Shown: in pieces, positions 1-64,000 of the stretch
Numbering within the stretch: the stretch's first letter is position 1
Layout of the letters: each line of letters starts with the position of its first letter
DNA from: Gammaproteobacteria bacterium
GTDB lineage: Bacteria > Pseudomonadota > Gammaproteobacteria > UBA6429 > Thiohalophilaceae
Reading direction: 5' to 3'
Length of the DNA: 64,000 nt
NCBI GenBank assembly: GCA_016194635.1
Contig: JACQBC010000026.1
Coordinates: 124,001 to 188,000 of the forward strand
The notes under the pieces: generated by a model
Databases searched by the model: none
The model's input: the letters and a program-made list of their open reading frames with translations, nothing else
Told to the model about the DNA's origin: nothing
Made by a program: the position numbers and the translations under genes

Positions 1-2
1 CC

Positions 3-1103
3 AAGCAGCTGGAGGCGGAAGGCCGCGATATTATTCACCTGGAAATTGGCGAACCGGATTTTCCTACCCCGCAACCTATCGTTGCAGCGGCGCACGCCGC
101 GCTGGCGAACAACCCCATGCACTACACGGCCGCGACGGGTTTACCGGCATTAAAAGCCCGGATCGCAGCGTATTACCAGCAACGCTATCACGTTAGCGTT
201 GCGCCGCAGCGGATCGTGATAACCGCCGGGGCTTCGGCCGCATTACTGTTAGCCTTGGCAGCCGTGTTGGATCTGGGACAGGAAATTTTACTCACCGATC
301 CTGGTTACCCCTGCAATGCCAATATGGTGAATTTTCTTGGGGCGCGCGTACGTCGTATACCCGTGGGGGCAGACAATGCTTATCAATTTACCGCGGCCCT
401 TATTCAGCAGCACTGGTCGACGGCGACCAAGGCGGTGCTATTGGCGTCTCCCTCCAACCCTACCGGTACCCTGATCCCAGAAGCGGAATTAGTGGCGGTT
501 GTGGAACAGGTGACCCGCCGCGGCGGGGTTGTGATTGTGGATGAGATTTACCACGGTTTGGTGTATGGCCAACCACCGCCCTCGGTATTGAACATCACCG
601 ATCACGCATTTGTGATTAATAGTTTCTCCAAGTATTTCGGCATGACCGGTTGGCGCTTGGGCTGGTTAATCCTACCGGAAAAATATTCCGATGTTATTGA
701 TCGCTTCGCGCAAAATATCTATCTGGCCGCTTCTACTCCGGCGCAATACGCCGCATTGGCCGCCTTTGATCCCGCGACGCTCGCACTGTTGGAAACCCGC
801 CGCGAGGAATTTCAGCAACGACGCGATGTGCTGCTGCCCGCGCTGATCGCGATGGGATTTGATGTGGCGCTAGCCCCACAAGGGGCTTTCTATATTTATG
901 CCTCCTGCGCACGATTTACGCGCGATAGCCTGTACTGGTGTGAAGCTGTGCTGGAAAATGCGGGGGTGGCGATTGCGCCTGGGGTGGATTTTGGGGCATA
1001 CCGAGCGCAGAGCCACGTGCGTTTTGCCTATACCACGGGCATGGATAAATTACACCAAGGGTTGGCGCGTTTACGTGACTATATTCAGCCCGTGTTTAAA
1101 TAA
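3..1103 (+). CDS. PLP-dependent class I/II aminotransferase (5' truncated by window edge)
   Basis: The reading frame is open from base 3, and the visible protein begins inside the fold (KQLEAEGRDIIHLEIGEPDF, the usual N-terminal stretch of this family), so the start codon lies before the window. Fold type I aminotransferase marks are present: a NPTG motif, DEIYHGL with the pyridine-nitrogen Asp, SFSKYFGMTGWRLGW with the Schiff-base Lys (codon about 630), and a C-terminal Arg in HVRFAYTT that would bind the substrate carboxylate. The family transfers amino groups between an amino acid and a 2-oxo acid in the cytoplasm. Substrate cannot be read from the sequence; aspartate/alanine-type use is a guess. 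It stands alone, followed by a 113-base gap. Confidence 0.93.
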   Translation, partial: KQLEAEGRDIIHLEIGEPDFPTPQPIVAAAHAALANNPMHYTAATGLPALKARIAAYYQQRYHVSVAPQRIVITAGASAALLLALAAVLDLGQEILLTDPGYPCNANMVNFLGARVRRIPVGADNAYQFTAALIQQHWSTATKAVLLASPSNPTGTLIPEAELVAVVEQVTRRGGVVIVDEIYHGLVYGQPPPSVLNITDHAFVINSFSKYFGMTGWRLGWLILPEKYSDVIDRFAQNIYLAASTPAQYAALAAFDPATLALLETRREEFQQRRDVLLPALIAMGFDVALAPQGAFYIYASCARFTRDSLYWCEAVLENAGVAIAPGVDFGAYRAQSHVRFAYTTGMDKLHQGLARLRDYIQPVFK

Positions 1104-1179
1104 ATTCGTATACTTCGTGGCAGGCATTGATTTTCTAAGCCAAAACTAATTGAGTGTATACAAGTCGTATTAGCTAACC

Positions 1180-1197
1180 CCCCTGGCGCCTCAGGGG
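1180..1197 (+). other. Hairpin just upstream of the DUF6600 gene
   Basis: CCCCTG and CAGGGG form a 6-bp stem with a 6-base loop. It ends about 7 bases before the AGGAGG ribosome binding site of the next gene. No T-run follows, so it is not a clear terminator; it may shape the leader of the downstream gene. Confidence 0.35.
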
Positions 1198-1216
1198 AGT
1201 CCGCAGGAGGATGTTT

Positions 1217-2269
1217 ATGAATATCCAAATCGTGTCGCTTCGGAAATTCGGGGCAATTTTGGGGTTAACACTGATGTTATTAAGCCCCGGGGTGAAGGCC
1301 CATGCCGACATTGATATACAAGTTTTTTATGATGAATTGGCCCCGTACGGTACTTGGATCGATCATCCGCGTTATCACTGGGTATGGTCTCCAAGTGACA
1401 TGCCCACCGATTGGCGCCCCTACAGTCAGGGGCATTGGGCAAATACCCTGGATCACGGTTGGGTATGGGTTTCCGATCAACAATGGGGCTGGGCGCCGTT
1501 TCATTACGGCCGCTGGTTTTTCGATACCGATTACGGCGGTTGGCTGTGGGTTCCAGGGCGGGTGTGGGGGCCCGGGTGGGTGGCCTGGCGCAGCGGCGGG
1601 GAATATATCGGTTGGGCGCCGTTGCCGCCCGAGGCCGAGTGGGATGAGGAACGCGGTTTAGTCACGGATGATTTGGATGACTATTACGGCGTCGAGCCCG
1701 ATCATTGGGTATTTATCGAAGAGCGTTATTTCCTTGCCCCGCGGTTGTACCGGTATGAGTATTTACCCCCGCGTAATCTGTCTATTATCCAGATTACCAA
1801 CAATATCACTAACTTTACGGTTGTTGATCACCGCATTGTCAATCATTGTGTTGATGTCCGGCACATTGAGCACATCACGCGACAACCGGTGCGGGTATGG
1901 AATGTTAATGAGGTGAGCGATATACAGCGGGTGCGTCATACCCATTATGATGTCAACACTATTCCAGTATACCGCCCTGGCGTAAAGGAAATACGCCGGC
2001 AGGAACAACCCATAAAACAATTTTCACCACCGCAATTGCCCATCAACGGATCTTGGCGTGATACACGTCCAATACGGGAGTCGCACGAATCCGTTTGGCG
2101 CCGCCAGGAACAACCGATCAAGCCCTGGGTACGCGCCAATGAACCGAATCGAGTTACCGTCCAGGAACGCGCCGAACCTAAAATCAAACGCCAAGAAGAA
2201 CGCCAACAGCGGATTAAAGAACGCCGTGAATATAACCCGCAACAACATCAGCATCGTAGAGACGACTGA
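1217..2269 (+). CDS. DUF6600-type secreted protein rich in Trp/Gly motifs
   Basis: A secreted protein of about 350 residues. A hydrophobic N-terminal signal ends near VKAHADID. It is followed by about 130 residues of repeated aromatic motifs of the kind GHW, WVWVSD, WGWAPFHYGRW and WVPGRVWGPGWVAW, ending at YIGWAPLPPEA. That pattern is typical of the DUF6600 family, whose function is unknown. The C-terminal third is rich in Arg, Gln and Glu and looks disordered. AGGAGG at 1205-1210 directly abuts the ATG at 1211 but lies 6 bases before the in-frame ATG at 1217, so 1217 is chosen. The 3' end overlaps the convergent sugar kinase gene by 22 bases. Confidence 0.8.
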   Translation: MNIQIVSLRKFGAILGLTLMLLSPGVKAHADIDIQVFYDELAPYGTWIDHPRYHWVWSPSDMPTDWRPYSQGHWANTLDHGWVWVSDQQWGWAPFHYGRWFFDTDYGGWLWVPGRVWGPGWVAWRSGGEYIGWAPLPPEAEWDEERGLVTDDLDDYYGVEPDHWVFIEERYFLAPRLYRYEYLPPRNLSIIQITNNITNFTVVDHRIVNHCVDVRHIEHITRQPVRVWNVNEVSDIQRVRHTHYDVNTIPVYRPGVKEIRRQEQPIKQFSPPQLPINGSWRDTRPIRESHESVWRRQEQPIKPWVRANEPNRVTVQERAEPKIKRQEERQQRIKERREYNPQQHQHRRDD

Positions 2270-3570
2270 TACCCCTGCCGCGCCAGTAACGCCGCGCCGT
2301 AGGCCGCGGCGGTATGCGGCGGGTCATAGATCGGGACCTGGAGTAGCCGCTGGCGAAGTTGTTTCCAGGGTTGATTCGCAGCGCCGCCTCCCACCGTGGC
2401 AATTCGACCGGGGCGGGGAGTGCCTAATTGATGGAGTCGTTGATAGCCTTGGTATTCAATGCGCGCCATCCCCTCTAACAAACCTTGAAAAAATACCACA
2501 TCGTCCGAGGGCCGCGGGGTTAGGCGCGGGACCAGGGTAGGATCTGCAATGGGAAAACGCTCGCCGGGCCGGCATAGCGGATAATAATCGGTGTGGGTCG
2601 GGTGCCCGGGATTAATCTGGGGGGTCATCTGGTGCAGCTGTGGGTCCGTAAAAAATTGCCGTAACACGGCCCCGCCGCTATTCGAGGCGCCCCCCACCAG
2701 CCAATATTCCCCGAAGGGTTGGCTGTAGACACCGTAGGCGGCATTGAAGACCGCCGCGCGGCTAATAATTTTTACGACCAAGGTCGATCCCAGTGACGTT
2801 ACGGCGTCGCCGGGTTGTTGTATACCGGTGGCCAACACCGCCGCGTGACTGTCGGTGCTACCGGCGATCACCGCCGTGTGCGGCGCAAATCCAAATCGTT
2901 TCGCCAGCGCCGTCTCGATAGGAGCAATGAATTCTCCCGGCGGATGGACTTGAGGTAATCCCTGCGTATCAATTTCAAGCTGACGCAACCAGTCGGGCCA
3001 GCGCCGTGCGACGGGGTCATAGCCGGTTTTTAAACAATTATGGCTATCGCTGTGCCCAGGACAGCGGGTGAGCTGCGCCACGATCCAATCGGCTTGGTGG
3101 CAGATATGTTTTACCGTAGCAGGGGTAGGTAACGATTGGTACAGCCAGAGGATTTTAGGTAATCCTGCGCTCACGGTTTGCACCGGGGAATCATGCGGGG
3201 CCAGGGTGTTGAGGTGTTGTACTTGTCGCTGGGCGCGTGCATCGTTATACATCAGCGCCGGTGTGAGCGGGGTATTGTGTGCATCGGTCAGTAACACCGT
3301 GCCGGAGGTGCCGTCGATGGCGAGCGCGGCAACCGCGGACAGATCCACGGTGCCAGACAATTTTCCCAGCAGGGTTACCAACCCCTGCCACCACAACCCC
3401 GGATCTTGCTCGCTTTGTTGGCCTACCGTGCGAGGCGGTGGGAGATCAACATGGGCTTGAGCGATTTGCTGTCGTTGCGCATCTATCACACTGGCGCGGA
3501 TACCGGAGGTACCCAGGTCAATACCTAAAAACCACGGCGGCACGCGGGCCGCGGGCCGTGGGGTATCCAT
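2248..3570 (-). CDS. FGGY-family carbohydrate kinase
   Basis: A 440-residue sugar kinase with the ASKHA fold. FLGIDLGTSGIRASVID is the N-terminal phosphate 1 loop, LAIDGTSGTVLLTD follows, YNDARA is the usual substrate-side segment, and GSTDSHAAVLATG carries the likely catalytic Asp. A GGGAANQPW motif near the C-terminus is the adenosine-binding region. The family phosphorylates pentoses or related polyols with ATP. DSHNCLKTGYDP resembles the ribulose/xylulose-kinase-like branch, but the substrate is uncertain. The ATG at 3570 overlaps the queF stop by one base (TAATG), which suggests translational coupling and decides the start over an in-frame codon 33 bases upstream. Confidence 0.85.
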   Translation of the reverse strand: MDTPRPAARVPPWFLGIDLGTSGIRASVIDAQRQQIAQAHVDLPPPRTVGQQSEQDPGLWWQGLVTLLGKLSGTVDLSAVAALAIDGTSGTVLLTDAHNTPLTPALMYNDARAQRQVQHLNTLAPHDSPVQTVSAGLPKILWLYQSLPTPATVKHICHQADWIVAQLTRCPGHSDSHNCLKTGYDPVARRWPDWLRQLEIDTQGLPQVHPPGEFIAPIETALAKRFGFAPHTAVIAGSTDSHAAVLATGIQQPGDAVTSLGSTLVVKIISRAAVFNAAYGVYSQPFGEYWLVGGASNSGGAVLRQFFTDPQLHQMTPQINPGHPTHTDYYPLCRPGERFPIADPTLVPRLTPRPSDDVVFFQGLLEGMARIEYQGYQRLHQLGTPRPGRIATVGGGAANQPWKQLRQRLLQVPIYDPPHTAAAYGAALLARQGYQSSLRC

Positions 3571-3971
3571 TAGGGCAGGGCAACCACCGCGGGGGCTTGC
3601 CAACCCGGCTGGCGGTGCTCAGCCACCACCGTCGTGTAGAGACCACCGCGCACATTGAACTCGGCGCTCAAGCGCATGAAACGAGGTTGGGTGACGCGCA
3701 CCAGCTCCGTGAGGATGTGGTTGGTGACTTTTTCATGAAATGCTCCGCTATCCCGAAACGACCAGATATAGAGTTTCAAGGACTTAAGTTCGACACAGTG
3801 GTGATCCGGGACATATTCCAGGTTGAGAACGGCGAAATCCGGCTGACCGGTCTTAGGGCATAAACAGGTGAACTCCGGCATGCGGATCCGGATGGTGTAG
3901 TCGCGTTCCGGCGTGGGGTTGGCGAAGGTTTCTAAGCACTTACTGGAGTGCGTGATGGGTGGGTTCGTCAT
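3570..3971 (-). CDS. queF: NADPH-dependent 7-cyano-7-deazaguanine reductase
   Basis: QueF reduces preQ0 to preQ1 with NADPH, a late step in queuosine synthesis for tRNA wobble modification. At 133 residues this is the short, unimodular QueF type rather than the long E. coli type. The motif [15 protein letters not shown] carries the Cys that forms the thioimide with substrate and the downstream Asp general acid. [14 protein letters not shown] is the QueF signature, and FHEKVTNHI with the later Glu completes the preQ0 pocket. It is divergent from smc across a gap of about 104 bases and coupled to the downstream sugar kinase. Confidence 0.96.
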
Positions 3972-4075
3972 CGGGCGACGATACCGGAGTGTCGTCAGTC
4001 ATTCAAGCCGGGCTGGGGGTTTTTGTGGCTTGTCAATCTTGTGGATGGCGGGAGCGATCGAGTATCTTAGCGCGC

Positions 4076-7000
4076 ATGCGTTTACGTAAAATCAAAGTGG
4101 CCGGGTTCAAATCCTTCGTCGACCCCACCACCATCCCGCTACCGGGCCAGCTGATGGGTATTGTGGGTCCCAACGGCTGCGGAAAATCCAATGTCATCGA
4201 CGCGGTACGCTGGGTCATGGGGGAATCCTCCGCCAAACAATTGCGTGGCGACTCCATGGCGGACGTGATTTTTAACGGTTCCACTTCGCGCAAGCCGGTC
4301 AGCCAAGCCATGGTTGAGTTGGTGTTTGACAATAATGAAGGCCGGTTGGGCGGGCAATACGCCGCGTATAGCGAGATTTCCACCAAACGCACCGTCAGCC
4401 GCGACGGCCAGTCACATTATTATTTAAACGGCGTGCGTTGCCGGCGGCGTGATATCACGGATATTTTTCTCGGTACAGGACTAGGTCCGCGTAGCTATTC
4501 GATCATTGAGCAAGGAATGATTTCGCGCATCATTGAATCCAAGCCCGAGGATCTGCGGGTATTCATTGAAGAAGCCGCGGGTGTATCCAAATACAAAGAA
4601 CGGCGGCGCGAAACCGAAACCCGGATCCGCCATACCCGTGATAATCTGGATCGTCTCAATGATGTGCGTGATGAGCTGGAAAAACAAATCACCCACCTGC
4701 AACGCCAAGCCAAGGCGGCGGAAAAATACAAGGCGCTAAAAAATGAAGAACGCTTGTTGCAAGCCCAGCTACATGCGCTGCGTTGGCAAGCGCTCGATGC
4801 CAGACTCAAGCAAGTAGAGTCCGAATTGCGTGATAAGGAAACCCAGTTGGAGGCGGCGCGCGCGCAACAACGTCATATCGAAACCGAAATTGAAAAACAC
4901 CGCGCCACTTTTAGCGAGGCGACCGATCAATTCAACCAGGTACAAAGCCGTTATTACGGCGTAGGTTCCGACATTGTGCGTTTGGAGCAATCGATTCAGC
5001 ACACACGCGAACGGCGGCAACAACAGCAACATGATTTGGCCCAATTAGAAAAAGACATTCATACCTCGCAAGCGCATATCGCCAACGATCAGCAACGGAT
5101 TGCGCAGATACAACAAGAACTGGCGGCAATTGAACCGCTGTTGGCCCGGGTGCAACAGGATGAACAACAAGGTCTAGAAAAATTGCACCAGGCCGAGGCC
5201 GCGATGCAGCACTGGCAGCAAGAATGGGAGTTATTCAATCAGCAGGCGGCTGAGCCGGCCCGCGCCGCGGATGTAGAGCGCGCCCGTTTGCAACAATTCG
5301 AGCAACAAGCGCAACAACTGGGTGCGCGTCAAACGCGTTTAAACCAAGAGCTACAGCAACTCGAACAACTCGACCTGAGCACCGAGGTTGATACCAAGCA
5401 ACAACAGTTGCAATCCTTGGAAAACCAGTTAACCCAACACCAGCAGTTGCTACCACAACAGCAACAGCAGATTACGGACCTGCGGCAACAGATTACCAAT
5501 GTCACCCAGCAATGGGACACGGCCCGCAACCAGTTACAAACCCTGCTGAGTAAACAAGCCTCGTTGGCGGCGCTGCAACAAGCCGCGTTGGGCAAGCAAC
5601 AAGCCGGTGTCAACCAATGGCTTGACAGTCAAAATTTAATCGGGGCCAAACGTTTAGCCGAAACCTTGCAGGTGGAATCCGGCTGGGAACGGGCGGTTGA
5701 GTGTGTTTTGGGGGCGCATTTGGAGGCGGTATGCGTACCCCAGCTCGACAACCTATTTAATAACTTACACAGTTTTAGTAAAGGCCAAATTACCTTGATT
5801 GCCACGGATACGGGTCAAGCCGCGGCGGGGGGAAATAAGGCCGTGCGCTTGAGCGCTAAGATTCACACCTCCATGGCGTTATCAGCCATGCTGGATCAGG
5901 TATATGTCGCCGCAGACATGGCGGAGGCCATTGCCTTAAGAACGCAGTTATCACCCCAGGAGTCGGTGGTAACACGCGATGGCATCTGGTTAGGGGTAAA
6001 CTGGCTACGCATTGTTAAAGAACAAGACGTGCATAGCGGTGTATTACAACGCGAACAAGAATTAAAGATCCTCGCCGCTCAAATCGCCCAAGCGCAAGAA
6101 CAGATTGCGCAGCAACAACAGCGACTGGAAGACACTCGCAGTGCCTTGCACGATGCCGAACACGCGCGCGATGCGGAACAAGCTAAGCTACAACAGGCCG
6201 GTCGTCAACACGCTGAACTCAAGGCGCAGTTTGGCGCGTTGCAAGCGCGTTTAGAACAAACCCGTACACGTGTGATGCAGTTGCAACAGGAATTGGCCGA
6301 GGTTCAGCAGCATCTCAGCCATACCCAAGAGCAACAACAACTCGCGCGCGCGCGACAACAACAAGCTCAGGATCTGATGGGTGGCCATGACATTCGGCGT
6401 GAAGCCTTGCAACAACAACGCCACGATTGCCAGCGCAATTTAGAACAGGCCCGTAGCTTTTCTCAACAAACGCGGGATCAAGCGCATCAAACCGGTATGA
6501 AGGCCGAGACCTTCCGCACCGAATTAACCTCGCTGCAACAAGCGCTGCAACGCATCGACTCACAACAGCATCAATTGCAACAACGCCGCGAAGAGCTGCA
6601 GGCGGCCTTACACGAAGCTGACGCGCCGATCCAGCAAATGGCACAGGAGCTGGATACCCTGCTCAAGGCGCGGGTTGAATTGGAAACGCAACTCACCGCT
6701 GCGCGTAATCGTCTGCAAGAAATCGAACAGCAGGTACACGAGATTGAGTCGCACCGTAGCCAGGCTGAAGAAGCGGTCCAACGGATTCGTTCTACGATAG
6801 AGGAGATCCGCCTGGGTTCACAAGAAACCCGGGTGCGCTGCCAAACCATCGAAGAACAGATCTCGGCGGCGCATTTTCAAATCGTAGCATTATTACAAGA
6901 ATTACCACCCGCAGCGTCCGAATCCCAGTGGCTAATCCAAGTTGAAGACGTGGCGCGTAAAATTGAACGGCTGGGGGCGATCAATTTGGCGGCAATCGAA

Positions 7001-7585
7001 GAGTTCACGCAGCAATCCGAACGCAAACACTATTTAGACGCGCAACACAAGGATTTAACCGAGGCGCTGAACACGTTGGAAGAGGCGATTCAAAAGATCG
7101 ACCGTGAAACCCGCACGCGTTTTAAAGAAACCTACGACAAGGTCAATACCAAGTTACAAGAGCTCTTTCCGCGTTTATTCGGCGGCGGTCATGCCTATTT
7201 GGAATTAACCGGCAACGATATCCTGGAAACCGGCATTGCTGTGATGGCGCGGCCACCGGGTAAACGCAATAGCACCATCCATTTGCTCTCGGGCGGTGAA
7301 AAGGCCTTGACGGCGGTGGCCCTGGTGTTTGCGATTTTTGAATTAAATCCCGCCCCGTTTTGCATGCTCGATGAAGTGGATGCGCCCTTGGATGACGCCA
7401 ATGTTGGGCGTTATAGCGATATGCTCAAACATATGTCGGATCGGATTCAATTTATCTTTATCACCCACAACAAGGTGACGATGGAAGTGGCCAGCCACTT
7501 GACCGGTGTCACCATGCACGAGCCGGGCGTATCACGGCTGGTGGCGGTGGATGTGGATGAGGCGGTTAAACTCGCGGCGGTATAG
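4076..7585 (+). CDS. smc: Chromosome partition protein Smc
   Basis: A 1169-residue SMC ATPase. The Walker A motif GPNGCGKS is at residues 31-38. Two long coiled-coil arms flank a hinge around residues 490-640. The C-terminal head has the ABC signature LLSGGEKAL and Walker B PFCMLDEVDAPLDD. With ScpA and ScpB, both encoded near 23-24 kb, it forms the condensin that compacts and segregates the chromosome. The frame is open further upstream, but family proteins begin MRLRKIKVAGFKSF, so ATG 4076 is chosen. The coiled coils are strikingly rich in Gln, with many CAA/CAG runs. Downstream zipA and ligA keep a conserved gammaproteobacterial order. Confidence 0.97.
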   Translation: MRLRKIKVAGFKSFVDPTTIPLPGQLMGIVGPNGCGKSNVIDAVRWVMGESSAKQLRGDSMADVIFNGSTSRKPVSQAMVELVFDNNEGRLGGQYAAYSEISTKRTVSRDGQSHYYLNGVRCRRRDITDIFLGTGLGPRSYSIIEQGMISRIIESKPEDLRVFIEEAAGVSKYKERRRETETRIRHTRDNLDRLNDVRDELEKQITHLQRQAKAAEKYKALKNEERLLQAQLHALRWQALDARLKQVESELRDKETQLEAARAQQRHIETEIEKHRATFSEATDQFNQVQSRYYGVGSDIVRLEQSIQHTRERRQQQQHDLAQLEKDIHTSQAHIANDQQRIAQIQQELAAIEPLLARVQQDEQQGLEKLHQAEAAMQHWQQEWELFNQQAAEPARAADVERARLQQFEQQAQQLGARQTRLNQELQQLEQLDLSTEVDTKQQQLQSLENQLTQHQQLLPQQQQQITDLRQQITNVTQQWDTARNQLQTLLSKQASLAALQQAALGKQQAGVNQWLDSQNLIGAKRLAETLQVESGWERAVECVLGAHLEAVCVPQLDNLFNNLHSFSKGQITLIATDTGQAAAGGNKAVRLSAKIHTSMALSAMLDQVYVAADMAEAIALRTQLSPQESVVTRDGIWLGVNWLRIVKEQDVHSGVLQREQELKILAAQIAQAQEQIAQQQQRLEDTRSALHDAEHARDAEQAKLQQAGRQHAELKAQFGALQARLEQTRTRVMQLQQELAEVQQHLSHTQEQQQLARARQQQAQDLMGGHDIRREALQQQRHDCQRNLEQARSFSQQTRDQAHQTGMKAETFRTELTSLQQALQRIDSQQHQLQQRREELQAALHEADAPIQQMAQELDTLLKARVELETQLTAARNRLQEIEQQVHEIESHRSQAEEAVQRIRSTIEEIRLGSQETRVRCQTIEEQISAAHFQIVALLQELPPAASESQWLIQVEDVARKIERLGAINLAAIEEFTQQSERKHYLDAQHKDLTEALNTLEEAIQKIDRETRTRFKETYDKVNTKLQELFPRLFGGGHAYLELTGNDILETGIAVMARPPGKRNSTIHLLSGGEKALTAVALVFAIFELNPAPFCMLDEVDAPLDDANVGRYSDMLKHMSDRIQFIFITHNKVTMEVASHLTGVTMHEPGVSRLVAVDVDEAVKLAAV

Positions 7586-7608
7586 TTCAACCTAAGGGAG
7601 TATGTGCG

Positions 7609-8373
7609 ATGGACGCCTTGCGTTTATCGCTGTTGATAGTCGGGATTGTGATTATTGCCGGCGTCTATTGGTGGAGTCGGCGATCAAGCGCGGCTACGCG
7701 CGAGGTCGGCACGGCGCCACAATCGCGACAAGCACCGTTATTCAATGCGAGCGCGGCTACTCCAGCGGATGCAACGCCGAATCTCGCCAGAATGCCTGAC
7801 GGCATAAGCCCACGGGCGGACGTGATGCAGGAATTACCAGGCGAGCCGGATTCTCCTCAGTCACAGCGTATTATTCCTAGCCGTTCCACGCGCGCGGCAG
7901 CGGATGTATTGTTTGCGGCCTACACGGGCGAACAGCTGATCGTATCGCTGACGGTGATGGGGCGCCACGGCAAGCGATTCACGGGAGAATCGATCCTTGA
8001 AGCGATGCGTGCCCACCACTTTGAATTTGGCGAGATGCGCATCTTCCAGCATTTTGCCGCGACACCCACGCACGAGCAACCCATACTGAACGTGGCGAAT
8101 ATTCTTGAACCTGGGGTATTTGATCTGGATAAAATGCGCACCTTTGACACGCCCGGCTTGGTGGTATTTATGCGTTTGCCCGGACCGCTTGAACCGCGGG
8201 TCGCATTTGAAAATTTACTCACGGTTGGACGGGGACTGGCGGAGCATTTACACGGGGATTTGTGCGATGAATCGCGCAGTGTCTTGACGCCCCAAACCAT
8301 CGGTTATTTGCGTGAGAAACTCGAGGCCTTTCGCTTTAAACAGCAGATGGCGCAGCTCGGAAAATCGGAATAA
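7609..8373 (+). CDS. zipA: Cell division protein ZipA
   Basis: ZipA tethers FtsZ to the inner membrane during division. The layout is classical: an N-terminal membrane anchor (LSLLIVGIVIIAGVYWW) at about residues 6-22, a basic stretch, a variable linker of about 80 residues, then the C-terminal FtsZ-binding domain from about residue 110 (LIVSLTVMGRHGKRFTGE through GLVVFMRLPGPLEP). It is short at 254 residues because the linker is shorter than in E. coli, which has 328. A ribosome binding site AAGGGAG ends 8 bases before the ATG. It lies 23 bases after smc and 92 bases before ligA. Confidence 0.94.
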   Translation: MDALRLSLLIVGIVIIAGVYWWSRRSSAATREVGTAPQSRQAPLFNASAATPADATPNLARMPDGISPRADVMQELPGEPDSPQSQRIIPSRSTRAAADVLFAAYTGEQLIVSLTVMGRHGKRFTGESILEAMRAHHFEFGEMRIFQHFAATPTHEQPILNVANILEPGVFDLDKMRTFDTPGLVVFMRLPGPLEPRVAFENLLTVGRGLAEHLHGDLCDESRSVLTPQTIGYLREKLEAFRFKQQMAQLGKSE

Positions 8374-8450
8374 ATATACCCTCTGACACTGTCGGCCCAA
8401 ACGTCGGTTTACACTACATCGCGCGGGCAATACCCTACAGGCGCGGGTGA

Positions 8451-10490
<2,040 letters not shown>

Positions 10491-10514
10491 GTTTGCATTC
10501 CAGTTTTTTTATTC

Positions 10515-10931
10515 TTAGTTACTGCCCCAGCACACGCTTGCCGAGGAGGCCGTACCCGTACGTGTTTTTCTACCCAGTTGATCAATGCTAAGGGCTGTAC
10601 ATTCCGCGTCGCTGGTTTGTGTGCCGGTGGCCGCGAGTGTCACGGTATAGGTGGTGGCTGTAAGCGTGGGCACGGTCGCGGCATAATATTTAAGGCCGCT
10701 TGTAATGTTGGTATTAATGGTATAACCAACGTAGGTATTGTTATCCGAAAAATAATTCGCTAATTCATTGTTGATCCGCATCGCTGCCGCGATGGCTTCA
10801 GAGCGATGGCCGCGACGTTGTTGTGCATCAAACAGCGGCCAGGCAATCCCGGCGAGGATGCCGATGATGGCGACGGTGACCATAGCTTCGATAAGGGTGA
10901 AGCCACTCCGGGTTTTATTATTCGTTAACAT
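10515..10931 (-). CDS. pilE: Type IV pilin, PilE-like
   Basis: A 138-residue type IV pilin-like protein. The prepilin leader MLTNNKTRSG is followed by FTLIEAMVTVAIIGILAGIA, with cleavage and methylation expected at the Phe and Glu at mature position 5. The C-terminal part has two Cys (AECTAL and SVCWGS) that could form the disulfide D-region loop. It occupies the place of pilE at the end of the pilus operon, so a minor pilin is more likely than the major fibre subunit, though this is inference. It is separated from pilY1 by a strong intrinsic terminator, so it probably has its own promoter. A GGAAC ribosome binding site precedes the ATG. Confidence 0.88.
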   Translation of the reverse strand: MLTNNKTRSGFTLIEAMVTVAIIGILAGIAWPLFDAQQRRGHRSEAIAAAMRINNELANYFSDNNTYVGYTINTNITSGLKYYAATVPTLTATTYTVTLAATGTQTSDAECTALSIDQLGRKTRTGTASSASVCWGSN

Positions 10932-10970
10932 TGGTATTGTTCCATTGGATGTTGCCCGTTATATATCATT

Positions 10971-11005
10971 AAAAATGTTGATACGGGCGCCCGCCCGTAT
11001 CAACA
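10971..11005 (-). terminator. Intrinsic terminator after pilY1
   Basis: On the minus strand, 10 bases after the pilY1 stop, there is a perfect 13-bp stem (TGTTGATACGGGC / GCCCGTATCAACA) with a 4-base loop, followed immediately by five T. This is a textbook rho-independent terminator. It sits between pilY1 and pilE, so it should stop or strongly reduce transcription from the upstream pilus operon. Confidence 0.9.
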
Positions 11006-11014
11006 TAATGGGTA

Positions 11015-14000
11015 CTAGTTTTGTTTCCAGAAGGACTTTTGGAGTTTACGCGAAAAGTCGAGCGCCGATGGGCAAGTCTCGGTGCCAATCAAGCACGTTG
11101 TATTGCCGCTGGACGTGAAGATGATTTTAGGTTCCGGTGGGATCCCGCCGCGCACAAGAGTTGCGGATCGATCAGCAACCGAACCATTAATATTGTCAGC
11201 GGCCAGGTTGGATACGGGCGTGGCATCCAACAAGTTTACAGCATAGACTTTCGCTGTTCCCTGGCTGGGCGTGCAGGCAGTGGCTTGTGCGCTGACTACC
11301 GGCGTGAATGTCGTGAAAAACAATTTCCCGTCGAAAGTCACAGAATTCGCTAGGACTTTTTCACCTTCATAGGTAGTACCGTCAGCCTTTACTAAACGAA
11401 TGTACCAACCATGGGCATTGTTAAACAGGGTTTGCGCCGCTGACAGCGTTGAGCCTGATGCCAAACCAAGGGTATTCGCTGTGGCATCGTAAAGCGATGC
11501 TTCGGTATAGTTTGGATAATCGGGTTTTCCATCACCATTGGTATCCGCAGGGGGAGCATAAACATCCTTGTCACGTATCATGTAAAAACGGTCCTGACTG
11601 GTGGTCTCTAACGGATGCTCGCGATACCCCGAGCCAATGGATATGCTCAGTTGATCGCCGGTGGTTGTAGCGATCAAGGCCACGTCGGGGGCATAATAAA
11701 AGCGGCGGTTATTAGCAGCGTCAGTTCCGCTTAGTGCAGCCAGGAGCCCACCGGTTGCGAAATTAGCCGCGCCGGTATTGGTTTTATTATTAAAATCGAT
11801 CCGCCAGATTTGACCGCCCATATCGCCGACATAGAGTCGATCGGCATAACCGTCCCTGTCAATATCAACCGCGGTGATATCGGAGGGGATACTGTAGGTC
11901 ATCGTTGGTAATACCAAATTGGCGGTATTGGTCGACGAGGCCCACCATAAACGTTGCCCGGTAGCGGCGTCGACAATATAAATGGCATGACCAATCGCAT
12001 CGTCAGTGCGAATGGTCGCCGTATCCTGATTAGTATCATAACCCCCACCGAAGATTAATACATTGCGATCCAGTAATGTCGAGCCATTATACAATTTTAT
12101 TTTGGCGACCACGGGTCGTGACCAGGTTTGGCCTAATTCGGCGAAATTTCCCGTGCCGCCGTCGATCTGCCATAATAACTTTGGCACGCTGCGATTAGTG
12201 ACATCCAGGGAATAGTAATGATTACCACCGCGGCGCATCCCGGCATACAGGTACAAAAATTCTCCAGCCTCAACATTATTGGTGCTATCCAATAAGAGTC
12301 CGTTTTTATTCACGTCGTTAAACCACAGACTAATGGGGCCGTCCATCCCATAGGGGTGCTTACTGGTCGCGGAGTTCTCGAACAGAATAGGCAGGTTGGG
12401 ATAGAGCTCTTTTGGTATAAAAGCGAATTGTTCAGCGCCCGTGGTGGCGTTGAAGGCATGAATAAAACCTTCGTTACTACCTACGAATAAGGTAATATCG
12501 GGACTGGCGTCGGTGCCTCCGTAGGTCATTAAAACCGGTTTACTGTGCAGGATGTCACCCATCGCACGCCGCGCATCGGTTGTTAGCCCGTTCTGGTTAT
12601 CATCCAACACATCGACACCCCGCGCCCATTGTAATAATTCGGTACGATAGGCATCGGTTTCGGTGGGAATATTTAGCAGCGCCTTGGTAATGTTGGCATT
12701 GGTTTCATTAAATATGTTTGCAGTTGCCGTCAAATCAACATTGCTCGGTGCTGTGCTCGCGGGATAGGTGTAGATATTACGAGTCGTTGATAATAATCCG
12801 GCTGCGCCGCCCTTGGAAACATCGTCACCATCGGGTGCGTCGGCCGCCAGTGTCCAGATACTGGTGGAGTTTCCCGAAAAGAACCCTGTATTTACGTCTA
12901 CAGCAGCAGCCCCACCCGCATCGACAATAACCGATGGCGTTCCCGCGAGTTTGTAGTGTTTAACATTTCCTGGCCAGACAGGTGTTCCCGCTGGTCGGAA
13001 TACCGAGAAATATAAGTCATCACGGTAATTCAGGCGATTAAAGGCGTTCACTGTCACCGCCGGTGCGATGAAGGTGGTGTTCACCGCTAAAATATCGGTC
13101 ACAATCGAGGTGAAGGCCGAGGCCAAATCGGTAGCGCTTTGTATCGTATAATATTTCCCACCGCCTTTATTGGCGGTGTCACTGAGTAACGGTACATCGA
13201 TATTCAAACCGATGGTATAGGTGATGACATTTTGTTTGTCGTTTAAGCCGCTGATGAGATCGGATTTATACATCCACTGCGCCAGTTCATCCAGGCAATC
13301 ATTACCCGCATTAAAGTCACATTGCGAATTGTTGGTTAAACTCGCGAAATTAGGCAGGGCTTTTATTTTAGTGTCCGCGTCCGAGTCCCAGGTGGGCTCC
13401 CCATCGGTCATGTAGACCACAAAATTCTTTTGACATTGATATTCAATGGGTGATTTATATTTTGTGGGGTCACTGGGGTCTAATACGCTGGTAATGTTGT
13501 GCGCGGGCGAGGAGCTGTTCCCAAAATCCACCGCTAATCCACGCCAATACAAAGACGACTCGTAGAGGGTTTCGGCCAATGGCGTGTTGCCATTGGCGCT
13601 TAAGCCATTAACGGTGGCTTCTAAGATAGGGCGGCTAGTGGAATTTAACTCCTGCATGGGTTGTATGAAATATCCGCCATAACCATTTTGATCATAGCGC
13701 ATCAGGCCCACATTAATCCCGGAGGTGCCGTCTAATAAACTGTTAAAAGTATCTTTGACCATTTGTAGTCGAGTTTTGGTAACGACTCCGGACGAAGAAT
13801 AATACCAATTGAGATAATTTGCTGAATACAAGGTATAGTTCGTTCCAGATGAGCTCCAACTAATGGCCTTGCTGGAGGTGGAAGTCCACGGACCTCCGTT
13901 TGAGGCATTTGCGGCATAGGGTTTGGCGGTATCCGTACCATTGCCGAACTTGCCGTTGTCGGCCGCACATTCCACATTGGCTGTATGATCGGAACTGCTA

Positions 14001-14440
14001 AATGATGACCACACACTATTATCGACGCCTTTTTTACTGACACTTACTTTGTAACGTGCAAGGTTCCCAACGTAAAAACCAGCCCCAGTGCTGCCCAAGG
14101 CTGTTTTTGAATCCGAGCATTGATTTGATGTCGCAGAAAAATAATTGGCTGTACTACAAGTTACGGGTTTACCGGTGGAACTCCAATAAATGTTGCTACT
14201 ATTACAACTACCAGAGTAGGTTATGGTGGGGTCGTAATTGCTGTTGGTCAACGTGAGCAGGTCATTCATACTCCCCGAGGTGTCAATGATGAATAAGACG
14301 TTGGGTCGCACCACGCTGGCACCGGCATTTCCGCCGACGTAGATTTCGGTATCATCTGCGTGTGCCGCGGTTGTGTTGAGAACTGCAAGAAGGCTTGCAG
14401 CGGCGAGTGTTAAATACTTTCTATTCAGGTATGCGTTCAT
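11015..14440 (-). CDS. pilY1: Type IV pilus tip/biogenesis factor PilY1 (PilC)
   Basis: PilY1 is the large secreted pilus-tip adhesin that promotes pilus extension and surface sensing. This copy has 1141 residues. A signal peptide ends near TAAHADD. A von Willebrand A domain starts at about residue 47 with MIDAS motif DTSGS (53-57) and later TDGEPTWD. The C-terminal half is the PilY1 beta-propeller with EF-hand-like calcium loops DIDRDGYAD (about 857) and DTNGDGKPD (about 964). A TTG lies two codons upstream, but AGGAG is correctly spaced for ATG 14440. It ends the operon transcript before the intrinsic terminator. Confidence 0.94.
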   Translation of the reverse strand: MNAYLNRKYLTLAAASLLAVLNTTAAHADDTEIYVGGNAGASVVRPNVLFIIDTSGSMNDLLTLTNSNYDPTITYSGSCNSSNIYWSSTGKPVTCSTANYFSATSNQCSDSKTALGSTGAGFYVGNLARYKVSVSKKGVDNSVWSSFSSSDHTANVECAADNGKFGNGTDTAKPYAANASNGGPWTSTSSKAISWSSSGTNYTLYSANYLNWYYSSSGVVTKTRLQMVKDTFNSLLDGTSGINVGLMRYDQNGYGGYFIQPMQELNSTSRPILEATVNGLSANGNTPLAETLYESSLYWRGLAVDFGNSSSPAHNITSVLDPSDPTKYKSPIEYQCQKNFVVYMTDGEPTWDSDADTKIKALPNFASLTNNSQCDFNAGNDCLDELAQWMYKSDLISGLNDKQNVITYTIGLNIDVPLLSDTANKGGGKYYTIQSATDLASAFTSIVTDILAVNTTFIAPAVTVNAFNRLNYRDDLYFSVFRPAGTPVWPGNVKHYKLAGTPSVIVDAGGAAAVDVNTGFFSGNSTSIWTLAADAPDGDDVSKGGAAGLLSTTRNIYTYPASTAPSNVDLTATANIFNETNANITKALLNIPTETDAYRTELLQWARGVDVLDDNQNGLTTDARRAMGDILHSKPVLMTYGGTDASPDITLFVGSNEGFIHAFNATTGAEQFAFIPKELYPNLPILFENSATSKHPYGMDGPISLWFNDVNKNGLLLDSTNNVEAGEFLYLYAGMRRGGNHYYSLDVTNRSVPKLLWQIDGGTGNFAELGQTWSRPVVAKIKLYNGSTLLDRNVLIFGGGYDTNQDTATIRTDDAIGHAIYIVDAATGQRLWWASSTNTANLVLPTMTYSIPSDITAVDIDRDGYADRLYVGDMGGQIWRIDFNNKTNTGAANFATGGLLAALSGTDAANNRRFYYAPDVALIATTTGDQLSISIGSGYREHPLETTSQDRFYMIRDKDVYAPPADTNGDGKPDYPNYTEASLYDATANTLGLASGSTLSAAQTLFNNAHGWYIRLVKADGTTYEGEKVLANSVTFDGKLFFTTFTPVVSAQATACTPSQGTAKVYAVNLLDATPVSNLAADNINGSVADRSATLVRGGIPPEPKIIFTSSGNTTCLIGTETCPSALDFSRKLQKSFWKQN

Positions 14441-14483
14441 AATCAACTCCTATTATTTTAGGACGATGCAATTACCGTTATCT

Positions 14484-14804
14484 TTACCAATAAATTCGCT
14501 TGGCCGCCAGGGTGGCCGGGTCGTAGACTACCGTGATTGCCGACTTGTTATAGCTGGGTACGCTACTTAAGGGTACTGGTTTGTTGTCATGAAACGCTTG
14601 AGTGTTAGGGGTGATGTTTAGTCGGACATCTGGACAGGTCGCGCATTCGCGCGCAACAATAATGCCGTTACCGCTGGCGTTAAATATCGTCAGCTGATTG
14701 GACTCCACTGATTTCTCCAGATTAATGATCTCCGCCCGCAGCGACTGACAGAAAAACATAGTCAAGCAGAAAATAAAAAGATAGCGTTGGGTTGATGTGT
14801 GCAT
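14484..14804 (-). CDS. Small exported protein in the pilus operon, unknown function
   Basis: A 106-residue protein with an N-terminal signal (YLFIFCLTMFFCQSLRAEI). The mature part contains two close Cys in ARECATCPDVRLN and ends YDPATLAAKRIYW. GGAGG lies 8 bases before ATG 14804, which decides this start over an upstream codon inside pilX. It sits between pilX and pilY1. In Pseudomonas a small protein, PilY2, is found in the same operon but after pilY1; whether the two are related cannot be judged by eye. No family is recognised. A periplasmic helper in pilus assembly is the natural guess. Confidence 0.75.
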   Translation of the reverse strand: MHTSTQRYLFIFCLTMFFCQSLRAEIINLEKSVESNQLTIFNASGNGIIVARECATCPDVRLNITPNTQAFHDNKPVPLSSVPSYNKSAITVVYDPATLAAKRIYW

Positions 14805-14857
14805 GGCTGCTGCCTCCAGGGGGTTTAAAAATGTTTGAATGTATCGGGGATACATAT

Positions 14858-15313
14858 TTATCCTTTCCATGACGGGATCAACCCACCTTGGGTGTTGGTT
14901 GATCGTGCGCCGTTGGAAGTAATCTGTGTGTCCGCGACTATATCGATGGGCACGCCATCGAACATGTCCAGGGTGTAGCCGTGCAGTGACGCGTTAGTTG
15001 AGGACATCCGTGTTGTGGTGACTGTTGTTGAATGGGTTCCGAATGTGTAGGAATTAACTACAGGCGTGAAAGTGTTAGAACCCGCGGCGGCATTTGTGAC
15101 GGCTGTGTTACCAATAACCTCTGCAATGGCAGATTCGGATGTCTGGAAAGCTCCCATCAGGTTTTGAGAATTCGCCGCCATGCGTTCTTCGAGGTTGGAC
15201 GCGCCCATGGTATTCACCCCCAGCATGGTTAATAGCAGAAGAAAGATCAACACAACAATCAGCGCCATACCCTGCTGGTTCGGTGGTAAATTAATATTGT
15301 TACACGATTTCAT
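14858..15313 (-). CDS. pilX: Type IV pilus minor pilin/assembly protein PilX
   Basis: PilX belongs to the minor-pilin set that primes pilus assembly. The N-terminus has QQGMALIVVLIFLLLLTMLGV, the PilX-type hydrophobic segment that lacks the usual FTLxE pattern, followed by NLEERMAANSQNLMGAFQTSESAIAE, a PilX_N hallmark. The frame is open to a further ATG at 15340 inside pilW, but AGGCGAG sits at better spacing for ATG 15313 (MKSCNN), giving 151 residues. Its neighbours pilW upstream and pilY1 downstream support the identity. Confidence 0.88.
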   Translation of the reverse strand: MKSCNNINLPPNQQGMALIVVLIFLLLLTMLGVNTMGASNLEERMAANSQNLMGAFQTSESAIAEVIGNTAVTNAAAGSNTFTPVVNSYTFGTHSTTVTTTRMSSTNASLHGYTLDMFDGVPIDIVADTQITSNGARSTNTQGGLIPSWKG

Positions 15314-15329
15314 AGATACTCGCCTGTTG

Positions 15330-16085
15330 TCACTTCCCATTGGGGTCCGACCAATTTCTTAACATCACAGTGTTGACATAACCGCGATGGATGCGTTTGT
15401 CGGTTACGCTCACCGATTGATTGAGGTTCATGATAGTGCTGGTGTTGCTCGCACTGGCTACATCCGTTGGGGTTCGGCTGAGTAATCCGATCCGAATACT
15501 GACAATTCTGGTGGCGTCGGTAACATTCGGCCAGGTGACATATTTATTGGCATAGTTGGCTTCATCAGTGTTGTTATTATCTGTGTCTATGCCGTATAGA
15601 ATCTGCATGTCATAGATACCATCGGCGATAATATCTGTGGCCGTACTACCATTGCCCTGACAAGCCAGATTTCCGCTAGCGTCAATGAAATAACGATTAA
15701 CCGCGCAACTAAACGTAGTAGGATTTCCTGACAAATTAGTGCATGAGTTTGCTGGTGTTGCTTGACCCAGACAGTCTGTTATTGATTGATATTGCACGGT
15801 GATAGAGTCACTCGTCGTGCTACCACCATCGGTAGCGGCAACGATAGGTTTTAATTTTATAACCGAACTATCGTAGCCCGCCATGCGGAGGTCATGTAAT
15901 AAGATATCTATTGAAAACCGCGCGTTTTCTTGTTGGTGCGCCATGCCGTCCTGCAAGCTATAACCTCGTTTGCTGTTGACGTAGATAGCCACCACACCGA
16001 AAATGAGCAACAACGAAATCACCAGTCCGATCATCATCTCAACCAATGAGAAGCCGCGTTGTTTGTTGTGAAAAAGTTGCATCAT
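15330..16085 (-). CDS. pilW: Type IV pilus minor pilin PilW
   Basis: A 251-residue PilW-type minor pilin. Prepilin cleavage site KQRG|FSLVEMMIGLVISLLLIFGVV is followed by YVNSKRGYSLQDGMAHQQENARFSIDILLHDLRMAGY, the conserved PilW segment. The large C-terminal domain is typical of PilW. It starts 4 bases after pilV and just before pilX. Two adjacent ATG codons (16085, 16082) could each be the start. Together with FimT/PilV/PilX it would form the tip-priming complex at the inner membrane. Confidence 0.92.
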   Translation of the reverse strand: MMQLFHNKQRGFSLVEMMIGLVISLLLIFGVVAIYVNSKRGYSLQDGMAHQQENARFSIDILLHDLRMAGYDSSVIKLKPIVAATDGGSTTSDSITVQYQSITDCLGQATPANSCTNLSGNPTTFSCAVNRYFIDASGNLACQGNGSTATDIIADGIYDMQILYGIDTDNNNTDEANYANKYVTWPNVTDATRIVSIRIGLLSRTPTDVASASNTSTIMNLNQSVSVTDKRIHRGYVNTVMLRNWSDPNGK

Positions 16086-16088
16086 GGG

Positions 16089-16640
16089 TTATGGCCTGAA
16101 GAGTACTGATAAACCTTTAGTGGTGGTTCCAAAATCATTATTGTTCACCCAGCTTACGGAGATGGTTCGGTAGGGGGTGGCGTTACAGGCTTGTATGACG
16201 CCGACATTGTCGGTACATGTGATGCCTAAACTTCCCGATGGCAAGCGTTGTTGCGCTAGACAATAGGCCAGCGCCGCATCAAATGTCGCCATTTGCGCGG
16301 AAGTGCAGGTCGCTGCTGCGCCCGAACTAGAATCTTCACAATACGGTGTCGGTGGTGTGCTGCAATTAATCGAGGCGAAATTGATACTGGTGTAGTCAAA
16401 GGCCGTGACGGCCACAACATTGGCGCGCATCCGTTCAATCAAGTCGTTGACAATAATTGTTGCTTCGGTACGTTTTTCAGCATTACCGCTGTCGCGCAGC
16501 CCGCTGATTTGTAATCCGGCCAATCCCAACATGCCGACCGCGAAAATAACCATGGCGATCATGACTTCCAACAAGGTTGCACCTTGATCGCGCCGTGTGG
16601 ACTTTATGGGTAACGGAGTATATTTTAGGAAGGTGTGCAT
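16089..16640 (-). CDS. pilV: Type IV pilus minor pilin PilV
   Basis: A 183-residue PilV-like minor pilin. The prepilin motif is RRDQG|ATLLEVMIAMVIFAVGMLGLAGLQ, with Ala at +1 and Glu at +5, then GNAEKRTEATIIVNDLIERMRAN, a PilV-typical helix. The remainder has several Cys. Its 5' end overlaps fimT by 16 bases, implying coupled translation in the same transcript. Confidence 0.92.
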   Translation of the reverse strand: MHTFLKYTPLPIKSTRRDQGATLLEVMIAMVIFAVGMLGLAGLQISGLRDSGNAEKRTEATIIVNDLIERMRANVVAVTAFDYTSINFASINCSTPPTPYCEDSSSGAAATCTSAQMATFDAALAYCLAQQRLPSGSLGITCTDNVGVIQACNATPYRTISVSWVNNNDFGTTTKGLSVLFRP

Positions 16641-17158
16641 GTGCCGCCTCCCGTAGTAAGTGAAGGCCGGCCGGTGCGACTGATCGTAATAGCCCGTGCA
16701 CTGCTCGCCCCGGTACTATCGCAGAGGATGAATTGGCCCTGCGCATTGCTAAATCCATTGACAGTATACGTAATCGAGCTCAGTAGGGTAGAAGGTGGCG
16801 CCAAGGTATCATCGGCGCCCACCGGGCCGTACACACGTACTATTTCTTCTCCCGCGTCTACTTGAGCCGGGGAATCATTATCGTTGTTAACAAAGACCAG
16901 CCAACCGGTATTCCAGTTGCTGTTGTTATTAAGACAGGTGGCTCCATCACTGCTTTTACAGACGGATACTGGGGCATTGCGCTTGATGGCCTCGCTACGC
17001 GCAAAATTCAGCGCGCCGACAAAAGCGTTGGTATCCGTGATCAGGCGATTGCTCCTGACATAGCCGTTGTAGGCAGGGATAGCGGCCACCGCCAAGATCC
17101 CAAACACCGCGAGGGTGACCATCAGCTCGACTAAGGTAAAAGCGCGTTGCTTTTTCAT
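16625..17158 (-). CDS. fimT: FimT/FimU-type (GspH) prepilin
   Basis: A 177-residue GspH/FimT-family prepilin with leader MKKQRA|FTLVELMVTLAVFGILAVAAIPAYNGYV, followed by the FimT segment NAFVGALNFARSEAIKRNAPVSVCKS and GWLVFVNNDND. It is the first gene of the operon fimT-pilV-pilW-pilX-ORF-pilY1. In Pseudomonas two such genes, fimT and fimU, stand here; only one is present, so it may do the job of either. Some FimT proteins bind DNA during natural transformation, which would fit the comEA-like gene at 55.9 kb, but this is inference. Confidence 0.9.
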   Translation of the reverse strand: MKKQRAFTLVELMVTLAVFGILAVAAIPAYNGYVRSNRLITDTNAFVGALNFARSEAIKRNAPVSVCKSSDGATCLNNNSNWNTGWLVFVNNDNDSPAQVDAGEEIVRVYGPVGADDTLAPPSTLLSSITYTVNGFSNAQGQFILCDSTGASSARAITISRTGRPSLTTGGGTCTPS

Positions 17159-17303
17159 GAGCTGTTTTTCGGCTTTGTGACGCGCGAGCTTTAACCGTGA
17201 ATGACTGATGGTTGTGATTGGCGGACAACAGGCGCTGGAATGTACGATCAGTTCACATCACACTAGGGCTTCAAGGTCGACACACATGTCACGTGCGATA
17301 AAT

Positions 17304-17321
17304 CCGTGAGCAAGATCACGG
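17304..17321. promoter_or_regulatory. CRP/Vfr-like palindrome upstream of the pilus operon
   Basis: CCGTGA-N6-TCACGG is a perfect dyad with the GTGA-N6-TCAC core of cAMP-receptor (CRP/Vfr) sites. It lies about 146 bases upstream of the fimT start, in the 261-base gap between fimT and the parvulin gene. No convincing core promoter was picked out around it. The same dyad could form a small hairpin in RNA. Confidence 0.4.
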
Positions 17322-17377
17322 TTACAACGGCGGGAGAATAGGGTAGGAATTCGCGGTGCAAAGCGCAAAGCAAATAG

Positions 17378-17405
17378 CCAGGGACAGAAATCATGCTGTC
17401 CCTGG
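17378..17405 (-). terminator. Stem-loop after the parvulin gene
   Basis: A perfect 10-bp inverted repeat (CCAGGGACAG / CTGTCCCTGG) with an 8-base loop lies 15 bases past the stop codon of the minus-strand parvulin gene. The tail that follows is only moderately T-rich (CTATTTGCTTTG), so it may act as a weak terminator or 3'-end protector. Confidence 0.65.
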
Positions 17406-17419
17406 GTTCTTACAGAGGA

Positions 17420-18259
17420 TTATTTAGCGTCGGCGTCGGGTTTTTTACCGGGCTTAGTAACGGCGGCAGGGGTTGAAGTTTTGATATCGATCTTGGCCTT
17501 CTTGCGCAGGCTTTCGATGTATTCCATCACACGGCCGTTTTGTACCGAGGCGATGATTTGTTTCTTGCTGTCTTCAAAACTCGGCGGAGTGGCGGTGCGG
17601 GTGTCTTCGAGCTTGATCACGTGGTAGCCATAACGGGTTTGCACCGGTACCTTGGTATAGGCGCCTTTTTGCAGACCGGCCACCGCCTGGGTGAATTCCG
17701 GCACCATTTGCTGCGCGGAAAACCAACCCAGATCGCCACCGGCCTCCTTGGTCCCCGGATCAGTGGATTTGGTTTTGGCCAATTCTTCAAAGGATGTGCC
17801 TTTATCAAGCTCGGCAATGATTGACTTGGCCTCGTCTTCGGTTTTAACCAGAATGTGACGGGCTTTATATTCTGGGATATGTAGGTTTTTGACCTTTTCA
17901 TCATAGATTTTTTTCAGTTCATCATCAGAGATGGGTTTGGCGACATCCGATCGGCGCAACAATTCATTAGCGAAGATTTCTTTGCGTTGCATCTCGGCGC
18001 GGACCGATACATCCGGATCTTTATCGAGTTTCTTGGCCATGGCCTCTTGGTAGAGTAACTCCATGTTGACGATATTCTTAAGAATTAAGTCGGGGTCAAC
18101 CGCCGCGCCGTTATTGGCGGCCTGAATGAATTTGGTGTAGGTGTCCAAGGTCTGTTTTTTGATCTTGGTGCCGTTGACGGTTGCTACCACATCGTCGGCC
18201 GCGAAGGCGGTGGAGGTCAGTAACAGGGTAATTGATGAAACTAATAGAGCAATGCGCAT
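17420..18259 (-). CDS. Periplasmic peptidyl-prolyl isomerase, parvulin type
   Basis: A 279-residue exported chaperone. A signal peptide ends at TAFA|ADDVV, followed by a SurA-like helical N-terminal domain. A single parvulin rotamase domain runs from about residue 125 to 220 (YKARHILVKTEDEAKSI, then GGDLGWFSAQQMVPEF and RYGYHVIKLED). The C-terminus is Lys/Pro rich. Such proteins catalyse proline isomerisation and help fold outer-membrane proteins. A TTG two codons upstream is possible, but GGAAA is well placed for ATG 18259. A stem-loop follows its stop codon. Confidence 0.9.
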   Translation of the reverse strand: MRIALLVSSITLLLTSTAFAADDVVATVNGTKIKKQTLDTYTKFIQAANNGAAVDPDLILKNIVNMELLYQEAMAKKLDKDPDVSVRAEMQRKEIFANELLRRSDVAKPISDDELKKIYDEKVKNLHIPEYKARHILVKTEDEAKSIIAELDKGTSFEELAKTKSTDPGTKEAGGDLGWFSAQQMVPEFTQAVAGLQKGAYTKVPVQTRYGYHVIKLEDTRTATPPSFEDSKKQIIASVQNGRVMEYIESLRKKAKIDIKTSTPAAVTKPGKKPDADAK

Positions 18260-18303
18260 GGGCAATTTCCTTTTATCACAAATGACGAGTAAAAAAATCG
18301 GCG

Positions 18304-18603
18304 TTACGGTAGCACTTTTTTGAACGGTTTGACAGTCACCCGTGCATAAACACCGGTGATTATATACGGGTCGGCCTGGGCCCAGCGTTCCGCTTCGCTC
18401 AGGCAGGGGAATTCGGCGATGATTAACGATCCGCTAAAACCCGCGGGTCCTGGTTCCGGGCTATCCAGGGCGGGAAAGGGGCCGGCGACCATCAGCCGCC
18501 CGGCGTCGCGCAGGGTTTGCAGCCGCGCCAGGTGCGCAGGACGGCTGGCCTGGCGTTGGGCGAGGCTATTGGGGGTGTCTTCCCCTAAAATAACGTACCA
18601 CAT
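18304..18603 (-). CDS. yciI: YciI-family protein
   Basis: A 99-residue ferredoxin-like YciI protein: [13 protein letters not shown], then [25 protein letters not shown] with the conserved His and the region around the proposed active-site pair, and ending [26 protein letters not shown]. The biochemical role of the family is not settled. The E. coli neighbourhood is also yciI near yciB, which supports the call. The next gene upstream, yciB, ends one base before its start. Confidence 0.93.
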
Positions 18604-18604
18604 C

Positions 18605-19189
18605 TTATTTCTTGCCTGCGGTGTTGCTGCTGGCCGGAGACTCTTGAAGATGGCGGGCGAGATAGAATCCCTGGCCGAGGGCGAACAACAGGGTTAATCC
18701 CATCAGGCCGAATAACTTAAAGTCCACCCAGGTATCAAAACTGACATGTTTAGCCACGACCAGATTAATCACCCCTAAAGCGATAAAAAACCCAATCCAT
18801 AATAAGCTGAGTTTTTTCCAGATACCCGCGCGGACCTGGATCGCATGTTCCATCATAATCTGGATAAGGGGTTTCTCCCCAATAAAATGGCTAGCGATGA
18901 AGGCCAGGGCGAATAACCAATTCACCAAGGTGACCTTCCAAATCAAGTAGATGGGATCGTGGAAATAAATCGTCGCCCCGCCAAACACCAAAGCCATCGC
19001 CAGCACCAGCACATGCAGCTTTTCAACTTTTTGGTGTTTGATCCAGTTATACAGCATTTGTCCGCTGGTGGCCGCCATCAACACCGCGGTCGCGGCAATC
19101 ATCGCGCTGATTTCACCCAGGGTGGGCTTGCTCAGGTTATAGGTGAGGTAAAAAGCCACGACCGGGAAGAAATCAAATAATAATTTCAT
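18605..19189 (-). CDS. yciB: Inner membrane septation protein YciB
   Basis: A 194-residue integral membrane protein of the YciB/IspZ (intracellular septation A) family. [18 protein letters not shown] is the family N-terminus. About five hydrophobic segments follow, including [32 protein letters not shown] and [18 protein letters not shown]. YciB helps keep normal cell envelope and division; it interacts with divisome and elongasome proteins in E. coli. It is followed by yciI on the same strand. Confidence 0.95.
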
Positions 19190-19204
19190 AAATATGACAT
19201 CATC

Positions 19205-19963
19205 TTAATGTAAGGTGGGTTGGTGGGTTTTGCGATAATAGGCTTCCATGACCGTGCGGACATGGGGGGGATAGCCGATAATGTCCATTTGCCGCATGCC
19301 TTCGTCGAAAAAGCCGGGGGCGTCATCCGGCAAGCGATAGAGTAATTTTTCAAACACCGACTCCATGCGCTGCGGATCCCCGCAACGCGTGGCGACAATC
19401 CCATGGTTGAGATTAATAACCCGCCAAGGGCGGCCTGGATTGCTGCGATCTAAATCTTGTTTAATGTCGGCAGCCACGGCCTCGATAATTTCCGCCATTA
19501 CGTCACACAGCACTGACAAGGTCTGGGGTTCGTGAGAACGGTTGGCCTGTGCGGATAAGGCGTTGACCACCAATTCCAGTTCGTTAATCGATAAGTGATG
19601 GCGGGCGGCCCAGACCGACAGCGGGATCGACAGCTGTTCATAGGCATCACGGCTCGGGTCGGAGTTCGCGGTGACACCGCGGTTGTGTAATTCTTCCAGT
19701 AAATGCAGTCCATGATCGGCGAGATTTTCGATTTCTTCAACCGACAGTTGTGTCGTGGCGTTGGGGTCTTCCATTTGTATCAGGATCGCGAAGAATCGTT
19801 GCAAGCTGTCATACACCATGGCGGTAGTTACATCCTCCACCGGGCGTGGATGGAGAAGTTCTTGTGCTTGCAGGTATTGGTAGGCCTTGGCGGCGAGCTC
19901 GGCCATGGTTTGCGCATCGGGGTGAAACAGTGTCTCAACGGGATAATTATCGGTCTCTGTCAT
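19205..19963 (-). CDS. Conserved-looking hypothetical protein
   Basis: A soluble, acidic, mostly helical protein of about 252 residues that I do not recognise. There is no signal peptide or membrane segment. Visible segments include ETLFHPDAQTMAELAAKAY at the start, HHLSINELELVVNALSAQANRSHEPQTL in the middle and FFDEGMRQMDIIGYPPHVRTVMEAYYRK at the end. The start may be GTG 19972 or ATG 19963. It lies 15 bases before yciB on the same strand and divergent from the PHP gene, so co-transcription with yciB is likely. Codon use resembles its neighbours. Confidence 0.75.
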   Translation of the reverse strand: MTETDNYPVETLFHPDAQTMAELAAKAYQYLQAQELLHPRPVEDVTTAMVYDSLQRFFAILIQMEDPNATTQLSVEEIENLADHGLHLLEELHNRGVTANSDPSRDAYEQLSIPLSVWAARHHLSINELELVVNALSAQANRSHEPQTLSVLCDVMAEIIEAVAADIKQDLDRSNPGRPWRVINLNHGIVATRCGDPQRMESVFEKLLYRLPDDAPGFFDEGMRQMDIIGYPPHVRTVMEAYYRKTHQPTLH

Positions 19964-20028
19964 AGTCGACACTTTAACACAGCGGCCAGGCCAAGGACAT
20001 CCGCGCCGCTTTACGATAAACTAGCATC

Positions 20029-20904
20029 ATGGCGACACGTAATTACGATCTGCATGCTCATACCACCGCATCGGACGGCAGTATGTCCCCCACGCAACTG
20101 GTGGAACACGCGCAACGCTGTGGTGTTGATGTTTTAGCGGTCACGGATCATGATACCACGCAGGGGATTGATGAGGCGCAACGCGCCGCGGCCGGACTTG
20201 GGGTAGAGATCGTGCCCGGCATTGAGCTATCGGTAACGTGGGACACACAGACCATTCATATCCTGGGTTTATACATCGATCCACATACCACAAGCTTGCA
20301 GCTTGGATTGGAAGAATTGCAAAAATTTCGTCATTGGCGCGCCGAAGAAATAGCTCGACGCTTGGATAAGGCCGGTATCGCCGGCGCCTATGACGGCGCC
20401 TTGCATTTTTCCAACGGGAAGATTATTTCGCGCACGCATTTCGCGCGTTTCCTGGTCGAGCGGGGTTACGCGCGGGATCTACGGCAGGTGTTTACCCGTT
20501 ATTTAGTCAACCACAAACCTGGTTATGTTCCCGGTAAGTGGGCCAGCTTGAGCCAGGCGCTGGGCTGGATACAGGATGCCGGTGGCCTGGCAGTGGTCGC
20601 GCATCCGGCCCGTTATCGGTTTACTGCGACCCGGTTACAGCGTTTGGTAAACGAGTTTCGCGAATTGGGAGGTGTGGCCTTGGAGGTTGTCTCGGGCAGT
20701 CATTCGGAACAGGACGCCGCGCATTTTGCTAAAATGACTCAGACTATGCATTTATACGCCTCGCGCGGCTCTGATTACCACGGACCGGAACAATCGTATG
20801 CGGACCCACGCCGGCTGGCGCTGTTGCCCGCGAATTGCACGCCGATTTGGCACAGTGATCTATGGCAAGTGTGTGTCGAGCATGTGACAACACAAGTGTC
20901 ATGA
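20029..20904 (+). CDS. PHP-domain phosphoesterase (RNase AM / YciV-like)
   Basis: A 291-residue PHP-family metal-dependent phosphoesterase. YDLHAHTTASDGSMSPTQLVEHA contains the metal-binding HxH motif, VTDHDTTQG the second, VPGIELSVTW with its Glu the third, and VVAHPARYRF and SRGSDYHGP the C-terminal metal ligands. E. coli YciV (RNase AM) is a 5'-3' exonuclease that matures rRNA 5' ends, and this copy keeps the same neighbour yciO. The older name trpH is also used. Its stop overlaps the yciO start (ATGA). Confidence 0.9.
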   Translation: MATRNYDLHAHTTASDGSMSPTQLVEHAQRCGVDVLAVTDHDTTQGIDEAQRAAAGLGVEIVPGIELSVTWDTQTIHILGLYIDPHTTSLQLGLEELQKFRHWRAEEIARRLDKAGIAGAYDGALHFSNGKIISRTHFARFLVERGYARDLRQVFTRYLVNHKPGYVPGKWASLSQALGWIQDAGGLAVVAHPARYRFTATRLQRLVNEFRELGGVALEVVSGSHSEQDAAHFAKMTQTMHLYASRGSDYHGPEQSYADPRRLALLPANCTPIWHSDLWQVCVEHVTTQVS

Positions 20905-21527
20905 GCCAATTTTTTCAGCTGCATCCGCTGAATCCACAATTACGCTTGATTAGAAAGGCGGTTGACATGATCCGCGCCGGCGCGGTGATTGTGTATCCCA
21001 CCGATTCTGCCTATGCCCTGGGTTGTCATATTGGGGATAAAAAGGCCCTGGACCGTATTATTCGGATTCGGCAACTGGATAATAAACATAATTTTACCTT
21101 GATGTGCCGTGATTTGTCGGAAATCGCGATCTACGCCAAGGTGGATAATATTGCCTACCGTCTGATGAATGCCAACACGCCCGGCCCGTATACGTTTATT
21201 TTACCCGCGACGCGCGATGTGCCGCGACGTTTGTTGCATCCTAAGAAACGTACTATTGGTATTCGGGTTCCCAAACATATTATTACCCGCGCGTTGTTGG
21301 ACGAACTCAACGAGCCGTTGATGAGTACTACCTTGATTCTTCCGGGCGAGGGGGAGGCGTTGCCGATGAATGATGCGCAGTTGATTCGGGAGCGATTGGA
21401 GCATGAGGTGGATGTGGTGATTGATGGCGGGCATTGTTTTATCGATCCTACGACAGTGGTTGATCTAACGACGGATTACCCCAGTGTTACTCGACAGGGG
21501 CGGGGTGATCCGGCGCCGTTTCTTTAA
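20901..21527 (+). CDS. yciO: Threonylcarbamoyl-AMP synthase-like protein YciO
   Basis: A 208-residue YrdC/Sua5-fold protein of the YciO branch. IRAGAVIVYPTDSAYALGCHIGDKKALDRI contains the ATP/threonine-binding entry, and KHNFTLMCRDLSEI the conserved Lys/Arg region. YciO-type proteins are related to TsaC, which makes threonylcarbamoyl-AMP for the t6A tRNA modification, but their activity is low or unproven. ATG 20901 overlaps the PHP stop as ATGA and matches the E. coli length (206), so it is preferred over an upstream in-frame start. Confidence 0.92.
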   Translation: MSQFFQLHPLNPQLRLIRKAVDMIRAGAVIVYPTDSAYALGCHIGDKKALDRIIRIRQLDNKHNFTLMCRDLSEIAIYAKVDNIAYRLMNANTPGPYTFILPATRDVPRRLLHPKKRTIGIRVPKHIITRALLDELNEPLMSTTLILPGEGEALPMNDAQLIRERLEHEVDVVIDGGHCFIDPTTVVDLTTDYPSVTRQGRGDPAPFL

Positions 21528-21591
21528 AATTGCCATATTTAAACAAAGTAGGAGTATGCCTCTGTCGGAGAGGTTATTCCCTGACGCGACA

Positions 21592-21609
21592 CGCCGTAAA
21601 TACGTCCCT
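21592..21609 (+). repeat. Solo remnant of the structured intergenic repeat (copy 1)
   Basis: CGCCGTAAATACGTCCCT is the conserved strand segment shared with four other intergenic copies at 33.3, 41.9, 42.1 and 43.4 kb. Here the flanking arms and apical hairpin are missing or degraded. It lies about 27 bases upstream of the likely -10 box of trpS. Confidence 0.7.
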
Positions 21610-21635
21610 CGCCAATACCGTGTAGATATTTCAGG

Positions 21636-21641
21636 TATAAT
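21636..21641 (+). promoter_or_regulatory. Likely -10 box of the trpS promoter
   Basis: A perfect TATAAT. The -35 region at the standard distance (about 21613-21618, CAATAC) is poor. Transcription would begin near 21648, which would leave no leader for the GTG at 21651 and so favours the TTG at 21684 as the trpS start. Confidence 0.5.
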
Positions 21642-21683
21642 AGCCCGTCTGTGCCTACAACGAATGCACGACGGGGTGTTAAC

Positions 21684-22895
21684 TTGAATTTACCTAATCA
21701 ACCACAGCGGGTGTTGTCCGGTATGCGGCCCACCGGTGCGTTGCATCTGGGACATTATCACGGTGTTCTCAAGAATTGGCTCAAGCTGCAACACGAGTAT
21801 GAATGTTATTTCTTTGTAGCGGATTGGCATGCGCTAACCACACACTATGATGACGTCACGATCATTGATAAAAGTGTTTGGGAGATGGTGATCGATTGGC
21901 TGGCGGTGGGGATCAATCCCGGTGCGGCGTGTTTGTTTATTCAATCACAAGTGCCCGAACATGCCGAATTGCATTTGTTATTGTCGATGATTACCCCGCT
22001 GGGTTGGCTGGAGCGGGTACCCAGTTATAAAGATCAGCAGGAAAAACTCAAGGAGAAAGATCTTGCGACCTATGGTTTTCTGGGTTATCCCTTGTTACAA
22101 AGCGCGGATATCCTGGCGTATAAATCCGCAGTGATTCCTGTAGGGGAAGATCAGGTTGCTCATATCGAATTGACCCGTGAAATAGCCCGGCGTTTTAATC
22201 ATTTGTTCGGGCGCGAACCTGGGTTTGAAGAAAAAGCCTTGGAGGCGGTTAAAAAAATGGGTAAGAAGAACGCCAAGTTATATCAGGATTTGCGTAAGCG
22301 TTATCAAGAACAGGGCGATGATGAGGCCCTGGCGACGGCCCAGGCATTATTAGAGACCCAGCAAAATATTACCCTGGGGGATAAAGAACGCCTGTTCGGC
22401 TATCTTGAAGGGGGCGGACGGATTATTTTACCGGAACCCCAGGCATTATTAACCCAGGCCCCTAAACTGCCGGGTTTGGACGGGCAAAAAATGTCGAAGT
22501 CCTATAACAACACCATCAGTTTGCGTGAATCCCCGGCCGAGGTCGAGAAGAAGTTACGTACTATGCCCACCGATCCGGCCCGGATCCGCCGCAGTGATAA
22601 AGGCGACCCCAGTCGTTGCCCGGTGTGGCAGCTGCACCTGGTGTATTCCTCGGATGAAACCCGTGCCTGGGTACAACACGGCTGTACCACGGCGGGTATT
22701 GGTTGTCTGGAGTGCAAACAGCCCTTGATAGAAGCCGTGTTGAGCGAGCTGGCACCCATCCAAGAGCGTGCTGCCCAGTACGTGGACGATCGCGATGTGG
22801 TGCGCAATATCATCCATGAGGGGGGAGAAAAAGCCCGCCAAATCGCCCGTCAGACCTTGACCGAGGTGCGTAACGCGATGGGCTTGGAATATTAA
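21684..22895 (+). CDS. trpS: Tryptophan-tRNA ligase
   Basis: A class I aminoacyl-tRNA synthetase charging tRNA-Trp. RVLSGMRPTGALHLGHYHGVL contains the HIGH motif, and GQKMSKSYNN the KMSKS loop. Between them lies an extra segment of about 70 residues (KKMGKKNAKLYQDLRKR and following), as in the longer TrpRS form found in many proteobacteria. The frame is open to GTG 21651. TTG 21684 is preferred: GGGGTG lies 5 bases before it, the N-terminus then matches family length (403 residues), and the TATAAT at 21636 would leave no leader for the GTG. The next gene is scpA, 44 bases on. Confidence 0.93.
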   Translation: MNLPNQPQRVLSGMRPTGALHLGHYHGVLKNWLKLQHEYECYFFVADWHALTTHYDDVTIIDKSVWEMVIDWLAVGINPGAACLFIQSQVPEHAELHLLLSMITPLGWLERVPSYKDQQEKLKEKDLATYGFLGYPLLQSADILAYKSAVIPVGEDQVAHIELTREIARRFNHLFGREPGFEEKALEAVKKMGKKNAKLYQDLRKRYQEQGDDEALATAQALLETQQNITLGDKERLFGYLEGGGRIILPEPQALLTQAPKLPGLDGQKMSKSYNNTISLRESPAEVEKKLRTMPTDPARIRRSDKGDPSRCPVWQLHLVYSSDETRAWVQHGCTTAGIGCLECKQPLIEAVLSELAPIQERAAQYVDDRDVVRNIIHEGGEKARQIARQTLTEVRNAMGLEY

Positions 22896-22939
22896 TTGAA
22901 CAAAGACAAATCGGCCTAACTACGGTAGCATAGCCGCGC

Positions 22940-23791
22940 ATGATAGAGACGCCGCTGAGCACCCATCCCGAGCAGCAAGAAATGCCCTTTGCGATCGTGC
23001 AGGGGGTGCCTTTTACCCGGTTGCCCAAAGACTTATACATACCCCCCGACGCCTTGGAGATCTTTTTGGCCGAGGCCTTTGAAGGCCCGCTGGATCTGCT
23101 GTTATACCTGATTAAACGCCAGAACCTGAATATCCTTGACATCCCCATTGCCGAGATTACTCGGCAATACATGGGGTATGTCGAGTTGATGAAGGACTTG
23201 CGGTTGGAGTTGGCGGCGGAATACTTGGTGATGGCGGCGATGCTGGCGGAGATCAAATCCCGGATGCTATTGCCCCGGGCCGAAGAACACCCGGAAGAAG
23301 ACGACCCCCGCGCCGAGCTGGTGCGGCGTTTACAGGAGTACGAGCGTTATAAACGCGTCACCGATGAGATCGAAATCATGCCGCGGGCCGATCGGGATAC
23401 CCCACCCGTGGAATTGGCCGTACCGGATTTAAAAATCGTAAAATTACCCCCGCGAGTCGATGTGCGTGATCTGGTGCTGGCCTTAAAAGAGGTGTTTGAC
23501 CGTGCCGCGAATTATTCCCACCACCATGTGCGCTTGGAACCCCTATCCGTACGTGAACGGATGTCGAGCGTGCTCAAGCAGGTGGGGCCGCAGGGGTTTA
23601 GCGAATTTACCCGGTTATTTACCGTAAGCGAAGGTCGTGCGGGCGTGGTGGTGACCTTGTTGGCTATTTTAGAATTACTAAAGCAGTCCTTGATCGAGTT
23701 AGTGCAAACCGAAGTGTTTGGACCCATACATGTGAAGGCCGCCGGGAGCCGTACCGGTGAGGTTATCCAATTTACTAATATTAATGAGTAG
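22940..23791 (+). CDS. scpA: Segregation and condensation protein ScpA
   Basis: ScpA is the kleisin that bridges the two Smc heads. The 283-residue chain has FEGPLDLLLYLIKRQNLNILDIPIAEITRQY, the family N-terminal signature, then AAEYLVMAAMLAEIKSRMLLPR. A charged linker follows, and a C-terminal winged-helix segment begins near FSEFTRLFTVSEGRAGVVVTLLAILELLK. It is followed by scpB after 12 bases and rluB, the usual scpA-scpB-rluB order. Its partner smc is about 15 kb away in this window. Confidence 0.96.
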   Translation: MIETPLSTHPEQQEMPFAIVQGVPFTRLPKDLYIPPDALEIFLAEAFEGPLDLLLYLIKRQNLNILDIPIAEITRQYMGYVELMKDLRLELAAEYLVMAAMLAEIKSRMLLPRAEEHPEEDDPRAELVRRLQEYERYKRVTDEIEIMPRADRDTPPVELAVPDLKIVKLPPRVDVRDLVLALKEVFDRAANYSHHHVRLEPLSVRERMSSVLKQVGPQGFSEFTRLFTVSEGRAGVVVTLLAILELLKQSLIELVQTEVFGPIHVKAAGSRTGEVIQFTNINE

Positions 23792-23803
23792 CAGCCCTGC
23801 ATT

Positions 23804-24451
23804 ATGCAACCGCAACAATTAAAAGCCATTCTTGAAGCCCTCATCATGTCGTCTAACACACCGTTGTCGGTGGAGCGTTTATTGGCGGTGTTTAGCGAGG
23901 AAGAACGTCCTGAACAACAACATTTAATCGAGGCGCTATATGCCCTGCAGTTGGAGTACGAGGGTAAAAGTATTGAACTAAAAGAAGTCGGCAGCGGGTT
24001 TCGTTTTCAGGTTCGTAAGAGCTATTCGGATTGGGTGGCGCGCTTGTGGGAAGAACGGCCACAACGTTACTCGCGTGCCTTACTCGAAACCCTGGCCCTG
24101 ATCGCCTATAAACAACCCATCACGCGTGGCGACATCGAACAGATCCGTGGAGTCGCGGTCAACACTCAAATCATCAAAACCCTGCTAGAGCGGGATTGGA
24201 TTGAGATTGTGGGCGAACGCGATGTTCCCGGTCGACCCTCCTTGTACGGTACCACCAAGCAATTTCTCGATTATTTTAACCTGACCTCCTTAGCGCAATT
24301 GCCGGAATTGCCACCGATTCGCGACCTAGACCAGATCAATGCCGAACTCAATTTAGAAATCCCCGCGCTGTTATCCGTTGATACCACGGTTGATACTTCC
24401 CAGACGGCGGTCGGTGCGGATACCCTGGCTGAAACCGCGGCGGCGACCTAA
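23804..24451 (+). CDS. scpB: Segregation and condensation protein ScpB
   Basis: A 215-residue ScpB with two winged-helix domains: LKAILEALIMSSNTPLSVERLLAVF, then YSRALLETLALIAYKQPITRGDIEQIRGVAVNTQIIKTLLERDWI and GRPSLYGTTKQFLDYFNL, the most conserved stretch of the family. ScpB dimers bind ScpA and regulate Smc ATPase cycling. The acidic C-terminal tail of about 40 residues is not conserved. It lies between scpA and rluB with short gaps on both sides. Confidence 0.96.
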   Translation: MQPQQLKAILEALIMSSNTPLSVERLLAVFSEEERPEQQHLIEALYALQLEYEGKSIELKEVGSGFRFQVRKSYSDWVARLWEERPQRYSRALLETLALIAYKQPITRGDIEQIRGVAVNTQIIKTLLERDWIEIVGERDVPGRPSLYGTTKQFLDYFNLTSLAQLPELPPIRDLDQINAELNLEIPALLSVDTTVDTSQTAVGADTLAETAAAT

Positions 24452-24465
24452 CCCCTCCGAATAAT

Positions 24466-25266
24466 ATGTCCGAACGTATTCAAAAAGTCCTCGCCCGACT
24501 GGGACTGGGTTCGCGTCGGCAAATCGAGGAGTGGATACGTCAGGGCCGCATTAAGCTCGATGGAGACGTCGCAACCCTCGGCACCAGCCTGGTGCAGGGA
24601 GTGCGGCTGAGTATTGATGGAAAACCCGTGAATCTGCCCGATCTTGAGGAAGAACAGGCCACCCATGTCTTGCTCTACCACAAAAAGGTGGGCGTTATTT
24701 GCACCCGCCATGATCCCGAAGGCCGTCCGACCGTGTTTGCCGATGTGCCCACGTTACGTCAAGGACGTTGGGTAGCCATCGGCCGGCTCGATATCAACAC
24801 CAGTGGATTGTTGTTGTTTACCAATAACGGTGAACTGGCCAACCGCTTGATGCACCCTTCCTACGGTATTGAACGGGAGTATGCGGTACGTGTGTTAGGC
24901 GAGGTGTCAGACGCGACCTTAAGCCGCGTGCGGACCGAGGTTACACTTGACGACGGCGTCACAAAGTTTGATAGTATCCGTGATGCGGGGGGCAGTGGTG
25001 CAAATCACTGGTACCACGTCGTTCTGAAGGAGGGACGCAATCGGGAGGTGCGGCGTATTTGGGAGGCGGTAGGCCACAAGGTCAGCCGGCTTCACCGGGT
25101 ACGTTATGGCAGGATTGAACTGCCGCGCAGTGTACGGCCGGGTAAGTTTGAGCGGCTGCCTTTCCCCAGCATACTAGATTTAATGGCGAGCGTGGATTTA
25201 AAGGGCCAGGCAAGACCCAAGCACGCGCCATCCAAAAACCAAGGGCGTCGCAGAACCAGGGGATGA
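24466..25266 (+). CDS. rluB: 23S rRNA pseudouridine synthase RluB
   Basis: RluB converts U2605 (E. coli numbering) of 23S rRNA to pseudouridine. The 266-residue protein begins with an S4 RNA-binding domain (ERIQKVLARLGLGSRRQIEEWI and GRIKLDGDVATLG), followed by the catalytic motif GRLDINTSGLLLFTNNGELANRL with the nucleophilic Asp, and EGRNREVRRIWEAVGHKVSRLHRVRYG. The basic C-terminal tail is usual for RluB. It is the last gene of the trpS-scpAB-rluB group. Confidence 0.95.
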   Translation: MSERIQKVLARLGLGSRRQIEEWIRQGRIKLDGDVATLGTSLVQGVRLSIDGKPVNLPDLEEEQATHVLLYHKKVGVICTRHDPEGRPTVFADVPTLRQGRWVAIGRLDINTSGLLLFTNNGELANRLMHPSYGIEREYAVRVLGEVSDATLSRVRTEVTLDDGVTKFDSIRDAGGSGANHWYHVVLKEGRNREVRRIWEAVGHKVSRLHRVRYGRIELPRSVRPGKFERLPFPSILDLMASVDLKGQARPKHAPSKNQGRRRTRG

Positions 25267-25308
25267 GGTGACGGTTACCCGCCCATAACAATGATAAGTG
25301 AGGGTGTG

Positions 25309-25374
25309 ATGCGTATTACCACCATAGCGCTGATCGCAGTCATCCTGTTGATCGGACTGCAGATCTATGTTTGA
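25309..25374 (+). CDS. Possible 21-residue membrane micropeptide
   Basis: A short frame encodes MRITTIALIAVILLIGLQIYV, a single hydrophobic span with one Arg near the N-terminus. GAGGGTGTG just upstream could serve as a ribosome binding site, and an in-frame ATG at 25291 would give 27 residues. It lies 42 bases after rluB. Tiny hydrophobic peptides include regulators of membrane proteins and type I toxins, but nothing here proves either. Chance is a real alternative. Confidence 0.35.
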   Translation: MRITTIALIAVILLIGLQIYV

Positions 25375-25378
25375 AGCA

Positions 25379-25424
25379 TATAATGTTTTAGATATTAAAT
25401 TGTAATATTTAGATACTAAAATTG
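25379..25424 (+). promoter_or_regulatory. TATAAT box and two tandem TTTA-N5-TAAA dyads
   Basis: TATAAT at 25379-25384 is followed by two near-identical sites, TTTAGATATTAAATTG (25387-25402) and TTTAGATACTAAAATTG (25408-25424). Each has the dyad TTTA-N5-TAAA, and the copies start exactly 21 bases apart, two turns of DNA. This looks like a paired operator upstream of the outer-membrane protein gene at 25478. Confidence 0.45.
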
Positions 25425-25477
25425 AAGATCATTCGTATTCTTGCCAGAAAAAAGGAATTTACTCAGGAGATGTTGCT

Positions 25478-26251
25478 GTGGTCAGCAAATTGTTGTTGAT
25501 AGTTATTGTCGGGGCGACGTTTACTAATAACGGTTATGCGGATACACCCAGCAATGAACCTTTGATAGGATTGGGGGTGGAACACTTCCAATGGAAAGAA
25601 TCAGCCTCTAATGGGTCTCAATATTTAAAAGAAACGGGTAAGCGTTATTTACTAACCTTTATTAATACCTCAACACGTTCTCCGGAATTAGATTATGACC
25701 TTCGTGTTGAAGTCTACAAAGGAGGTGTGAACTACGACGGTCAGACTCAAGGTGGAATCCCGCTTAAGGCGATTACAGATTACATTGGATTACGTCTTGA
25801 AATGGCGGCGGATAATTATCTATCCGGTGCGGCCGGGGTACAATTCGGACTTGGGTTTGACATGTGGACTAGAAAGCTGAATGATTCGACCACAGTACTA
25901 GGAACACCGAGTACTGGGTATACAGAAGATTATGATATGGGGTATTTTAAGTTAGGTTTTGTATGGCGCGCATCGTCGCACGACTGGAAACAGAAATTTA
26001 TCGTTGGTCTTAAACGCCCCGTGTTTGTGGAAGAAACAATACGAGAGTTTGGTTTACATTTAAGTCCTAAGCCTACTACGACATTATATAGTTCGTGGAA
26101 TAATGTATTCGCAGTTTCAAGAAACTCGAAGCTTGGTATTGAATTATTCTATGAACGTACTCACTTTAATCCTTCTGATCCCAGTATGGGCGCCTATCAA
26201 CCCGACAGCGACATGCGTACCACCGGTGTGCGGTTGCTCCTGGGTTATTAA
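25478..26251 (+). CDS. Predicted outer-membrane beta-barrel protein
   Basis: A 257-residue exported protein: signal KLLLIVIVGATFTNNGYAD, then alternating amphipathic strands, with a final aromatic residue after MRTTGVRLLLGY that fits a BAM-dependent barrel C-terminus. Examples of strands are YLLTFINTSTRSPELDYDLRVEVYKG and AAGVQFGLGFDMWTRKL. No named family is recognised. The start is GTG 25478, supported by AGGAGA 8 bases upstream. The gene is more AT-rich than rluB and is preceded by a tandem-dyad regulatory region. It converges on a second small barrel gene. Confidence 0.75.
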   Translation: MVSKLLLIVIVGATFTNNGYADTPSNEPLIGLGVEHFQWKESASNGSQYLKETGKRYLLTFINTSTRSPELDYDLRVEVYKGGVNYDGQTQGGIPLKAITDYIGLRLEMAADNYLSGAAGVQFGLGFDMWTRKLNDSTTVLGTPSTGYTEDYDMGYFKLGFVWRASSHDWKQKFIVGLKRPVFVEETIREFGLHLSPKPTTTLYSSWNNVFAVSRNSKLGIELFYERTHFNPSDPSMGAYQPDSDMRTTGVRLLLGY

Positions 26252-26304
26252 CAATTCACCACAGCGCGGCATTGCTCAGCTATCTTTTCACGAAAGGGTG
26301 AACC

Positions 26305-26379
26305 AGGTAGGTCGGTGTTCGAGCCGACAAGGAGGACATCGAACCGAAACCACCTAAACAGTAGACACCCGACCTACCT
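26305..26379. repeat. REP-like inverted repeat between convergent OMP genes
   Basis: AGGTAGGTCGG...TG and CACCCGACCTACCT form an outer stem of about 11-12 bp. Inside it GTTCGA (26317-26322) pairs with TCGAAC (26339-26344). GTAGGTCGGGT-type palindromes are common dispersed repeats in proteobacteria. Being placed between two convergent genes, it may act as a two-way 3' stem-loop, although no T-run is present. Confidence 0.55.
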
Positions 26380-26402
26380 AGTACCCAGCGAATCTTACTC
26401 GA

Positions 26403-26930
26403 TTAGAATTTATATTGAATGCCGGCGGACAGATGCGAAATGTCCGATTCAATAATGGTGTATTCCGCGATGAAATTCATTTTATTATCGATGGCGTAGG
26501 TAATACCCCCGCCTAGGCTGATTCCTGTATCGGTACCCGAACCGGAGAATCCTGAGAATCCACCTTGTGAAACCGTTACATGTTCGTACAAGACTCCGAT
26601 CCGACCACGTATACCTAGTTTGTCATTGATTGGTTGTGCATACACCCCGTAGCCCGCGAGGGTATAATACGAAACATTAATCTTTCCAAGAAAGAAATCG
26701 TTGGTCTCCGGTTTCGTCACGCTGGAGGTAAATTCAGCTTCAAATGAAAGGTTCTTATGTACCGAAGCAAGGGGATGGCCGTACGTGGCAGCCAGGGATA
26801 GGCCGCTGTTAAACCCGGTTACATCGCTAATCGCGAGTTGTGCATTTAAGTAATCCCCAGGGGCGGCGAGCACGAATGAACTTGACAAGGCAATTACGCT
26901 GGAAAATAGTACGCGGTTTTTAAATAACAT
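26403..26930 (-). CDS. Predicted outer-membrane beta-barrel protein (opacity/OmpA-barrel type)
   Basis: A 175-residue exported protein with signal NRVLFSSVIALSSSFVLA|APGDY and about eight amphipathic strands, such as LSLAATYGHPL, LSFEAEFTSSV, YTLAGYGVYAQP, GIRGRIGVLYEHV, GISLGGGITYAI and MNFIAEYTIIE. It ends HLSAGIQYKF with the terminal Phe needed for BAM recognition. This is the pattern of small 8-stranded porin-like or opacity barrels. Function is unknown. It converges on the larger barrel gene with a structured 151-base gap between them. Confidence 0.8.
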   Translation of the reverse strand: MLFKNRVLFSSVIALSSSFVLAAPGDYLNAQLAISDVTGFNSGLSLAATYGHPLASVHKNLSFEAEFTSSVTKPETNDFFLGKINVSYYTLAGYGVYAQPINDKLGIRGRIGVLYEHVTVSQGGFSGFSGSGTDTGISLGGGITYAIDNKMNFIAEYTIIESDISHLSAGIQYKF

Positions 26931-27074
26931 AGTTACGCTCCATCATGATTTGAGGTTTTTTTAAAAATCAGTGCAGATATTAACACCGTATTTTCGTGAA
27001 ATACCGTAACTTAATCCAGTAAAATTTATTCCAACATAGTGAATTGGATCACCTTATGTTAAGGATACAATAAC

Positions 27075-27740
27075 TTGCCTATGGCTAGGTTGTCCATTGC
27101 TGCGCTGTATGACCGGTTATTTCAGGTTTACGGCCCGCAGGGCTGGTGGCCTGCCGAATCCTCCTTTGAGGTGATGGTGGGCGCGCTGTTAACCCAAAAT
27201 ACGGCTTGGCGTAATGTCGAGAGGGCTATCGCGGCGTTGCGCTCAGCGCGTGCCCTGACGCCGCGGCGTATTGTTAAGGCGGCCCCCCAACAACTCGGGC
27301 GTTGGATAAAATCGTCTGGGTGTTTCAATGTCAAGGCGGGGCGCCTCCAGCACCTCTGCCAATGGTATCTTGACCAGGGTGAACACGCAGTCTTGGCGGG
27401 GTTGCCCACGGCGCTATTGCGCCCCGCATTATTAGCCGTGCACGGGGTGGGACAGGAAACCGCCGATGCGATTTTGTTGTACGCGTTTAATCGCCCGGTA
27501 TTTGTGATCGATGCTTACACACGCCGGTTGTTGTATCGGCTGGGAATTATTTATGGGGATGAGGATTACGAAGCCCTGCGCGGTTTGATGCAGCAGCGCT
27601 TGGCGCGCCGTCGGAACACGACCCAAGTGTATAATCAATACCATGCCCTTATCGTGCAGCATGCCAAGACAGTATGCAAGGTTAAACCCCGGTGCAATGT
27701 ATGCTGTTTACAACGGCGATGTCAGCAGCGGTTGGATTAA
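27075..27740 (+). CDS. Endonuclease III-like DNA glycosylase (HhH-GPD, COG2231 type)
   Basis: A 221-residue HhH-GPD protein with FEVMVGALLTQNTAWRNVERAI, the helix-hairpin-helix VHGVGQETADAILLYAFNRPVFVIDAYTRR, and a C-terminal Cys cluster (CKVKPRCNVCCLQRRC) for a 4Fe-4S centre. The catalytic Asp is kept (VIDAY). The Lys used by true endonuclease III in the GVGxKTA motif is Glu here, so a monofunctional glycosylase without AP-lyase activity is expected. AAGGA is best spaced for TTG 27075; ATG 27081 is the alternative. The 3' end overlaps the next, convergent gene by 4 bases. Confidence 0.85.
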   Translation: MPMARLSIAALYDRLFQVYGPQGWWPAESSFEVMVGALLTQNTAWRNVERAIAALRSARALTPRRIVKAAPQQLGRWIKSSGCFNVKAGRLQHLCQWYLDQGEHAVLAGLPTALLRPALLAVHGVGQETADAILLYAFNRPVFVIDAYTRRLLYRLGIIYGDEDYEALRGLMQQRLARRRNTTQVYNQYHALIVQHAKTVCKVKPRCNVCCLQRRCQQRLD

Positions 27741-28165
27741 CCGGTTTGGCGCATTTGATGTTTAGAGCGTAAGGTAAACGGTTTTAACGCGGCGGGCAGA
27801 TCAATAAAATCACTCAGCAATACCACAACCTTGTTAACATCGCCGGCGGCGATGCGCATTAACATTTGGATGGTTTTCTCATCCCCCAATGCCTTGTTAA
27901 AATCGCGTAGGATAAATACCCCAAAGTGCTTGCAGCCGTCGACATGGTCTAGTAATTCTTTGGGGATCACCGTGCGTGGGATTTTGATGTGCGAGGCGCC
28001 AATACGATGCAACCCGGCGTTATCTTCCCACATATAAAACGCTTTGTTGCTAAAGCGGCTTAGTTGCGTGAAGAGGTCGATAACCCGTTCGGGGTCGTAG
28101 GTTTCGATGCTCACCAAGCGGAAATTGGCGTCGAGCATCTGGTCCAGCTGGTCGAGGTAATTCAT
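27737..28165 (-). CDS. Small protein resembling the N-terminal region of Ycf46-type AAA ATPases
   Basis: A 142-residue soluble protein. FRLVSIETYDPERVIDLFTQL, then AFYMWEDNAGLHRI and FGVFILRDFNKALGDEKTIQMLMRIA, then VVLLSDFIDLPAALKPFTL. This succession (sensing strand, W-x-x-x-x-GL, F-x-L-x-D-F, hxLSxxxxLP) resembles the region before the ATPase core in Ycf46-like AAA proteins. No Walker A or B is present and the chain ends where the ATPase would begin. It may be a stand-alone regulatory domain. The call is by eye only. Confidence 0.6.
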   Translation of the reverse strand: MNYLDQLDQMLDANFRLVSIETYDPERVIDLFTQLSRFSNKAFYMWEDNAGLHRIGASHIKIPRTVIPKELLDHVDGCKHFGVFILRDFNKALGDEKTIQMLMRIAAGDVNKVVVLLSDFIDLPAALKPFTLRSKHQMRQTG

Positions 28166-28278
28166 GGCAGGGCTTAACCTTATTAATATTGAGACTACAT
28201 GTGCGTATTCTAGCCTAGATTCAAGCGCTTTTTACGTGAGAACGGGCACGAATTCGAGAATTTACAATTACGACACAA

Positions 28279-29199
28279 TTAGCCACGGACCGCGGTGAAC
28301 TCCCGGACACAGTTACGCCCACTGGATTTGGCCTGGTAGAGCGCGGCATCGGCCTTATTAAACAGGCGTGCGGCGGTATCGCGGCTGCCTAAACAGGCCA
28401 GGCCGATACTGACGGTAATCTTGAGGGGTTTACCGTTATACTCAAACGGATAATTTTCTATCGATTGGCGGACGCGTTCGGCCACCAACTTTGCTCCAGG
28501 ATGGGCGGTGCCCGATAACAATAATGCGAACTCCTCACCGCCGTAACGGAACAACATATCGCAAGCACGCAGTGCCTCTTTGATAAGATTGGATAAGGAG
28601 CGTAAGACATAGTCGCCGGCGCTGTGACCATAGCCGTCATTAACAGATTTAAAGTGATCGACGTCTAGAATCAGCAACGATAAGGGGTGATGCTGGCGGC
28701 GGGATAATTCGACTTCGCGTTGAATCGTCATATCCAAGGCGGCGCGGTTATTAGCGCCGGTGAGGGCGTCGATATGCGCGGTGCGCAGCGCGGCCTGATA
28801 GAGTAAGGCATTGCGCAATGGGTAAACCAAGTGGTAGATCTGGTTCTCGAGTTGTTCCATTTCGTCATTGCTAAAACGTTTGTTGCGGGTAAAGCGAATT
28901 TCACCTAGATCATCGCCGGCGATATGTAGACGGTAAATGGTATTATGCCGTTCCTCTTTGCCAAAATCCCACTGAATATTATTGCTGGTGTTTTTATAGT
29001 GGGCGCTGCTAAAAGATATGGTCTCGCGCGTACTGTCTAAGAAAAACTGTAGAATGCTTTCAACCTCCAAGGAGGTTTGCAGTAGACCGGCGAGCTTGAG
29101 GGTGCGTTGCAGCTCCTGGACATTCAAATCCAGCATATCCGCCAGCTGCGCTGAAGTTTTTTGGGTCTCGCTCGTATCGGTGATGGTGTGTATTGCCAT
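28279..29199 (-). CDS. Diguanylate cyclase (GGDEF) with GAF-like N-terminus
   Basis: A 306-residue protein. Residues 1-140 look like a helical plus GAF-like sensor (SLEVESILQFFLDSTRETISF). From about 140 a GGDEF domain follows: DALTGANNRAALD, LSLLILDVDHFKSVNDGYGH, then RYGGEEFALLLSG. The GGEEF active site is intact and an inhibitory I-site RACD lies five residues before it, so an active, product-inhibited c-di-GMP synthase is expected. There is no membrane segment. The ligand is unknown. c-di-GMP could link to the pilus and exopolysaccharide genes here, as inference. GAGG sits 7 bases before the ATG. Confidence 0.93.
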   Translation of the reverse strand: MAIHTITDTSETQKTSAQLADMLDLNVQELQRTLKLAGLLQTSLEVESILQFFLDSTRETISFSSAHYKNTSNNIQWDFGKEERHNTIYRLHIAGDDLGEIRFTRNKRFSNDEMEQLENQIYHLVYPLRNALLYQAALRTAHIDALTGANNRAALDMTIQREVELSRRQHHPLSLLILDVDHFKSVNDGYGHSAGDYVLRSLSNLIKEALRACDMLFRYGGEEFALLLSGTAHPGAKLVAERVRQSIENYPFEYNGKPLKITVSIGLACLGSRDTAARLFNKADAALYQAKSSGRNCVREFTAVRG

Positions 29200-29389
29200 A
29201 CAATAACCTCAGTTGGCATAAGTGACTGGGATAGCCCATGCGAATCCCATGCCACCCACCAGGCTATTCCTCAAAGTTTCACAACCACTTTACTTACAAT
29301 AGGTTACCGTGGGTGCTAAGGCGTGGGTTTGAACCCGTCAAGTTCCCGTCGCGGGGAAGCGGCGTACAGCCGGAAATTAATCGGGCGCA

Positions 29390-30172
29390 TTACGGAGAAG
29401 TTTTGCCGCAGGTGTGGGTAGGTACCGCTAACACTTGTCCGCGTAATCCATGTGCTGCGCCTAATAGATAGAGATAAGCCGGTACCACGCTGTCGGCAGA
29501 GGGTAAGGTGCGCGCGTCTTCCCCCGGAAAGGCTTGACGGCGTAAATTGGTGTGTACATTTCCAGGATCGAGGCTGTTTACCCGTATGCAGGTATTGGTT
29601 TCCCATTCCTGGGCCAGGATCCGCATTAACGTGTCGCAACCGGATTTAGCCACCGCGTACGCGCCATAATAGGCGGTAGCGGTTTGCGCTACGACATCGG
29701 AGGTGAACAGTAAATTTGCGGCAGCGGATTTTTTTAGGAGCGGATAAGATTCACGGGCCAACAAAAAATTGGCGTTTAGATTGGTTTGTATTACACGCGA
29801 CCAGAGGTGCACATCATAATGCACGATCGGGGTGAGACTGCCTAACCACGCGGCGTTAAGCACCAAGCTATCCAGTCGTCCAAATTCACGTTCGACACTA
29901 TCGACCAGCTGCAGGTAATCGTCCGGGCTTGCGGTCTCCAAGTTACAGGGGAAAATGGCCGGTTGGGGCCCGCCTTGGTCAACAATCGCGTCGTAGACCT
30001 GTTCGAGTTTACGTACTGTTTTGCCTAACAAGATCACGCTGGCTTGGTGTTTACCGCAGGCAGTCGCCACCGCCTTGCCGATCCCGTCGCCCGCGCCGGT
30101 GATTAAAATAATCCGATTCTTCAATAGATCCTGCGGTGGCTGGTAATTAAAGGGTAACCATGAGGTGTTCAT
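29390..30172 (-). CDS. yciK: Short-chain dehydrogenase, YciK family
   Basis: A 260-residue SDR. The cofactor loop is IILITGAGDGIGKAVATACGKHQASVILLGKT, NAAWLG replaces the NAG motif, and the catalytic Ser, Tyr and Lys lie in FTSDVVAQTATAYYGAYAVAK. YciK proteins are NAD(P)H oxidoreductases of unknown substrate. In Pseudomonas yciK sits beside mupP and ubiG; here the hpn genes and rmuC come between them. ATG 30172 overlaps the hpnE stop (ATGA), which decides the start. Confidence 0.9.
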   Translation of the reverse strand: MNTSWLPFNYQPPQDLLKNRIILITGAGDGIGKAVATACGKHQASVILLGKTVRKLEQVYDAIVDQGGPQPAIFPCNLETASPDDYLQLVDSVEREFGRLDSLVLNAAWLGSLTPIVHYDVHLWSRVIQTNLNANFLLARESYPLLKKSAAANLLFTSDVVAQTATAYYGAYAVAKSGCDTLMRILAQEWETNTCIRVNSLDPGNVHTNLRRQAFPGEDARTLPSADSVVPAYLYLLGAAHGLRGQVLAVPTHTCGKTSP

Positions 30173-31506
30173 GAATAATACGCCTGGGTTAAAATAGTTT
30201 CGCGGATCAGCTGTGCGCAACGTATGCCGCTGTGTACCGCGCTTTCAAGCGTGGCGGGATAACCCGTGCGGGTAAAATCACCGGCCAGCCACAATCCTCT
30301 AATTGGGGTGGCATTGTCGGGGCGAATCGCATTAATTGCAACCCGGCAACTGAAGGTGGCGCGTTTTTCACAGATCACCAAGGTCTCTTCGGGTGCTGGC
30401 CAATGAGGAAACGCCTGTTTTAATTCGCTGACAATGTGCTTGGCAAGGTGATCATGATCCCACGGCTGGTGTATTCCAGGGCCACTGATGACCACGGCCA
30501 TCAAGCCGGGGTTGGATGTAATCTGACGATCAATAATCCACTGCATGGTCGTACCAATAAATCCTTGTAAGGGGTAATCGGTAGATATACTGTCGGGGTA
30601 TTGTACATACACCGTGCAAATAGGTTCGTAACTAAATCCGGCCAATAGCGACATGATGTCGTGTAATTCAGGGGTGGATGAAATCAGCGGGATAAGGCCG
30701 TGGGGCGGTAACGCCAAAACCACGTGTTGTGCAAGCCGTGCGGTCGCCGCGCAGTTGACCGCCTCAACACTGCGATTTTTTATTACGAGGCTATCAACGC
30801 GTTGCGCAAGCGATACCTGGCCACCGTGGGTCTCAATATAATAGCGGGCCTGATCGGGTAATACCTCGCTGAGGTTGGTCTTGGGTAACAGTAGGTGCGA
30901 GTCCAGCTGCGATTCGCAAAAGGCAGCGTGTAATACTTGCAAGAACACCTGGGCGGAAGCTACCGTGATGGGAGTATTGAGTGCGGCTAAACACAGCGGC
31001 TCCCACAGATAACGAATCAATGCGGGGCTTTGATTTTGTTGGCGGAGTAAATCCAGTACCGCAATGTCCTCCTCCAGCGCAAGTCGACCGCGCCATAATC
31101 GATAGCCAAAACCCAAGGCCTTGAATCGATCGCGTAGACTAACGCCCTGGGCAGTGAGTAAACCAATGGTTAGATGTAGTGGCGCTGGAAGTGGTGGTAC
31201 GGTGAGCCGGAAAAAATCCGGTGGCTGGCCTTGTAGGTACAGGTCCAGGGGTAGGCGCGCAAGTACCGTAGTGAACTCCAAGCCAATACTATTTAGTAGA
31301 TGTAGGGTTTGATGATAGGCACCCAGCAAAATGTGTTGACCATTGTCGACGTTGCGCGGCCCAAAGGCTACACGCCGTGCCCGCCCGCCTAATTGCCGGG
31401 CGGATTCGAGTAATTCCACGCGATGCCCTAAGCGCGTCAACTCTACAGCGCAGGCCAGGCCAGACCAGCCACCACCTACGACTATGATCGGAGCAGCTTC
31501 ACCCAT
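30169..31506 (-). CDS. hpnE: Hydroxysqualene dehydroxylase
   Basis: HpnE is the FAD-dependent amine-oxidase-like enzyme that converts hydroxysqualene to squalene, the third step of the bacterial HpnCDE route. The dinucleotide-binding motif IIVVGGGWSGLACAVELTRLGHRVELLE is at the N-terminus, GGRAR follows, and the C-terminal GLWLAGDFTRTGYPATLESAVHSG closes the FAD site. About 445 residues. ATG 31506 overlaps the hpnD end by 8 bases; GTG 31518 with four more residues is possible. Translation is probably coupled to both neighbours. Confidence 0.94.
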   Translation of the reverse strand: MGEAAPIIVVGGGWSGLACAVELTRLGHRVELLESARQLGGRARRVAFGPRNVDNGQHILLGAYHQTLHLLNSIGLEFTTVLARLPLDLYLQGQPPDFFRLTVPPLPAPLHLTIGLLTAQGVSLRDRFKALGFGYRLWRGRLALEEDIAVLDLLRQQNQSPALIRYLWEPLCLAALNTPITVASAQVFLQVLHAAFCESQLDSHLLLPKTNLSEVLPDQARYYIETHGGQVSLAQRVDSLVIKNRSVEAVNCAATARLAQHVVLALPPHGLIPLISSTPELHDIMSLLAGFSYEPICTVYVQYPDSISTDYPLQGFIGTTMQWIIDRQITSNPGLMAVVISGPGIHQPWDHDHLAKHIVSELKQAFPHWPAPEETLVICEKRATFSCRVAINAIRPDNATPIRGLWLAGDFTRTGYPATLESAVHSGIRCAQLIRETILTQAYYS

Positions 31507-32344
31507 GCAAGCATTCACGCCATTGTGTCCGCCAGGCGATCCATAGTTTGCGTAATGGCGGCAGGCTGATACGGTATCGCATTACCTGGTAACCATCCTT
31601 GTGAATTTCTTGCAGCAAGGTTTGATAGATTTCCGCCATGATGATGCCGGCGCGTTGAGTGACTCGATCCACCTTTGGTAAGAGTTGAAAGGCGGTTTGA
31701 TAGTGCGATTTGGCAACGGCGGCCATTGCTTCTAGTACTAACACCAGTTGTGGATTGCTGCGGTGCAGCAAGACATCGCGTGGTTCTACCGCGTGCCGTT
31801 GTAATTCATCCAGCGGTAGATAGATCCTGCCACGACGGGCGTCTTCATGGATGTCGCGGATAATGTTGGTGAGTTGAAAAGCGATGCCCAGTTCATGCGC
31901 ATATTCTAACGTGGTGGCATTGCGATACCCAAAAATTTTCGCCGACATCAGTCCCACCACACCGGCCACCCGATGACAATACAGCAATAACTCTTGCCAA
32001 TTATGATAGGTGGTGTTATTGAGATCCATTTCCATGCCGTCGATAATTTCTAAAAAATTTTCTTCAGGCAAATGGAAGTGCTGGATAATCGGGGTTAACG
32101 CCAGTGTAATAGGGTGTTGTGCCTCGTGGTTATAAAGACGGTGGATCTCATCCCGCCACCATTGCAATTTACGTCGACGTACCTCGACATCTCCAGGTGT
32201 GTCGGCGATATCATCAACCTCACGGCAATAGGCGTATAATGCAATGATCGCGCGGCGTTTGGTCTTCGGTAATACAAGAAAACTATAATAGAAACTTGAA
32301 CCACTGTGCGCGGCTTTTTGTTTACAATATTGCTCTGGGGTCAT
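31499..32344 (-). CDS. hpnD: Presqualene diphosphate synthase
   Basis: HpnD condenses two farnesyl diphosphates to presqualene diphosphate. The 281-residue trans-isoprenyl synthase has the two Asp-rich motifs YCREVDDIADTPGD and NIIRDIHEDARRGRIYLP, the latter the hallmark of HpnD. It overlaps hpnC by 4 bases (ATGA) and hpnE by 8 to 20 bases, forming a compact hpnCDE operon. Start ATG 32344 is fixed by the overlap. Confidence 0.95.
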   Translation of the reverse strand: MTPEQYCKQKAAHSGSSFYYSFLVLPKTKRRAIIALYAYCREVDDIADTPGDVEVRRRKLQWWRDEIHRLYNHEAQHPITLALTPIIQHFHLPEENFLEIIDGMEMDLNNTTYHNWQELLLYCHRVAGVVGLMSAKIFGYRNATTLEYAHELGIAFQLTNIIRDIHEDARRGRIYLPLDELQRHAVEPRDVLLHRSNPQLVLVLEAMAAVAKSHYQTAFQLLPKVDRVTQRAGIIMAEIYQTLLQEIHKDGYQVMRYRISLPPLRKLWIAWRTQWRECLHG

Positions 32345-33234
32345 GCTTGTGTTATTGCTGATTGATAACGAACAATTTTATTGTTATAAAATAACATTAA
32401 TCGGAGAATTGCACCAGCATCGCGTAAGCGCAGGGTAGGGCGAATAAAACTGCGGCGCCGTATTTCCAATTTATTAAGTAGGCACCAGCCAGAGGCCACG
32501 ATGGCGCGTAATTCCCATGCCAATCGACCATGTAACTGTGCGGTCAAGGCGGCGCCCTGTGTCAATAATTGCCGTGCACGCCGTAGTTGCACACCAATGA
32601 GTCGCTGGAGTGCAGGGTTGTCACGCCGTTGCACGAGATCATTGTACTGAATACCGTAGACGTGCATCTCATCCTCGGGGATATAACAGCGTTGACGTAA
32701 TTGGATGTCGCTGTCGATATCTTGGATGAAATTGATCAATTGCAAGGCGGTGCAGATATTGTCCGATAGTGCAAACGTGCTGGGATTGGCTTGCCGGTGT
32801 AAATGTAACACAATGCGACCGATGGGGTTGGCGGAGTGTCGACAGTAGTTCAAGAGTTCTTGTTCGTTAGCGTAACGTTGGTTGTCAATATCAAGACGAA
32901 ATGCCGTGAGTAAATCATAAAAAGGTTGTAGCGGCAGGTTAAAGTGTTTAACGACATCGGCCAGGGCTAGAAATAATCCATCCTCAGAGGGTTTTTGCTG
33001 TGCGATGGCATCCAGTTCATTCCATAGAATTTGCAATTGCCGATGGCGGGTGATGGAATCGGCGTTGCCTTCATCGACAATATCGTCGGCACGGCGTGCG
33101 AGGCAGTATACCACCGCAGTGGCGCGGCGCAGGTGTCTGGGTAATAACCGTGAAGCCACCGGAAAGTTTTCGTAATGCAGGCTTGCAGTGGTTAAGCACT
33201 GTTGATAGGCGGCGGCGAGGGCTGGGATGGGCAT
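32341..33234 (-). CDS. hpnC: Hydroxysqualene synthase
   Basis: HpnC hydrolyses presqualene diphosphate to hydroxysqualene. The 297-residue squalene/phytoene-synthase fold has NFPVASRLLPRHLRRATAVVYCLARRADDIVDEG as the first Asp-rich motif and LINFIQDIDSDIQLRQRCYIPEDEM as the second. LLPRHLR is typical of HpnC. It is the first gene of hpnCDE. No squalene-hopene cyclase is found in this window, so the end product (hopanoids, or another squalene use) is inferred. Confidence 0.95.
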   Translation of the reverse strand: MPIPALAAAYQQCLTTASLHYENFPVASRLLPRHLRRATAVVYCLARRADDIVDEGNADSITRHRQLQILWNELDAIAQQKPSEDGLFLALADVVKHFNLPLQPFYDLLTAFRLDIDNQRYANEQELLNYCRHSANPIGRIVLHLHRQANPSTFALSDNICTALQLINFIQDIDSDIQLRQRCYIPEDEMHVYGIQYNDLVQRRDNPALQRLIGVQLRRARQLLTQGAALTAQLHGRLAWELRAIVASGWCLLNKLEIRRRSFIRPTLRLRDAGAILRLMLFYNNKIVRYQSAITQA

Positions 33235-33323
33235 GTTGCTATGGTATTGTATTGTGGTTTAAAAAACGAGATATCCGTTGCTGCTAAATTCTAGAATCAC
33301 TCGTGTCGTGCTTTGGTCGTGGC

Positions 33324-33495
33324 GTTGGTGGAAGTCGGGTGGCTCGGTGCGTGTGACTTGCCGTAAATACGTCCCTGGTAGACTCGGGGGCGACAGTCGC
33401 TCATGGCATCCTGCCTTCCGCGACACTTGCACATCCTTGTGCATCGTCCCTGTCGCCCACGGTCACCCGCACAAAACCACCCGGTAACCACCAAC
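33324..33495. repeat. Structured intergenic repeat, copy 2 (branched form)
   Basis: This element fills much of the 393-base gap between hpnC and the gene at 33628. Two 34-base arms (33324-33357 and 33462-33495) pair at about 25 of 34 positions, the mismatches clustering in two opposed 4-base blocks. Inside are the conserved segment GCCGTAAATACGTCCCTG, then a perfect 9-bp stem GGGCGACAG (33388-33396) with CTGTCGCCC (33450-33458). That stem encloses two small hairpins, TCGC/GCGA and TGCAC/GTGCA. The rest of the gap holds only A/T-rich promoter-like sequence; no gene is seen. Confidence 0.75.
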
Positions 33496-33627
33496 TTCAT
33501 CACTACTGCACGATGATCGTGATTTTTAAAACAGAATTTAAAAACTTCTCACTGTTTAGCAACTGCTATTGATCCCAAGATTGGGTTATCATAGCCGTTA
33601 TTCTTTTTAGAAACCCTGGAGTTCATC

Positions 33628-33852
33628 GTGAAAACATTCAGACCTATGCTTGTCGGTATCATCATTGGCGTGTTAGTCGGATTGTGGTTTGGCGTCAACA
33701 TCGGCAAGGGCAGACCGTTTTATGGTAATCCCTTTGCTGCCGAGCGCACCGTCGGCGAACGTATCAAGTCTACTATTGGTGAAGGTGTGGGCAAGGCCGG
33801 TGCGACTTTAGAAAAGCTGGGAGAAGATCTAAAGGGTAACCCAAAACCGTAA
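33628..33852 (+). CDS. Small single-span membrane protein
   Basis: A 74-residue protein. Residues 6-27 (PMLVGIIIGVLVGLWFGVNIG) are a Gly-rich transmembrane span, followed by a charged amphipathic helix (ERTVGERIKSTIGEGVGKAGATLEKLGEDLKG) resembling YtxH-like or stress-associated helices. Function is unknown. GTG 33628 has TGGAG 7 bases upstream. It stands alone and ends one base before the convergent rmuC stop. Confidence 0.75.
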   Translation: MKTFRPMLVGIIIGVLVGLWFGVNIGKGRPFYGNPFAAERTVGERIKSTIGEGVGKAGATLEKLGEDLKGNPKP

Positions 33853-33853
33853 C

Positions 33854-35110
33854 TCATTCGTTTTCGATTTGTTTTACCGCAGTTTCGATTTGTTGCGGGT
33901 CGTCTAATTGTTTACCGGTGGTGATACCCAATTCACCGAATTTACGCGCGTTGGGTAATACCCGGCTATCAAACGACGCTACTGCGCTGTTGTAGGATTT
34001 TACGCTGTTCTCCAAGCTATTACCCAGTTTTTGTAAATGCGTGGCAAAGGTGTTGAGGCGTTCATAAAGACTTACGCCGAGGCTACGGATCTGTTCGGCG
34101 TTTTGAGATAATTGTTCCTGTCGCCAACCATAACCAATCGCCCGTAACAGGGCCACGAAGCTGGTCGGGGTGGCTAGGATGATCTGTTTGCGCAGGGCAT
34201 CTTCGATCAAGCTGCGATCCTGATCCAGCGCCGCGGTGAGAAAATGTTCGCCGGGAATAAACAGCACCACAAAGTCGGGGCTGTTCTCAAATTGTGACCA
34301 ATATGCTTTATTACTCAGTTCATTGATACGTTGCCGTACATTGCGGGCATGACGTTGTAAGTGTTGTTCACGGCTGGGGGCGTCGCTGGCCTCGATGGCG
34401 CTGAGATAGGCATCCAGCGGGGTCTTGACGTCGACCACGATCTCGCGTCGATCCGGCATGCGTACGATCATGTCAGGCCGTTGTCGGCCGCTCTCGGTAT
34501 CGGTATTTTCCTGTTCAACGAAATCGCAGTATTGCACCATGCCGGATAATTCCGCCAAGCGTTTTAGGGTCATTTCTCCCCACTGGCCGCGAACCTCGGG
34601 CCGGCGCAGTGCGTTCACCAGATTTTGGGTTTGGCTATGCAGCGCCTCTTGAGTATGGGCCATGTGTTGCAGCTGTTGATACAACGCGCCATAGGCCTCT
34701 TTGCGATCTTTTTCAATAGTGTGGATTTGTTTTTCGGTTTTATCCAAGGCCTCGCGGATCGGCTTCACCAAATGTTCGATAGCCTTTTCTTTTTGTTCGA
34801 GTTCACCCTGGGCCTTGGTTTGGAATTGTTTTAGATTTTCCTGCGCCAAGCGTAGGAATTCCTCACTGTTGTGCTTAAGCGCGGCGCTGGAGAGCTGACT
34901 AAAGGTGGCGGCGAGTTGATCACGGGCCTGGTGTAACGCGGTTATTTTTTCTTGTTGGGTATGGCGTTCGCTATGTAATAGTGTGGTGGTTTGGATCAGT
35001 TGTTCACGCAGTTTGTTGATGTAACGCAGGGCGAAAATATACGCCACTAAGGCCCCGAGGATCATGCCCGTGAGCAACAACACTGCGGTGGTGATATTAA
35101 TATTATCCAT
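33854..35110 (-). CDS. rmuC: DNA recombination protein RmuC
   Basis: A 419-residue RmuC. An N-terminal membrane anchor (TTAVLLLTGMILGALVAYIFAL) is followed by a long coiled coil of about 120 residues. The RmuC nuclease-like core follows: LRRPEVRGQWGEMTLKRLAELSGM, PDMIVRMPDRREIVVDVKTPLDAY, FVVLFIPGEHFLTAAL and LATPTSFVALLRAIGYGWRQEQL. RmuC limits inversions at short inverted repeats. ATG 35110 lies inside the end of the mupP-like gene (8-base overlap), so it is preferred over an upstream in-frame start. Confidence 0.95.
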   Translation of the reverse strand: MDNINITTAVLLLTGMILGALVAYIFALRYINKLREQLIQTTTLLHSERHTQQEKITALHQARDQLAATFSQLSSAALKHNSEEFLRLAQENLKQFQTKAQGELEQKEKAIEHLVKPIREALDKTEKQIHTIEKDRKEAYGALYQQLQHMAHTQEALHSQTQNLVNALRRPEVRGQWGEMTLKRLAELSGMVQYCDFVEQENTDTESGRQRPDMIVRMPDRREIVVDVKTPLDAYLSAIEASDAPSREQHLQRHARNVRQRINELSNKAYWSQFENSPDFVVLFIPGEHFLTAALDQDRSLIEDALRKQIILATPTSFVALLRAIGYGWRQEQLSQNAEQIRSLGVSLYERLNTFATHLQKLGNSLENSVKSYNSAVASFDSRVLPNARKFGELGITTGKQLDDPQQIETAVKQIENE

Positions 35111-35807
35111 GCGATGCCAGGCTGTGGTTATGGGCGTCGATCCAGTGGATGATCTCCGCGGGGGTATGTACCAGCGCATCGGCACCCCAGGTGTGGGGCT
35201 GATCCTGTTGGTCGAGATAACCAAACAGCGCCACCAAGGTGTACATCCCAGCGCGTTCTCCGGCGATGATGTCGCGCTCGGCATCCCCGATATAAACACA
35301 TTCCTGCACCAAGCTGCCGGTTTGACTACAGGCGTGGATCAACGGGGCCGGGTCGGGTTTACGTTGCGCTAAGGTGTCGCCGCTGACAATACAGCTGGCG
35401 TCGTTATAGCGTTCTAAACCGCGCAACAAGGGTTCGGTTAACCAACCGGGTTTATTGGTGACAATGCCCCAGCGCAGGCCACGTTGTTGGATGGCGGTGA
35501 GCAGCGCATCCATACCGTCAAACAAGCGGGTATGGCGGATAATATTCTGGGCATAGATATCCAGCAGTTGCTGGCGCAACGGGATGAACCGCGGATCAGC
35601 GTCGGTTATTCCAAAACCCAATGCGATCAAGGCGCGCGCGCCATGCGATACCATTGGGCGGATGCTGCTAAACGGCAATACCGGTTTACCGTGGGCGATC
35701 AGGGTTTGATTGAGGGCAAAGGCAAGATCCGGGGCGGTGTCGGCGAAGGTACCATCCAGATCAAACAATACTGTTTTAATCAAGGTTGGATCTCGGGTTA
35801 AATTCAT
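35103..35807 (-). CDS. mupP: HAD phosphatase, MupP/Gph type
   Basis: A 234-residue HAD hydrolase with motif I VLFDLDGTFADTAPDL, motif II VTNKP, the motif III Lys in QRKPDP, and motif IV YIGDAERDIIAG. Phosphoglycolate phosphatase (Gph) and MurNAc-6-phosphate phosphatase (MupP) look alike. The order yciK-mupP-ubiG is the Pseudomonas one, and SHGARALIALGFG together with HTWGADALV match MupP features, so MupP in peptidoglycan recycling is favoured, though not proven. ATG 35807 shares one base with the stop codon of the upstream gene (TAATG). Confidence 0.85.
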   Translation of the reverse strand: MNLTRDPTLIKTVLFDLDGTFADTAPDLAFALNQTLIAHGKPVLPFSSIRPMVSHGARALIALGFGITDADPRFIPLRQQLLDIYAQNIIRHTRLFDGMDALLTAIQQRGLRWGIVTNKPGWLTEPLLRGLERYNDASCIVSGDTLAQRKPDPAPLIHACSQTGSLVQECVYIGDAERDIIAGERAGMYTLVALFGYLDQQDQPHTWGADALVHTPAEIIHWIDAHNHSLASHG

Positions 35808-36049
35808 TAACGGACGAAGGCATATAAGATGATACAAGCAACGACCGCAAAGGCGCCAATAATGACGATACGTTGGGTTTCAATATTACGTTTTTGCAGT
35901 TGAAAAGTTTGGTTATTCAATTCGTCCGATTTGGCGATTTGTTGTGCGTATAATTCTAAATGCTTTCGCGAGGTGTTCATCAGGACTTGTTGATTGGCTT
36001 TGATTTCATCTAATAGTTGTTTGATATCGTGGTTAGTGGGTGTGTTCAT
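35807..36049 (-). CDS. Small C-tail-anchored protein, unknown function
   Basis: An 80-residue protein: a helical, probably coiled-coil stretch (IKQLLDEIKANQQVLMNTSRKHLELYAQQIAKSDEL) followed by a C-terminal membrane anchor (RIVIIGAFAVVACIILYAFVR). The bulk would lie in the cytoplasm. No family is recognised. It sits between ubiG and the mupP-like gene in the same operon, coupled to the latter by a TAATG overlap, so it is likely real and expressed. Confidence 0.7.
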   Translation of the reverse strand: MNTPTNHDIKQLLDEIKANQQVLMNTSRKHLELYAQQIAKSDELNNQTFQLQKRNIETQRIVIIGAFAVVACIILYAFVR

Positions 36050-36089
36050 GCGGTTTCTCTAAGAGGTGATTTTAATTGTGCGGAAAGAA

Positions 36090-36800
36090 TTAAATGGATT
36101 TTTGGCAATGTAGCAAATAATTTACCGCCACGTCGTATCCCAAACGATACCGTTGGGTGAAGGGATTGTAGGTCATTCCAGTGAGTTCACGCAGGGTTAA
36201 ATGTGCCGCCCGGCACCAGCGGTCTAACTCGGAGGGCTTGATAAACTTGCGGTATTCGTGGGTGCCCTTGGGGAGCAGATTCAGCAAGTATTCCGCGCCG
36301 AGGATCGCGAACACAAAGGCGCGTGGATTGCGATTGAGAGTGGAAAAAAACACCTGGCCTCCGGGTTTGACCAAGGCCGCGCAGGCGACGACGACCGAGG
36401 TGGGGTTGGGGACGTGTTCGAGCATTTCCATGCAAGTGACGGTATCAAAACTCGCCGGCTGTTGTTGCGCGAGTTGTTCGGCGGTGATTTTTTGATAGTC
36501 GACCGCGATTTTAGATTCGTGTTGATGTAATCGCGCAACTGCCAGCGGCGCGTCACCCATGTCGATACCCAGTACGTTTGCACCGCGCTGAGCCATGGCC
36601 TCGCTTAAGAGACCACCACCACAACCCACGTCCAATACCCGCTTTCCGGACAAGGGAGCGCGCCGATCGATGTAATTCAACCGCAGTGGGTTGATTTCGT
36701 GCAGCGGTTTAAACTCGCCGTGCGGATCCCACCAGCGTTCCGCGAGGGCGGCGAATTTATTGATTTCACTTGGATCGACGTTTAAGGGTTCTGGATTCAT
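36090..36800 (-). CDS. ubiG: Ubiquinone biosynthesis O-methyltransferase
   Basis: UbiG performs both O-methylations of ubiquinone synthesis using SAM. The 236-residue protein begins [38 protein letters not shown], a strongly conserved UbiG N-terminus. The SAM motif is [17 protein letters not shown], and [13 protein letters not shown] follows. ATG 36800 overlaps the mtaD stop (ATGA), which fixes the start. Ubiquinone points to aerobic or at least quinone-linked respiration. Confidence 0.96.
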
Positions 36801-38107
36801 GTAGTGACCAAAATATGTTGCCATTCGTTGACCTTGCTGAGAATTTCATGGCTGTCCAAGGTGATTAACTGACGATCCTTCATGAGTTGTTTACCGGCCA
36901 CCCACAGATCCGTCACGTGCTGGCGGCCAGTGGCATAAACCAATTGTGACACCGGATTAAAAACGGGCAATGTTTCGACGCTATCTAATTTAATCGCAAT
37001 AATATCCGCGGCCTTATTCGCCTCAAGACTGCCGATATGATCCTCCAGACCCAGGGCGCGGGCGGAGTTGATTGTGGCCATGCGTAATACCGATTCGGCG
37101 TCCGCAGCGCGGGCATCGTGGGCGACAGCTTTGGCCAGTAACGCTGCGCTACGCATTTCGCCGAACATGTCGAGGTCATTATTGCTGGCGGCGCCGTCGG
37201 TTCCCAAACCGACGTTAACCCCCGCCCTCATCAATTTATGTAATGGGCAAAACCCGCTGGCGAGTTTGAGGTTGGATTCGGGGCAGTGCAACACCTGCAC
37301 GCCTTGACGCACCAGTAGCGCTATTTCGTCATCCAGCAACTGGGTCATGTGTACCGCTAATAAGCGCGGGCTTAATAACCCCAATTGATGTAAACGCTGC
37401 AGCGGCCGGATGCCCTGCTGTGCTACCGCCTGCTCAACCTCGGCAGCGGTTTCGTGTACGTGCATGTGGATCGGAATGTCCAGTTCTTCGGCATAGGTGG
37501 CAATTTCTTGCAGCGGGGCGTCACTGACGGTGTAGGGTGCGTGGGGGGCAAAGGCGGTGGTGAGTAACTGCCGGCTGCGTAATTGATCGTGTAATTGCAA
37601 GCCTTTATGTAAGTATTCCTTGGCATTTTGTGCGTAGGCCGAGGGGAAGTCGATCATGATCAGGCCGATCACCGCGCGCATTCCCGCCAATTCCACCGCG
37701 CGCGCGGTTTGCTCTGGGAAGAAATACATATCATTAAAACAGGTAATACCCCCGCGGATCATTTCCGCGCACGCATGCAGGCTGCCGTCATAGACAAAGT
37801 TGGGGCTTACCAATTTACGCTCGGCGGGCCAAATATGTTCTTGTAACCAGGTCATCAGGGGTAAATCATCCGCATAACCGCGCAGTGGATTCATCGCCGC
37901 GTGGGTGTGGGCATTGATTAATCCGGGCATGAGTACGTGGTGTTGCAGGCTAACCTGGGTTTGGGCGTGATAGTTGTCGAGCTGTGATTGGGGTAACAAT
38001 GCCAGGATCCGTCCATTGTGAATCGCAATGGCGTAGTTTTCATAGACCGTGTGGGCGGGTTCAATCGGGATGACCCACCGGGCGAGCAACAAGGTATCAA
38101 TGTTCAT
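36797..38107 (-). CDS. mtaD: 5-methylthioadenosine/S-adenosylhomocysteine deaminase
   Basis: A 436-residue amidohydrolase. [17 protein letters not shown] holds the HxH metal ligands, [13 protein letters not shown] the next His, and [20 protein letters not shown] the catalytic Asp. The enzyme deaminates methylthioadenosine to methylthioinosine, the Pseudomonas-type entry into methionine salvage. It is divergent from mtnA, which acts two steps later, across 55 bases. ATG 38107 is chosen because the protein then starts [14 protein letters not shown] as in relatives; an in-frame start further upstream would run into mtnA. Confidence 0.94.
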
Positions 38108-38162
38108 GTCGGCAAGTTTCCAGTATCCTAGCCGTGGTTTCAAGTCACTTGCGAGTAAGAGC

Positions 38163-39215
38163 ATGTTATTCGATACGATTCGCGCCATTCGTTGGGAAAA
38201 TGATCACTTGTACTTGCTGGATCAACGGCGCCTACCCCAGGAGCGTCATACGCTGGAATGTACACAGGTGACGCAGGTGGCGGAGGCCATTACCCAGATG
38301 GTGGTGCGCGGTGCCCCCGCGATTGGTATCACTGCGGCTTACGGCGTGGTGATCGCCGCAAGGATGCGCTACGCTCAAGCGGGCAAACCCTGGAAAACCG
38401 CGATTGCCCAGGATATCGATTTACTGGCCAGGACCCGTCCCACCGCGGTGAATTTATTCTGGGCACTCGAACACATGCGCGAATTAATCGCGCACTTACC
38501 TGAAGATCAAGATCCCGTGGCTGCTTTGCTGCATTTGGCACGCCAACTCCATAGCGACGATATTACCGCCAATCAGCATATGGGTCGGTTAGGAGCGGAG
38601 TTGATCACGGCGGGCGCTATAATTCTAACCCATTGCAATACCGGCTCGTTGGCCACCGGTGGTTTTGGTACCGCCCTGGGGGTGATCCGCCAGGCATATG
38701 CAGATCACAAAATTGCAAAGCTATTTGCGGATGAAACCCGGCCCTGGCTACAGGGTTCCCGGCTCACGGCCTGGGAATTAGTCCAAGATAATATCCCCGT
38801 GACCTTGATCGCCGAAGGCGCGGCGGCCTTTTTGATGCAACAACAGCAAGTGCAGTGGGTCATCGTCGGCGCGGATCGCATTACCGCCAACGGGGATGTG
38901 GCGAATAAAATCGGCACCTACGGTTTGGCGGTGTTGGCCCGTCAGCATGGGGTTAAATTCATGGTGGTCGCGCCCACGTCGACACTGGATATGAGCTTAC
39001 CCGAGGGTGCGGCGATTCCCATCGAAACCCGCGGGGAGAGCGAGCTATTACAGTTGGGGCCGCAACGCTTGGCTCCTGCAGGGGTGGCGGCTTGGAATCC
39101 CGTATTTGATGTCACCCCGGCCGGATTAATCGATGCCATTGTCACGGAACGTGGGGTAGTCACTCAGCCGGATCGGCAGAAGCTATTGGCCATGATGCAA
39201 AACAGTGTAAATTAA
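38163..39215 (+). CDS. mtnA: S-methyl-5-thioribose-1-phosphate isomerase
   Basis: MtnA isomerises methylthioribose-1-phosphate to the ribulose form in methionine salvage. The 350-residue chain shows [11 protein letters not shown] at the start, [47 protein letters not shown] with the catalytic Cys, and [21 protein letters not shown] with the catalytic Asp. Its upstream in-frame extension overlaps mtaD and is discarded. A 181-base gap with the gyrA promoter follows. Confidence 0.96.
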
Positions 39216-39292
39216 TTTACCTATCGTGGATTAAGCGCTTTATTTCAACTCTGGGATTGGATTGTGGCAATGTCGTGGGGGGAGGCTTATGG

Positions 39293-39298
39293 TATACT
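39293..39298 (+). promoter_or_regulatory. Likely -10 box of gyrA
   Basis: TATACT about 100 bases before the gyrA start, in the 181-base gap after mtnA. The -35 region at standard spacing (ATGTCG) is weak. No strong ribosome binding site is seen before the gyrA ATG. Confidence 0.4.
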
Positions 39299-39396
39299 GC
39301 CGCCTAATCCTAGTCAGGATTCGACTCCGTGGATAAAGCCAACTGACGGGATAGATAACTTAACATTATATATAACTCACGGTTAGCGGACCCAGC

Positions 39397-41928
39397 ATGG
39401 TCGATTTTGCCAAAGAAGTCCTTTCCATTAATCTCGAAGAGGAGATGCGGAAGTCCTACCTCGACTACGCCATGAGCGTGATCGTGGGTCGCGCCCTGCC
39501 GGACGTGCGCGACGGCTTAAAACCGGTCCACCGGCGGGTGTTGTTCGCCATGCGTGAGTTGGGTAACGACTGGAACCGCGCCTATAAAAAATCCGCCCGC
39601 GTGGTCGGTGATGTGATCGGTAAATACCATCCGCACGGTGACGTGGCGGTGTACGATACTATCGTACGCATGGCGCAACCTTTTTCACTGCGCTACATGC
39701 TGGTCGATGGCCAAGGCAACTTTGGTTCAATCGACGGTGATGCGCCGGCGGCAATGCGTTATACCGAAGTGCGTATGTCGCGTATTGCCCATGAGTTGCT
39801 GGCTGATATCGATCGCGAAACTGTCGATTTTGTTCCCAACTATGACGAATCGGAACGCGAACCCACCATCTTACCCTCGCGGCTGCCGAACTTATTGATC
39901 AACGGTTCGGCCGGTATCGCCGTGGGCATGGCCACCAATATTCCACCCCATAATATCTCCGAGATCATCAATGCCTGTTTGGCTTTGATCGATAAACCGA
40001 CGACGAGCATCATCGAAATCATGCAATTAGTGCCGGGGCCGGATTTCCCCACCGCCGGTATTATCAACGGCGCGCGCGGCATCGCCGAGGCTTATGCCAC
40101 CGGTCGCGGACGCATCTTGGTACGCGCCCGTACCCACGTTGAAACCGATGCCAAGAACGGCAAACATACCATCATCGTTACCGAATTACCGTATCAAGTG
40201 AATAAGGCGCGGTTGCTGGAGCGGATCGCCGAGTTGGTTAAAGACAAGAAACTGGACGGTATTACCGAATTACGCGACGAGTCGGACAAAGACGGGATGC
40301 GCATGGTTATTGAACTGCGCCGTGGTGAGGTTGCTGAGGTAGTCCTCAATAATCTCTACCAACAAACCCAATTGCAAAGTGTGTTTGGTATCAACATGGT
40401 GGCCTTGGTTGACGGTCAACCGCAATTGCTCAATATCAAACAGATCCTCGAAGCTTTTATTCGGCACCGTCGTGAGGTCGTCACCCGCCGTACCATTTTT
40501 GATTTACGCAAGGCCCGTGAACGCGCTCATATCTTGGAAGGTTTGGCGGTGGCGCTTACCAATATCGATCCAATTATCGCCATGATCAAGGCGGCGGATA
40601 ATCCCGCCGCGGCCAAAGAAAAAATCATGTCGACCGCCTGGGCGCCGGGCATTGTGATGAAAATGTTGGAGCGTTCAGGGGCCGAGGCTTCTCGTCCTGA
40701 AGGGCTGCTCCCGGAATTTGGTTTGGTCAGCGGTAAATACCGGCTTTCCGATGCCCAGGCGCAGGCGATCCTGGATATGCGCTTGCATCGTCTCACCGGC
40801 CTTGAGCAAGACAAGATTTACAAGGAATACGAAGAATTCCTGGTGAAGATTCAAGAGTTATTGCGTATATTAAATTCTGGCGATCGCTTGATGGAAGTGA
40901 TCCGCGATGAATTGGTTGAGATTAAAACCCAATACGGCGACAAACGCCGTACTGAGATTATCGCCAGTCAAGAAGACCTCAGCATCGAAGACCTGATTAC
41001 CGAGGAAGATGTGGTGGTGACCCTGTCGCACGAAGGTTACGCCAAGTCACAGCCGGTATCGGCGTATTCAGCGCAACGCCGCGGCGGCAAGGGTAAAACC
41101 GCCACCACCGTGAAAGAAGAGGATTTTATCGACAAAATGTTCGTGGTGAATACCCACGACACGATTTTGTGTTTTTCCAACATCGGCAAAGTGTATTGGT
41201 TGAAAGTCTATGAATTACCGCAAGCCGGCCGCACCGCGCGCGGCAAACCGATCGTCAATCTGCTGCCCTTGTCCGAAGGTGAACGTATCAATGCGTTATT
41301 GCCGATCCGGGAATATTCCGAGGATAAATTCGTGTTCTTCTGCACCTCGGACGGTACTGTGAAGAAAACCCCCTTGACTGATTTTTCGCGGCCACGCTCT
41401 TCGGGTATTATCGCGGTGGAAATGCGCGCTGGGGATGCCTTGGTCGGTGTGGAATTGACCGAAGGTAACCAAGATATTTTAATTTTCAGTAGCGGCGGCA
41501 AGGCGGTGCGTTTCAACGAGCAGGATGTCCGTCCCATGGGACGCAATGCCGTAGGTGTACGTGGCATAAAGCTCAACGAGAATCAGAAAGTAATCTCGGT
41601 GTTACTGGCCAGTGAAGGCGATGTATTGACCGTAACCGAAAACGGCTACGGCAAGCGCACCCCGATCGCCGAATACCCGGTGCATGGTCGTGGCGGGGTA
41701 GGGGTGATTTCGATTCAAACCTCGGCGCGCAATGGCGAAGTGACCGCCGCCGAGCTGGTGAAACCGGACGATGAGATTATGTTAATCACCAACGGTGGTA
41801 CCTTGGTGCGTACACGGGTGGATGAGATTTCGTCGATGGGGCGTAATACCCAAGGTGTGCGGTTGATTACGCTGTCGGAAAATGAGAAGTTAACCGGGGT
41901 GGAACGGATTGCGGCGGAAGCGGATTAA
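39397..41928 (+). CDS. gyrA: DNA gyrase subunit A
   Basis: The 843-residue breakage-reunion subunit of gyrase. The catalytic Tyr122 lies in [10 protein letters not shown], and residue numbers match E. coli exactly in the N-terminal domain. The quinolone-determining region reads [17 protein letters not shown]: Asp87 is kept but Ser83 is Val (codon 39643-39645). The C-terminal beta-pinwheel begins after about residue 520 and contains the GyrA box QRRGGKGK. GyrA works with GyrB, which is not in this window, to introduce negative supercoils. It is followed by two structured repeats rather than directly by another gene. Confidence 0.98.
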
Positions 41929-41942
41929 GGTTGATCGTTGAA

Positions 41943-42056
41943 TTCACCATCGGTCTGGTTCCCCTGCCGTGACTCGCTGTAAATACCTCTCTGTACGCGC
42001 GGCCGCCGCATCCCTGCGGCCGACGGTCACGGCAGGGGGACCAGACCGTTGGTGAA
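41943..42056. repeat. Structured intergenic repeat, copy 3 (near-perfect long hairpin)
   Basis: Arms 41943-41973 and 42026-42056 pair over 31 bases with only one true mismatch and one G-T pair. The 52-base interior holds the conserved segment TCGCTGTAAATACCTCTCTG and a GC-rich apical hairpin GGCCGC/GCGGCC around GCATCCCTGC. It starts 14 bases after the gyrA stop, so in RNA it would also form a massive 3' hairpin. Confidence 0.85.
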
Positions 42057-42113
42057 GGCTAAGGCTAGCGTCGTAGTGGTAGGTCAGATTTATACCCGTT
42101 ACTCATGAGGCGT

Positions 42114-42218
42114 ATGGAAAGGATACCTCCCACCAAGACCGTCCGCCGCAGGGATGCTGCTGTCGAGTCTACAGGGAGGGATTGACGGCGTGTCTTGGTG
42201 GGGGGGTATCCTTTCCAT
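42114..42218. repeat. Structured intergenic repeat, copy 4 (opposite orientation)
   Basis: Arms 42114-42139 and 42192-42218 pair almost fully (one bulge, one wobble), but their sequence (ATGGAAAGGATACC...) is unrelated to that of copy 3. The interior, read on the minus strand, is again GCCGT-AAT-CCTCCCTGTAGACTC followed by GCAGCATCCCTGC. Copies 3 and 4 sit back to back in the 402-base gap between gyrA and serC. The rest of the gap, up to the serC ribosome binding site, shows no gene. Confidence 0.82.
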
Positions 42219-42330
42219 GTGACTCAGTAATAAGATGCTTTAGTTCAACCTAGATTGTAATTGGGTTTGCAGGTAAAGCAATCCAGAAAAATGACCCGAT
42301 AGGTTTAATGAAATTTAAGGAGATATAGTA

Positions 42331-43413
42331 ATGACACGTGTATTTAATTTCAGTGCGGGTCCGGCGGTGTTGCCGCAGTCGGTGCTTGAACGTGCCCGTG
42401 ATGAAATGCTGGATTGGCAGGGTAGCGGTATGTCGGTGATGGAGATGAGTCACCGCGACAAGGATTTTATCAGTATCGCGACAAAGGCCGAGGCGGATCT
42501 GCGCGAGTTAATGAATATTTCCAATGATTACGCGGTGTTGTTTTTACAAGGCGGTGCGACGCTGCAGTTTTCGATGATCCCAATGAATTTGCTGCGCGGT
42601 AAAACCAAGGCCGACTATTTACAAACCGGTTCGTGGTCGGTAGGCGCGGTGAAAGAAGCCAAGCGTTATTGCCAGGTGAATTTGGCGGTGAATACCGAGG
42701 CGAGTAAGTTCACGACGATTCCACCGCGCGTGGAGTGGAAACTCGATCCACAGGCGGCCTATGTGCACTATACACCAAATGAAACCATTCATGGGGTGGA
42801 GTTTCATACCGTTCCAAATACCGGGGATGTGCCGCTGGTGGCGGATATGTCGTCGACGATTTTGTCCCGCCCGGTGGATGTGAGTAAGTTCGGAATGATC
42901 TATGCCGGGGCACAAAAAAATATTGGTCCCGCCGGGTTAACGGTGGTGATCGTGCGTAAGGATCTGCTTGGCCACACCTTGCCGAATACTCCGGCCTTGT
43001 TGGATTATCAAAAACAAGCCGAGGGTGGTTCGATGATCAATACGCCACCGACCTTTGGTTGGTATCTGGCGGGTTTGATTTTTGAATGGATCAAACAACA
43101 GGGTGGTTTAGCAGGGATGGCGAAGCTGAATGAACGTAAGGCACAAAAGCTTTATAAGGCGATTGATGGTTCAGGATTTTATCGTAATCCGGTTGATCCC
43201 GCTTGCCGGTCGTGGATGAATGTGCCGTTTGTGTTACCGCGTGAGGAATTGGATAAAGCTTTTTTGAGTGAAGCGGCTAAATTGGGTTTGACGACGTTGA
43301 AGGGTCACCGTTCGGTCGGTGGGATGCGGGCGAGCATTTATAATGCGATGCCGGAAGCGGGTGTGGATGCGTTGATTGCGTTTATGCAGGATTTCGCCAA
43401 ACGCAACGGATAG
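42331..43413 (+). CDS. serC: Phosphoserine aminotransferase
   Basis: SerC transaminates 3-phosphohydroxypyruvate to phosphoserine, and also acts in pyridoxal phosphate synthesis in many gammaproteobacteria. The 360-residue protein starts RVFNFSAGPAVLPQSVLE, with LFLQGGATLQFSMIPMNL, the PLP Lys in YAGAQKNIGPAG, and GGMRASIYNAMP near the end. AAGGAGA lies 7 bases before the ATG. It starts the serine/aromatic amino-acid gene run and is separated from serA by another repeat. Confidence 0.97.
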   Translation: MTRVFNFSAGPAVLPQSVLERARDEMLDWQGSGMSVMEMSHRDKDFISIATKAEADLRELMNISNDYAVLFLQGGATLQFSMIPMNLLRGKTKADYLQTGSWSVGAVKEAKRYCQVNLAVNTEASKFTTIPPRVEWKLDPQAAYVHYTPNETIHGVEFHTVPNTGDVPLVADMSSTILSRPVDVSKFGMIYAGAQKNIGPAGLTVVIVRKDLLGHTLPNTPALLDYQKQAEGGSMINTPPTFGWYLAGLIFEWIKQQGGLAGMAKLNERKAQKLYKAIDGSGFYRNPVDPACRSWMNVPFVLPREELDKAFLSEAAKLGLTTLKGHRSVGGMRASIYNAMPEAGVDALIAFMQDFAKRNG

Positions 43414-43420
43414 TTGAAGT

Positions 43421-43590
43421 GCGGCCATCGGTCGAGCTGCCTCCACAGGTGATCGTCGGCGGCAGGGATGCCGCCGCCGAGCCTACACGAGGGCAAGGAT
43501 GCCCGAGGTAGAGCAATGCACGGAGCAATTGCCGAGGGATGTATTCACAGCGAGTCACGACAGGCGGTGTTCGGCCGGCTGCCGCGTGCC
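43421..43590. repeat. Structured intergenic repeat, copy 5 (interrupted)
   Basis: Read on the minus strand the core parts are present: GAGTC... with CGCTGTGAATACATCCCTC, then TGTAGGCTCGGCGGCGGC and GCATCCCTGC with its pairing partner. About 45 bases are inserted between the GAATACATCCCTC half and the TGTAGGCTC half. Arms are partly decayed. It fills the gap between serC and serA and ends about 40 bases before the serA start. Confidence 0.7.
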
Positions 43591-43630
43591 TAGCTGGTCA
43601 AACCCGAGGCATGAATTACAGGGTAAACCA

Positions 43631-44794
43631 ATGTACAAAATTTTAACCTTAAATAATATTTCCGTTTCCGGTCTGGAGCGTTTGCCGCGCGATAAATACG
43701 AGGTGGCCTCCGAGATTACTCATCCCGATGCGATTTTACTGCGTTCGTTTGATATGCATAACCTGCAACCGCCCCCTACGTTAAAAGCCGTCGGGCGCGC
43801 GGGTGCGGGAACCAATAATATTCCCATTCCAACTTTATCCAACCTTGGTATTGCCGTGTTTAACACCCCAGGTGCTAATGCCAACGCGGTGAAGGAATTG
43901 GTGTTGGCGGGAATGTTGATCGGTTGCCGGAATATCTGCGCGGCTTGGGATTTTTCGCGACAGCTGCAAGGGGATGACGCGTCGATTCATAAACAGGTCG
44001 AAGCGGGTAAAAAGAATTATGCCGGGTTTGAGTTACCGGGCCGGACCTTGGGTGTGATCGGGTTGGGCGCCATCGGTCGTAATGTGGCGAATATGGCGGT
44101 GCAGTTGGGCATGCGTGTGATCGGTTTTGATCCCGGTATCACCGTGGAAGGTGCGTGGCAATTATCTTCCAGTGTGGAGAAGGCGCATAGTGTTGACGCG
44201 GCGTTCGCCAAGTCGGATTTTATTAGCTTTCATGTGCCGTTGATCGATTCCACGCGTAAGATGGTTAACGCTGAGCGTCTCAAGATGATGAAACCCGGGG
44301 TGGTGTTGTTGAATTTTGCCCGCGAAGGCATTGTCGACGATCAAGCAGTGAGCGCGGCTATCACGGCGGGTAAGGTTTACGGTTACGTGTGCGATTTTCC
44401 CAGTAATTTATTAAAAAATCATCCCAAGGTCGTGACCCTGCCGCATTTGGGTGCCTCTACCCAAGAGGCCGAGGATAATTGCGCTATCATGGTGGCGGAA
44501 CAGGTACGTGATTATCTTGAAAATGGTAATATTAAGAATTCGGTGAATTTTCCCGAGGTGCGCATGGACCGCTCCGAAGGATTTCGGCTCAGCGTGGTCA
44601 ACGCCAATGTGCCGAACATGGTGGGGCAGATCTCCACGGCGATTGCGCAGGCGGGGTTGAATATCGTCGATATGCTGAATAAATCCCGCGGCGAGATGGC
44701 GTATACTTTGATTGATGTTAACAAGTCACCGGATGAAAGCTTGTTAAAGAAAATTCATCAAATTGCGGGTGTATTGGCGGTACGGGTTATTTAA
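43631..44794 (+). CDS. serA: D-3-phosphoglycerate dehydrogenase
   Basis: SerA oxidises 3-phosphoglycerate, the first step of serine synthesis; serC encodes the next enzyme. The 387-residue protein has AVGRAGAGTNNIPIPTLSNLGIAVFNTPGANANAVKELVLA, the Rossmann motif LGVIGLGAIGRNVANMA, the catalytic His in TLPHLGASTQEAEDN, and a C-terminal ACT domain (VNANVPNMVGQISTAIAQAGLNIVDML) for serine feedback. The frame is open back to 43499 through repeat DNA; MYKILTLNN at 43631 is the true start by family comparison. pheA follows after 8 bases. Confidence 0.95.
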   Translation: MYKILTLNNISVSGLERLPRDKYEVASEITHPDAILLRSFDMHNLQPPPTLKAVGRAGAGTNNIPIPTLSNLGIAVFNTPGANANAVKELVLAGMLIGCRNICAAWDFSRQLQGDDASIHKQVEAGKKNYAGFELPGRTLGVIGLGAIGRNVANMAVQLGMRVIGFDPGITVEGAWQLSSSVEKAHSVDAAFAKSDFISFHVPLIDSTRKMVNAERLKMMKPGVVLLNFAREGIVDDQAVSAAITAGKVYGYVCDFPSNLLKNHPKVVTLPHLGASTQEAEDNCAIMVAEQVRDYLENGNIKNSVNFPEVRMDRSEGFRLSVVNANVPNMVGQISTAIAQAGLNIVDMLNKSRGEMAYTLIDVNKSPDESLLKKIHQIAGVLAVRVI

Positions 44795-44802
44795 TCTACC
44801 TC

Positions 44803-45879
44803 ATGAGCGATGAATTAAAAAAAATGCGTGAGCGCATTGATGCCCTGGATGAGCAGATCCAGGCATTGATTAGCGAGCGTGCGCGTCTGGCGCAACAAAT
44901 CGCTCAGGCCAAACAAAATTCCAACGATGTGACTTTTTATCGTGCCGAACGCGAGGCGGAGGTATTACGCAAGGTCAAGGCGCGCAATCAGGGACCCTTA
45001 AGTGATGAAGAGATTACGCGTCTGTTCCGCGAGGTCATGTCGGTCTGCCTGGCGCTTGAACAACGTATGACAATAGCCTTCCTGGGGCCTGAGGGCACGT
45101 TTACCCAAGCCGCCGCATTAAAACATTTTGGTCATTCGGTTAAAACCCTGCCATTGGCGGCGATAAAAGATGTATTTCGCGAGGTCGAGTCGGGTGGCGC
45201 GTCCTATGGTGTCGTACCTGTAGAGAATTCAACCGAAGGGGTAATCAATCACACCTTGGATCAATTCATGAACTCACCGTTGAAGATTTGCGGCGAAGTG
45301 GAGTTGAGAATTCATCATTACTTAATGAGCAAATCCACATCACTTAAAGATATCCGCCGGGTATTCTCCCATCGTCAATCCTTGGCGCAGTGCCGTGAGT
45401 GGTTGGAAACCCACTTGCGTGATATTGAGCAACTGGAAGTCAGCAGTAACGCCGAGGCGGCTAAAATGGTGACAAAGGATTCACATGCCGCGGCGATCGC
45501 GGGTGAGGCGGCGGCTGATTTGTACGGCCTGAATATCCTCGAAACTAATATCGAAGACGAACCGGATAATACCACGCGTTTTCTGGTGATTGGCAAACGC
45601 GCCACCCCGCGCAGCGGAGTTGATAAAACCTCCCTATTGGTTTCCACCCACAATAAACCCGGTGCGTTATACGGCATTCTTGAACCCTTGTCGCGTAATG
45701 CGATTTCAATGACGCGTATCGAGTCGCGTCCATCGCGGCGCGCGATGTGGGATTATGTATTTTTTATTGATATCGAGGGGCATGTGGATGATCCAAATAT
45801 TACCCAGGCGTTGGCCGAGCTCGGCAAAGCCGCCAGTGTGGTTAAAGTGCTGGGTTCTTATCCTAAAGCGGTGTTGTAA
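44803..45879 (+). CDS. pheA: Chorismate mutase / prephenate dehydratase (P-protein)
   Basis: A bifunctional enzyme for phenylalanine synthesis. Residues 1-85 are an AroQ chorismate mutase (MRERIDALDEQIQALISERARLAQQI). From about 90 a prephenate dehydratase follows (IAFLGPEGTFTQAAALKHFG, VVPVENSTEGVINHTLDQF, NTTRFLVIG). The last 80 residues are an ACT domain with ESRPSR, which binds phenylalanine for feedback control. 358 residues is normal. It lies 8 bases after serA and 6 before hisC, so one transcript is likely. Confidence 0.97.
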   Translation: MSDELKKMRERIDALDEQIQALISERARLAQQIAQAKQNSNDVTFYRAEREAEVLRKVKARNQGPLSDEEITRLFREVMSVCLALEQRMTIAFLGPEGTFTQAAALKHFGHSVKTLPLAAIKDVFREVESGGASYGVVPVENSTEGVINHTLDQFMNSPLKICGEVELRIHHYLMSKSTSLKDIRRVFSHRQSLAQCREWLETHLRDIEQLEVSSNAEAAKMVTKDSHAAAIAGEAAADLYGLNILETNIEDEPDNTTRFLVIGKRATPRSGVDKTSLLVSTHNKPGALYGILEPLSRNAISMTRIESRPSRRAMWDYVFFIDIEGHVDDPNITQALAELGKAASVVKVLGSYPKAVL

Positions 45880-45885
45880 CGCGCT

Positions 45886-47013
45886 ATGAATACATCACTT
45901 ATCGATTTTTGCGAACTGGCCGTGCCCGGTGTGCGGCAACTGCAACCCTATCAACCGGGCAAGCCGATTGAAGAATTACAACGCGAGCTGGGTATCCGCG
46001 AGGTGATTAAACTCGCCTCGAATGAAAATCCCTTTGGCCCCAGTCCCAAGGCGATTGCCGCATTACAAACACAGTTGCAGCAGTTGTCACGTTATCCGGA
46101 TGGGAATGGATTTATTCTGAAATCGGCGTTGGCGCAGAAATTTGCCGTGCACACTCATCAAATTACATTGGGTAACGGTTCCAACGATATTTTGGAATTT
46201 GTCGCCCGTACTTTTGTACAGCCGGGGGATGAAGTGGTTTTTTCACAACACGCCTTTGCGGTGTATCCCATTGTCACCCAAGCCGTCGGTGGCAAGGCCG
46301 TGGTGGTGGCGGCGCGCGACTACGCCCATGATTTACCCGCTATGGCTAAGGCGGTAACGGTGCGCACACGGGTCATTTTTATCGCGAACCCGAATAACCC
46401 GACGGGTACGTGGTTTGATCGTGACGCCCTAGAGCAATTCATGCAATCGATCCCCAGCCGGGTAATCGTGGTGTTGGACGAGGCCTATTTTGAATATGCC
46501 AGTTACCCTGCCATGCAGGCGGATAACTTTCCCGATGGGATGGGGTATTTGCCGCGATTTCCCAACCTGGTGGTGAGTCGAACCTTTTCCAAGGTGTATG
46601 GACTGGCGGGGTTACGGGTTGGATTTGCCCTCTCGCACCCTGGAATCGCGGATCTATTAAATCGTGTACGCCAACCGTTCAATCTGAACTCGCTGGCCTT
46701 GTATGCGGCGACGGCGGCGTTGTCGGATCAGGAACATATCGATAAAAGCGTGTCCCACAACGCGCGTGCGATGCGCCTGTATGAACAAACTCTGGCTGCG
46801 TTGCAATTAAAATTTATCCCTTCGGTCGGAAATTTTATTGCGATCGATATGGGCAGGATGGCCGCGCCGCTGTATGACGCGTTGTTACGCCTGGGCGTGA
46901 TTGTGCGTCCGGTGGCGAGTTATGCGATGCCCAACCACTTGCGGGTCACCCTCGGTACTGATCATGAGAACCAGGTATTTTTTCGCGCGTTGACGCAGGT
47001 ACTTGGCCAGTGA
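45886..47013 (+). CDS. hisC: Histidinol-phosphate aminotransferase
   Basis: A 375-residue fold type I aminotransferase of the HisC family: IKLASNENPFGPSPKAIAAL, NPNNPTGTWF, VVLDEAYFEY, and SRTFSKVYGLAGLRVGFA with the PLP Lys. Placed between pheA and tyrA, this copy corresponds to the Pseudomonas hisC2, which is thought to serve aromatic amino-acid as well as histidine synthesis. Its TGA stop overlaps the GTG start of tyrA (GTGA). Confidence 0.94.
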   Translation: MNTSLIDFCELAVPGVRQLQPYQPGKPIEELQRELGIREVIKLASNENPFGPSPKAIAALQTQLQQLSRYPDGNGFILKSALAQKFAVHTHQITLGNGSNDILEFVARTFVQPGDEVVFSQHAFAVYPIVTQAVGGKAVVVAARDYAHDLPAMAKAVTVRTRVIFIANPNNPTGTWFDRDALEQFMQSIPSRVIVVLDEAYFEYASYPAMQADNFPDGMGYLPRFPNLVVSRTFSKVYGLAGLRVGFALSHPGIADLLNRVRQPFNLNSLALYAATAALSDQEHIDKSVSHNARAMRLYEQTLAALQLKFIPSVGNFIAIDMGRMAAPLYDALLRLGVIVRPVASYAMPNHLRVTLGTDHENQVFFRALTQVLGQ

Positions 47014-47882
47014 GTGCAGATTTTCATATCCGACGCCTGTGTATCATCGGCGTGGGATTGATCGGCGGTTCGTTAGCGCGCGCCTTACGCAAGGCCGGTT
47101 GTGTTGATACGATTATTGGCAGTAGTCGCGATCACCAGCATTTGCAGCGCGCGCAAGCTCTCGGGGTGATCGACGACTACCATACCGACATGCGGCAGGC
47201 CGCAACCCACGCCGATGTGATTGTGCTGGCGGTTCCAATGGGCGCGATGGGCAAGGTCATGGCGGCGATAAAACCCGCCATCACCGCCACCACGGTTATT
47301 ACCGATGTGGGCAGCGCCAAACAAGGTGTGATTACCCAGATGTTGACCGTGATGGAAACTTTACCTGCGGGCTTTGTTCCTGCTCATCCCATCGCCGGTA
47401 CTGAAAAATCCGGGGTCGAGGCTTCGTTCGCGGAATTGTTTGAGCAACGCCGTGTGATCATTACGCCGCATGCGCATACCGATCCGCGTGCGTCAGCAAT
47501 CATTACCAACATGTGGCAGCACTGCGGCGCCAAGGTGACCACCATGGATGCCAAGCATCACGACGAAGTGTTGGCCGCCACCAGCCATTTACCGCATATG
47601 CTGGCCTATGCTCTGGTGGACACCCTGGCGCGGATGAACGATCGGCGTGAGATCTTTGCCTACGCGGCCGGTGGTTTTCGCGATTTCACCCGGATTGCAT
47701 CCAGCGATCCCCAAATGTGGCACGATATCTGTTTGACTAACCGCGAGGCGCTGACCCAAATCTTAAATATTTATATTACGGATCTACAACAACTGCGCGC
47801 GGCCATTGAACGCAATGACGGTGAATATCTAAAGGCCACCTTTAACCGCGCCAAGGCAGCGCGTGATCAATATGGTGAATAA
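47010..47882 (+). CDS. tyrA: Prephenate dehydrogenase
   Basis: A 290-residue TyrA. The NAD-binding loop LCIIGVGLIGGSLARALRKAG opens the protein. VITDVGSAKQGVI, FVPAHPIAGTEKSG and AATSHLPHMLAYAL with the catalytic His follow. It oxidises prephenate (or arogenate) toward tyrosine. There is no ACT domain. In Pseudomonas tyrA is fused to aroA; here they are separate genes 3 bases apart. GTG 47010 overlaps hisC. Confidence 0.95.
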   Translation: MSADFHIRRLCIIGVGLIGGSLARALRKAGCVDTIIGSSRDHQHLQRAQALGVIDDYHTDMRQAATHADVIVLAVPMGAMGKVMAAIKPAITATTVITDVGSAKQGVITQMLTVMETLPAGFVPAHPIAGTEKSGVEASFAELFEQRRVIITPHAHTDPRASAIITNMWQHCGAKVTTMDAKHHDEVLAATSHLPHMLAYALVDTLARMNDRREIFAYAAGGFRDFTRIASSDPQMWHDICLTNREALTQILNIYITDLQQLRAAIERNDGEYLKATFNRAKAARDQYGE

Positions 47883-47885
47883 CTC

Positions 47886-49202
47886 ATGAGTGGCTCGAAT
47901 CTGCAATTTTGTGTGCCAGCTGGAGGTCGATTGCAAGGCACAGTGCGGGTGCCCGGTGATAAGTCGATATCCCACCGCAGCATCATGCTGGGTGCCTTGG
48001 CTGAAGGAGTAACCCAGGTGAGTGGTTTTCTTGAAGGTGAGGATAATTTGGCGACGCTTGAAGCGTTTCGTGCCATGGGCGTTAAGATCGACGGGCCGAA
48101 TCACGGCCGGGTGACAATTCATGGCGTGGGCATGGCGGGATTACGCAAGCCTACCGCAATGTTGAATTTAGGAAATTCCGGCACGTCAATGCGCTTAATG
48201 ACGGGCATTCTCGCCGCGCAATCGTTTGATTGTAGTTTGATGGGGGATGAATCGCTGAGTAAACGGCCGATGAAACGTGTCACCGTACCCCTAGCGAGTA
48301 TGGGGGCGCGGATCGAAACCACCGCGGCGGGTACACCGCCGGTGCTTATCCATGGGGGCACGCCGCTGCGCGGTATCGATTACCTCATGCCGGTCGCCAG
48401 TGCTCAAGTAAAATCATGTTTGTTACTCGCCGGATTATTTGCCCAGGGTCGCACCTGTGTCACCGAGCCCGCGCCCACCCGTGATCATACCGAACGGATG
48501 TTGCGGGGTTTTGGTTATGCAGTGGATGTTACCGGCAACCAAGTGTGTTTGAACGGCGGCGGTCGTCTACGGGCGTGTGGCATTGATGTGCCCGCGGATA
48601 TTTCCTCCGCAGCGTTTTTTATGGTGGGCGCCAGTATTGCACCGGGTTCCGATCTGCTATTGCAGCACGTGGGGATTAATCCTACCCGTATCGGTGTGAT
48701 CAACATCTTACGGCTAATGGGGGCGGATCTGAGCTTGCGGAACGAGCGTGTGGTCGGGGGTGAACCGGTGGCCGATGTCCGTGTACGTTATGCTCCGCTG
48801 CACGGTATCCGTATTCCCGAAGATCAGGTACCGCTGGCGATCGACGAATTCCCGGCGATCTTTATCGCCGCGGCCTGTGCCGACGGCGAGACTACCCTCA
48901 CCGGTGCGCACGAGTTGCGGGTAAAAGAGAGTGATCGTATTCAGGTGATGGCGGAGGGTTTACATACATTGGGCATAGACGCGCGACCCACCGATGAGGG
49001 CATGGTGATCCGTGGCGGGCGTATCGGCAGCGGTGTGGTGCATAGCCGCGGTGATCATCGTATCGCCATGAGTTTTACCATGGCGGCCTTGCGGGCGCAG
49101 GCAACGATCCGGATCAACGATTGCGCCAATGTGAACACCTCATTTCCCGGGTTCGTCAGCTTGGCACAACATACCGGTATTAACCTGCGCGCTGAAGGAT
49201 AG
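47886..49202 (+). CDS. aroA: 3-phosphoshikimate 1-carboxyvinyltransferase (EPSP synthase)
   Basis: EPSP synthase makes the chorismate precursor and is the glyphosate target. The 438-residue protein has VPGDKSISHRSIMLGALAEG, LGNSGTSMRLMTGIL, LSKRPMKRVTVPLASMGA, and a C-terminal VKESDRIQVMAEGL with GDHRIAMSF. The GNSGTSMRL loop keeps the Gly that lies close to bound glyphosate, rather than the Ala of the tolerant CP4-type enzyme, although RPMxRVxxPL resembles the class II group. Its neighbours tyrA upstream and manC downstream are only a few bases away. Confidence 0.96.
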   Translation: MSGSNLQFCVPAGGRLQGTVRVPGDKSISHRSIMLGALAEGVTQVSGFLEGEDNLATLEAFRAMGVKIDGPNHGRVTIHGVGMAGLRKPTAMLNLGNSGTSMRLMTGILAAQSFDCSLMGDESLSKRPMKRVTVPLASMGARIETTAAGTPPVLIHGGTPLRGIDYLMPVASAQVKSCLLLAGLFAQGRTCVTEPAPTRDHTERMLRGFGYAVDVTGNQVCLNGGGRLRACGIDVPADISSAAFFMVGASIAPGSDLLLQHVGINPTRIGVINILRLMGADLSLRNERVVGGEPVADVRVRYAPLHGIRIPEDQVPLAIDEFPAIFIAAACADGETTLTGAHELRVKESDRIQVMAEGLHTLGIDARPTDEGMVIRGGRIGSGVVHSRGDHRIAMSFTMAALRAQATIRINDCANVNTSFPGFVSLAQHTGINLRAEG

Positions 49203-49208
49203 CTGCCT

Positions 49209-50654
49209 ATGACTAAGATTAAACCGGTTATTTTATCGGGTGGTTCGGGGACACGCCTCTGGCCGTTGTCGCGTCAGTTGTATCCCAAGCAACTACTACC
49301 GTTAGTGGGTGAACATACCTTGTTGCAAGATACGGTGATGCGCGCGCGCGCCGTGCCCAATAGCAGTGATTCAGTGTTAGTGGTATGTAATGAGGAACAC
49401 CGCTTTCTAATTGCTGAACAACTGCGTGAAATCAACGCCAAGACCGACCCCTTGGTTTTGGAACCCCAAGGCCGTAATACAGCACCGGCGTTGACCCTGG
49501 CGGCATTGGCCTTAGAAGCGCTTGATCCCCACCAGGTGATGTTGGTGATGCCCGCCGATCATGTCATTAAAGACACGACGGCGTTTAGCCGCGCGGTTGA
49601 ACATGCCGTGCCGCTGGCGGCGCAGGGGTATGTGGTAACGTTTGGGATAGTGCCCAGCGGAGCGGAAACCGGTTTTGGCTATTTACAACGAGGTGCGGTC
49701 ATTAGCGAGACCCCCCCTGCGTACGTAGTACAACGCTTCGTTGAAAAACCCGACCCGGTCAGCGCACAAGCTTATGTAGATTCGGGAAAGTATTTATGGA
49801 ATAGCGGTATTTTTATGCTGCGGGTATCGGTATGGTTGACCTATTTAGGACAATTCCAGCCCCAGATGCTAGCCTGTTGCCGTTCAGCCTATCACTCCGG
49901 CAAGGCCGATCAGGATTTTTACCGTGTGGATAAGCCAACGTTTGCGGATTGTCCGTCGGATTCGATTGATTATGCAGTCATGGAAAAACTCACCGGTGGT
50001 TCCACGCTATACAAACTGGCCTTAATTCCGCTCCAGGCGGGTTGGTCGGACGTGGGGGCGTGGGGGGTGGTCTGGGAGATCAGCGATAAAGATCCGGCCG
50101 GTAATGTTACCCATGGGGATGTGATCAGTATCGATAATAAAAATACCCTGTTGCACAGCCAACATCGGCTGCTCGCCGGGGTAGGGCTTGATGACATTAT
50201 GGTGGTGGAAACGGTCGATGCGGTCTTGGTCGCGCACCGCGCTCAGGCCCAAGCGGTTAAAACCATTGTGGATACCCTTAAGCAACAACAACGCGAAGAA
50301 CACGTGGTGCATCGGCGTGTGTATCGACCGTGGGGTAGCTACGAAGGGATAGATTGGGGTGAGCGTTACCAAGTCAAACGGATTACGGTGAGTCCCGGTG
50401 CGGCGTTGTCCCTGCAAATGCACCATCACCGCGCAGAACATTGGGTGGTGGTAAAGGGCACGGCCAAGGTAACGCGTGACAATGAAATATTTCTCGTCGC
50501 CGAGAACCAATCGACCTATATTCCGATTGGCGTCAAACATCGCTTGGAGAATCCGGGCACGATCCCCCTGGAAATGATTGAAATCCAATCCGGCGGGTAT
50601 CTGGGGGAAGACGATATTGTGCGGTTTGATGATAAATACGGACGTACTGTATAG
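49209..50654 (+). CDS. manC: Mannose-1-phosphate guanylyltransferase / mannose-6-phosphate isomerase
   Basis: A 481-residue bifunctional ManC/AlgA enzyme that makes GDP-mannose for polysaccharides. The N-terminal nucleotidyltransferase signature SGGSGTRLWPLSRQLYPKQ is at about residues 10-29, with FVEKPDP later. From about residue 365 there is a cupin isomerase domain (RPWGSYEGID, GERYQVKRITVSPGAALSLQMHHHRAEHW with metal-binding His). It stands between aroA and cmk, which are normally adjacent, 6 bases after aroA and overlapping cmk by one base. It may feed the exopolysaccharide locus 7 kb away. Confidence 0.95.
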   Translation: MTKIKPVILSGGSGTRLWPLSRQLYPKQLLPLVGEHTLLQDTVMRARAVPNSSDSVLVVCNEEHRFLIAEQLREINAKTDPLVLEPQGRNTAPALTLAALALEALDPHQVMLVMPADHVIKDTTAFSRAVEHAVPLAAQGYVVTFGIVPSGAETGFGYLQRGAVISETPPAYVVQRFVEKPDPVSAQAYVDSGKYLWNSGIFMLRVSVWLTYLGQFQPQMLACCRSAYHSGKADQDFYRVDKPTFADCPSDSIDYAVMEKLTGGSTLYKLALIPLQAGWSDVGAWGVVWEISDKDPAGNVTHGDVISIDNKNTLLHSQHRLLAGVGLDDIMVVETVDAVLVAHRAQAQAVKTIVDTLKQQQREEHVVHRRVYRPWGSYEGIDWGERYQVKRITVSPGAALSLQMHHHRAEHWVVVKGTAKVTRDNEIFLVAENQSTYIPIGVKHRLENPGTIPLEMIEIQSGGYLGEDDIVRFDDKYGRTV

Positions 50655-51355
50655 TGCTTAGGCCTGTTCCAGTCATTACCATTGATGGCCCCAGTGGTTC
50701 TGGTAAGGGTACGATCAGTCGACGTTTGGCCAAGGAGCTGGGCTGGCATTTTCTTGACAGCGGTGCCTTGTACCGGCTGGTGGCCTTGGGTTCCGCGCAA
50801 CATGGCATTGACCTAAACGATCTGCCCCGGCTGGTTGAGTATGCGCGCCAATTGGAGGCGCGCTTCATGCCAACCGACACGGCGGAAGAACCGGAAATCC
50901 ACCTAGAAGGGGCTATAGTTAGCCAAGAGTTACGCACTGAAACCTGTGGCAACCGGGCTTCCCGGGTGGCGGCTATCCAGGGGGTTCGCGACGCTTTATT
51001 GGAGCGACAACGGGGGTTTGCCCAGCCTCCGGGCCTGGTTGCTGACGGGCGCGATATGGGGACAACGGTGTTTCCCGCTGCCAAGGTAAAAATTTATCTT
51101 ACCGCCAGCGTCCAAGAACGTGCCCAGAGGAGATATAACCAGTTGAAAGCAAAAGGGTTTAATGGTAGCCTAGCCGCCCTTGTTGAAGAGATAACGGAAC
51201 GCGATGCGCGCGATAGTCAGCGGCAAGCGTCACCCCTCGTCGCGGCGGCCGATGCGGTTAGCATCGATACCTCGGCGCAGGATATCGAGGCGGTAATGGC
51301 AACGGTTCGTTCTATTTGTCAGCAGCGATTGGCCGATAACTTCCAACGAGTATAA
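50654..51355 (+). CDS. cmk: Cytidylate kinase
   Basis: Cmk phosphorylates CMP and dCMP. The 233-residue protein has the P-loop ITIDGPSGSGKGTISRRLA, LDSGALYRLVAL, and LVADGRDMGTTVFPAAKVKIYLTAS, plus the LID segment ERAQRRYNQLKAKG. Start GTG 50654 overlaps the manC stop by one base (TAGTG). Its place before rpsA is conserved across gammaproteobacteria. Confidence 0.96.
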   Translation: MLRPVPVITIDGPSGSGKGTISRRLAKELGWHFLDSGALYRLVALGSAQHGIDLNDLPRLVEYARQLEARFMPTDTAEEPEIHLEGAIVSQELRTETCGNRASRVAAIQGVRDALLERQRGFAQPPGLVADGRDMGTTVFPAAKVKIYLTASVQERAQRRYNQLKAKGFNGSLAALVEEITERDARDSQRQASPLVAAADAVSIDTSAQDIEAVMATVRSICQQRLADNFQRV

Positions 51356-51397
51356 GGTGACCCTTCTTTTAAGGACGGGTCGTATCATCCACCATCC

Positions 51398-51438
51398 GTG
51401 GTCTGCGGGCCACAACATCACTACCGGCGTCGGCCGGT
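51398..51438 (+). promoter_or_regulatory. Two tandem hairpins in the rpsA leader
   Basis: GTGGTC-TGCG-GGCCAC (51398-51413) and ACCGGC-GTCG-GCCGGT (51423-51438) each form a 6-bp stem with a tetraloop; the second is perfect. They end 12 bases before the rpsA ATG, with only a weak AAGG between. E. coli rpsA also has a hairpin-structured, SD-poor initiation region used for autogenous control by S1, so a similar role is likely. Confidence 0.55.
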
Positions 51439-51450
51439 AAGGTTAGATCA

Positions 51451-53124
51451 ATGTCAGAAAGTTTCGCTGAGTTATTTGAACAAAGTCTGGTTAAAACCAA
51501 AATGGTTCCCGGCGCCATTATCACCGGCACCATCATTGCTGTGAATGGCGACATGGTCGTTGTAAACGCCGGACTCAAGTCCGAAGGCGTTATTCCCATT
51601 GAACAATTCAAAGATGAAGAAGGTAATGTCAGCATCCAAATTGGTGATGTTATCGATGTCGCGCTGGATACCGTCGAAGACGGCCATGGCGAAACCCGTT
51701 TATCACGTGAGAAGGCCAAGCGCGCCGAAGCCTGGAAACGTTTAGAAGCCGCTCACGCGGCGACCGAAACCGTCATTGGTGTGATCACCGATAAGGTCAA
51801 GGGAGGATTCACTGTCGACCTCGGTGACATCCGTGCGTTCTTACCCGGTTCCTTGGTGGATGTGCGTCCGATCCGTGATACCAGTTACCTCGAAGGCAAG
51901 GCCCTCGAATTCAAAGTTATCAAATTAGATCGCCGCCGCAACAACGTCGTCGTATCACGGCGTGCGGTGGTGGAACAGGAAAGCAGCGAAGAACGTCAAG
52001 CCCTGATGTCGAATATGCAAGAAGGCGCGGTTGCCAAGGGTGTGGTGAAGAATTTGACCGATTACGGCGCCTTCATCGACTTGGGGGGCATCGATGGCTT
52101 GTTACATATCACCGATATGTCCTGGAAACGGGTCAAACACCCCAGCGAAGTTGTTAAAGTCGGTGATGAGATCTCCGTCAAGGTACTTAAGTTTGATAAA
52201 GAACGCATGCGTGTGTCGCTTGGTTTGAAACAAATGGGTGACGATCCCTGGGTGGATATCGCACGCCGTTATCCCGAGGGTAAACGCCTATTTGGCAAGG
52301 TAACCAATATTGCCGACTACGGTTGTTTCGTTGAGATCGAACCTGGCGTTGAAGGTTTAGTCCACGTGTCAGAAATGGATTGGACCAATAAGAATATTCA
52401 TCCCAGCAAAGTAGTGCAATTAGGCGATGAAGTTGAAGTCATGGTGCTCGACATCGACGAAGAACGGCGGCGTATTTCCCTGGGGATTAAGCAATGCCAG
52501 GCCAATCCCTGGGAAGCCTTCGCCACTACCCGTAACAAGGGTGATAAAGTCAGCGGGCAAATTAAATCCATCACCGATTTTGGCATTTTTATCGGCTTGG
52601 ACGGCGGGATCGACGGTTTGGTGCATCTTTCCGATATTTCCTGGAACATGCCCGGAGAAGAGGCGGTGCGTAACTATAAGAAGGGCCAGGACGTGGACGC
52701 CGTGGTATTAGCGGTGGACCCCGAACGTGAGCGCATTTCCCTGGGTATCAAGCAGCTTGAACAAGATCCGTTCAATAATTTTGTTGCCGCCAACCCCAAG
52801 GGTAGCATTGTTAAAGGTAAAGTGTCCGCCATCGACGCGAAGGGCGCGGTGATCGATTTGGGTGAGGGGGTCGAAGGCTATCTACGTGCCTCAGAAGTCT
52901 CCCGTGATCGCGTTGAAGATGCGCGTAGCCTGTTGAATGTCGGTGATGAGGTGGAGGCCAAGTTTATGGGGGTTGACAAAAAGAACCGCAACATCAACCT
53001 TTCGATAAAGGCCAAGGACAGCGAAGCGGAAAAGGCAGCGATTGACGACTACAATCGTAGTGCAGGCCAAGCCACGACAACCTTGGGTGATTTACTCAAG
53101 GGGAAAATGGACAACGTTGAATAA
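51451..53124 (+). CDS. rpsA: 30S ribosomal protein S1
   Basis: S1 recruits mRNA to the 30S subunit. The 557-residue protein equals the E. coli length and contains six S1 domains. Domains 1-2 are divergent ([47 protein letters not shown]) and bind the ribosome. Domains 3-6 are regular RNA binders ([29 protein letters not shown] and its repeats at about 85-residue intervals). It lies 95 bases after cmk with a structured leader and is followed by ihfB. Confidence 0.98.
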
Positions 53125-53179
53125 CAACGACTCCGGTGCGGGGGAGGTTTTCCCCCGCGATGCGGATGGAGCGACAATA

Positions 53180-53485
53180 ATGACAAAATCAGAATTGATC
53201 GAAATCCTCTCCCAGAAGCAACGCCAGCTCGCGTACAAAGACGTGGAGCTCGCGGTTAAAACCATGCTGGAACATATGGCGCAAAGTCTGTCCACGGGGG
53301 AACGTATCGAGATCCGCGGTTTTGGCAGTTTTTCATTGCACTTTCGTCCCCCCCGGGTTGGCCGGAATCCTAAAACCGGTGATTCGGTTGAGCTGATCTC
53401 AAAATATGTCCCACACTTTAAGCCCGGCAAGGAATTGCGTGAACGTGTTAATGAGAGCATGGGTAAGGTTGAAATTACCGGTTAA
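53180..53485 (+). CDS. ihfB: Integration host factor subunit beta
   Basis: IhfB pairs with IhfA, which is not in this window, to bend DNA sharply. The 101-residue protein has [56 protein letters not shown] with the intercalating Pro in the beta-arm, and [15 protein letters not shown]. The frame is open upstream into rpsA; ATG 53180, with GGAG 8 bases before it, matches family length. An intrinsic terminator follows 25 bases after the stop. Confidence 0.97.
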
Positions 53486-53510
53486 GCAGTATTACCACCT
53501 TATGTATCAC

Positions 53511-53549
53511 ACACCGGCGTTTGGATATAACCAGGCCGGTGTTTTTGTT
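53511..53549 (+). terminator. Intrinsic terminator after ihfB
   Basis: ACACCGGC (53511-53518) pairs perfectly with GCCGGTGT (53535-53542), with a 16-base loop, followed by TTTTGTTT. It should end the rpsA-ihfB transcript. The lapA start lies only about 24 bases beyond. Confidence 0.85.
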
Positions 53550-53572
53550 TCTGTTACGCAACGTTACATGAT

Positions 53573-53881
53573 ATGTTGACCAAGGTTATTTATTTAATCG
53601 TATTCGGCTGCTTATTTATTATTGGTGTAGCCTTTGCGCTACTAAATTCGCAATCCGTGACCTTAAATTATTACTTCGATAGTATCGATGCGCATCTCTC
53701 GTTGTTGTTATTGTTAGCGGTGTTGTCGGGTGCGGTGTTGGGGGTGATCGTTAGTCTCATGGTGGTGTTGAAATCCCACCGTGAAGTTGCCCGCTTACGT
53801 AAGGCGATTCAACTGGCTGAAAGGGAAATCAGCGAGCTGCGCAAGTTCCAAGTAAAAACATCTACTAATGTGGTTCTTTGA
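53573..53881 (+). CDS. lapA: Lipopolysaccharide assembly protein A (LapA/YciS)
   Basis: A 102-residue inner-membrane protein with two transmembrane segments (VIYLIVFGCLFIIGVAFALLN and LSLLLLLAVLSGAVLGVIVSLMVVL) and a C-terminal coiled coil (LRKAIQLAEREISELRKFQ). NSQSVTLNYYFDSIDAHLSLLL between the spans is the LapA signature. It partners LapB in controlling LpxC and LPS synthesis. It overlaps lapB by 14 bases. It lies just past a terminator, so it needs read-through or its own promoter. Confidence 0.94.
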   Translation: MLTKVIYLIVFGCLFIIGVAFALLNSQSVTLNYYFDSIDAHLSLLLLLAVLSGAVLGVIVSLMVVLKSHREVARLRKAIQLAEREISELRKFQVKTSTNVVL

Positions 53882-55052
53882 CCCAACGCTTTTATTATTT
53901 TTATTATTACCGGTGGCGGCGTTCTCCGGGTGGGTAATAGGGCGGCGGCAACCTCCGGGTTACGATAAAAACGCCAAAGCTATTTTCCCGGTGGAATATC
54001 TGCAGGGCTTAAATTTTTTTCTTAATGAACAACCTGATAAAGCCATCGATTCATTTATTCAGATGCTGGATGTTAACACCGAAACGGTGGAAACGCATTT
54101 GGCGCTGGGAAATTTATTCCGGCGTAGAGGCGAGGTCGATAGGGCAATCCGCATTCACCAGAACCTGGTGGCCCGGCCGGGATTAAATTCAAATTTGCGC
54201 GCGCAGGCGATGTTTGAGCTGGGTCAGGATTATATGCGCGCCGGATTATTGGACCGCGCCGAGTCTGTTTATAAGGAATTATTATCCGCCTTTCCAAAAA
54301 AAGGATTGGGCACCCAACAATTGATCGAGGTTTATCAGCAAGAGCAAGAATGGGACAAAGCCATTGAAGTTGCGTCAGGGGCGATAACAAAAGACGATAA
54401 ACAGCTAGCAACGCATGTCGCGCATTTTTATTGTGAATTGGCGGACATCGCCATTAAAAAAATTCAACTGCCGCAGGCGAATAAGTTCTTGAACAAGGCG
54501 CTAGAGTTGGATAAAAACTGCGTAAGAGCGAGTGTTTTGCAAGGTAATGCTGCGTTGTTAGCCGGCGATTATGAACATGCCTTGCGGATATTTCAGCAGG
54601 TGGAGTCGCAGGACGCGGATTTTTTGGGTGAGGTGGTGGATAAAATCGTGCAATGTTTTTTACACCTGCACCAGACGGAGAAAATGTTGGCGTATTTGCG
54701 GGGTGTTCTGGCCCGACACGGTAATGTGAGTATTATGCTTAAACTGGCGGAACAATTACGGCAAATAGAGGGTGCGGCGTCCGCGGTGGCCTTGGTTGAG
54801 TCGGAAATCAATCGCTATCCGTCGCTGCGGGGTATGGAAATGCTCATCGAATTACAATTGGCCGATGTAAATGCGACTGCGCAGCAGAAATTACGCACCC
54901 TCAAATCGGTTGTTGCTCAACTCCTCAAGAATAAACCCAATTATCAATGCCAGCACTGTGGTTTTGAAAGTCGGATATTGTACTGGCACTGTCCCAGCTG
55001 TCGAACCTGGGGGACCAATAAACCACTCACCGGTGTTGAAGAATTGTTATGA
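53868..55052 (+). CDS. lapB: Lipopolysaccharide assembly protein B (LapB/YciM)
   Basis: LapB presents LpxC to the FtsH protease and so tunes LPS synthesis. The 394-residue protein has an N-terminal membrane anchor ([20 protein letters not shown]), then about nine TPR-like repeats from [26 protein letters not shown]-terminal rubredoxin-like metal domain ([20 protein letters not shown]) packs against the TPRs. All four Cys are present. It overlaps lapA upstream and pyrF downstream (ATGA). Confidence 0.96.
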
Positions 55053-55756
55053 ATAATAGCGCAAAAATTATCGTGGCATTGGATTATGCAGATCAGCATG
55101 CCGCACTGGCCTTGGTAAAACGGCTGATTCCAGGTCGTTGTAAATTGAAAGTTGGCAAGGAATTGTTTACCCGTGCAGGTCCTGCCTTGGTTACCACCCT
55201 GGTGGATAAGGGGTTTGATGTTTTTCTTGATTTAAAATTTCACGACATCCCCACCACGGTAGCCCGTGCGTGTGAGGCGGCGGCGCGCCTGGGCGTTTGG
55301 ATGCTGAATGTTCATGCCTTGGGGGGACGTGCCATGCTGGTGGCCGCGCGCGAGGCGATTGATAAAACATCCCACCCGCCGTTATTAATCGCGGTGACCG
55401 TGTTAACCAGCTTGTCGGATGCTGATCTGGCAGGGCTGGGGTTTCAGATGAACATCGCACAAACGACGCAACATTTGGCCAAACTGGCACTGCACTGTGG
55501 TTTGAATGGCGTGGTATGTTCAGCCCAGGAAGCCCATCAATTGCGTCAACTCACTTCACCACAGTTTACTTTAGTAACCCCGGGTATCCGACTGCCCGAC
55601 GCTGCAGGTGATGATCAAAAGCGTATTGCAACCCCCTTCGCGGCGCTGAGCAACGGAGCGAATTATCTTGTAATCGGCCGGCCCATCACCCAGGCGCCTG
55701 ATCCGATGGTGGTTATCGAGGCGATCGAACACGATATTACCTTAGTAAATATGTAG
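55049..55756 (+). CDS. pyrF: Orotidine 5'-phosphate decarboxylase
   Basis: PyrF makes UMP, the last step of pyrimidine synthesis. The 235-residue TIM barrel has [28 protein letters not shown], the catalytic [11 protein letters not shown] with Lys and Asp residues, LVTPGIRLP and [12 protein letters not shown] with the phosphate-binding Arg. ATG 55049 overlaps the lapB stop. The order lapA-lapB-pyrF is conserved with E. coli. Confidence 0.97.
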
Positions 55757-55854
55757 GTGTTGGCCTACGGGGCAATCAGCATTCTCTGATGGATTTAGTC
55801 CTGCCAGTTAGAAATACTTAGTATTGAAGGTGGAATTTTTGTGCTGGAGGATGT

Positions 55855-56172
55855 ATGCCTATCCTGCTAAGGAAGGTAGTAATGGTAGCTGTGTTGGGGG
55901 TAGCCATGTCCTGGGCCTTGGCCCAACCGATCATCAACATTAATACCGCCGATGCCGATGTGCTGGCGCACTACCTGACGGGGGTTGGCCCTAAAAGAGC
56001 TGAAGCGATTGTTTTATATCGTAAATACCACGGTCCATTTAAAACGTTGGACGATCTCACTAAAGTCAAAGGAATTGGTCAAAAAATAATCCAAGCCAAT
56101 AAAAATAGTTTGAGTGTTACCGATAACATCAGCCCCATCGCCGGTTATAGTTCACCTAACAAACTACGGTAA
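55855..56172 (+). CDS. ComEA-like helix-hairpin-helix DNA-binding protein
   Basis: A 105-residue exported protein with signal VVMVAVLGVAMSWALA|QPI, then the ComEA domain INTADADVLAHYLTGVGPKRAEAIVLYRKYHGPFKTLDDLTKVKGIGQKII, with two helix-hairpin-helix elements (TGVGPKRAEAI and KGIGQKII). Periplasmic ComEA-type proteins bind incoming DNA in natural transformation. With type IV pili also encoded here, competence is possible but not shown. It stands alone between pyrF and the EPS locus. Confidence 0.88.
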   Translation: MPILLRKVVMVAVLGVAMSWALAQPIININTADADVLAHYLTGVGPKRAEAIVLYRKYHGPFKTLDDLTKVKGIGQKIIQANKNSLSVTDNISPIAGYSSPNKLR

Positions 56173-56232
56173 TTGTCAAGTTTTCGATACTCTCTTATGT
56201 CCACCCGCGGCACTTTTTTTCATTGGAATTCA

Positions 56233-56270
56233 ATACCGTAGCTTGCTACACTTCGTTGCGTTCACGGTAT
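56233..56270. promoter_or_regulatory. Inverted repeat before the EPS MarR regulator
   Basis: ATACCGT (56233-56239) and ACGGTAT (56264-56270) form a perfect 7-bp dyad with a 24-base spacer, 14 bases before the regulator start. It could be an operator for the regulator itself or an RNA hairpin in the leader. Confidence 0.35.
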
Positions 56271-56284
56271 GAACGCATTGCCCT

Positions 56285-56656
56285 ATGATAAATGATGAAA
56301 TCGAGTACCGGCTGCTGAAGCTGCTCGAAAAAGACCCGCATTTAAGCCAACGTGCGCTTGCTAAACAAACCGGCGTGAGCCTGGGAAAGGTAAATTATTG
56401 CTTGCGCGCTTTGGTAGATACGGGAATTATTAAAGCCAAAAATTTTTATCATAACCAGAACAAATTGGCCTATGCCTATTTTCTAACGCCCAAAGGGTTA
56501 CAAGAGAAAGCCCACGTTACCTACCGATTTTTACAACGCAAAATTGATGAATACGAAACCCTACGCGTGGAAATAGAAACCTTGCGTGCGGAATTTGTGC
56601 GGGGTCTGGCCACTGAACAATCACATCAACATGCAAGTAATAGCGATGATAAATGA
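56285..56656 (+). CDS. MarR-family EPS-associated transcriptional regulator
   Basis: A 123-residue winged-helix protein: IEYRLLKLLEKDPHLSQRALAKQTGVSLGKVNYCLRALVDTGIIKAKNF is the DNA-binding region, followed by KLAYAYFLTPKGLQEKAHVTYRFLQRKIDEYETLRVEIETL, a helix that would form the dimer coiled coil. This is the short type found at the start of exopolysaccharide loci (EPS-associated MarR). It overlaps the RfaH-like gene by 11 bases, so regulator and antiterminator are made together. Its target is probably this locus, which is inference. Confidence 0.88.
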   Translation: MINDEIEYRLLKLLEKDPHLSQRALAKQTGVSLGKVNYCLRALVDTGIIKAKNFYHNQNKLAYAYFLTPKGLQEKAHVTYRFLQRKIDEYETLRVEIETLRAEFVRGLATEQSHQHASNSDDK

Positions 56657-57167
56657 CTCATTGGCGGTGAAGTCGTGGTATCTGATTTTTACCAAGCCAA
56701 GAATGGAAGGCTTGGCCAAGGACAATCTCAGCCGACAACGTTATCAAACCTTTTTACCGCGCGTCAAGGTTACGAAGCGTATACGCGGGCGGTATGCCTG
56801 CCGGGTAGAAGCCATGTTTCCGCGTTACTTGTTTATTCATCTTGATACGATTCTGGACAATTGGATGCCAATCCGATCAACGTTGGGTGTATCCCACATG
56901 GTACGGTTTGGTGGAACGCCCGCCCAGGTGCCCGATCAACTGGTGGAACAATTAATCGGTAACCAAGACGGGTGTGGTATCAATATCCTTCCCACGCGCG
57001 AAATGATCGCTGGCGACAGGGTGGAAATATTGGAAGGCCCAATGGCCGGTTATATTGGTACGTTTGAACACGCGAGCAGTACCGAACGGGTGCGGATTTT
57101 GTTAAAGATTGTGGGCAATTACACCCGAGTGAATATTGACCGAAATAATATTCAGCTCGCGATTTAA
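56646..57167 (+). CDS. RfaH-type (NusG-like) transcription antiterminator
   Basis: A 173-residue NusG paralogue. SWYLIFTKPRMEGLAKDNLSRQRYQTFLP opens the NGN domain, with MFPRYLFIHLD and VRFGGTPAQVP typical of RfaH. A KOW domain follows (IAGDRVEILEGPMAGYIGTFEH). RfaH loads onto RNA polymerase paused at ops sites and suppresses Rho termination in long surface-polysaccharide operons. A perfect ops core lies 44 bases after this stop codon, which strongly supports the function. The start within marR is at 56646. Confidence 0.93.
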   Translation: MINDSLAVKSWYLIFTKPRMEGLAKDNLSRQRYQTFLPRVKVTKRIRGRYACRVEAMFPRYLFIHLDTILDNWMPIRSTLGVSHMVRFGGTPAQVPDQLVEQLIGNQDGCGINILPTREMIAGDRVEILEGPMAGYIGTFEHASSTERVRILLKIVGNYTRVNIDRNNIQLAI

Positions 57168-57210
57168 GCAGTAACCATAGATTATTTTTTTATGTCGATG
57201 TACGCGGCAG

Positions 57211-57222
57211 GGCGGTAGCGTG
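57211..57222 (+). promoter_or_regulatory. ops element for RfaH recruitment
   Basis: GGCGGTAGCGTG is an exact match to the E. coli ops core, found in JUMPstart leaders of LPS, capsule and hemolysin operons. It lies between the RfaH-like gene and UDP-glucuronate decarboxylase, 35 bases before the latter. It would pause RNA polymerase and load the antiterminator for transcription of the downstream sugar genes. Confidence 0.85.
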
Positions 57223-57257
57223 CCTGAAACCCTTGATTTTAAATTGATTGGAAAAAT

Positions 57258-58235
57258 ATGACCGAAACTAAAACACGCTTTGACACTAAACGTATCTTGG
57301 TGACCGGCGGCGCGGGATTCTTAGGTTCGCACCTGTGCGCGCGCCTGCTCAATGACGGACACGATGTGTTGTGTGTGGATAATTTTTTTACCGGCAGTAA
57401 AGACAATATTTTACATCTACTCTCGAATCCACATTTTGAGTTAATGCGGCACGATGTAACCTTCCCCTTATATGTAGAGGTGGACGAAATTTACAACCTG
57501 GCTTGCCCGGCGTCACCGATTCATTATCAGCACGATCCGGTGCAGACCACTAAAACCAGCGTACATGGAGCGATTAATATGCTGGGTCTGGCAAAACGGG
57601 TCAAGGCCAAGATCATGCAGGCATCGACCAGCGAGGTCTATGGGGATCCCAGCATGCACCCGCAACGCGAGGAATACTGGGGTAATGTGAATCCGATCGG
57701 GGTGCGCAGTTGCTACGATGAAGGCAAACGTTGCGCGGAAACCTTATTTTTCGATTACCACCGCCAGCATCAATTGCGGATTAAAGTGGCGAGGATATTT
57801 AATACCTACGGCCCGCATATGCACCCCAACGATGGCCGGGTGGTATCGAATTTTATCGTGCAGGCGTTAAACAACCAATCGATTACGGTCTATGGCGACG
57901 GCCAACAGTCACGGTCGTTTTGTTATGTCGATGACATGATCGAGGCCTTTGTACGGCTGATGAATTCACCGGATGATTTCACCGGGCCGGTGAATGTGGG
58001 AAACCCAGGGGAGTTTACGATTCGGGAATTGGCGGAAAAGGTTATTGTGCTCACCGGTTCAAAATCGAAAGTTATCAATAAACCGTTACCGAGCGACGAT
58101 CCCAGACAACGGCAGCCGGATATTACCCTGGCGCGCAGTAGGTTGGGATGGGAACCGAAGATTACCCTAGAAAAAGGCTTACCGAAAACGATTCAGTATT
58201 TTGACGAATTATTAAAGAGCGGTGATGTTGCTTAA
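57258..58235 (+). CDS. UDP-glucuronate decarboxylase (UDP-xylose synthase)
   Basis: A 325-residue extended [38 protein letters not shown] is the NAD site, [12 protein letters not shown] and STSEVYGDP are typical of UXS, and [11 protein letters not shown] contains the catalytic Tyr and Lys. The C-terminal [17 protein letters not shown] and [18 protein letters not shown] are conserved. It converts UDP-glucuronate to UDP-xylose, supplying xylose for the polysaccharide. It is the first gene after the ops site. Confidence 0.94.
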
Positions 58236-58439
58236 ATCGTTAATGGCCAGATGCAAAAATCAACTCTAAAAAGTTGAAGTGATACCTTACAACGAGATAG
58301 ACCACGTTGAATTTGCAAATTAAATATTTTTGCACACTGCGGTGCAACCTCCGCGTCGAACCCAAGCTATCATCAGCCGGTTGGTCCGTGTTCATAGCAG
58401 TGAATAGAAACAGTGATGGTCTGGGTGGTTGATTGATCT

Positions 58440-59762
58440 TTGTTGAAATCGATCATTGATAAAGTTTTTCTGCTACGGCATGAACTCGCATGGGTAGTGG
58501 TTGGCCAGATATTGGCTTTTCTCGGTGGCTTTGCGGGTATCAAGCTTTTGACGAATGCAATGGGGACGGCGGAGTATGGTCGCCTCGCTATTGGTATGAC
58601 CGTGGCGGGATTTCTAAATATGTTTGTCTACGGTCCGATTGGTCAGGTTATCTCACGTTACTTTTCGGTATACAAAGAACGCGGTGAGCTGGATATTTAC
58701 TTCTTGGTCTTGAAGAAGGCGCATATTACCGTTGGAGCACTGTTAGTGATAGGTACGCTTGTCGCCGGTGTCGTGGTTCGATGGTGGTTTGGAATGGATT
58801 GGGCTTTGTTGGTTGTCACAGCCTTGCTTTTCGGTATTATCGCGGGCATCAACACTTCGTTTCTTGCGCTTCAAAGTGCGATCAGGCAGCGGAAGATCGT
58901 GGCATTGCATCAGGCCGCCGACACCTGGGCCAGGCCGATATTAGCCATTTTCGGGCTTTGGTTTCTTGGCACCAATGCGCCGTCAGCGTTTGTTGGATTC
59001 ATTGCGGGAACCTTGTTGGTTACACTGTCACAAGGTATTTTTGCATTGAAATGCCCACAAATCCAACAGCATTGGCATGTGGACATTAATAAACATATCC
59101 AATGGCAACCCGTATCGCGAGAATACTTCTCGTATGCTTCACCTTTCATATTGTTTTCTGGTTTCGCTGCAATAAGCATGTATGCCGATCGGTGGGTACT
59201 TCAAGGTTTGTTTGGTGAGAGCGAAGTCGGTATTTACACCGCGCTTTATCAGATTGGTAATGCTCCGGTTGCGCTCCTGATGGGTTTAATAAGCCAATTT
59301 GTCATACCAATTATTTTTGAGCGAGCGGGTGCTATGAAAAACAAGGCCCAGGTAGAGAATAGTAGTAAGTTGCTTTATCAGATGGTCGTTATTTCCATAA
59401 TGTTTCTTATACCGATTGTTATGGCAGCATTCTTCTTTGCAGAACCCTTAGTGCGCATTCTTACGAACGTGGCATTTAGCAAATCCGCAGAAGTCTTGTG
59501 GATTATAGTATGTGGCATTGCGATTTTTAATGTCGGGCAATTGCTCGTTGTAAAAGGTCTAAATCACAATCGCCCTGAGATATATATTTTTCCTAAAATT
59601 CTGCAGGCATGCTCGTTTGTGCTACTAGCATATTATTTAGCGAAAGAGTTTCGTCTTATGGGCGTTGCAGTTGCGCTGTGCGTTTCTTCGGTTCTCTATC
59701 TATCTTCAGTTGTATTTGCCAACAGGCACTTGGCTCTACAAAAATACCGTTTTCACCATTAA
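58440..59762 (+). CDS. Polysaccharide flippase (Wzx / MATE-like, MOP superfamily)
   Basis: A 440-residue integral membrane protein with about 12-14 hydrophobic spans, beginning ELAWVVVGQILAFLGGFAGIKLLTNAMGTAEYGRLAIG, the usual opening of O-antigen/EPS flippases. It would move lipid-linked repeat units across the inner membrane. The start is a TTG (58440 or 58443) with only a poor ribosome binding site; no in-frame ATG lies before the conserved N-terminus. A 204-base gap precedes it with small AT-rich hairpins. Base composition from here on is more AT-rich than upstream genes. Confidence 0.88.
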   Translation: MLKSIIDKVFLLRHELAWVVVGQILAFLGGFAGIKLLTNAMGTAEYGRLAIGMTVAGFLNMFVYGPIGQVISRYFSVYKERGELDIYFLVLKKAHITVGALLVIGTLVAGVVVRWWFGMDWALLVVTALLFGIIAGINTSFLALQSAIRQRKIVALHQAADTWARPILAIFGLWFLGTNAPSAFVGFIAGTLLVTLSQGIFALKCPQIQQHWHVDINKHIQWQPVSREYFSYASPFILFSGFAAISMYADRWVLQGLFGESEVGIYTALYQIGNAPVALLMGLISQFVIPIIFERAGAMKNKAQVENSSKLLYQMVVISIMFLIPIVMAAFFFAEPLVRILTNVAFSKSAEVLWIIVCGIAIFNVGQLLVVKGLNHNRPEIYIFPKILQACSFVLLAYYLAKEFRLMGVAVALCVSSVLYLSSVVFANRHLALQKYRFHH

Positions 59763-59804
59763 ACCTCGAATCTGTTGGCTATGGAAAATAATTAAAGTAT
59801 TGTC

Positions 59805-60599
59805 ATGAGGAGCTATTTAAACTCTGTATATAGTATTTTGCTGACATTTGGCCTTGATCCGCTCAAGTTTTTAAGGGCATTAAAAGGGTTACCAGTCTAT
59901 TCCGTCAATTTTTTGAGATTTATACAGCAACGCAAAAATTGTAATTCAATTTTTGGTAGTCTCAAGATTTTTCCATGTCTTGATGATAGATATTCAGAAA
60001 GCGGAGGTGCGAGTGGCCATTACTTTCATCAAGATTTGTTAGTGGCGAGAAAAATATACGAAAACAAACCAAAATTACATGTAGATGTTGGTTCAAGAAT
60101 AGACGGTTTCGTTGCGCATGTTGCGGCTTTCCGGGAGATTGTGGTTATGGATATACGAAAAATGAATACGACGATACCCAATATTTCGTTTATTCAATGC
60201 AATATCATGGCTGATCTACCAGAATCACTAATCGGTTCTTACGATTCATTGTCCTGTCTTCATGCACTAGAACATTTCGGACTTGGCAGATATGGCGACC
60301 CTGTTAAATATGACGGTCACGTAATTGGTTTTAATAATCTGCACAAGATGTTGCGACCCGCAGGAAAAATGTATCTTTCTATTCCGATTGGACCACAGAG
60401 GGTGGAGTATGATGCTCATCGGGTATTCTCCATACGTTATATTCTTGATCTAGTTTCTCTGAAGTTTACTCTTAATTCATTTTCATATGTAGACGACGCT
60501 GGTGATCTGTTTCAAGATGTACCATTGTTGGAAAAAGATATCGGGGTAAATTTCGGTTGTATGTATGGATGCGGAATATTTGAGATGTCTAAGTTGTAA
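59805..60599 (+). CDS. DUF268 protein
   Basis: A 264-residue protein of the DUF268 family. The mark is LHVDVGSRIDGFVAHVAAFREIVVMDIR followed by LPESLIGSYDSLSCLHALEHFGLGRYGDP, and GKMYLSIPIGPQRVEYDAHRVFS. The fold resembles SAM-dependent methyltransferases (VDVGSR in the place of the SAM loop, LHALEH at the next strand), but catalysis is unproven. It is often found in polysaccharide loci. AT-rich codon use differs from core genes. It starts 42 bases after the flippase gene. Confidence 0.8.
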   Translation: MRSYLNSVYSILLTFGLDPLKFLRALKGLPVYSVNFLRFIQQRKNCNSIFGSLKIFPCLDDRYSESGGASGHYFHQDLLVARKIYENKPKLHVDVGSRIDGFVAHVAAFREIVVMDIRKMNTTIPNISFIQCNIMADLPESLIGSYDSLSCLHALEHFGLGRYGDPVKYDGHVIGFNNLHKMLRPAGKMYLSIPIGPQRVEYDAHRVFSIRYILDLVSLKFTLNSFSYVDDAGDLFQDVPLLEKDIGVNFGCMYGCGIFEMSKL

Positions 60600-60710
60600 T
60601 TTTTTTGCATAATCAAAATTTTTTTAGAAAAAAGCTATTGAATATAATTTAATGGTCAGAACCAGAATGAGTAGGAATCTTAGGAGTATATATAATACGA
60701 GCATATATGA

Positions 60711-61931
60711 ATGAGATATAGACTAATCACTGCAATTCTGAGAAAAATTGAGTGGGTCTATGCGATCAACGCATGGTTGAAAACTCGACGAACAAAGGTA
60801 AATTATTTCAACACCGTGCGTCATTATGCTGAAAAGCCTCTGGTAGCTCCTTTTCAATCCCTGCTTGCTAAACGTGTGGGGAGCCGCCGCTCTATTTTCA
60901 GGGACAGGTGTAAGAAACTTAACCTGTTTTATCTTGGAACAGATGAACTTCAGGACAAGAGTGGAATATTGCAATCGCTAGGACGTATTGGCGAGCTTAC
61001 CTATTTCACCAAGGCCGATGGTAGCTACGGTCAGATTATTGTTGGTACTGTAGAACAGAGAAAATCCGCCAACGCCAATCGTCTTCTAGAACTCTTTAAG
61101 ATATCGCATCAAAATGGGAAAACACCCGACTTGTTAATTGCACAGACATTTGCATGTATTATTGATCCTCAGGTATTCAGCCAGATTGGGAATAGTTATG
61201 GTACGTTGATTATTAACATCGCCATGGACGACAGGCACCAATACTGGGGTCAGAAAATGGATGGAGTGTGGGGCGGAACCTATGGTTTATTGCCGCATAT
61301 CGACCTGGCGTTGACTGCTGCGCCGGAATGCGTGGATTGGTACCTTAAAGAGGGATGCCCAGCAATCTTTTTTCCTGAAGCCAGTGACCCAAACGTGTTT
61401 CACCCAATGCCAGGCCTGCCGAAGATTCATGAAGTTAGTTTTGTTGGAAGACGGTATGGCATTCGTGAAAAGACTGTACTTGCTCTGCGTAGAGCTGGAA
61501 TTAAGGTTACCGCCTACGGGGATGGGTGGGAGCATGGTTATATTGAGATTGAAGATGTCCCGGCGTTATTCGCGCAATCAAAGATAATTCTTGGGATAGG
61601 CACGATTGGGCATAGCTCCGATTTTTATGCGCTAAAGATGCGCGATTTCGACGGACCGATGTCGGGGTCTTGTTACGTCACTCACGATAATCCCGATTTG
61701 AGAAAAATATATGACGTCGGTAAGGAAATTGTAACCTATCATACGATTGATGAATGTGTAGAAAAAATCTGTTTTTATTTAAAGGAAGAAGCGGCACGAG
61801 AAGAAATCGCACACGCCGGACGTAAGAGGGCAATGAATGACCATGCCTGGAATAAGCGATTTGGAGATCTGCTTGGTTTATTCGGATCAGAGTCCGATAG
61901 TTTAATTACCCAGGTATCTAGCCATCACTAG
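60711..61931 (+). CDS. CgeB-like glycosyltransferase
   Basis: A 406-residue protein. The C-terminal half has EVSFVGRRYGIREKTVLALRRAGIKVTAYGDGW, then IILGIGTIGHS and MRDFDGPMSGSCYVTHDNPDLRKIYDVGKEIVTYHTIDECVEKICFYL, the CgeB/GT4-like pattern of a nucleotide-sugar-binding domain. The sugar and acceptor are unknown. The N-terminus is basic and may touch the membrane. An AT-rich 111-base gap with a TATAAT (60691-60696) precedes it, so a local promoter is possible. Confidence 0.82.
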   Translation: MRYRLITAILRKIEWVYAINAWLKTRRTKVNYFNTVRHYAEKPLVAPFQSLLAKRVGSRRSIFRDRCKKLNLFYLGTDELQDKSGILQSLGRIGELTYFTKADGSYGQIIVGTVEQRKSANANRLLELFKISHQNGKTPDLLIAQTFACIIDPQVFSQIGNSYGTLIINIAMDDRHQYWGQKMDGVWGGTYGLLPHIDLALTAAPECVDWYLKEGCPAIFFPEASDPNVFHPMPGLPKIHEVSFVGRRYGIREKTVLALRRAGIKVTAYGDGWEHGYIEIEDVPALFAQSKIILGIGTIGHSSDFYALKMRDFDGPMSGSCYVTHDNPDLRKIYDVGKEIVTYHTIDECVEKICFYLKEEAAREEIAHAGRKRAMNDHAWNKRFGDLLGLFGSESDSLITQVSSHH

Positions 61932-61967
61932 GGACGTCGCTGCGTTCAACAGACGGAAATAGAAGCG

Positions 61968-62990
61968 ATGACAGTGAGACATAGTATTAAGCAATTCTGC
62001 AATTTTATTTTAAGGGCCTATGGCCATGAAATTGTTGAAAGTAATTTGTTGTACGATTGGCAAAAGTCTTTGCAAATACTTCCAAGGTATATCGATTCAC
62101 CTTTCCCTGAAGGAGCGGCGAGCTATCTTAGAAGAGATCATCCATGGTTAATGAGCTTACAGGAACGATATACAGTATTTACTTCATCTATCATGGCGCC
62201 ATTGGAATGGACTGACGATCAACTTACGCATGATGACATAAAGTATTTCCGCGGGGATAATGCTTATGTTTGGCAGCTAAGGGGCCAAAACATGAGCGCT
62301 ATTAATTATGCCCTTACAACGTACTATGTTAAATCAATCGACAAGCGTTTATTAGAAAAATTGGTAGAAGACGGTCTATTCGGAGTTTTCACATTTTCCA
62401 TAGATGATAAAATCGTATCGAGAGATTTATTAGATTCAATAATTGAAATCAATTTCCTGGAGAAACACCTGAATCTGTCATCCTGGAATAACCCAAATAT
62501 CTTGGATATTGGCGCGGGCTACGGGCGATTGGCGCATCGCATGATAAGTGCCTTACCGAATATCAATACCTACCTTTGCACGGACGCAGTGGCATATTCG
62601 ACCTTCATTTCGGAATATTATCTACGCTTTCGGAACATTGATAAAAAAGCAAGGGTCATTCCCCTGGATGAAATCGAGACTGTGTTGCAAAACCATGCAA
62701 TTGATATTGCAGTAAATATTCATAGTTTTTCAGAATGCAGAATACCATCCATTGAATGGTGGGTGTCGCTCTTAGCAAAGAATCGGGTCCGGTATCTTAT
62801 GATCGTGCCCAACGCTGGAAATCATGGCGGTAAACTTCTACTAACAAACGATGGGCATGATATCCAGAAGGTTGTTGAAGGCCATGGTTATAAACTAGTT
62901 GCAAAAGAGCCGAAGTATAGAGCCCCCATTTTACAGGAGTACGGTTTAAATCCTACTTATCACTATCTCTTCGAGATATCCGATAGATGA
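61968..62990 (+). CDS. Putative sugar O-methyltransferase
   Basis: A 340-residue protein. A SAM-binding core begins near residue 180 (NPNILDIGAGYGRLAHRMISAL, YLCTDAVAYSTFISEYYLRF, IDIAVNIHSFSECRIPSIEWWVSLLAKNRVRYLMIVPN). The N-terminal 170 residues are specific to a group annotated as putative sugar O-methyltransferases in EPS loci. It probably methylates a sugar of the polysaccharide. Its stop overlaps the next gene start (ATGA). Confidence 0.78.
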   Translation: MTVRHSIKQFCNFILRAYGHEIVESNLLYDWQKSLQILPRYIDSPFPEGAASYLRRDHPWLMSLQERYTVFTSSIMAPLEWTDDQLTHDDIKYFRGDNAYVWQLRGQNMSAINYALTTYYVKSIDKRLLEKLVEDGLFGVFTFSIDDKIVSRDLLDSIIEINFLEKHLNLSSWNNPNILDIGAGYGRLAHRMISALPNINTYLCTDAVAYSTFISEYYLRFRNIDKKARVIPLDEIETVLQNHAIDIAVNIHSFSECRIPSIEWWVSLLAKNRVRYLMIVPNAGNHGGKLLLTNDGHDIQKVVEGHGYKLVAKEPKYRAPILQEYGLNPTYHYLFEISDR

Positions 62991-64000
62991 ATACTGTGAT
63001 ATCGGTATGTATTCCCGCCTATAATCGGCCTGAGGTCTTGGTATCTTTGCTCGACTCTATATTGATTCAGAATTATGCTGATTTTGAGATTGTAATTTGT
63101 GAAGATAAATCGCCAGCGCGAGAACAAATTCGAGACATCGTATCAACCTATAGTCAGAAACGGCCTGGGCTTTTTCGTTATTTCGAAAACGAACACAATC
63201 TTGGGTATGACGGAAATATAAGAAACCTTATTGAAAAAGCAAGTGGCGACTATTGCCTTTTCATGGGTAACGATGATCTGATGTATCCTGGGGCACTAGC
63301 AACAGTAGCTTCAACGATTGCCCGTTATGAGAACGTTGGTGTTTTGTTAAGAACCTATGCGTCGTTTAATGAGTCGCCCGAGAACATCGATCAAGTCTTT
63401 AGATACTTCCAGAGTGAAATATTTTTTCCTGCCGGGTCTGAGACTATTACCACTTTCTATAGGAGGTCAGTGGTGATCTCAGGCATGGTTATTCAAAGGA
63501 AAGAAGCTTTGAAATACAGTACTCCACAGTTTGATGGGACCTTGCTGTACCAGCTATATCTCGTTGCCAATGTGCTGACACGCATGAATGGTGTGTTTGT
63601 CCCTCAGATTCTAGCGCTTTATCGCAACGGTGGCATACCGGATTTTGGAAATAGCGAGAAAGAAAAAGGCAAATTTACACCCAAGATTCAAACACCGGAG
63701 TCATCCTTGCATTTTATGCAGGGTATGCTTGAGATCGCGCGATGGACAGAGAGTGCCCGCGGTGTAAGAATTTATAGGCCTATTCTCAAGGATATCGGCA
63801 ACTATTCTTACCCGATTTTAGCGATTCAAGCGAAACAGCCAGTGTCAGTGTTTCTTAAGTATGCGTACCGGCTGGCCGTCATGGGCTTCTGGAAAAATAA
63901 ACTCTTCTACTTATATCTACTGTCACTTCTTTTTCTTGGACCTGCCCGTGTGGATAGGATTATCCAATATATAAAACGCCGTGTTGGTCATACGCCGGTG
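62987..64000 (+). CDS. Family 2 glycosyltransferase (3' truncated by window end)
   Basis: The frame is open for 338 codons to the last base of the window, with no stop. MNTVISVCIPAYNRPEVLVSLLDSIL is the GT2 opening, DFEIVICEDKSP the nucleotide-binding Asp region, NLGYDGNIRNLIEKASGDYCLFMGNDDLM contains the DxD-like metal site. A late hydrophobic stretch (LFYLYLLSLLFLGPARV) may touch the membrane. It would add one sugar to the EPS repeat unit. ATG 62987 overlaps the upstream stop. Confidence 0.92.
   Translation, partial: MNTVISVCIPAYNRPEVLVSLLDSILIQNYADFEIVICEDKSPAREQIRDIVSTYSQKRPGLFRYFENEHNLGYDGNIRNLIEKASGDYCLFMGNDDLMYPGALATVASTIARYENVGVLLRTYASFNESPENIDQVFRYFQSEIFFPAGSETITTFYRRSVVISGMVIQRKEALKYSTPQFDGTLLYQLYLVANVLTRMNGVFVPQILALYRNGGIPDFGNSEKEKGKFTPKIQTPESSLHFMQGMLEIARWTESARGVRIYRPILKDIGNYSYPILAIQAKQPVSVFLKYAYRLAVMGFWKNKLFYLYLLSLLFLGPARVDRIIQYIKRRVGHTPV

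Follow-up and report, generated by a model that had tools for sequence, protein, structure and literature searches.

The 172-nt palindrome at positions 33324-33495 of the window, the 64,000-nt stretch of gammaproteobacterial DNA analysed here, is a branched copy of a dispersed repeat, and its multi-helix junction is conserved in relatives, in part by compensatory change. The preliminary description had read this copy as a structured RNA. The junction bears out that reading in part, yet a mobile palindromic repeat whose core is structured describes the copy better than a structured RNA that belongs locally to the hpnC region. This description is preferred because the two orientations are about equally frequent, the spacer of a sister species is empty, and the family is patchy and multi-copy. 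We consider it slightly better than an even chance that the copy represents the branched form of a non-autonomous, REP-like mobile palindromic repeat whose folded G-strand, the strand with GGA in its loops, carries predicted CsrA-type sites. The features of the branched copy and of the other family copies in the window are given in Table 1.

Table 1. Features of the branched copy and of further family copies (positions in the window).
Feature	Position	Strand	Remarks
Whole branched element, 172 nt	33324-33495	minus	Strand given is the G-strand (GGA in loops)
Outer arm	33324-33357		26 of 34 positions complementary to the other arm
Second outer arm	33462-33495		34 nt, partner of 33324-33357
Core hairpin 2	33368-33380	minus	TAC/GTA around CAGGGAC
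Inner stem, 5' side	33388-33396		Plus strand GGGCGACAG
Inner stem, 3' side	33450-33458		CTGTCGCCC
Junction hairpin GTCGC/GCGAC with GGCAGGATGCC tip	33396-33424	minus	GGA loop on the minus strand
Junction hairpin TGCACA-AGGA-TGTGCA (minus-strand letters)	33428-33443	minus	Readable as hexaloop AAGGAT, closed by C-G
Short-form copy, own arms (31 nt, 94% complementary)	41943-42056	minus	Model match 41957-42042
Short-form copy, subfamily A, conserved outer ends	42099-42233	plus	Model match 42123-42208
Composite copy, further hairpins between hairpin 1 and hairpin 2	43437-43567	plus	Family copy

The branched element lies between hpnC (32341-33234, minus strand, Pfam SQS_PSY; the gene name is that of the preliminary description) and a 74-aa open reading frame at 33628, for which a Pfam search gave no match. 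A perfect inner stem enclosing two hairpins had been proposed, and it is present by sequence (GGGCGACAG/CTGTCGCCC); minimum free energy (MFE) folding recovers the inner layout on both strands of 33324-33495, with the last G of the stem (33396) pairing into the adjoining hairpin in the plus-strand fold. The tip of the hairpin at 33396-33424 is GGCA/TGCC, and the hairpin at 33428-33443 is formed by TGCACA/TGTGCA. Hairpin 2 of this copy has a 7-nt loop, one base above the ANGGAN of the family, and is absent from the minus-strand MFE structure. As for the mismatches between the arms, described as two symmetric 4-base blocks, one block of four is there, whereas the second is mismatched at three of its four positions and one extra single mismatch lies elsewhere. 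The whole element reaches -84.9 kcal/mol on the plus strand (z -6.70) and -87.2 kcal/mol on the minus strand (z -6.19), and none of 200 shuffles was as good on either strand, so that the proposed comparison with shuffled sequence comes out clearly for a fold. Taken alone, the inner module (33387-33464) gives z -4.38 on the plus strand (0 of 200 shuffles) and z -3.61 on the minus strand (1 of 200). A known Rfam family was rejected, the whole window being without a match at gathering level; with a loose threshold around the branched element, only snoZ6 appeared (E 0.13), below its cut-off.

The inner module, 33387-33464, was used as the query against six genomes. It matches 18 times in its own genome (G000), 4 times in G001 of the same genus, 8 times in G007, twice in G017 and once in G016, and no match was found in G012; the matches in G017 and G016 are partial, as are some of the 18. 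Matches to the branched module, for which the preliminary description had suggested looking, thus occur in four relatives, and the refuting outcome that it named, the lack of any homologue with the inner three-helix layout, is excluded. The copy had also been called larger than the others; it does belong to a larger form of the dispersed repeat, but shares that form with module matches elsewhere in its own genome. From 30 loci, 25 modules of G000, G001 and G007 were aligned, with L365, L366, L369, L389 and L390 left out as partial or rearranged. In this alignment 89.1% of cells pair and 10 of 23 pairs are changed on both sides; none of 500 shuffles was as high on pairing or on double changes, and 7 of 500 were as high on the number of pair types. 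Seven of the double-changed pairs belong to the inner stem and three to the TGCAC-type hairpin. There is hardly any variation among the 25 modules in the GTCGC/GCGAC hairpin or its tip, which are therefore conserved, yet without covariation support.

Compared with the short form, the branched form has a two-hairpin segment inserted in the apical loop, which turns the apical GGCGACA-GGGA-TGTCGCC into a three-way junction. Two GGA hairpins are contributed by the module on the G-strand, one with a hexaloop (TGCAC-AAGGAT-GTGCA) and one with a pentaloop (GGC-AGGAT-GCC), and several of the loops added in the branched form read A-GGA-N, with the first N missing. The copy at locus L002 is identical to the branched copy over 77 of 77 module bases, though their arms differ. 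In Methylotuvimicrobium buryatense (L277, 1471-1604), hairpin 1 holds a branched insert that looks unlike the insert of the own genome. At L358 of G001, the branched module adjoins what look like tRNA 3' ends (GGTTCAAGTCCACC...CCACCAAC); the arms of the branched copy and of several other copies resemble this tRNA-like 3' end, possibly by chance.

A BLAST search of the own genome with the branched element gave 51 matches, and a covariance model (R1) was built from 13 short copies aligned with their arms (alignment A1; 95.3% paired, with double changes at 18 of 32 pairs, a level that 1 of 500 shuffles reached). In the 3.7-Mb own genome, R1 has at least 147 matches at E<=0.1 (150 candidates scored); the branched copy is not among them because the model describes the short form. 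The 106 matches from other loci, in an alignment fitted to the model, are 92.7% paired, with 31 of 32 pairs double-changed and no equal among 500 shuffles. The G-strand follows a single plan: an arm, ACCG, hairpin 1 (e.g., GGCGACAGGGATGTCGCC), CGAG, hairpin 2 (e.g., TACAGGGATGTA), approximately ATTTACGGCGAGT, and the complementary arm. Subfamily A, with conserved arms and the sharp ends TACTAATGAG and CTCAGTAATA, accounts for 62 of the 147 own-genome copies. Within the window, the copy at 41943-42056 has lost the GGA from its hairpin 2 loop, and the composite copy, which carries further GGA hairpins, differs in build from 33324-33495. A stretch at 21586-21611 of the window matches half of the core (GCGACACGCCGTAAATACGTCCCTCG) and is apparently a decayed or truncated copy. 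Two further places, C14:51536-51598 of G000 and L391 at approximately 1479-1600, lack the segment that separates the two GGA loops, a loss to be expected if the loop repeats recombined.

Beyond this genome the family is widespread and patchy. Matches at E<=1e-6 occur in 9 of the 30 genomes searched (149 candidates scored per genome), with at least 137 in G000, 57 in G007, 52 in G012, 27 in G017, 6 in G016, 3 in G001, 2 each in G002 and G026, and 1 in G006. Under stricter filters, with at most 31 candidates scored per genome, 27 of 143 genomes of the class carry matches. A pattern scan of named genomes gave at least 116 stretches, with 80 loci among the matches listed; by title, almost all of these 80 records are gammaproteobacterial, and one says only Proteobacteria. 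The titles name Marinobacter, Rheinheimera, Stenotrophomonas, Halopseudomonas, Methylomonas, Methylotuvimicrobium, Pectobacterium, Yersinia similis, Shewanella and Idiomarina, all of which we take to be Gammaproteobacteria. Arrays also occur: a Saccharophagus metagenome-assembled genome (L235, 3117-3740) has four copies approximately 180 bp apart in one orientation, and Neiella litorisoli (L292, 4883-5801) has six in mixed orientation. The enterobacterial copies and one copy on a viral contig (L264, L278, L291 and L346) are without long arms, and two of these four have short A/T flanks, like two-way terminators. We found no published description of the repeat family in the literature searched, which left most subscription papers outside.

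The syntenic region of the sister species G001 is approximately 74% identical. Its spacers matching 33324-33495, 41943-42233 and 43437-43567 are short and, by reading, contain no element, and an R1 search of the 16-kb syntenic stretch found none. The lack of a copy from the three compared spacers indicates that the family is mobile, and that it is both mobile and structured is well supported. Derivation of the arms from the target site was rejected, as no word of more than 7 nt is common to the arms and the G001 spacers. Carriage by phages or plasmids was likewise rejected; the plasmid search gave two weak matches and the phage search one. Two viral contigs were found by pattern, one of them with a model match, and were inspected for open reading frames.

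The setting of the copies among genes was counted with gene calls from a custom hexamer-based caller. In the own genome, 55 of the 147 copies lie between convergent genes and 14 between divergent genes, while those between co-directional genes are divided into 40 sense and 38 antisense; 13 overlap a gene call. Among the 105 elements from other loci, 88 could be placed (17 are too near the end of the locus), with 24 convergent, 14 divergent, 21 sense and 29 antisense. This absence of an orientation bias relative to neighbours makes simple cis-regulation unlikely and speaks against action within mRNAs; with sense and antisense nearly equal, cis-regulation of neighbours was rejected as the main reading. 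The preponderance of convergent over divergent settings would suit a structure that serves the host at the 3' ends of genes, either a transcription terminator or an mRNA-stabilising hairpin, and so would the enterobacterial copies L264 and L278, which are short stems with A/T flanks. We nevertheless regard such a role as very improbable, given that the sister-species spacers are empty, that expansion has taken place in single lineages and that the orientations are about equal; a two-way terminator, moreover, needs neither hypervariable arms, nor conserved loops, nor strand-specific wobble. Copies less than 500 bp apart are mostly arranged with their G-strands outward (10 of 13 pairs in the own genome and 11 of 18 at other loci); none and one, respectively, point inward, and the rest are tandem. 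A promoter scan of 19 of the 21 gaps between outward pairs gave some single good matches and no consistent gain over shuffles, and divergent promoters between such pairs were rejected for want of a consistent signal in the gaps scanned.

The outer arms vary from copy to copy and still remain complementary. Among the own-genome copies outside subfamily A with arms of at least 20 nt, 33 of 71 are without any mismatch, though the arm sequences differ between copies, and in 41 of these 71, which have a 56-nt core, the mean identity is 0.84 for the core and 0.45 for the arm. Per site, the arms have diverged 6.2 times as much as the core in G012, 12.6 times in G007 and 11.0 times in G017 (18, 13 and 6 copies, respectively). 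Both arms have changed at once in 397, 557 and 133 cases in these three genomes, versus 76, 33 and 22 cases in which one arm alone has changed. In G012, the core is found in both orientations relative to the outer flanks. At loci L189-L206 of that genome, a larger element with terminal inverted repeats near GGCGTTCCGAATACCAG contains the palindrome, with the core in both orientations between the same flanks. Template switching is reported to keep stems perfect (PMC8794818) and to homogenise arms and invert spacers (PMC8604942). We infer that template switching acts on the arms of this family as well. The perfection of the arms would then be kept by template switching or arm-to-arm conversion during replication, and the same processes could also invert the core between the arms.

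The mismatches that do occur in the arms carry information about the strand. Under neutrality, G.U and A.C should occur at equal frequency, since a G.U on one strand reads as A.C on the other. On the G-strand of the 85 of 106 other-locus elements with arms of at least 15 nt, extended by Watson-Crick matches only, the arm mismatches comprise 118 G.U, 14 A.C, 42 G.A, 9 C.T, 20 G.G and no C.C. The bias is also present at arm positions outside the scoring of the model (51 G.U versus 5 A.C), so it was not made by the search, and with copies in both orientations any bias of host replication or transcription should average out. The wobble bias would then belong to the element, whose G-strand is either selected to fold or exposed and mutating. 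Recent copies show little or no strand bias, with counts of 73 to 51 in the own genome (P 0.06; 114 of 147 copies, with arms of at least 20 nt) and 6 to 5 in relatives. The core stems, with few mismatches, have no G.U excess (9 to 13 and 3 to 1).

The strand favoured in diverged copies fits a structured RNA and fits a folded single DNA strand equally well. The element could accordingly be REP-like and moved as folded single-stranded DNA by an enzyme that has gone unrecognised, with the loops as its recognition sites and the likeness to CsrA targets a convergence. The strand bias is consistent with such a mode of transfer, as G.T wobble forms in DNA too, and so is an intergenic distribution in which divergent promoter regions are under-represented (14 copies, versus 55 between convergent genes). 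The close pairs, mostly in one inverted arrangement, also have a parallel in REPs, whose pairs are oppositely oriented and which are found where the neighbouring genes are co-directional or convergent (PMC3733652). We think this account unlikely, though it deserves real weight. A search for Y1_Tnp (PF01797; RAYT/IS200 family) gave no match in G000, which is 99% complete, and no other candidate enzyme was identified; by itself, the account leaves unexplained why A-(N)-GGA is kept in almost every loop, with most of the loops that the branched form adds among them.

The loop pattern of the G-strand is the one recognised by CsrA/RsmA. Hairpin 1 lay outside the search pattern, and its loop holds GGA in 96 of 97 other-locus elements, with an A two bases before it in 87 of the 96; hairpin finding required a GGA, and 97 of the 106 named rows were used. 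Any base adjoins the GGA on either side, and all eight stem pairs are double-changed. Because GGA was part of the search pattern for hairpin 2, the count for this hairpin is confined to the 23 elements that fall outside the pattern; ANGGAN is present in 22 (the exception is L283:2556), on stems of six kinds: tac/gta, ccc/ggg, cac/gtg, cat/atg, tcc/gga and atc/gat. Two of these 22 are repeats in the L292 array, and a 24th candidate, L230, is a cut match that holds the pattern and is therefore uncounted. Among the 132 own-genome copies considered, hairpin 1 was left without resolution in 12 and hairpin 2 in 27.

According to PMC7652899, the CsrA SELEX consensus is RUACARGGAUGU, high-affinity RsmE targets carry an ANGGAN hexaloop, and dimers bridge pairs of sites at a spacing of 10 to 63 nt. 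All 12 nt of the SELEX word are found in 17 of the 147 own copies and 13 of the 106 others, the shorter ANGGAN being the common pattern. The two GGA are 23 columns apart in A1, and the family thus has A-N-GGA-N in hairpin loops with at least two sites at a distance of 10-63 nt, though not every copy keeps both. In single G-strand MFE folds, the copy at 42123-42208 forms neither core hairpin, and L284 forms hairpin 1 without hairpin 2. The own genome has one csrA gene, and csrA was found in 24 of the 27 element-bearing genomes of the class sample; the three in which it was not found, G026, G087 and G118, are 75, 88 and 67% complete. Among good assemblies, csrA is present in 21 of 21 element-bearing genomes versus 108 of 123 overall (P = 0.05). 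From these sequence features, binding of the element RNA by CsrA in the cell may be put forward as a tentative lead, to which we give somewhat less than even weight.

A more conventional origin would make the copies decaying MITEs of ordinary DDE insertion sequences, with the core as inherited cargo that has no role of its own. Terminal inverted repeats of the MITE kind are indeed found at the ends of subfamily A, which are sharp and conserved, and in the G012 element, where the palindrome lies, by reading, between repeats of approximately 17 nt; other copies have private arms only. A search for the subfamily A ends gave at least 108 matches. In 37 subfamily A copies with both ends, inspection by eye showed no shared flank and no evident target-site duplication, and a TA duplication inside the ends is possible. 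Three loci (L392 at 1493, L393 at 1460 and L394 at 1485) carry single subfamily A ends followed by unrelated sequence, as half elements broken near the core. The four single ends that were read in the own genome (C37:104659 left out) are truncated or internally deleted copies, and a search of this genome for DDE_3 (IS630-type) gave no match; an IS630-type parent of subfamily A was therefore rejected, no full-length parent standing at the four ends read. Descent from MITEs in this sense seems hardly probable at all: besides the missing DDE_3 and the lack of a full-length autonomous copy at the four single-end places, the loops and paired stems are conserved across genera, and recent copies show little or none of the strong strand bias of diverged ones.

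Taken together, the copies belong to a single family in which a conserved core of two hairpins is flanked by outer arms that diverge and yet stay complementary. In diverged copies, it is the GGA-loop strand that folds or becomes exposed in single-stranded form; the loops of the core keep A-N-GGA-N while their stems change in pairs, and in branched copies a three-way junction with two more GGA hairpins replaces the apical hairpin. Propagation or persistence may depend on the folded G-strand, either as read-through RNA or as a single-stranded DNA intermediate. As RNA, it could let a CsrA dimer bridge the two core loops, and a branched copy would offer more sites. The boldest form of this reading, which we think improbable, is that of a class-wide mobile element dependent on CsrA: dimers would capture its folded transcript, or single strand, through paired ANGGAN hairpins, hairpin trees such as the branched copy would have evolved to hold more CsrA, the copies in genomes with more than 100 of them would jointly act as a dispersed CsrA sponge, and the arms would be rewritten at each copy by template switching.

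Should CsrA indeed bind the loops, this widespread dispersed repeat of Gammaproteobacteria would provide a global regulator with a large number of hidden binding sites, and a change in copy number would be one means of retuning it. Even without CsrA, the family offers a clean natural experiment: near-identical cores on private, often perfectly paired arms show the arms in the course of being homogenised, and the strand at work is indicated by the wobble bias. The family also adds a REP-like group for which no RAYT-type mobilising enzyme was found in the own genome.

Several known systems offer points of comparison. With the small RNAs CsrB/CsrC and RsmX/Y/Z, described in part in PMC7652899, the family shares several hairpins on one strand with GGA in A-N-GGA-N-like loops. 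They are single sRNA genes, whereas the family consists of dispersed mobile copies and has no Rfam match at gathering level in the window. The resemblance to inverted repeats homogenised by template switching, as described in PMC8794818 and PMC8604942, lies in double changes that keep the arms complementary and in spacer inversion, as seen in G012; here, in contrast, the process would be at work in a family of dispersed copies whose core is conserved. MITEs are likewise short, non-autonomous and numerous, with inverted-repeat ends, but the arms of this family differ between copies outside subfamily A. The CGTC-tagged REPs, mostly of Alphaproteobacteria, have stems of 8-9 bp whose first two positions are A/T, together with CCA tails, and resemble the family in the CGTC that precedes hairpin 1 in many copies and in having no known dedicated transposase (PMC3733652). 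In this family, however, the stems vary freely, the first pair of hairpin 1 differing widely between copies and being mostly G/C, and each element also has a second hairpin and long arms.

The closest likeness is to the GTAG REPs and their RAYT enzymes, which, according to PMC2817692 and PMC3733652, are non-autonomous palindromes of high copy number and patchy occurrence that lie mostly between genes, with an enrichment where these converge; they often form inverted pairs and show compensatory change. The present family is also dispersed and mostly intergenic with frequent inverted pairs (13 close pairs in the own genome), and at approximately 115-170 nt, with two or more hairpins on long variable arms, it exceeds the 20-40 nt of those REPs. 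A conserved GTAG (GT(A/G)G) head is missing, as the would-be position on the C-strand is C-G paired in 62 of 104 rows and is a mixture of C, G and T in own-genome copies. Y1_Tnp is present in 20 of the 30 genomes searched, including G007 (1 match), G012 (3) and G017 (2), and RAYT mobilisation was rejected for the own genome because it has none. Lacking an invariant GTAG tag and, in the own genome, any Y1 transposase match, the family may be said to live like a REP without being filed as one.
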